Source of the DNA: a virus | IMG/VR virus record: IMGVR_UViG_3300008448_000750 | Span: 1-22,045 of that record | DNA: 22,045 nt | Reading direction: 5' to 3' (one strand) | In this document: piece by piece, positions 1 through 22,045 of the stretch | Layout of the letters: each line of letters opens with the position of its first letter | How positions within the stretch are numbered: the first letter of the stretch is position 1 | Notes under the pieces: model-generated | Database searches by the model: none | Seen by the model: only the letters and a program-made list of their open reading frames with translations | Told to the model about the DNA's origin: nothing | Translations under genes and position numbers: made by a program

Positions 1-936
1 AAACCAACATGTTAGTTCAGGCAACGACATTCCATTTTCAAATTTGTAGTCTTTCCATTCATCCCAACGGGCTAAATTTAATGAAGATAAACAACAAATA
101 AATGAATGTAATTCATCTGTATATAATGAAATTTCACTACAGATATTGGTCATTGATACTTGTAGATTATTTTTCTTGTATGCTTCAGGATTAGCATTGT
201 TGACATTATCTTCATACATGATGTATGGTTCGCCTGTTTCTAAACGTGTTTTTAGAATCTCACCCCACAATTTAATTGCTTTAGGGTCTTTATTTTCTAA
301 TTTAGTCATAAATTCATCATCAACTACAACACATTGATGTAAATTTAAACACTGTCTATTAACATCACCTTTTGGTCTACGAATTTGTAAAAATTCTTCA
401 ATATCTGGGTGGTTAATGTTTAGATTAACGGATGCTGCTCCTCTGCGAACACTACCTTGGTTTGTAGCTAAAATAGTTGAATCATAAATTTTACACCATG
501 GAACTACACCTTCAGATATTCCATTGTCTTTAATAGCTTTACCTCTACCTCTAATACGAGATACACCAATACCAACACCTCCACCTTGAGAAGATAGACG
601 CATTAGTTCTGAGTTTGCATCCGCAATACCTTCAATGCTATCTCCAACATCAATACCAAAACATGAAATGGGCATTCCACGTTCAGTACCTAAATTTGAT
701 AGTACAGGTGAGGCTAAACATAGCCAATTTTTAACCATTGCTTCATAGAAAAATGGTTGTAAATCCTTACGACGTAAACGACGTGCTGCAAATTTACTTA
801 CTCGTTTAAATGCATCGAATACATCTTCATCAGGTAATAAATAGCCTTTTGAAACCATGCTCACTGCAATGTCGTCCATAAATTCGGGATAATTTTTTCC
901 CTTAATCCAATTTGTTGTATCTATTTGTATGCTCAT
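1..936 (-). CDS. nrdA: Class Ia ribonucleotide reductase large subunit, C-terminal part cut off by the window edge
   Basis: The reading frame opens with ATG at 936-934 and stays open for 312 codons to base 1, so the rest of the gene lies outside the window. It reduces ribonucleoside diphosphates to deoxy forms together with NrdB. Visible landmarks are the first redox cysteine in PISCFGID (C92, matching E. coli C225), the glycine-rich SQGGGVGIG stretch near 116-124, and the active-site segment MTNICSEIS, where N264, C266 and E268 match E. coli N437, C439 (thiyl radical) and E441. Only 91 residues precede the redox cysteine, against about 224 in E. coli, so the N-terminal ATP-cone that senses dATP is absent. 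The gene follows an 86-codon gene after a 9-base gap, in an operon with nrdB. Confidence 0.96.
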   Translation of the reverse strand, partial: MSIQIDTTNWIKGKNYPEFMDDIAVSMVSKGYLLPDEDVFDAFKRVSKFAARRLRRKDLQPFFYEAMVKNWLCLASPVLSNLGTERGMPISCFGIDVGDSIEGIADANSELMRLSSQGGGVGIGVSRIRGRGKAIKDNGISEGVVPWCKIYDSTILATNQGSVRRGAASVNLNINHPDIEEFLQIRRPKGDVNRQCLNLHQCVVVDDEFMTKLENKDPKAIKLWGEILKTRLETGEPYIMYEDNVNNANPEAYKKNNLQVSMTNICSEISLYTDELHSFICCLSSLNLARWDEWKDYKFENGMSLPELTCWF

Positions 937-945
937 AATTTAATT

Positions 946-1206
946 TTAAAATCTGTCGTCTGCTCCTGGAGCAATAATGTGTTTTGGGTCTTTTTCTCCA
1001 AGTGAATTTAATATTTTTTCTTGTGGAATAATTTTAAAATGTACTCCTTTAATAGTTATTTCACCTCCATCTTTAAGAGTTTTCTTAAATAATGTTTCTT
1101 GTCTTTCGCTCCATTCATTGCTTAATGCAACTACTTCTGATTTCTCAGCTTGAGTACCATTGACATAAATAGTAACTCCTGATCTAATGGATTGTGGTTT
1201 TATCAT
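946..1206 (-). CDS. Small protein of unknown function between nrdB and nrdA
   Basis: This 86-residue protein sits between the two ribonucleotide reductase genes with 9-base gaps on each side, so it is almost certainly co-transcribed with them. I do not recognise the family. It has a short N-terminal beta-like stretch (SGVTIYVNG, residues 9-17), a charged helical middle (about 22-45) and a second beta-like stretch (GEITIKGVHFKII, 48-60). There is no cysteine, so it is not a glutaredoxin, although glutaredoxins often occupy this place in phage reductase operons. It also does not look like a detached ATP-cone. Position suggests a link to nucleotide metabolism, but nothing in the sequence proves it. 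Confidence 0.75.
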   Translation of the reverse strand: MIKPQSIRSGVTIYVNGTQAEKSEVVALSNEWSERQETLFKKTLKDGGEITIKGVHFKIIPQEKILNSLGEKDPKHIIAPGADDRF

Positions 1207-1215
1207 ATTTTTAGT

Positions 1216-2166
1216 TTATAAATCGTCCCAATCTGCAGTTGATTTTGCGTATGCTGTAACTCGTCCTGCAAAGAAATCTTGGTGTGTTTTACCTGATGTT
1301 AAATGTCCGAACCATTCTATTTGTTTCAATAGGTTAGGATCTATATCGTTGTAAATAGCATTGTATCCTAATTCAACTAATTTTTCGTTTGCTCTTGCTT
1401 TGATAAATGCTTTTAACTGTTCTTTAGTTAAACCTTCAATATCTCCCATCTCAAATGCTTTTTCAATAAAATCAAATTCAAGTTGAACTGAAAGCTGACA
1501 TGCTTCAACAATTTGATCTCTTAGTTCAGGTGTATCTAAGTGGGGTTGTTCTTGGAGTAGTGTTCTAAATAACCAACATCCTGCTTTTGAATGTAAAGAT
1601 TCATCACGCACACTCCACTCTACAATCTGACCTGTACCTTTCATTAAGTTGCGTAATTGAAAAGACATCAATATTGCAAATGAAGAAAACAAATTCACAC
1701 CTTCAGTAAATGCTGAAAATATTGCTAATGAAATAGCTTTTTCCTCTATTGTGTTACCTGGTACTTCAATTAGGCGTTCAATTTTAGCTTTAGATGTTTC
1801 ATCTTCCATGAATGCTTTAAAATCATCTAAACCTAGTTCCTCATTCAAACGAGCATATGCTTCAGCATGAATACTTTCAAAATCAGCAAATACACGAGCC
1901 ATTGCTTGTACTTCAGGTTTAGGAAACCAAACAGATACTTTTGTTGACCAGTAGTCGTTTACGTGTACTTCTGTTTGAGCAAACGATTTTAAAATATTTC
2001 CAATCAGATTCTTTTCAGGTTCTGTTAGTTTTAATTTCCAATCGTTTAAGTCTGAAGCCAATGGTACTTCATCTGCAAGCCAATGTGCTCTATGTTGGTT
2101 TTTGTAGAATTCGAATGCATCTTGATATTCGAATGGTTTATAGTATATTCTAGGTTCAGTGATCAT
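1216..2166 (-). CDS. nrdB: Class Ia ribonucleotide reductase small (radical) subunit
   Basis: The 316-residue protein has a complete ferritin-like R2 core. It stores the tyrosyl radical used by NrdA. The metal ligands can be followed: a likely first acidic ligand in QTEVHVNDYW (E66), E97 and H100 in FESIHAEAY, E155 in FTEGVNLFSSFA, and E189 and H192 in RDESLHSKAG. Y104 lies seven residues after E97, the same spacing as E115 to Y122 in E. coli, so a normal radical tyrosine is kept. No N-terminal ATP-cone is present; some Bacteroidota NrdB proteins carry one. The C-terminal DWDDL probably docks onto NrdA. It lies 15 bases downstream of the helicase gene and is the first reductase gene of the operon. 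Confidence 0.96.
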   Translation of the reverse strand: MITEPRIYYKPFEYQDAFEFYKNQHRAHWLADEVPLASDLNDWKLKLTEPEKNLIGNILKSFAQTEVHVNDYWSTKVSVWFPKPEVQAMARVFADFESIHAEAYARLNEELGLDDFKAFMEDETSKAKIERLIEVPGNTIEEKAISLAIFSAFTEGVNLFSSFAILMSFQLRNLMKGTGQIVEWSVRDESLHSKAGCWLFRTLLQEQPHLDTPELRDQIVEACQLSVQLEFDFIEKAFEMGDIEGLTKEQLKAFIKARANEKLVELGYNAIYNDIDPNLLKQIEWFGHLTSGKTHQDFFAGRVTAYAKSTADWDDL

Positions 2167-2181
2167 ACTTAATGTTTAGTA

Positions 2182-3564
2182 CTAAATATTGTTGTTTAGT
2201 GAAAAAAATTGTTGTGCTAAATATTCTTTATCTAATTCATCTATATCCCCAGAGAATTTAGATGAAGATCGATTACTTTTAGATATTTGCTCTTCTTCTT
2301 CCTCACTTATTTCATTTAAAATTTCAATATGACCAGTAGCAGTATCTACTCTAGCATTAAAAGACATACCATCCATTCCGTATCTATTTTTCATAAAGTG
2401 AAATCTACCTGTTCCATTTACTTTGTCTTTCTTTTGTCTTGATAAGGATAAAGCCACATCCGCAATCATAATTTTATCGTATGAACCTGCGGCTTTATCG
2501 CCTTCAATAATACTATCTTTAGCACCTGCTCGGTTTACTTGAGATACACTCCAAATTGGCAATTTAAGTTCTCGAGCTAAACCTTTGGTACTAGTATAAA
2601 TATCATCTATTTCATCTTTACGTTCACGATTTTTACGTTTTGAAGATAAAAGATCAATATAGTCAATAATAATCAAATCTGGTTTGAAATCTAAATCAAT
2701 ACATTTTTTAATATGCGATTCAATAGTTGATATTGATGCTCTCCCCATTGGATACTCACGTACAATTAAATTTCCGGGGAGTTCTGCAACAGCCTCTGAT
2801 ACTTTTTCTTTATGGTTACGAATTTTATCAACTGGGACTCTTGAGAAAAATGCATCATAACGTCTTCCTACATATGTTTCACCTAACTCTAAAGTATAGT
2901 GAATAACATTGTATCCTAATTGTACGGCATACGCTCCCATTGCTATTAATGTCCATGATTTACCACCACCTGGATTCCCAAATATCAATCCTAAATCTCC
3001 TTCACCTAATCCACCTTGGATCATTTCATTAAATATTTTCCAAGGTGTTGGGATTGGTTTTCTTTCATCTTCAATGAATCGTGATTCAATATCTTTGTTG
3101 TATTCATGGCCAATATTTTTGTCTTGACCTGAACGTAAAGCACTGTCAACTAATGTTCGAATGGAGTCATAGTCTCCTGCTTTAAGTAAATCAACCGAAT
3201 TTAGAAGCGCTTTTTTTAACTGTTGGTTTTTACAAAAATTGGTGAATTCTTCTTTAACATAAGATAAATCACTTTCATCTGAGGAACGATATGCTTCTTT
3301 AAGTTGTTCTTTAATGGATAACTGAAGTACTTCGTTTTCTACTCGTTTTAATTCTACTTTTAAAACATCCATTGTTGGATTACAATGGTATTTAGCGTAA
3401 TATTTAAGTACCTCATTTACAATCCATTTATGTGCGGTATTTGAAAAATACTCGTCTGTTAGAATGTCATTTACGTTTTGCAAAAATGGCTTATCAGTTA
3501 ATAATGCTGATATGACTTTTGTTTGAAATGAAATTCCATAATTTTCTAGTGATTGTAATGTCAT
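2182..3564 (-). CDS. dnaB: Replicative DNA helicase, DnaB / T4 gp41 family
   Basis: This 460-residue protein should be the hexameric 5'-3' helicase that unwinds the replication fork. The first ~150 residues form a helical DnaB-type N-terminal region. The RecA-fold ATPase follows: Walker A FGNPGGGKS (residues 195-203, catalytic K202), a conserved glutamate in HYTLELGE (about E226), Walker B DLIIIDYIDLL (D301), and the sensor-like segment WSVSQVNR (Q342). The HFMKNRYG segment near 389-396 fits the arginine-finger region of the family. Length matches T4 gp41 (about 475 residues). Its ATG overlaps the stop of the upstream exonuclease by 4 bases (ATGA), a sign of translational coupling. No primase gene is seen in this window. 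Confidence 0.95.
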   Translation of the reverse strand: MTLQSLENYGISFQTKVISALLTDKPFLQNVNDILTDEYFSNTAHKWIVNEVLKYYAKYHCNPTMDVLKVELKRVENEVLQLSIKEQLKEAYRSSDESDLSYVKEEFTNFCKNQQLKKALLNSVDLLKAGDYDSIRTLVDSALRSGQDKNIGHEYNKDIESRFIEDERKPIPTPWKIFNEMIQGGLGEGDLGLIFGNPGGGKSWTLIAMGAYAVQLGYNVIHYTLELGETYVGRRYDAFFSRVPVDKIRNHKEKVSEAVAELPGNLIVREYPMGRASISTIESHIKKCIDLDFKPDLIIIDYIDLLSSKRKNRERKDEIDDIYTSTKGLARELKLPIWSVSQVNRAGAKDSIIEGDKAAGSYDKIMIADVALSLSRQKKDKVNGTGRFHFMKNRYGMDGMSFNARVDTATGHIEILNEISEEEEEQISKSNRSSSKFSGDIDELDKEYLAQQFFSLNNNI

Positions 3565-4613
3565 AACTTATTTGCTTTATTGTATCTGTTAATTATATCC
3601 CAAGTATCACGCACCCAATATTCTACATTTTTCAATATATTCCCCAAACCATCTTCATGATATAAGGATAAAAACTCAGCAGTATTTAATGGATATGCGG
3701 ATTCTTTTATACAATCTAATATATAAAATTTTTCTTGATCTCCCAACATTGGATTTCCTAAATTCATAACTTTTTGATTTTTCTGTAGCTGTTCAAAATC
3801 AAATATGACTCTAGAGTATATAATGTGTTGATCGTATTTAGCTTCACAGATATTAAATATATCATCTAAAGTAACTACTTGTTCACCAAATAATTCAGGA
3901 AACAATTTTTTAAGTTTTTTGTCACCTAACCCTTTAACACCTGGAATTTTGTCAGAGCCATCTCCCATCAATGTTTTGTAGGTTAAGAAATTGTATGGTT
4001 GGACACCAAATCTATCTACAACATCTTTAGGTGTATAGAATTCTTTCTCCATTGGAGCGTACACAGTGATTCGGTTGTTAACCAATTGGAAAAAATCTTT
4101 ATCAGACGAGACAACAAATGCTCTAGTATCGGGGTGTTTTGTTGTTTCAACACTTAAAAACGCAATTACATCGTCTGCTTCTACTTTATCTATAGATATA
4201 ATTTTAACTGGTAGGCATTGTAAATAGTGGATTAAGCGAGACATTTGATCTGCTTTTGCCTCGTTTTCTTCATCTATATCGTTAAATAACTCCTTAGTCA
4301 TCTTGGTAGTATTTCTACCAGATTTGTATTCGGGGAGTAGGTTCTTCCGATTTACGGTAGAACCCACCCCATCAAATACAATGTAAACAGATGTTGGTTG
4401 AATTTGTTTAACTAAAGATCCTAATGAACGTAAAAATCCACCTAAACCTCCTATATGCGATCCTTGAGGATTGATATAGTTTAATACTGCAAAATTTCTA
4501 AAAAATAGATTAAATGCATCTATAATTAAAACTCTATGTTCGTTTTTAAGAGGAGTCTGTTCCCCACCATCTTGAATCCCATCAAGAAGTTTAAGTAAAT
4601 CTTTATTGTTCAT
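3561..4613 (-). CDS. 5'-3' exonuclease / flap nuclease (FEN family, T4 RNase H-like)
   Basis: The 350-residue protein carries the acidic metal-binding pattern of the FEN/5'-3' exonuclease family: D32 in VLIIDAFNLFF, D81 in VYIVFDGVG, E145-A-D147-D148 in KVEADDVIAFLS, D171 and D173 in SSDKDFFQLV, and D218/D221 in LMGDGSDKIPGV. A helix-hairpin-helix-like DNA-binding segment follows (GVKGLGDKKLKKLFPELFG, residues 225-243). T4 RNase H of this family removes RNA primers from Okazaki fragments, and the same role is likely here because the gene lies between the helicase and UvsX genes. It overlaps uvsX by 11 bases and the helicase gene by 4. The last ~80 residues are outside the core and I cannot assign them. 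Confidence 0.92.
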   Translation of the reverse strand: MNNKDLLKLLDGIQDGGEQTPLKNEHRVLIIDAFNLFFRNFAVLNYINPQGSHIGGLGGFLRSLGSLVKQIQPTSVYIVFDGVGSTVNRKNLLPEYKSGRNTTKMTKELFNDIDEENEAKADQMSRLIHYLQCLPVKIISIDKVEADDVIAFLSVETTKHPDTRAFVVSSDKDFFQLVNNRITVYAPMEKEFYTPKDVVDRFGVQPYNFLTYKTLMGDGSDKIPGVKGLGDKKLKKLFPELFGEQVVTLDDIFNICEAKYDQHIIYSRVIFDFEQLQKNQKVMNLGNPMLGDQEKFYILDCIKESAYPLNTAEFLSLYHEDGLGNILKNVEYWVRDTWDIINRYNKANKL

Positions 4614-5688
4614 TTTCTAATAGAGGAATATCTTTAACGTTTTCTTCCCAATCTGAATCGTCTTCAACTATTTCAAAATCTGTTGATCCTAGAATTTGAA
4701 TCCATTCATGAGCATGCTCTTTCTTGTACTTATCAATATCTGATTTTTCATCAGGAATAAATCCATGAACAGTCATAGTGATAGTACCTTTAGTAGTAAT
4801 ACCTGTAACGTGATTTTTATCACATGATACTTTAGTACGTTTTGCAAATTCTACCTCTTTACCATTTTTAGTGGCTTTATGTTTACTAGTACCACTATTT
4901 GTAATGTTTCCAAATGTTAATACAATTGTAGAATCTAAAAACATTGTTTCACCATTTTTCATTTTCATTTTAGGTTGAGCCATAATGCTTTCAGCTGGTG
5001 CAACCCAAATTTTATTGATAGCTACCATTGTATTAGTATATGGTGAGCTTTCTTTACGTGAGAGTGGGAAACGCTGGTTGATAAAGTTACCAAACTGTTG
5101 AGACATAGCTCCTGCATTCCACATAGGATTATTTTTATTTGCTTCTACACTCATTTTACATGGTATAGAACCAATACTATCCCATAAGAAACACAAATCA
5201 TATGGTAGATTTCCTTTACGTTGTTCATCTAACAGATCTGCAATAAATTCTGCTACATCCTCAATTGTGTTGAGTGAGCTTCTATCTGCATATAAGAAGA
5301 ATCCTGTATAATTGGTAATTTCTCCTGTTGTTTCATCAGCAATTGGTTCAAGTTGGAATCCCATTTGTTCAGCATGAGTCCAAGACCATTTCATTTCAGT
5401 GATGATGAATACAGGTAAAATTCCCATTTTTTGAGCACTAACAGCTAACTCTAAAAGTGCTGTTGTTTTACCAGTGTCGGAATGTCCTCTTAATAAAGTA
5501 ATGTGACCTATAGGCGCTCCAGGAATACTAAGTATATCCTGGAGAGCTGGAGAGAATGGAATCCATTTTTGTTCCTTAAACTTTACGTTATTATTAAGGG
5601 ATTTTTTCTCCTTGAATTTATCTAGGTCAAAATTTGCTTTTAATTGAGAACTAACCGCCGCCGTAAGCGAAGTTGATTTTTTAGCCAT
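4603..5688 (-). CDS. uvsX: UvsX-like RecA family recombinase
   Basis: This 361-residue protein is a RecA-fold strand-exchange ATPase. It has Walker A RGHSDTGKTT (residues 67-76, K74), a catalytic-type glutamate in FIITEMKW (E98), and Walker B DLCFLWDSIGS (D170). The region after Walker B (MSQQFGNFINQRFPLS, about 195-210) fits the family's DNA-binding loop, and the C-terminus is acidic (EDDSDWEENVKD). In T4-like phages UvsX drives recombination-dependent replication and repair together with gp32, and here it directly follows the gp32-like gene (17-base gap). T4 places uvsX close to gene 41, and the same neighbourhood is kept here with an exonuclease gene in between. Confidence 0.93.
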   Translation of the reverse strand: MAKKSTSLTAAVSSQLKANFDLDKFKEKKSLNNNVKFKEQKWIPFSPALQDILSIPGAPIGHITLLRGHSDTGKTTALLELAVSAQKMGILPVFIITEMKWSWTHAEQMGFQLEPIADETTGEITNYTGFFLYADRSSLNTIEDVAEFIADLLDEQRKGNLPYDLCFLWDSIGSIPCKMSVEANKNNPMWNAGAMSQQFGNFINQRFPLSRKESSPYTNTMVAINKIWVAPAESIMAQPKMKMKNGETMFLDSTIVLTFGNITNSGTSKHKATKNGKEVEFAKRTKVSCDKNHVTGITTKGTITMTVHGFIPDEKSDIDKYKKEHAHEWIQILGSTDFEIVEDDSDWEENVKDIPLLENEQ

Positions 5689-5705
5689 AACTTGTTTTTT
5701 AAATA

Positions 5706-6563
5706 TTAATCTTCTTCTTCGTCAAACAATGCTTCGAATTTATCTGCTTTAGATTTTTTAGCAGGTGCTTTTAATTCGTAATTGCTTTTAGCTGGAGCTG
5801 GAGATTCTTCATCGTCATCCCAAGGTAAATCATTAGGTGTAGTAGTTGCTACTGGTTCGTCACTATCTACATCTGTAGTATTCTCATCTTCTGGATTGAG
5901 CCAATTTTGAAGTGTTTCTTTCATTTTGTCAAAAGTCATTTTATATGTACTTTGAATCTCCAAAATGTCAGGTTGTTCTTCTAACCACAACTTAATATCT
6001 GATTTATCAGTACTTAGTGGGGTTGTTTTAGGTTTGATTCGGATTGATGATTTTAGACCTTGACGACCACCAATATCGCCCATTACTGCTTCAACAGTAA
6101 AATCACGACCTTCATTAATGTCAGTATAGTCACCGTAATCTTCATCATCAGCAATACCTAACAATTGCATGTAAATTTCTTTACCAAATTCCCATAGGCG
6201 TACACCTTTGTCTTCTTCTCCACGTACAATTACTGGAGCAAATACGCGCATTTTAGGTTCGAGTTTTTTAGATAATTTCCAATTTTCCTTGTCGTTGGTT
6301 TGCTTAAGTTGTTTAGCAAATTCTACAATTGGATCTTTTTCACCCCAGTTAATAAGAGCATACATTGGGAATTTAGACATTCCATAATGTAGAAATACTT
6401 CTTTGAATGGGTTGTTTTTGTCGAATTTAGATGGAACAATTCGAATCTGATACTTGCCTTCTTGTTTTGGCTTCCAAAGGTACTTTGAATAATCGACCTT
6501 TTCTTTCTTTTGCCCGGATGTTTGAAGGGCGCTAAGTTTGTTTTTGATTGATTTTAAATCCAT
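5706..6563 (-). CDS. 32: gp32-like single-stranded DNA binding protein
   Basis: The 285-residue protein has the three-part layout of T4 gp32. There is a basic N-terminal segment (DLKSIKNKLSALQTSGQKK) of the type used for cooperative self-binding, then an OB-like core beginning near YLWKPKQEGKYQIRIVPSK (residues 29-47), then a long acidic C-terminal tail (about 225-285, ending FEALFDEEED) that would bind replication partners. The aromatic and basic core (FLHYGMSKFP, RVFAPVIVRGEEDKGVRLWEFGKEIY) resembles gp32 homologues. It contains no cysteine, so the His-Cys3 zinc site of T4 gp32 is missing. It sits upstream of uvsX after a 140-base gap that may hold its own promoter and leader. Confidence 0.88.
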   Translation of the reverse strand: MDLKSIKNKLSALQTSGQKKEKVDYSKYLWKPKQEGKYQIRIVPSKFDKNNPFKEVFLHYGMSKFPMYALINWGEKDPIVEFAKQLKQTNDKENWKLSKKLEPKMRVFAPVIVRGEEDKGVRLWEFGKEIYMQLLGIADDEDYGDYTDINEGRDFTVEAVMGDIGGRQGLKSSIRIKPKTTPLSTDKSDIKLWLEEQPDILEIQSTYKMTFDKMKETLQNWLNPEDENTTDVDSDEPVATTTPNDLPWDDDEESPAPAKSNYELKAPAKKSKADKFEALFDEEED

Positions 6564-6703
6564 ATTACTTGGTTTTTATAAATTACTATTTAAATATACT
6601 ACAATTTTTTTGGTAGGCCAAATTTTAACTTATAAACAAGTTCTTAGAATGCCTTTTTAGTATGTAGTGTGACGCTTAGTATTGTTCGTACCAGTATGGT
6701 GTG
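6564..6703 (-). promoter_or_regulatory. 140-base gap upstream of the gp32-like gene; probable promoter and leader
   Basis: This is one of the two longest gaps in the replication half. On the coding strand it holds an AT-rich stretch close to the gene, reading TTGTAGTATATTTAAATAG about 23-41 bases before the ATG, which could supply a -10-like element. An inverted repeat AACTT-N6-AAGTT lies at 6627-6642. There is no U-tract hairpin after the upstream gene. In T4 the gp32 message is translationally autoregulated through a folded, AU-rich leader. A similar control is possible here but is only an inference. No small ORF is convincing. Confidence 0.35.
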
Positions 6704-7162
6704 TTATAAGTCTATAATCTTATAGATTTTGGTATTTAGTTGTTTAACTTCCCCATGTTGGGTTAATAAAATGCAATTACGATAATTCTGCCAATCTATT
6801 TTATATGTTGGATCACTTATACCCCCATTCAATTTTCTAATCAAATCGTTCAATGCATTTATGGTGTATAAGGTATTTGATTCTTTTTTGCGGTGAACTA
6901 GAATAGTATTTGAAGGAATAGTTCCTACGTTTCCTTGTTCTACGTTGTAAGTAATAACATATTCGTCTGTACTTTTAACAAAAAGGACAAACATTTTATT
7001 GTACATAATTTCGTATGTAGAAGCTAGATGATCAATTAAATCATCTAACTGGACCTGCTGTGTAAATGTAGCAAAAAGCCTGTTGTTCATAGAGTTATCT
7101 TCAGTAATAAAGTCATACTGATTATAAATATCAACAAGGGGTTCAAACGCGATACTATCCAT
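6704..7162 (-). CDS. Protein of unknown function paired with the DNA polymerase gene
   Basis: This 152-residue protein starts 5 bases after the polymerase stop codon, so the two genes are very likely co-transcribed. I do not recognise the family. It has no signal peptide, no membrane segment and only one cysteine (in NCILL, near residue 130). Alternating hydrophobic stretches (MFVLFVKSTDEYVITYNV at about 57-74, and CILLTQHGEVKQLNTKIYKIIDL at the C-terminus) suggest a small mixed alpha/beta fold. An acidic exonuclease motif of the DxE type is not evident, so I see no support for it being the proofreading subunit that the polymerase lacks. An internal Met at residue 25 (NSMNNRLF) is an alternative start. 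Confidence 0.72.
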   Translation of the reverse strand: MDSIAFEPLVDIYNQYDFITEDNSMNNRLFATFTQQVQLDDLIDHLASTYEIMYNKMFVLFVKSTDEYVITYNVEQGNVGTIPSNTILVHRKKESNTLYTINALNDLIRKLNGGISDPTYKIDWQNYRNCILLTQHGEVKQLNTKIYKIIDL

Positions 7163-7167
7163 AACTA

Positions 7168-8448
7168 TTAATTTAGAGACATTGAACCATAAGTTGATCC
7201 TTTTGTCGTTTTTGTTTTTAGGTTAAATTTTGTAAATACTTCATTAATTTCTTCTAATATGTCTTCGTCTTTTTTATAATCTAAAAGTATTGAATCATAA
7301 GTATATAACACTACTTTTGTGGATTTGTTCCTCAAGAGGCGAATTATGTTCCATAATATAAGAACATTTGTTGAGGTCTCCAAGTTTTGTAGTGTATAGT
7401 TGAAAAGTTTTTGAGGATTTAAATCCTTTATGTTTTTAGTAAATCTATGACCTGAAATGGGACATTCAACAAATCCATCGGTTTGAAATGTATTCCACAA
7501 TTTATCAGTATATTTTTGTATTAATTGGAAAAATTCAATATGTTGATACTCCTTATATACTCCACCATACAATTGTTTAAACATTAATGTTTTTGCTTCA
7601 TCAATTTCCACATTTGCCTCTCTAGCAAAATATTGATATGGTGTTTCATCTTCAAAATGAAAATTAACTAATTGAGCAGCTAATGTAGGGTGGTATGCTG
7701 TAATATCTATTTCTAGAAAATAGTCATTTTCGGGTATAAATGCATCTCTACATCCATCCTCTTTATTTAATGCGGCAAAATTAATTCCATTAAAACGATT
7801 TGAAGGACGACCAGTAACATTATATAAATTATATTGAGTATAAATAGTATTTTCGTAAAGCGAAAAATCTTCATTATTTAATTCAAAATGTTTATTGAAT
7901 ACATCCGGATTAACTTTGATTCCACTTTGCTCAATAGCATAAAATACACTTGTTAATTTATTGTGAAATTTAACATTAGGAGGTGCTACACAATAGTCTT
8001 TAACTTTATCAAAAATATATTCACATTTTTCATAGTGTTTAGTTAAAGGCACAATGGCATTAATATTCAATTTTTCTCCATGTCGTTGATAGAAAAAATC
8101 ATGTGCTGAGGTAGTAGGGTCCTGATATTCAGGAGATATAAAAGATATATCTATTACGTTATATACTGGAAAATGATATATAAAAGATTTTCTATCTCGT
8201 ACATATAGTTCGTCAAAAGAGGACAATAAATTGTCTATAGAAACTTTATCTATAGAAAGCGCTTCACTATGGTCCAAACACACGATATATCCTTTATCGT
8301 TGTTTAATGGTTTGATATATAATAAGGATACGTGATTAAGTGATGGATGTAAATTGTCATTGTAGTAGATGGGTTCAACAAATACCTTGTCGTATCCCAT
8401 GTAAAATAAATCACTTAATTGTTCATTGGTTTCTACTATGTAAAACAT
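7168..8448 (-). CDS. polA: Compact family A DNA polymerase with no recognisable 3'-5' exonuclease motif
   Basis: The C-terminal ~220 of 426 residues show family A polymerase motifs in order. They are TGRPSNRFNGINFAAL (212-227, like TGRLSS...NLQN of Pol I), motif A EIDITAYHPTLAAQL (catalytic D248), and motif B in the K-xxx-F-xxx-YG form (K286, F290, Y294, G295). A Q-rich helix (YTLQNLETSTNV, 351-362) and motif C YTYDSILLDY (D385) follow. Motif C reads YDS where Pol I has HDE. The N-terminal ~160 residues resemble a degenerate exonuclease fold without the DxE metal motif (KVFVEPIYY at 21-29). At 426 residues it is shorter than Klenow (about 605). T4 uses a family B enzyme in this role, so this is a different choice of polymerase. 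It is the first gene after the terminator region. Confidence 0.88.
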   Translation of the reverse strand: MFYIVETNEQLSDLFYMGYDKVFVEPIYYNDNLHPSLNHVSLLYIKPLNNDKGYIVCLDHSEALSIDKVSIDNLLSSFDELYVRDRKSFIYHFPVYNVIDISFISPEYQDPTTSAHDFFYQRHGEKLNINAIVPLTKHYEKCEYIFDKVKDYCVAPPNVKFHNKLTSVFYAIEQSGIKVNPDVFNKHFELNNEDFSLYENTIYTQYNLYNVTGRPSNRFNGINFAALNKEDGCRDAFIPENDYFLEIDITAYHPTLAAQLVNFHFEDETPYQYFAREANVEIDEAKTLMFKQLYGGVYKEYQHIEFFQLIQKYTDKLWNTFQTDGFVECPISGHRFTKNIKDLNPQKLFNYTLQNLETSTNVLILWNIIRLLRNKSTKVVLYTYDSILLDYKKDEDILEEINEVFTKFNLKTKTTKGSTYGSMSLN

Positions 8449-8500
8449 AACCTTTATTTTTGATTAAATATATAAAAAGAATTTTTGTAATCCCAATTTT
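8449..8500 (-). promoter_or_regulatory. Possible promoter region for the replication operon
   Basis: These AT-rich bases separate the terminator that ends the late operon from the polymerase start codon. On the coding strand they read TTGGGATTACA, then an A/T-rich spacer, then TATATATTTAATC about 14-26 bases before the ATG. A -10-like TATATTTA box downstream of a TTG-containing element fits loosely with promoters of Bacteroidota. Location is the main support: transcription must restart here if the upstream terminator works. The exact boxes cannot be fixed by eye. Confidence 0.35.
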
Positions 8501-8542
8501 AAAAAGAGAAAACACCCAAGGTAGCGAACGATGAGTGTTTTC
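8501..8542 (-). terminator. Rho-independent terminator ending the late operon
   Basis: On the coding strand GAAAACACTC (8542-8533) pairs with GGGTGTTTTC (8517-8508) to give a 10-bp stem with one G-U pair. A 15-base loop separates the arms, and TCTTTTT (8507-8501) follows directly. It lies 40 bases beyond the stop codon of the last structural gene and before the polymerase gene, so it separates late from replication transcripts. The 11 loop bases TTCGCTACCTT (8528-8518) are unusual and are discussed in the findings. Confidence 0.85.
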
Positions 8543-8544
8543 AG

Positions 8545-8581
8545 ATAGCCGAAGCTATAGACGGTCCTAAGTCCGTATGTC
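8545..8581 (-). other. Two extra hairpins between the last late gene and its terminator
   Basis: On the coding strand ACGG-N8-CCGT (8576-8561) and ATAGC-TTCG-GCTAT (8558-8545) form two small hairpins. The second is closed by a C(UUCG)G tetraloop, which is very stable in RNA. With the terminator they make three consecutive stem-loops in about 75 bases, starting directly after the stop codon at 8583. They may protect the 3' end of the late message, or the segment may be released as a small RNA. Neither role is shown by the sequence alone. Confidence 0.6.
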
Positions 8582-8582
8582 T

Positions 8583-9215
8583 TTACTTGAAATATTTAAG
8601 AAAATCGTTTTTTAGATATTCTGAAAACATGGGCAATTGTAGATTTTGAGAGGTTAGTTCAACTATGTTTTGGTTTATTTTTGCTACTTGACTTTCAATT
8701 CCTGCTAATTTCCATGGGATATCAAAAGGAAAATATAGTTGAAACAAAATACTTGAATCTTTTTTTACTAGTTTATCATACGTATTTTTATTTATCTCAA
8801 TGTATAGAATTTCGTTTGTTTTTTTACAAAAATATCTTCGAAATTCTCCAATTTGATAATCTTTAGAAGTTGGTAAAGATGGTGAATGTGAAGGAACTTC
8901 AGCATTAATAGTATTATCTTCTTTTTTTAAATTAAAATAACTTGTAGGATCAAATTCTTGAAGAGAAATAACATTTTCTCCTAAAATATTTATATATCCA
9001 GGTACATCTGTAAAATATTGAGGAGATATAAGAAGACTAAAATCTTTTATTAATTCAATATTAGGTTTATCTTGGGGATTTTTGCCTGAAAAGAATTTTC
9101 CATCTGAGGTTTTATAATAAAATCCAACATATGGTTCTTTGGTAGAAGAATTAATAAGTTCATTACCTATGGTATATAAATCAGAAGTAATTTGGGATTT
9201 AGGATAATAAGCCAT
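8583..9215 (-). CDS. Unknown late protein, paralogue A of the duplicated cassette
   Basis: This 210-residue protein is clearly homologous to the one at 10305-10970. Both begin YYP-SQIT-LYT, share VGFYYK/VGYYWK and GKNPQDKP near residues 30-60, and have an almost identical C-terminal ~100 residues (QIGEFRRYFCKKTNEILY, FPFDIPWKL, SEYLKNDFLKYFK). The middle, about residues 60-110, is diverged. No signal peptide, membrane segment or known catalytic motif is visible. It follows peptidase-like gene A by 13 bases and is the last gene of the late operon, so it may be a partner, chaperone or adaptor of the peptidase-like proteins. Related proteins seem familiar from environmental phages, but I know of no assigned function. 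Confidence 0.85.
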   Translation of the reverse strand: MAYYPKSQITSDLYTIGNELINSSTKEPYVGFYYKTSDGKFFSGKNPQDKPNIELIKDFSLLISPQYFTDVPGYINILGENVISLQEFDPTSYFNLKKEDNTINAEVPSHSPSLPTSKDYQIGEFRRYFCKKTNEILYIEINKNTYDKLVKKDSSILFQLYFPFDIPWKLAGIESQVAKINQNIVELTSQNLQLPMFSEYLKNDFLKYFK

Positions 9216-9228
9216 AATTATTTATTTT

Positions 9229-10296
9229 TTAAGTAAACCAATCTATAGGTTTAATAATACTTGTGGGTTTATCAGAGTTTGCAGGTTTATATTTAACTAT
9301 ACTACTTTCATTTCCTCCAATAGTACTATATGTAAATACACCTTTATTAATATTAACTCCAACACATATATTTATATGTCCAAATTGTCCACTCCCCTCT
9401 CTTCTATAAGTTATCATATCCCCAGGTTCCATTAGTAATAAATCACTTAGAGAAACAAATGTTTTAGTAGGCTTTATAACTATAAGTTTACTATAAGGAG
9501 TACCTAAAGTAGTACTACAATATTTTAATATATCTGGAATAGTAGATGTTACATTATCATATGTTCTTCTAACTCCTGCAGTTATTATAGTTTTCCATTG
9601 TTTTGAATCTCCAGGGAATCGTAAACGACCACCTGCTCCATCTTTACTATTGCCCCCACCAAATTCATTATAGACTAGTTGAAAAATATCTGTATATCTT
9701 GGATCGGTTTTTATTAGCTTAGAATAAGCTTTCCAATATATCAATTTAGTAGTCCAATTACACCATTGAGAATCTTTACCCGGAAACCATCCCATAGTTT
9801 TTATTTCGGCTTGAAATGTAGCATCATTGAATTTAAAAGATCCGTCTTGGATTGGATCTTCAGAAATGCATTTATTGTAAAGATCTTGAGCTTCTAAAAT
9901 TATATTTTGACGTAATGGTGTATATGCCGATACATCAAGATTTAATGCTGTTCCTCCACATCTTCTTTTTGCTGGTGGAGTGGGAGAAACTGGTGGTGGG
10001 GGTTTAGGAACATTTATAAATTTAATAGGGAAAGTCTCTAAATTTAAATTTGGATCGGGAGGATCAAAGCTAAAATTTTCAAGTCTTCCCTCTTCTTCTA
10101 TATCCTCATAATTAAGGCTTGATATTTCTATAGGGATAGTAATAGTAGTTTGTCCAGCACTAAAAACATATGGTCCTAATCTTATGATAAAGTTACTACC
10201 ATCCTTTTTTTTAATTACAACATCAAAAGAAATTTTAGTATCTACTTCAAATCCTCCATCGCTCATTGTAAGAGTAAATTCTGCTGAAATTGCCAT
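9229..10296 (-). CDS. Cys-His peptidase-like protein A with shared N-terminal domain (probable cell wall hydrolase)
   Basis: The 355-residue protein has three parts. Residues 1-94 are a beta-rich domain, almost the same as in the protein at 10976-11932. A short proline-rich linker follows (about 97-108, PKPPPPVSPTPP). The C-terminal domain has a candidate nucleophile C179 in QWCNWTTKL and a candidate histidine H307 after a typical PGDMITYRR turn (GQFGHINICVG). This order, Cys at the start of a helix and then PGD-x-beta-His, is that of CHAP or NlpC/P60-type peptidoglycan hydrolases. It lacks a signal peptide, and its place after the baseplate genes suggests a tail-associated or lysis hydrolase. 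The N-terminal domain probably docks it onto the particle (inference). Exact family and substrate are not resolved. Confidence 0.72.
   Translation of the reverse strand: MAISAEFTLTMSDGGFEVDTKISFDVVIKKKDGSNFIIRLGPYVFSAGQTTITIPIEISSLNYEDIEEEGRLENFSFDPPDPNLNLETFPIKFINVPKPPPPVSPTPPAKRRCGGTALNLDVSAYTPLRQNIILEAQDLYNKCISEDPIQDGSFKFNDATFQAEIKTMGWFPGKDSQWCNWTTKLIYWKAYSKLIKTDPRYTDIFQLVYNEFGGGNSKDGAGGRLRFPGDSKQWKTIITAGVRRTYDNVTSTIPDILKYCSTTLGTPYSKLIVIKPTKTFVSLSDLLLMEPGDMITYRREGSGQFGHINICVGVNINKGVFTYSTIGGNESSIVKYKPANSDKPTSIIKPIDWFT
10015..10296 (-). repeat. Direct repeat, copy A (shared N-terminal domain DNA)
   Basis: The first ~282 coding bases of the peptidase-like gene A are nearly the same as those of gene B at 11651-11932. 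Long identical blocks such as CTTCCCTCTTCTTCTATA (10085-10102 on the plus strand) occur in both. Similarity stops at the proline-rich linker. Identity at the DNA level suggests a recent duplication or gene conversion. Confidence 0.9.
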
Positions 10297-10304
10297 TGGT
10301 TATT

Positions 10305-10970
10305 TTATTTGAAATATTTAAGAAAATTGTTTTCTAAATACTCAGAAAACAAAGTAAGATTTAATTTAGACATATTTAACTCTACAGTATTTTGATTAGT
10401 TTTAGAAACTTGATCTTCAACTCCAGTTAGTTTCCATGGAATATCAAAAGGAAAATACAATTGCCAAAGTACAGTTGAATCTTTTTTTACTAATTTATCA
10501 TATACCTCTTTACTTATTTCAAGATATAAAATTTCGTTTGTTTTTTTACAAAAATATCTTCGAAATTCTCCTATTTGATAATCTTGGGGAGTTGGGAGAG
10601 TTGGAGAATAGTATGGGTAAACTATTTTTTTAGATGTAGTATCTTTTTTAAGGTTAGAATATGATGTATTATTTTTTATTTCAATTTCATCTTGAGAATC
10701 TATAACAAATGAAGGTATGTTAATTGACAAAAATCCTTCAGTTAAAGAATCTTTTTCTGTAAGTAAACTTTTTCTGAACTCAGATAGTAGATATAATTTT
10801 TTTGTAGGTTTATCTTGAGGATTTTTACCCGTATAATATTCTCCTTTTGAATTCTTCCAGTAATATCCAACATAAAAAGAAGAAGGGGAATTGGTAAAAT
10901 TAAGGTCTAAAACAAACTCTGATCCTGGAGTGTATAGATTTGGGGTGATTTGAGATAATGGATAATACAT
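10305..10970 (-). CDS. Unknown late protein, paralogue B of the duplicated cassette
   Basis: The 221-residue protein is the second copy of the 8583-9215 protein and shares its N-terminal YYP-SQIT-LYT start, the GKNPQDKP motif and the C-terminal ~100 residues. The central part (about 65-120) is not alignable by eye. The DNA in the C-terminal part is also very similar: the TTTTTTTACAAAAATATC region occurs in both copies, at 8820-8837 and 10540-10557. It lies 5 bases after peptidase-like gene B and 8 bases before gene A. The repeated order peptidase-then-unknown suggests each copy belongs to its upstream peptidase-like gene. No function can be assigned. Confidence 0.85.
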   Translation of the reverse strand: MYYPLSQITPNLYTPGSEFVLDLNFTNSPSSFYVGYYWKNSKGEYYTGKNPQDKPTKKLYLLSEFRKSLLTEKDSLTEGFLSINIPSFVIDSQDEIEIKNNTSYSNLKKDTTSKKIVYPYYSPTLPTPQDYQIGEFRRYFCKKTNEILYLEISKEVYDKLVKKDSTVLWQLYFPFDIPWKLTGVEDQVSKTNQNTVELNMSKLNLTLFSEYLENNFLKYFK

Positions 10971-10975
10971 TATAA

Positions 10976-11932
10976 TTATTTTAAATATGCTGGTTTAATT
11001 TTATATGCATAAAATTCATATGGATCAAAATAATATGGATATACCATTGTTGATGAATAATTAGTTAAATTATCAGTAGTCCACCCATTTACTATATCAC
11101 CATAATAATCGTTTTTTCCTTTTGCAACACATGTTGACCATGTTTTATAAGGTTCAATTTTACGGTTATAGCTTTTAAATATATCTCCTGTATACATTTG
11201 GGCATGCTGGCGAGTTCCCTCTGCACAATAATTAGGATCCCAATATACTGCTATGTCTCCATAATTCCAAGATATTTTATTTATTTCTTTTTGTAAAACA
11301 CCCCCCTTTCCAGCTGTAAATCTGCCTATGTAATATTCATCATAAATTCCAGTTTTTTTAATATTTGTTCTTAATAAAACTGAACATCCATCCCCACCTC
11401 CTAGCCATGTGAATGGTATTGCAGATGGACTATTATTATCTATATGGGTTTTAATATATCTACAAAACTGATATGTCCAACCAGCACATAAATATGAATA
11501 TCTCATTGAATTAGCATACTTTGTATAAGTGTATATTATTTGATCTTCAACTGCTTTTCTTAATAATGGAGTAGAAGATGGAGAAGCAGGAGGAGGGGCA
11601 GGTGGGGGAGAGGGTGGTGGTGGTGGTGGTGGAGGAGGAGGTGGGGGCGCAATGAATTTAATAGGGAAAGTCTCTAAATTTAAATTTGGGTCGGGGGGAT
11701 TAAAATAAAAATTTTCAAGTCTTCCCTCTTCTTCTATATCCTCATAATTAAGGCTTGCTATTTCTATAGGGATAGTGAGGAAAGTCTGCCCTGCTTTAAA
11801 AATATATGGGCCTAATCTTGTAACAAAATTGCTACCATCTTTTTTTTTAATTACAACATCAAAAGAAATTTGAGTATCTATTTCAAATCCTTCTTCACTT
11901 ACTGTAAGAGTAAATTCTGCTATAATAGGCAT
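10976..11932 (-). CDS. Cys-His peptidase-like protein B with shared N-terminal domain and poly-proline linker
   Basis: Residues 1-94 repeat the N-terminal domain of the 9229-10296 protein with few changes. A long linker follows, with twelve prolines in a row (96-107) and more Pro/Ser up to about 122. The C-terminal domain (about 123-318) differs from that of protein A. It has a candidate nucleophile C149 in YLCAGWTYQF and a candidate H243 in RQHAQMYTGD, after the turn NYGDIAVYW. This again fits a CHAP or NlpC/P60-like fold. Several other cysteines (C157, C183, C236) are present, so the catalytic one is not certain. No signal peptide is seen. A tail-borne or lytic peptidoglycan hydrolase is the best guess. 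Confidence 0.7.
   Translation of the reverse strand: MPIIAEFTLTVSEEGFEIDTQISFDVVIKKKDGSNFVTRLGPYIFKAGQTFLTIPIEIASLNYEDIEEEGRLENFYFNPPDPNLNLETFPIKFIAPPPPPPPPPPPPSPPPAPPPASPSSTPLLRKAVEDQIIYTYTKYANSMRYSYLCAGWTYQFCRYIKTHIDNNSPSAIPFTWLGGGDGCSVLLRTNIKKTGIYDEYYIGRFTAGKGGVLQKEINKISWNYGDIAVYWDPNYCAEGTRQHAQMYTGDIFKSYNRKIEPYKTWSTCVAKGKNDYYGDIVNGWTTDNLTNYSSTMVYPYYFDPYEFYAYKIKPAYLK
11588..11650. repeat. G-rich low-complexity tract encoding a poly-proline linker
   Basis: The plus strand carries runs of GGT and GGA with several GGG to GGGGG blocks in an otherwise AT-rich genome. The coding strand reads CCN codons and gives twelve consecutive prolines plus a Pro/Ser/Ala stretch. The G-rich strand could form a G-quadruplex, and the repeat is prone to length changes by slippage. 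Confidence 0.85.
11651..11932 (-). repeat. Direct repeat, copy B (shared N-terminal domain DNA)
   Basis: This is the partner of the repeat at 10015-10296, about 1.64 kb away in the same orientation. It ends exactly where the poly-proline tract begins, so the linker is the boundary between the shared domain and the unrelated-looking C-terminal domain. Confidence 0.9.
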
Positions 11933-11943
11933 AAAAAACTATA

Positions 11944-14334
11944 TTATTTCTTTTTTACTGTACCAGTTGCTGTAATTGTTTTTCGTGCTGGAGTAGGTGT
12001 AACTGATGGAGGTGCAGCTGGAGAAGTTGAAGGACTAGGGGATGTTGAACTGGTTCCTTTAGAGATAGTAATAGAATCTAGTTTAGTAGTCCATTTATTA
12101 TTTTCTATTTTATGGCGTATATTCTTTATTAAAAATTCAGAATTTCTAGGATAAGTGGTAGGAAGAGCATCAGTATCTATATAAAATTTATTATATATTT
12201 TCATACCAGAAAGTCCATCTACTGTTAAAGACATATTAAAAGGAATAAATCCAGTTCCTGGTTGGATTGGATCTGGTGTACCACTAATTTGATTATCTAT
12301 TTCTACTATTTGTCTTCGATATCTTAAAAGATTTGTAAATACATTCTTTATTGATTCTTTTTCTGGGGGGCTGAAAATTTTATTTTTTAGATTTTTTACA
12401 AAATCATACCATATAGTATAGGATTCATTAAATCTACTTAATAAATCTTGTTTGTTTTTATATAGAGCAGATAAAGTTGCTGATGTTTGAGCTGCGGATT
12501 CGGAATCTGAGATTTTTTCTTTAAAACGATCTGTTAATCCAGCATTAAATCTAGAAAAAGCTGTTGATGTTTCTCCTACTACTGCAGCATTAGCGGTTGC
12601 TCCTACTGTTATCATAGTAGAAGTTGCAGGAGATAATTCTGTGGTAAGAGAAAAATCTTTTATAAATGAAGCTACTGTTCCAGTTTTTCCTCCACCGGTT
12701 GCTCCCGTTCTGTATCCAACAAATTGAAATTGAGCTTGGGCAGTAGATAAACCTCTATTTGCTATAATTTTATCTCCATCTGGAAGAGGATTTGCATCTC
12801 TAATTATAATTTCATTAGTAGTTTCATCTATATTAACTTCTAAAGCATTAACCCCCCCAAGTGCTCCATTAATACCTACACATATCTCGGTTAGGAAATC
12901 TATTAAAACTACTTTATTTTCCTCTACTGATTTTAATTCTTCTAGTTTGGAAAGAAGAAACTTTATGTTAATATATATATCCATTATTTTACCATATGAA
13001 TATGTAGCTCCACTTGAAACATAAGCTGGTTGCTCAAAACCTTCTCCCTGGTGTTCATTTGGTAGACCATAATCTAATACTGAGGTTAAACAAATTGTTG
13101 GATCTATACTAGTTTGATAAATTCGTTGATTAGTACCGCCAGATGTTTGAAAATCAAAAATTATAGTCATTAAATTTAATTGTGGATCAATATTAAAATT
13201 TAATATAGGAACATCATTTGATATAGATCCATTTGCATAGCGTTGAGAATATACAATTTTATCTTGGATAAATTTGAGTAGGGTTGCAAATCTAACATAA
13301 TATTGTCTTTGATCCATACCTTGATAAGTTACAGCTACTCCATCTGCTTCAAAGGCTGCGGGTGGATTAAAATTCTCAAAATCTGGACTTGATGGAGGGA
13401 TATAAAAAATATCAGTAGTAGCCATTCGAAATGCAAGAGCTAATAGAAATCTTCCTAAAGTTGTTGAAAGGCCATTTCTTAAAATTTCTACATATGCATT
13501 AGCTTCAGGAGTACCTATTATAGTAAATGCTTTTATAAGAGAAGTAGCATTAGTTTTAATAGAACTAAATGAACTATCACTTACTAATGAATTTACTTTA
13601 AAAGATTCAACTACATCCCCAATACTAACTAAATCTACAGTAATATCGTAACTACCATCTGGAAGAAAAGACCAATGGAAATTACAAACTTTAGCAAACA
13701 TTGCATCATAATTTCCAAATGATGCTAAACGTTGATTTTGAATTTTTTTAAGAAAATCAGTATATGATACTCCTCCATTTATAAAATCATTTTCTAAACT
13801 TATTCCACTAGTAGCTGCATCTTCAAGTCCACCATTATTATTGAGATAGTATGTGTGACCCCATTCAAGCAATACACTAAAACCTAATCTAAGATATAGG
13901 GTATCTATTACTTCAAATTGGAGTTTATTAAATGCTCTAATTTTTACACTAGCTCTACGAATTGAACCTCTATTTTCGTGTTGGATTTCAGCGGACGTAA
14001 TACCCATCATAGGACGTTCTCCTAAACTCGTTCCCAACATACCATAAGCACCATTAAAACCAATACCACTTAATCCACCCTTTGTTCCACTAAATAAAAC
14101 ATATGCTTGTGCTGTTGAATTTCCGGTTGGAAAAGCACTTAATCCTTGATTTTGAATTATTGATGGTGTATCTATATTAACCCCAGAAACTAATTTTACC
14201 CAAGAAGTATTTCCATTTAAATATTTAATTCTATTATCACTTCGTTCTGAACTCCATCCTGATCCGTAAGCAGCCTGTCTGCGTTCAATTTGTGTAACTA
14301 TTGCTTGGGGAAATCCTTCACCTATTATATTCAT
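11944..14334 (-). CDS. Large baseplate-like structural protein (unassigned)
   Basis: This 796-residue protein follows the gp53-like gene by 3 bases and precedes peptidase-like gene B. The segment ITSAEIQHENRGSIRRASVK with FNKLQFEVIDTLYLRLGFSVLLEWGH (about residues 112-162) reminds me of large tail or baseplate proteins of uncultured T4-like phages. No enzymatic motif is visible. The middle holds mixed alpha/beta sequence. The last ~35 residues are a Ser/Pro/Thr-rich tail that ends with a basic TVKKK, similar in composition to the linkers of the two downstream peptidase-like proteins. Gene order (tape measure, cap-like, gp53-like, this) suggests a baseplate hub or wedge part, but I cannot name the T4 equivalent. 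Confidence 0.75.
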   Translation of the reverse strand: MNIIGEGFPQAIVTQIERRQAAYGSGWSSERSDNRIKYLNGNTSWVKLVSGVNIDTPSIIQNQGLSAFPTGNSTAQAYVLFSGTKGGLSGIGFNGAYGMLGTSLGERPMMGITSAEIQHENRGSIRRASVKIRAFNKLQFEVIDTLYLRLGFSVLLEWGHTYYLNNNGGLEDAATSGISLENDFINGGVSYTDFLKKIQNQRLASFGNYDAMFAKVCNFHWSFLPDGSYDITVDLVSIGDVVESFKVNSLVSDSSFSSIKTNATSLIKAFTIIGTPEANAYVEILRNGLSTTLGRFLLALAFRMATTDIFYIPPSSPDFENFNPPAAFEADGVAVTYQGMDQRQYYVRFATLLKFIQDKIVYSQRYANGSISNDVPILNFNIDPQLNLMTIIFDFQTSGGTNQRIYQTSIDPTICLTSVLDYGLPNEHQGEGFEQPAYVSSGATYSYGKIMDIYINIKFLLSKLEELKSVEENKVVLIDFLTEICVGINGALGGVNALEVNIDETTNEIIIRDANPLPDGDKIIANRGLSTAQAQFQFVGYRTGATGGGKTGTVASFIKDFSLTTELSPATSTMITVGATANAAVVGETSTAFSRFNAGLTDRFKEKISDSESAAQTSATLSALYKNKQDLLSRFNESYTIWYDFVKNLKNKIFSPPEKESIKNVFTNLLRYRRQIVEIDNQISGTPDPIQPGTGFIPFNMSLTVDGLSGMKIYNKFYIDTDALPTTYPRNSEFLIKNIRHKIENNKWTTKLDSITISKGTSSTSPSPSTSPAAPPSVTPTPARKTITATGTVKKK

Positions 14335-14337
14335 AAC

Positions 14338-14664
14338 TTATAAATTATTTAAACTTCTAAAACTATTTAATATATCAATATATCTAGCAGGAATACGAAT
14401 TTGATTCCCTTCAGGTATAACTAATGAATCTTGGGGAAAATCTGCAGGTAATGACGTACCTGCTACTGCTGTATTAGCAATTGAGATAATCCACCATAGT
14501 GATTGATCATCATAGTATTGTTGAGCTAAAACATCAAATCTGTCTCCTTGTGCCGTATATACATAAATATCTTCATCTGAAAGAGGTATTTCAGGATATT
14601 TAGTAGTTTGATAACATTGTTTTTTATCAATTTTTATAGTAGGAATAGACTGATAACGATTCAT
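14338..14664 (-). CDS. 53: gp53-like baseplate wedge protein with LysM-type domain
   Basis: This 108-residue protein shows the pattern of T4 gp53-like wedge proteins and LysM domains. It has IYVYTAQGDRFDVLAQQYYDD (residues 33-53, given here with its key Y, G-D and A-xx-YY residues), then SLWWIISIAN (55-64), then VIPEGNQIRIPARY (82-95). The D-xx-A-xx-YYxDxxLWWIIxxAN signature and the final PxGxxxRIP are the main evidence. In T4, gp53 closes the baseplate wedges around the hub. It sits between two large structural genes, 14 bases after the 754-codon gene and 3 bases before the 796-codon gene. It is shorter than T4 gp53 (about 196 residues). Confidence 0.72.
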   Translation of the reverse strand: MNRYQSIPTIKIDKKQCYQTTKYPEIPLSDEDIYVYTAQGDRFDVLAQQYYDDQSLWWIISIANTAVAGTSLPADFPQDSLVIPEGNQIRIPARYIDILNSFRSLNNL

Positions 14665-14678
14665 TTTATTTGATTTAT

Positions 14679-16943
14679 TTAACTATATAATCCATTATTT
14701 AAAGATATATATCTTTCTGTTCCATATAAATTAGGATCTATATTTGGACTATCTAAACTATATCGGGATACATTAGCTGTTGTAACTGTTTGTAATCTTG
14801 GAACAAATGTATGAATTGGTATAAATTGAAATCCTGTAACTTTAATTAGATGAGGAAGTTGTCCGACTGTAGGATCAAGTGGGTTTAAATCATTATCACT
14901 TATTGCTATCTCCCAAGTAGCATTTTCATCATTCATTTCATATGTTAATCCAGTTATAATACCTGGTTGATCATTGAAATAATCTCCAATAGTTAAATAA
15001 GCAATATTTCCAGCCATATATCCACTACCCATATATTTTGGAGCACATATTGAAGCTAAAAAATTTAATTTTTTATACATTGGAATTAACTCAACTTTTG
15101 ATTGGGCTGCTACTGTCCAAGATAATGAAACTTTTCTATCAAATCCACGGTAAGTATAAAATTTTTCACCTCTTCCTATATATTGAGTTGCCTCCCAATC
15201 TGCAACATACTGGTCTGAGATTTGATCTAAAAATGCTCTAAAAGCAATTACTTTATTATTTGTTTTAATTCTAAATCTAACTAAATCATTGTCAGGAGGT
15301 GGTAAACTTGCAGTATCAGGGTAGATAGGGAAAGCAGTTATTTTATCATATGAATTATAAGAGGCAGCACCAAAGTATTTATTGTCAATTACACCTGCTC
15401 CTGTAACATAACTTTGTAAATGTTTTAAAGAATTATTACCCGGATCACCTAAACCAAATCGTTTTTCAATATTTTCAGTATCATAAGAAGGAGCATTAGA
15501 TAAATTACCAATTATATCTGCTTTATCTTCTATTGTAGGGTTTGTAAAAAGTTTTTTTCTTAAAACAGCTCTAAAATCTTGAAGATTACTCTTGATGCCA
15601 TTTATATTGCCCGTAAACGGTGCTCCTAGTGAATAAGCATTTTCTATATCAGCTTGAGTGTATGTAAAATAACCTTCATCAGTAGTTAAAGCAGCACTTC
15701 CTACTTGAGTAGCTACAGAATCTGGGATTCCTAATGAGCCTACATTTCGATATTGTCCATCTATTCCCCCACCTGTAGAATCCGGACCAGTAGTAATAAA
15801 ACCAGTAAACTGAGGATCTGAAAGAAGTGTATTTCCTAATGATCTTTTACTAATACCTAATAATCTATTTCCATTTATAGAAACTCGATTAGGATTTGTA
15901 AATAATTGATAGTCAGCTGAGTATATAATAGACAATCCATCATTTATATCTTCAGTGTAGAGTCCTGAAGGATTGGTGAGGTTGTTAATTCCTGTTCTTT
16001 GATCAGCAAATCTAATGGAAGTTTTTCCTATTCCTAAAAATGAGTCAGGACCTCCGGGGTATCTTAAAATTTCATTAAAATCAGATGCAATGCGGTTATC
16101 TTTTATAAACTTATCATTTTTAGAATCTTCTATATTTACAATTTTAACAGCATATAAATCATATAATCTGTTTTGTCTTGGGGGATTTAAATTGTCAAGA
16201 CGTTCTTTACCTATTTTAACAGCATATAGATTATCATTATTAGTAGCATATGCTCCTATTTCTCTAAATGGATTTAAACCTTGTTTAGGTACATGATATC
16301 CAAAAGCATTTATTCCGGCTTGGACTATAGTATTAATAGGACTATATAATCCCTCATTAAAAGTAAGTCTTCCGTCACTTGTTTGAGTATTAACAGCTGT
16401 TCTAGAAAGTATATTTTGTTTTATAGCAAATCCAATTCCCCTCCAACTTTTTGTATCTACAAAATATTTAGTTAACCTAGTGGCATCATTAGATATCCTT
16501 TTAAAAACTAATTGTCCTCCTCTAATTACAAAATCTGGACCTCCGGTTCCTGTTGAAGGAATAAAAACATTAAGATTAGCATTAATATCAGGATTTGCGC
16601 TGATGTCAATATTAGTATTTGTAGCAATTTCTATTCCGGCTCCAATCCCTGCTCCTAATATTGCTCCACCTAAAGCTCCAGGAAGTAGTCCAACAACAGC
16701 TCCAGCTATTGCTCCAATTTTTCCTCCTTTAATTGCTGCTGATGTTATATCTATATCATTAGTAAAATTAACAGATGCATCTACATTACTATTAACCGAA
16801 ACACTTCCATCAACTGAAATATTGTTGTTAAGAGTATCAGGAATGCCTGTTACCACATAAGGTTGATTAGAAGATCCTCCTCCTGGTTGATCATTACCAA
16901 ACTTAAGAGATTTAAGATTAGTTGCTAGATTAACTAATGGCAT
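14679..16943 (-). CDS. Large baseplate / tail-tube-cap-like protein with an N-terminal glycine zipper
   Basis: The 754-residue protein has a low-complexity N-terminus rich in Asn, Asp and Val (1-70). A glycine zipper follows (about 73-106, with GAIAGAVVGLLPGALGGAI), then a long middle region. The C-terminal part contains FYTYRGFDRKVSLSWTVAAQ, ELIPMYKKLNFLAS and YLTIGDYFNDQPGIITGL. That part resembles tail-tube-like domains seen in baseplate cap proteins such as gp48/gp54, and I assign it there with moderate trust. The start overlaps the stop of the upstream 108-codon gene by one base (TAATG). Position between the tape measure and gp53-like genes fits a part that sits at the tube-baseplate junction. 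Confidence 0.72.
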   Translation of the reverse strand: MPLVNLATNLKSLKFGNDQPGGGSSNQPYVVTGIPDTLNNNISVDGSVSVNSNVDASVNFTNDIDITSAAIKGGKIGAIAGAVVGLLPGALGGAILGAGIGAGIEIATNTNIDISANPDINANLNVFIPSTGTGGPDFVIRGGQLVFKRISNDATRLTKYFVDTKSWRGIGFAIKQNILSRTAVNTQTSDGRLTFNEGLYSPINTIVQAGINAFGYHVPKQGLNPFREIGAYATNNDNLYAVKIGKERLDNLNPPRQNRLYDLYAVKIVNIEDSKNDKFIKDNRIASDFNEILRYPGGPDSFLGIGKTSIRFADQRTGINNLTNPSGLYTEDINDGLSIIYSADYQLFTNPNRVSINGNRLLGISKRSLGNTLLSDPQFTGFITTGPDSTGGGIDGQYRNVGSLGIPDSVATQVGSAALTTDEGYFTYTQADIENAYSLGAPFTGNINGIKSNLQDFRAVLRKKLFTNPTIEDKADIIGNLSNAPSYDTENIEKRFGLGDPGNNSLKHLQSYVTGAGVIDNKYFGAASYNSYDKITAFPIYPDTASLPPPDNDLVRFRIKTNNKVIAFRAFLDQISDQYVADWEATQYIGRGEKFYTYRGFDRKVSLSWTVAAQSKVELIPMYKKLNFLASICAPKYMGSGYMAGNIAYLTIGDYFNDQPGIITGLTYEMNDENATWEIAISDNDLNPLDPTVGQLPHLIKVTGFQFIPIHTFVPRLQTVTTANVSRYSLDSPNIDPNLYGTERYISLNNGLYS

Positions 16944-17269
16944 TAGCCGGGAAGATTAAGAAGATACTGTCCGTTAGAAAAAGAATTGTTAATAGATGGA
17001 GTATTTGGATCGCTTAATGGACCTACAGGAGGTGTTCCATTAATATCTAATAATGAAGGTTGTGGTAGTATATTTCCTACTCCATCATTATATGATTGAT
17101 ATGCATTATTTACATCTCCAAAATTAGATCCGTTTAATGAATACCCGGGTTGAGTGCCATCAGTATGTAATTTTGATTGTTGGGTTGCTCCTGGGTTTGT
17201 AGGAGGAGTTTGTCCATTTCCGTAAGAGTAAACAGATCCTTGTCCTGTTAATTTATCAAAAAGTCCCAT
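16943..17269 (-). CDS. Small Gly/Asn/Pro-rich late protein of unknown function
   Basis: The 108-residue protein is low in complexity: Gly, Asn, Pro, Ser and Gln dominate, with no hydrophobic helix, cysteine or known motif. It begins MGLFDKLTG, similar to MGLLNLYLA of the next upstream gene, so the two may be related or share an N-terminal signal. Its stop codon overlaps the start of the 754-codon gene by one base, and the two are probably translated together. A candidate late promoter box lies 18 bases before its ATG. It may be a minor structural or adaptor protein, but this is a guess from position only. Confidence 0.7.
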   Translation of the reverse strand: MGLFDKLTGQGSVYSYGNGQTPPTNPGATQQSKLHTDGTQPGYSLNGSNFGDVNNAYQSYNDGVGNILPQPSLLDINGTPPVGPLSDPNTPSINNSFSNGQYLLNLPG

Positions 17270-17287
17270 AATTATATTAGTTTTTTA

Positions 17288-17297
17288 TTATAAATAT
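17288..17297 (-). promoter_or_regulatory. Candidate late promoter box
   Basis: The coding strand reads AATATTTATAAT, and its 3' end lies 18 bases before the ATG at 17269. The same box appears at 20378, 21450 and 22031. It overlaps the stop codon of the upstream gene. Confidence 0.5.
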
Positions 17298-17761
17298 TAC
17301 GAAATATACTCTTTAATAAAGTCAGAATAAGTATTTTGAGCATCAAAAACCGCATTGTCAGCAATTGTTGTCCTAACCCCATATTTTTGAGCAGGTTTGG
17401 AGGGGGCAGGAAAGTATCCTCTTAGTGATTCCGCTCCTGTAGTAGTAACTGGATATTCAGTAGGATCTTTATCTGGACGATAAGGGATTCCTCCATCTAC
17501 ACTTGGGTTTTCTGTATCTAGATTTGTTTTATCAAAAGAATTCAATAATGAATCATTTTCATTTATAGAATTATTTACATTTTGTATATATTCAAGATAA
17601 GTATTAGTTGCACTATATACTTGATCAAAAGGGGTAAGGGGACCAGGATTAGCTGTAGATGTAGGAGTACCCGTGTTCGTAGAAGGATATTGGGTTACTA
17701 AATCCGGGTCAAGAATATTTAGTTGTTCTAAATTGGCTAAGTATAAATTTAATAATCCCAT
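17297..17761 (-). CDS. Small late protein of unknown function downstream of the tape measure
   Basis: The 154-residue protein follows the tape measure gene by 19 bases. It starts with a short hydrophobic helix-like stretch (MGLLNLYLANLEQLNIL), then a Thr/Pro/Ser-rich linker (about 25-42), an Asn/Tyr-rich middle, and a C-terminal part ending with YSDFIKEYIS. No known domain is recognised and there is no cysteine. Repeated YxxYI/YxxFI patterns (NTYLEYIQN near 53-61 and NTYSDFIKEYI at the end) hint at two related helices. A structural or assembly role is likely from the neighbourhood alone. Confidence 0.72.
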   Translation of the reverse strand: MGLLNLYLANLEQLNILDPDLVTQYPSTNTGTPTSTANPGPLTPFDQVYSATNTYLEYIQNVNNSINENDSLLNSFDKTNLDTENPSVDGGIPYRPDKDPTEYPVTTTGAESLRGYFPAPSKPAQKYGVRTTIADNAVFDAQNTYSDFIKEYIS

Positions 17762-17780
17762 TTTATTTATAAATTAAAGT

Positions 17781-20357
17781 TTAAGCAATAGTATAAGTAT
17801 TTGAAGCTACAGCAGTACCAAAATCAGTATTATTTATTTTATTTTCTACTACAATTGGTCTAGCAGCCATTCTAGCAACTTCTTGTTTTACTGCCCTCAT
17901 TTCTTCGAGGAGAGGAGATAAATCAATATTAGAACCTCCTGCTGAAGAAGTAGTAGGTTTATTTAAATTAGTACCTGCTATGACAGTATCATTTGCATCT
18001 AGAGAATAAGTACCTTTTTTACCTGAAACCATTAAACCCCCATCAGGACCTATCATGCCATCTTTAAGAGCTGTAGATTTAGCTGAATTCATTGCTACTA
18101 CTGCAGCTGCAATTCCTGCTATTATAGCAACTGCTCCTATACCTAAAGTCATAGCACTTGCTGTGGTAATAGCTGCTACAGCATTTGCAGCCATAGGTAT
18201 AAGAGCAGTAGCTGCTGCTACTCCAGCTTTAATTAAACCCGGGACCATCTGTGCTGTTATGGCAGTAGCTGCGATTCCTAGAGCTACTGCTATACCTGCA
18301 GTTACTGGGCCCATTTCTGCTAGTGTTTCCGATAGGCCTTTAGTTGGATCAATTAGAGCAGATATTATATTGAATATACCTTGGATTGGTTGTAAAATAA
18401 AACCAACTATTTCGGCTACTCCAGATAATATACTAAATACTGGCATTAATGCATCTGCTACTGTGATGAATATTTCTTTTAATTTTTCAACAGTAGCATT
18501 AAATTTTTCCTGCATATTCATTTGGTTTTTCATATCTTCTAACTCTTTTTTTCCAAGCATTTCTGCTGCTTTTTTAGCACCATACTTTTCTTTAGCAAAT
18601 TCATATGCAGCTTGCTCTTCATCAGTTAGTTTTCTACCTAAATTCCTTAATGCTTCTTGTTCAACTAAAACATTAGCTAATTCATCTCGTTGCATACCAA
18701 CAGATTTAGCTATTGCTTCTTGTTGTAGGCGGTTCATATTAGAAAATTCAGCAGCTGATCCTACATTCCTTGCTATTTCCTCAGCTACTGTAGCATAATC
18801 ATTATTAAGGGCTGCTAAACGAGCTCTTTCCAAATTTAAATCTTTACCAGTTAATAGTTCTGCCTCTAATTCAGCAGTGATAGATTCTTCAAAATTTAAT
18901 AAACTACTAGCAGCATTATCAGCCTGTTCTAGATTCATCCCCACTAATTTAGCTTTAGCGGCTGCTTCTCCTAAAGCTTGAGCTCCCCCTTTTATCGACA
19001 ATTTAATAGCATTAGATACCTTGGAGGTTTCAATCATTAATTGTTTAACATTAAGAGCTTTGCCAGCTTGCATAGCAATTGCTTTAGCACCTCCTAAAAA
19101 TCCAGTAGTAGCTTTTTCAACTTCTTGACCAGTTGATGCAGCATATTTACTCATTTCTATAAATGTCTCATTAGATACTCCAGCTCTTTCTCTTAATTGA
19201 GTCATTAATTCTAGATTAGCTGCATTCATATCTACTTGAGCACCTAGACTTTGACCTATAGCTAAATATGATTCTCTCATACCTCTAGTAGTCACCGCTA
19301 TATCTCCGGACATGTTAGCTATTTGAGTAAGTTGACCTTGAAGATTAAGAGCTTCATTGTAGGTCATATTCATATTTTTAGCTAAATCTCCGGCTCCTGT
19401 ATCTAAAGATTTAATTGCATCTATTAAACCTTCAATTATAAAACTAACAACTATTAAAGGATCCTTTAAATTAGATATAATAGAAGAACCTATAGATTTT
19501 AACCCAGCTCCAAGAACTTTGAATTTATTACCAAATGAATTAACGTCCCCTCCTGCTAAACGAATTGATTCAGCAGTTTCTTCCATTTTTTCTCGAGCTT
19601 CATCAACTCCTAGTTTACTAGCTAAACTACCAAATCCTAATTTATTTAAAGCTGTTTCTAAACCTCCAATTGCTGCTCCACCTAATCCTAATAATTGCTT
19701 AGTATCATTTAATTCATTATTTATATTGTCTATAGAAGACATTAGTTGGTTATAATGAAAATCCTGATCTGATATAATTCCGGAAATATTATTTTGTGCT
19801 GTTTCTGTTTTGGCTAATTCTCTATTAAGTTTTTCTTGTTGTTTTTCAAGTGTATTTAATCTAGATATTTGATCATCTGTAAGATTTTGAATTAAAAGAA
19901 GACTATCTATTTCTGCTTCATTGTTTTGAATAGAGGCATCTAATTGAGCTTTTTTATTATTTAATAAATTTGAAGCTGTAATTAAACGTTCTTTTTCTTG
20001 TTTGGCTTGTTGTTGTAATTTTTCTACTTCTTTTTCGGTAAGTTTAGAAATACCTTTTTGATGGTATTGTATTTTATCAACAATACTGGTTAATTTATTA
20101 AAAGATTTATTAACCTCTTTAACCCCTATATTCGAATTATTAATTTCTTCAACTACATCTCTAAATCCCTGAGCTGCAGAACTAATATCTCTAGTAAATT
20201 CAGCTGCTTCTCTTCTAAGAGATTCAAGCATAACTCGAGCAGCATCTCCAGATTGGTTTAGATTTTCTAAATCTATTCTACTAAGTCCTTTTTCTAAAAG
20301 ATTTGAAAGACGTAATAACTCTTCTAATTCTTTTCTACTTAATGGGGTTTGAGCCAT
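17781..20357 (-). CDS. Tail tape measure protein
   Basis: At 858 residues this is the longest gene in the window, and it lies directly after the two chaperone genes, as tape measure genes do. Residues 1 to about 260 are long coiled coils rich in Leu, Gln, Glu and Lys (for example ITEKEVEKL-like and NTLEKQQEKLNRELAK). Two hydrophobic regions follow near 636-666 and 676-759, with alternating Ala, Gly and Ile as in tape measures that help DNA cross the membrane. The C-terminal DGMIGPDGGLMVSGKKG and DANDTVIAGTNL motifs (about 766-795) are familiar from tape measures of related phages. The protein would run inside the tube and set tail length, which by the usual ~1.5 angstrom per residue would be roughly 130 nm. 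Confidence 0.92.
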   Translation of the reverse strand: MAQTPLSRKELEELLRLSNLLEKGLSRIDLENLNQSGDAARVMLESLRREAAEFTRDISSAAQGFRDVVEEINNSNIGVKEVNKSFNKLTSIVDKIQYHQKGISKLTEKEVEKLQQQAKQEKERLITASNLLNNKKAQLDASIQNNEAEIDSLLLIQNLTDDQISRLNTLEKQQEKLNRELAKTETAQNNISGIISDQDFHYNQLMSSIDNINNELNDTKQLLGLGGAAIGGLETALNKLGFGSLASKLGVDEAREKMEETAESIRLAGGDVNSFGNKFKVLGAGLKSIGSSIISNLKDPLIVVSFIIEGLIDAIKSLDTGAGDLAKNMNMTYNEALNLQGQLTQIANMSGDIAVTTRGMRESYLAIGQSLGAQVDMNAANLELMTQLRERAGVSNETFIEMSKYAASTGQEVEKATTGFLGGAKAIAMQAGKALNVKQLMIETSKVSNAIKLSIKGGAQALGEAAAKAKLVGMNLEQADNAASSLLNFEESITAELEAELLTGKDLNLERARLAALNNDYATVAEEIARNVGSAAEFSNMNRLQQEAIAKSVGMQRDELANVLVEQEALRNLGRKLTDEEQAAYEFAKEKYGAKKAAEMLGKKELEDMKNQMNMQEKFNATVEKLKEIFITVADALMPVFSILSGVAEIVGFILQPIQGIFNIISALIDPTKGLSETLAEMGPVTAGIAVALGIAATAITAQMVPGLIKAGVAAATALIPMAANAVAAITTASAMTLGIGAVAIIAGIAAAVVAMNSAKSTALKDGMIGPDGGLMVSGKKGTYSLDANDTVIAGTNLNKPTTSSAGGSNIDLSPLLEEMRAVKQEVARMAARPIVVENKINNTDFGTAVASNTYTIA

Positions 20358-20376
20358 TTTTTAAACCATTTAATAT

Positions 20377-20400
20377 GTTATAAATATTAAAATTTATAAC
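20377..20400. repeat. Perfect AT-rich inverted repeat in the gap before the tape measure gene
   Basis: GTTATAAAT (20377-20385) and ATTTATAAC (20392-20400) are exact reverse complements separated by six bases. The hairpin would be weak because it holds only one G-C pair, and no U-tract follows. One arm contains the late box, so this may be two opposed boxes in place of a terminator. Confidence 0.7.
20378..20387 (-). promoter_or_regulatory. Candidate late promoter box for the tape measure gene
   Basis: The coding strand reads AATATTTATAAC, ending 20 bases before the ATG at 20357. It is part of a perfect inverted repeat at 20377-20400. Confidence 0.5.
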
Positions 20401-20401
20401 C

Positions 20402-20758
20402 TTATTTATATTTTACACCAGATTTACCTGATGGGGTAATAGGTTTTGGTATACTTTTCCATGCATCTTTATTAACATTACCCATTGGATCTACTAATGT
20501 AGATTTATTATTGCCACCTTTAGAAGAAGCTTTTTCATATTCTTCAGATTCTTTTTTATAAAACTCATTGATTTTATTAAAAGTAAATTGGCGCAACCAT
20601 CTAGGCATATCATAGACGGTTGGCCAATCGTATCCTCCTTTTCCATGAAAACATATTTCATGGATTTGTGTAAATAAATTTGCTCTTACTATTGGAGCGG
20701 TATCAGAAGTCAGGCCAAAAAAACTTAAGCCCAACTGGTATATCGACTCTACTTTCAC
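20402..20758 (-). CDS. 51: gp51-like tail assembly chaperone, probably reached by frameshift from the upstream gene
   Basis: The 118-codon frame overlaps the end of the gp26-like gene by 56 bases, in the +1 (equal to -2) frame. The segment GGYDWPTVYDMPRWLRQF with FNKINEFYKKE (about residues 40-70) resembles gp51-like baseplate and tail chaperones of T4-like phages. The end is a flexible, charged tail. The first codon is GTG at 20758-20756, with no good ribosome site. An in-frame TAA lies a few codons upstream, so either GTG starts it or it is made only as a C-terminal extension of the gp26-like protein. It lies just before the tape measure gene, where tailed phages keep their frameshifted chaperones. 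Confidence 0.75.
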   Translation of the reverse strand: MKVESIYQLGLSFFGLTSDTAPIVRANLFTQIHEICFHGKGGYDWPTVYDMPRWLRQFTFNKINEFYKKESEEYEKASSKGGNNKSTLVDPMGNVNKDAWKSIPKPITPSGKSGVKYK

Positions 20759-21422
20759 TTCCGTCGGGAAAAAAAGTTAGATCAACGTCGGGTTGAACTT
20801 CTTTAACGTGTTTTCTAAATTCCCTCGAGTCTCGAGCTAAAAAATGATTATCAACAAAATCTCGAATTGTTTTAGTTTCTCTATCGCCATTAACTGATGT
20901 AATCATGTATTTTAAACGAGTAGAGAGATCGGGTGATGAATTTTTATTAAGTTTTTTCAATCCTTCTAATTCGGTTTGAATTTTTTGTTCATCACTATGA
21001 GTCAGGATTTTATAAGTAATATGAGTTCCTGTTGATGGAAGAGTATAACTGAATTCATTTACTCCTTTATTTGAGTGTTCGAATGGTTTGTTGTCAATTT
21101 GAGATAGATCAATATTATATTCTTGACCATCGTATTCAAAGGTATAATCTTTTCCATATCCTAAAATACGAGCAGCAACCATAAGTGCATTTTTATCTCC
21201 TACAACTAAGTCATTGTAATTAATTTTAGAAACAATAAGTGCTTGTAATAGTTTATCAAGAACAACACCTTTCTGAATATATGATTGGTTAGTAAGAATA
21301 TCTTCTTCTTTAGCAGTCATATACTTCATTTCAATTTTTCCACTTGAAAGTGGATTGTCTTCAGGGTAAATTAAACCTTTTGAGGGTAGTTCAATAACTT
21401 CTGTTGGGAAATTTTTTTCCAT
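20703..21422 (-). CDS. 26: gp26-like baseplate / tail assembly chaperone
   Basis: The 239-residue protein starts with the family pattern FPTEVIELPSKGLIYPEDNP (residues 5-24). It continues with SGKIEMKYMTAKEEDIL (27-43), typical of the T4 gp26 family, where the protein presents the tape measure or helps hub assembly. A C-terminal segment (DVDLTFFPDGSESRVDI, then VGLKFFWPDF) matches the end of homologues, but the cysteines of their usual zinc-ribbon-like turn are missing. ATG at 21422 is well placed behind a late-type box. The last 18 codons overlap the next gene, and codons 234-236 read TTT TTT TGG, the probable frameshift site. Confidence 0.85.
   Translation of the reverse strand: MEKNFPTEVIELPSKGLIYPEDNPLSSGKIEMKYMTAKEEDILTNQSYIQKGVVLDKLLQALIVSKINYNDLVVGDKNALMVAARILGYGKDYTFEYDGQEYNIDLSQIDNKPFEHSNKGVNEFSYTLPSTGTHITYKILTHSDEQKIQTELEGLKKLNKNSSPDLSTRLKYMITSVNGDRETKTIRDFVDNHFLARDSREFRKHVKEVQPDVDLTFFPDGSESRVDIPVGLKFFWPDF
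20717..20723 (-). other. Seven-T slippery tract inside the gp26/gp51 overlap
   Basis: In the gp26-like frame the coding strand reads AAG TTT TTT TGG, and in the gp51-like frame AGT TTT TTT GGC. A Phe-tRNA on TTT can re-pair after a +1 or a -2 slip, and both lead into the gp51-like frame. The product would be about 339 (+1) or 340 (-2) residues. Confidence 0.55.
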
Positions 21423-21449
21423 AATCTTTATTTAATGTAACTTGTTTTG

Positions 21450-21460
21450 TTATAAATATA
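21450..21460 (-). promoter_or_regulatory. Candidate late promoter box for the chaperone genes
   Basis: The coding strand reads TATATTTATAAC, ending 27 bases before the ATG at 21422, the longest of the four spacings. It lies directly after a terminator, so a new start of transcription is needed here. Confidence 0.5.
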
Positions 21461-21462
21461 AT

Positions 21463-21502
21463 AAAAAGAAAGGAGCTCGCCAAATTTAAGCGAGCTTCTC
21501 CT
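21463..21502 (-). terminator. Rho-independent terminator after the tail tube gene
   Basis: On the coding strand AGGAGAAGCTCGC (21502-21490) pairs with GCGAGCTCCT (21480-21471) to form a 10-bp stem with a three-base bulge and a 9-base loop. TTCTTTTT (21470-21463) follows. It starts 20 bases beyond the tube stop codon and would let the tube be expressed far more than the chaperones. Confidence 0.88.
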
Positions 21503-21522
21503 AAATTTATTTGTATTAAGAA

Positions 21523-22011
21523 CTAGAAGTTCAAAATGCAGTAATCCATTCCTAAGTTAACTGTGATTTCTTGAGCAGCTGCTTCATCATCCCAGCTATA
21601 ATCACCAAATTTAGCAGATTTAATAAATGCTCCTTTGATAATCCATTCTGAAACAATATCACCTACTGGACCTAATACATTAATAGTTACATCTTTCTTG
21701 TAGAAATCTGAATAACCATCACGGCCTGTAACTGATTCATGATGTAAACGTACCCATTCCATTACTGCTTGAGCACCAGAGGGAGTAATAGGATCAAACA
21801 ATGTCATTTCAATATCATCCCATAATGCTTTACCTTTGATTTTACGGTAAACGTTGATATGGTTTAATTTGATTTCATCCATTGTCACACCTACAGCACC
21901 AACTTTTTTAATTACATATGCTGGAACACCGTCCACATACATAATAAAACGGTTTTTTACCTTAGGTTCAAATGCTGTAAAAAATATTTCGTTTGGTGAT
22001 AAAATTGCCAT
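21523..22011 (-). CDS. 19: Tail tube protein, gp19-like
   Basis: The 162-residue protein has the size and pattern of T4 gp19, the subunit that stacks in hexamer rings to form the inner tail tube. Supporting features are KVKNRFIMYVDGVPAYVIKK (residues 17-36), a beta strand pair MDEIKLNHINVYRKIKGKAL (44-63), DDIEMTLFDPITPSGAQAV (65-83), and VSEWIIKGAFIKSAKFGDY (119-137), where the conserved strand and G-D turn sit. It lies upstream of the chaperone and tape measure genes, the normal order. A terminator directly after it, a candidate late box before it and an A-rich leader all point to strong, separate late expression. The sheath gene would be expected just beyond 22045. Confidence 0.9.
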   Translation of the reverse strand: MAILSPNEIFFTAFEPKVKNRFIMYVDGVPAYVIKKVGAVGVTMDEIKLNHINVYRKIKGKALWDDIEMTLFDPITPSGAQAVMEWVRLHHESVTGRDGYSDFYKKDVTINVLGPVGDIVSEWIIKGAFIKSAKFGDYSWDDEAAAQEITVNLGMDYCILNF

Positions 22012-22030
22012 TTTTTTCTATTTTATTTTA

Positions 22031-22040
22031 TTATAAATAT
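22031..22040 (-). promoter_or_regulatory. Candidate late promoter box for the tail tube gene
   Basis: The coding strand reads AATATTTATAAT, ending 19 bases before the ATG at 22011. It is the copy nearest the window edge, so what lies upstream is not visible. Confidence 0.5.
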
Positions 22041-22045
22041 TAGCG

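Follow-up and report, generated by a model that had tools for sequence, protein, structure and literature searches.

The 22,045 nt stretch of viral DNA analysed here (IMGVR_UViG_3300008448_000750 from IMG/VR; hereafter the window, a fragment of ~22 kb) probably includes the locus for the tail-tip peptidoglycan hydrolases of a phage with a contractile tail, in which the wall enzymes would have been split from the baseplate hub and then doubled; we give this reading, including the account of fission, docking, duplication and exchange set out below, a probability of about 0.68. A sequence-only reading had described two tandem gene pairs, each consisting of a peptidase-like gene and a partner gene of unknown function, and all four open reading frames are present in the ORF list where that reading placed them, all on the minus strand. 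Both pairs adjoin the baseplate-hub gene on its downstream side, with pepA and pepB in the tail module (baseplate/hub operon) directly behind the hub, and that upstream gene (11944–14334) has to be included when the cassette is interpreted. The features of the locus are as follows:

14338..14664, minus strand: LysM-type baseplate protein, the next gene upstream of the hub (phrog_7145 baseplate wedge, 6e-8)
11944..14334, minus strand: baseplate hub protein, 796 aa; core only, lacking the C-terminal hydrolase of the relatives' hubs
11947..12054, minus strand: Ser/Thr/Pro-rich 36-aa hub end, site of the linker to the hydrolase in relatives
10976..11932, minus strand: hydrolase B (pepB), 318 aa; N-domain, Pro linker and Cys-His-Asn C-domain
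11651..11932, minus strand: N-domain of hydrolase B, residues 1–94; predicted beta-sandwich, presumed docking domain
10979..11572, minus strand: C-domain of hydrolase B with C149, H243 and N291; family of hub tails L022, L044, L111 and L125
11486–11488, 11204–11206 and 11060–11062, minus strand: pepB codons C149, H243 and N291, respectively
10305..10970, minus strand: partner B, 221 aa; N part ~1–65, disordered middle 73–109, C-domain 117–221 (both ends conserved)
9229..10296, minus strand: hydrolase A (pepA), 355 aa; N-domain, Pro linker and Cys-His-Asn C-domain
10015..10296, minus strand: N-domain of hydrolase A, residues 1–94
9232..9945, minus strand: C-domain of hydrolase A with C179, H307 and N329; CHAP/NlpC-like
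9760–9762, 9376–9378 and 9310–9312, minus strand: pepA codons C179, H307 and N329, respectively
8583..9215, minus strand: partner A, 210 aa; the family tree places it as sister to partner B (97/95)
7168..8448, minus strand: DNA polymerase gene, right-hand module boundary; normally comes after a single partner

The window was compared with ~80 IMG/VR relatives, which belong to a large family of aquatic phages, and with two cultured phages, Flavobacterium phage immuto and Microcystis phage Mel-JY01. The window hub matches an HMM built from the relatives' hub cores (E 1.5e-217) and is homologous to the hub of immuto. In the usual layout of the relatives, the hub core is fused in one gene to a C-terminal wall-hydrolase module, mostly 150–370 aa long, and one partner gene follows; the order tube, TMP, LysM, hub-hydrolase, partner, polymerase is found at ~100 loci and in immuto (the polymerase call is from the immuto gene in the equivalent position, annotated as DNA polymerase family A, and from the downstream neighbour in the relatives). 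The hub-tail module is swapped among unrelated families (M23, VanY, Amidase_2, Phage_lysozyme, tail lysozyme, SleB and others), and seven Pfam families score above their curated cut-offs: M23 (E 2.9e-21), VanY (2.7e-14), Phage_lysozyme2 (9.2e-28), Phage_lysozyme (7.1e-31), Hydrolase_2 (2.3e-7) and DUF5675 (6e-12) in hub tails, and Amidase_2 (6.3e-11) in a free-standing enzyme at locus L010. One natural swap is seen between loci L015 and L016, which are 96–99% identical around the hub tail and carry wholly different hydrolases, the break lying at the linker. The hubs of the relatives bear a single wall hydrolase at the C-terminus, in whose place unrelated families are found; the hubs of Mel-JY01 and L068 have none. 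The window locus differs from the relatives in three ways, namely that its hub is enzyme-free, its enzymes stand alone, attached to an orphan N-domain, and its cassette is doubled, and no doubled cassette was found among the other loci collected. A terminator scan found nothing, a scan of a genome collection for hosts or prophages gave no matches, and pepA and partner B had no tblastn match among named phages; matches came only when distant relatives were used.

The two hydrolase genes are separate reading frames with their own starts and are not covalently part of the hub, which ends at the linker. As had been proposed from the letters of the sequence, their products share an N-terminal domain and carry different C-terminal domains: residues 1–104 are 79% identical (E 3e-49; 81% over residues 1–99), and beyond them there is no meaningful similarity. 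The N-domain copies are 87% identical at the DNA level and are under purifying selection (dS 0.39, dN 0.10), and the structure model of pepB has a pLDDT of ~67–85 over most of the domain. No relatives of it were found in IMG/VR or in any collected locus, and the expected further copies did not appear, so its role as a docking domain is only a guess from position; matches to DUF3113/phrog_299 (E 0.02–0.1) were taken as chance. The sequence-only reading had cast this ~94-residue domain as the constant carrier of exchangeable wall hydrolases. The exchange itself is borne out by the seven Pfam families and the L015/L016 pair, but as a rule the hydrolases are carried by the baseplate hub protein itself, and the N-domain is an orphan confined to pepA and pepB.

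Both C-domains match hub tails of relatives, that of pepA being in the family of the tails of L054, L055, L061, L062, L091, L094 and L095. The Cys and His residues singled out earlier proved to be well chosen: C179 and H307 of pepA, along with N329, are invariant in 8 homologues, C149 and H243 of pepB, along with N291, are invariant in 6, and the CHAP/NlpC-P60 order of Cys, Gly-Asp strand, His and Asn is conserved in both C-domain families. These conserved residues are consistent with a Cys-His peptidase fold. No CHAP/NlpC-P60 profile scored above its curated cut-off for pepA, pepB or their relatives; pepA has weak sub-threshold matches (Amidase_6, E 0.013; CHAP, E 0.068) and pepB has none, the nearest PDB chain in the CHAP/NlpC-P60 check was 6ist Lysin (E 0.23), and the pepB structure model (pLDDT 59) has no significant PDB match. 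Homology between the two C-domains was not detected by hhalign.

Partners A and B align end to end with 55% identity (E 9e-77). They had been described as alike at both ends and not in the middle; the ends do agree, and the middle is fast-evolving rather than clearly unrelated, being the only stretch with relaxed constraint (dN 0.81, dS 1.27). The C-terminal 100 residues are under purifying selection (dS 1.07, dN 0.17), and the copies of this block are 79% identical at the DNA level; since the DNA identity of the N-domain and partner blocks is only 87% and 79%, the two cassettes are not an assembly duplicate. The expectation that the partner always follows held in all 78 informative loci, 76 of which have it directly after the hub/hydrolase; in L010 a free-standing amidase lies between them, and in L073 the partner stands behind a truncated hydrolase tail. 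In two phages (L024/L025) the partner is fused with long collagen-like repeats, as would be expected if it lay on the surface of the virion. It has no fold relative in the PDB, and its significant matches in a BFVD search are uncharacterised phage proteins only.

Does the partner co-vary with the enzyme? It is present beside the hydrolase-less hubs of Mel-JY01 and L068, so its occurrence is not tied to that of an enzyme, and it is 98.8% identical in DNA across the complete L015/L016 swap; because it is kept in both situations, the partner goes with the hub and not with a particular enzyme. Similarity at its N-terminus tracks some hydrolase families and similarity at its C-terminus does not, and the N-parts of partners A and B resemble different relatives, those that share a hydrolase family with the adjacent enzyme. 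A loop insertion is present in the partner at 6 of 6 pepB-type loci and 6 of 67 others, and the motif [LI][YF]x[LIV], a relaxed form adopted post hoc, at 6 of 6 and 2 of 69, respectively. The strict motif stated beforehand, P..[KR]L[YF].[LIV], was found in neither of two new close pepB-type loci; both fit the relaxed motif and have the insertion, which had been seen earlier but lay outside the pre-stated test. The large VanY and tail lysozyme classes show no association with the partner in a permutation test that ignores shared ancestry. The co-variation claimed earlier is thus retained for the N-terminal part and some hydrolase classes, where these sequence comparisons are suggestive, and is lost where the hydrolase is swapped or absent. 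We take the partner to be a component of the hub or tail tip, with a 5' part able to move along with the enzyme.

In the account that we prefer, hub and hydrolase would have been split by gene fission, and the free hydrolases would attach non-covalently to the hub or tip through the N-domain. When the sheath contracts they would breach the wall locally, a step that having two chemistries may broaden or secure. The enzymes are no longer hub-fused, and free-standing VanY-like genes (assigned by eye) lie right behind the partner in L006 (138 aa) and L010 (166 aa); both observations would suit pepA and pepB having turned into endolysins, which attack the wall from within when infection ends and have simply not moved out of the tail operon. 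We consider this improbable: the enzymes lie between hub and partner, their common N-terminal domain and Pro linker resemble a virion-binding module, their C-domains are homologous to hub tails, and the hub would otherwise have no wall enzyme. Nowhere else in the window was a lysis gene recognised, which counts for little given that it is only a 22 kb fragment, and the ORF list shows no recognisable holin/lysis module. The partner, likewise, would be a virion component of the hub or tail tip and not an enzyme-specific helper. Its strict adjacency, its separate copy for each window hydrolase and the partial tracking of hydrolase family by its N-part (loop insertion and motif) would fit a dedicated chaperone or an inhibitor (immunity-like protein) of the hydrolase, but such a role is unlikely for a protein that occurs at hydrolase-less hubs, is nearly unchanged after the L015/L016 swap, carries fused collagen-like repeats in L024/L025 and shows no association with the VanY and tail lysozyme classes.

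Under the tail-tip reading the second cassette would have come from duplication and later mosaic exchange. The exchange would have used two borders, the N-domain, which is nearly the same in both copies, and the 3' half of the partner, which is conserved, so that the hydrolase domain and the 5' part of the partner would have moved together. That the partners are sisters and that the N-domain is limited to pepA and pepB would also be explained by plain tandem duplication of the fissioned cassette followed by ordinary divergence, one C-domain being replaced later and no special exchange borders being involved. This simpler history is possible but not favoured, as synonymous divergence is unequal (0.39 in the N-domain versus 1.07 at the partner C-end), which means that the blocks differ in age, and the partner N-parts resemble different relatives matched to the hydrolase family of the adjacent enzyme. 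Gene conversion could alternatively be the source of the age difference. A bolder and rather doubtful extension is that the unit of exchange is a two-gene cassette with its ends inside genes, comprising the hydrolase domain and the N-terminal portion of the gene behind it, the latter forming a fit matched to that hydrolase at the tail tip, and that the window phage, having two complete units, builds particles with mixed or alternative tip enzymes.

Wall hydrolases used at entry are carried on the tail hub in the T4 gp5/gp27 cell-puncturing device, where the lysozyme lies inside gp5 between the OB and beta-helix domains; the enzyme is C-terminal in the relatives and free-standing in the window. 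The earlier statement that no described system has such a layout was too strong, since hub-fused C-terminal peptidases are known: according to the accessible part of the report on Anabaena myophage A-1(L), its hub gp15 has a C-terminal peptidase domain (residues 736–899) that attacks host cells, and gp16, a LysM baseplate protein, binds to that hub (PMC10966104). A-1(L) resembles the window family in both the hub with a C-terminal peptidase (as in the relatives) and the LysM protein, but its enzyme domains are all within one hub protein, with no hydrolases that are free-standing and duplicated, and that part of the report describes no partner gene of the window's type. Two different wall hydrolases per virion, as may be the case in the window phage, are present in PRD1 and Staphylococcus phage phi11, the only known cases as of 2017 (PMC5380687); the portion of that source available does not report paralogous cassettes built on one N-domain next to a hub. 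The window cassette is a variant within the known virion-associated hydrolases, set apart by its free-standing, doubled form.

Within a single phage lineage, the relatives form an extensive natural collection of hub-hydrolase exchanges: the common scaffold bears at least seven enzyme families, and one swap can be seen between two nearly identical phages. This makes it testable how an entry enzyme can be exchanged while the tail stays working, and whether the neighbouring structural gene must match the enzyme. Conserved unannotated genes also gain a family, among them immuto gp032 and Mel-JY01 WWT39332. In immuto (vB_FspM_immuto) the homologous hub gp033 ends in VanY (6.6e-10), the partner homologue gp032 lies directly downstream and the flanking genes are as in the window; it differs in having one fused enzyme and one partner, the latter with an extra N-terminal domain of ~100 aa. 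Mel-JY01 WWT39331–WWT39332 are a hub and partner homologous to those of the window, with polymerase-like and p152-like genes downstream, and differ in that the hub is without any hydrolase.

The 22 kb virus record comes from a contractile-tailed phage and includes genes for its tail and its replication. On its minus strand the tail tube, gp26-like and other baseplate genes, tape measure, LysM protein and hub precede the doubled cassette, and beyond the cassette lie the polymerase, ssDNA-binding protein, RecA, 5′ exonuclease, DnaB and NrdB genes. Several of these names were taken from genes at the corresponding place in immuto, a cultured Flavobacterium phage from the Baltic Sea whose RecA shares 61% identity with the window RecA. 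The four cassette ORFs of the sequence-only reading are all present:

Minus strand: tape measure (phrog_58, 1e-19)
Minus strand: LysM baseplate protein (phrog_7145, 6e-8)
11944-14334, minus strand: hub, 796 aa, between the LysM baseplate protein and the cassette
10976-11932, minus strand: hydrolase-like protein B (pepB)
10305-10970, minus strand: partner B
9229-10296, minus strand: hydrolase-like protein A (pepA)
8583-9215, minus strand: partner A
8449-8582: non-coding gap separating partner A from the polymerase

Read on the minus strand, the gap holds a short UUCG-capped hairpin and an inverted repeat, GAAAACAC/GTGTTTTC; a terminator scan flagged neither in 8449-8582.

An IMG/VR scan with partner B as query gave 100 relatives, of which 80 loci were kept, and gene order is conserved in nearly all of these; 23 further loci from a second scan with the window hub left the picture unchanged. 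The partner does follow consistently in related phages: 76 of the 78 loci whose upstream side is visible place it immediately after the hub gene (median gap 2 nt), the exceptions being L010, with a free-standing amidase between hub and partner, and L073, with a truncated hydrolase tail ahead of the partner. The relatives' hubs mostly carry 150–370 additional residues C-terminal to the conserved hub core, and these hub tails are differing enzymes; several further clusters of them have no Pfam name.

Pfam profile matches at the relatives' loci
Peptidase_M23: L015 hub tail (2.9e-21)
VanY: hub tails of L005, L040 and immuto (L083)
Hydrolase_2: L001 hub tail
DUF5675: L002 hub tail
Phage_lysozyme: hub tails of L027 and L064
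Phage_lysozyme2 (tail lysozyme): L042 hub tail
Amidase_2: L010, free-standing

The window hub terminates after a 36-residue Ser/Thr/Pro stretch at the site of the relatives' linker. In L006 (7199-9998), L010 (2055-4481) and L125 the hub gene is two overlapping or adjacent ORFs, for which frameshift, assembly error and real fission are candidate causes.

That wall hydrolases are exchangeable, as had been proposed, is seen in loci L015 and L016, which are 96–99% identical on each side of the hub tail; identity is lost at the linker (9431) and returns at the hub end (9988), and the stretch between is wholly replaced, an M23 domain in L015 and a VanY-like domain (VanY E only 0.049) in L016. The partner gene downstream is 98.8% identical, so the enzyme can also be exchanged without its partner. 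L008 and L027 show another swap, whose break continues into the central part of the partner.

The window enzymes have their counterparts among these tails. The pepA C-domain groups with the hub tails of L054, L055, L061, L062, L091, L094 and L095, and Cys179, His307 and Asn329 are invariant in the pepA-type alignment; that of pepB groups with L022, L044, L111 and L125 and, more remotely, L097 and L118, with Cys149, His243 and Asn291 invariant in six aligned sequences. Both have the order Cys ... Gly-Asp ... His ... Asn and read like CHAP/NlpC hydrolases; since profile scores lie under the cut-off and the pepB model (pLDDT 59) is too uncertain for a fold, we infer this assignment from residues and context.

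The two enzymes indeed share an N-terminal domain and differ beyond it: residues 1–104 are 79% identical, with no meaningful similarity thereafter. This domain is predicted to be a beta-sandwich, and no relative of it was found in IMG/VR or any collected locus. The partners are alike at both ends, as claimed, but their middles are not clearly unrelated, the two aligning over their entire length at 55% identity; a second partner copy occurs in the window only, among the collected loci. Between the copies, the DNA of the N-domain is 87% identical and that of the partner 3′ half 79%. In both blocks dN is far below dS, which places both copies under purifying selection, and the unequal dS (0.39 in the N-domain versus 1.07 in the partner 3′ block) makes the blocks appear to differ in age. 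Most likely, hub and hydrolase were separated by gene fission, the freed enzyme would be bound non-covalently at the tail tip, and the cassette was doubled, with the N-domain and partner 3′ half as conserved borders around an exchangeable stretch. The data show the architecture, the homology, the swaps and the conservation directly; beyond these we infer docking, a virion location, activity and an advantage of two enzymes.

Co-variation of partner and enzyme, also proposed, holds only in part: the N-terminal and middle parts of the partner suggest it, and its C part, its tree and the L015/L016 swap do not show it. The first 52 residues of partner A are closest to L062, L061 and L054 (ranks 1–3 of 53) and those of partner B to L022 (rank 1; L044 is seventh), loci whose hydrolase families are those of the adjacent window enzymes; L055, at rank 42, is an exception. 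At their C-ends the partners of these five loci rank only 35–40 of 53, and in the tree partners A and B are sisters (97/95) outside the clades with matching hydrolases. When loci of one hydrolase class but with distant hubs are compared in pairs, with ancestry ignored, their partners are more alike than expected in the N part (p 0.0025) and middle (p <0.0005) and not in the C part (p 0.20). The N part has a longer loop in 6/6 pepB-type loci versus 6/67 others; the strict motif P..[KR]L[YF].[LIV], fixed before the last scans, was absent from both new close pepB-type loci. Linked recombination of the hydrolase with the partner 5′ part would explain these patterns without functional matching, and the partner N part may also be functionally matched to the hydrolase.

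Among 55 aligned partners the N part and C-domain are conserved and the middle variable; the predicted model has two confident ends and a disordered stretch at 73–109, and a PDB fold search with it found no relative. A role as hub or tail-tip structural protein suits the partner better than one as a dedicated chaperone or inhibitor, because partners persist beside hubs without a hydrolase (phage Mel-JY01, whose hub stops at the core and whose partner matches the partner HMM at E 3e-20; L068), extend in L024 (9995-12733) and L025 (9998-13717) into hundreds of collagen-like G-T/V/I-Q repeats that run to the end of the contig and suggest a tail-tip fibre, and in L074–L080 carry a second copy of the N-terminal motif at the C-terminus (about residues 209–283). 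Two previously unannotated proteins, each from a cultured phage, belong to the partner family, immuto gp032 (L083, 19384-20355) and Mel-JY01 WWT39332 (L096, 11980-12639).

The window locus is a variation on known hub-borne and virion lysins and no separate class. A hub-borne C-terminal peptidase is reported as established for A-1(L) (PMC10966104), virion lysins have been described as combining a virion-binding domain with lytic domains, and in 2017 the presence of two distinct virion lysins in a single phage was termed rare (PMC5380687). Right behind the partner, small free-standing enzymes that look VanY-like by eye lie in L006 (10609-11025) and L010 (5922-6422), and are possible endolysins.
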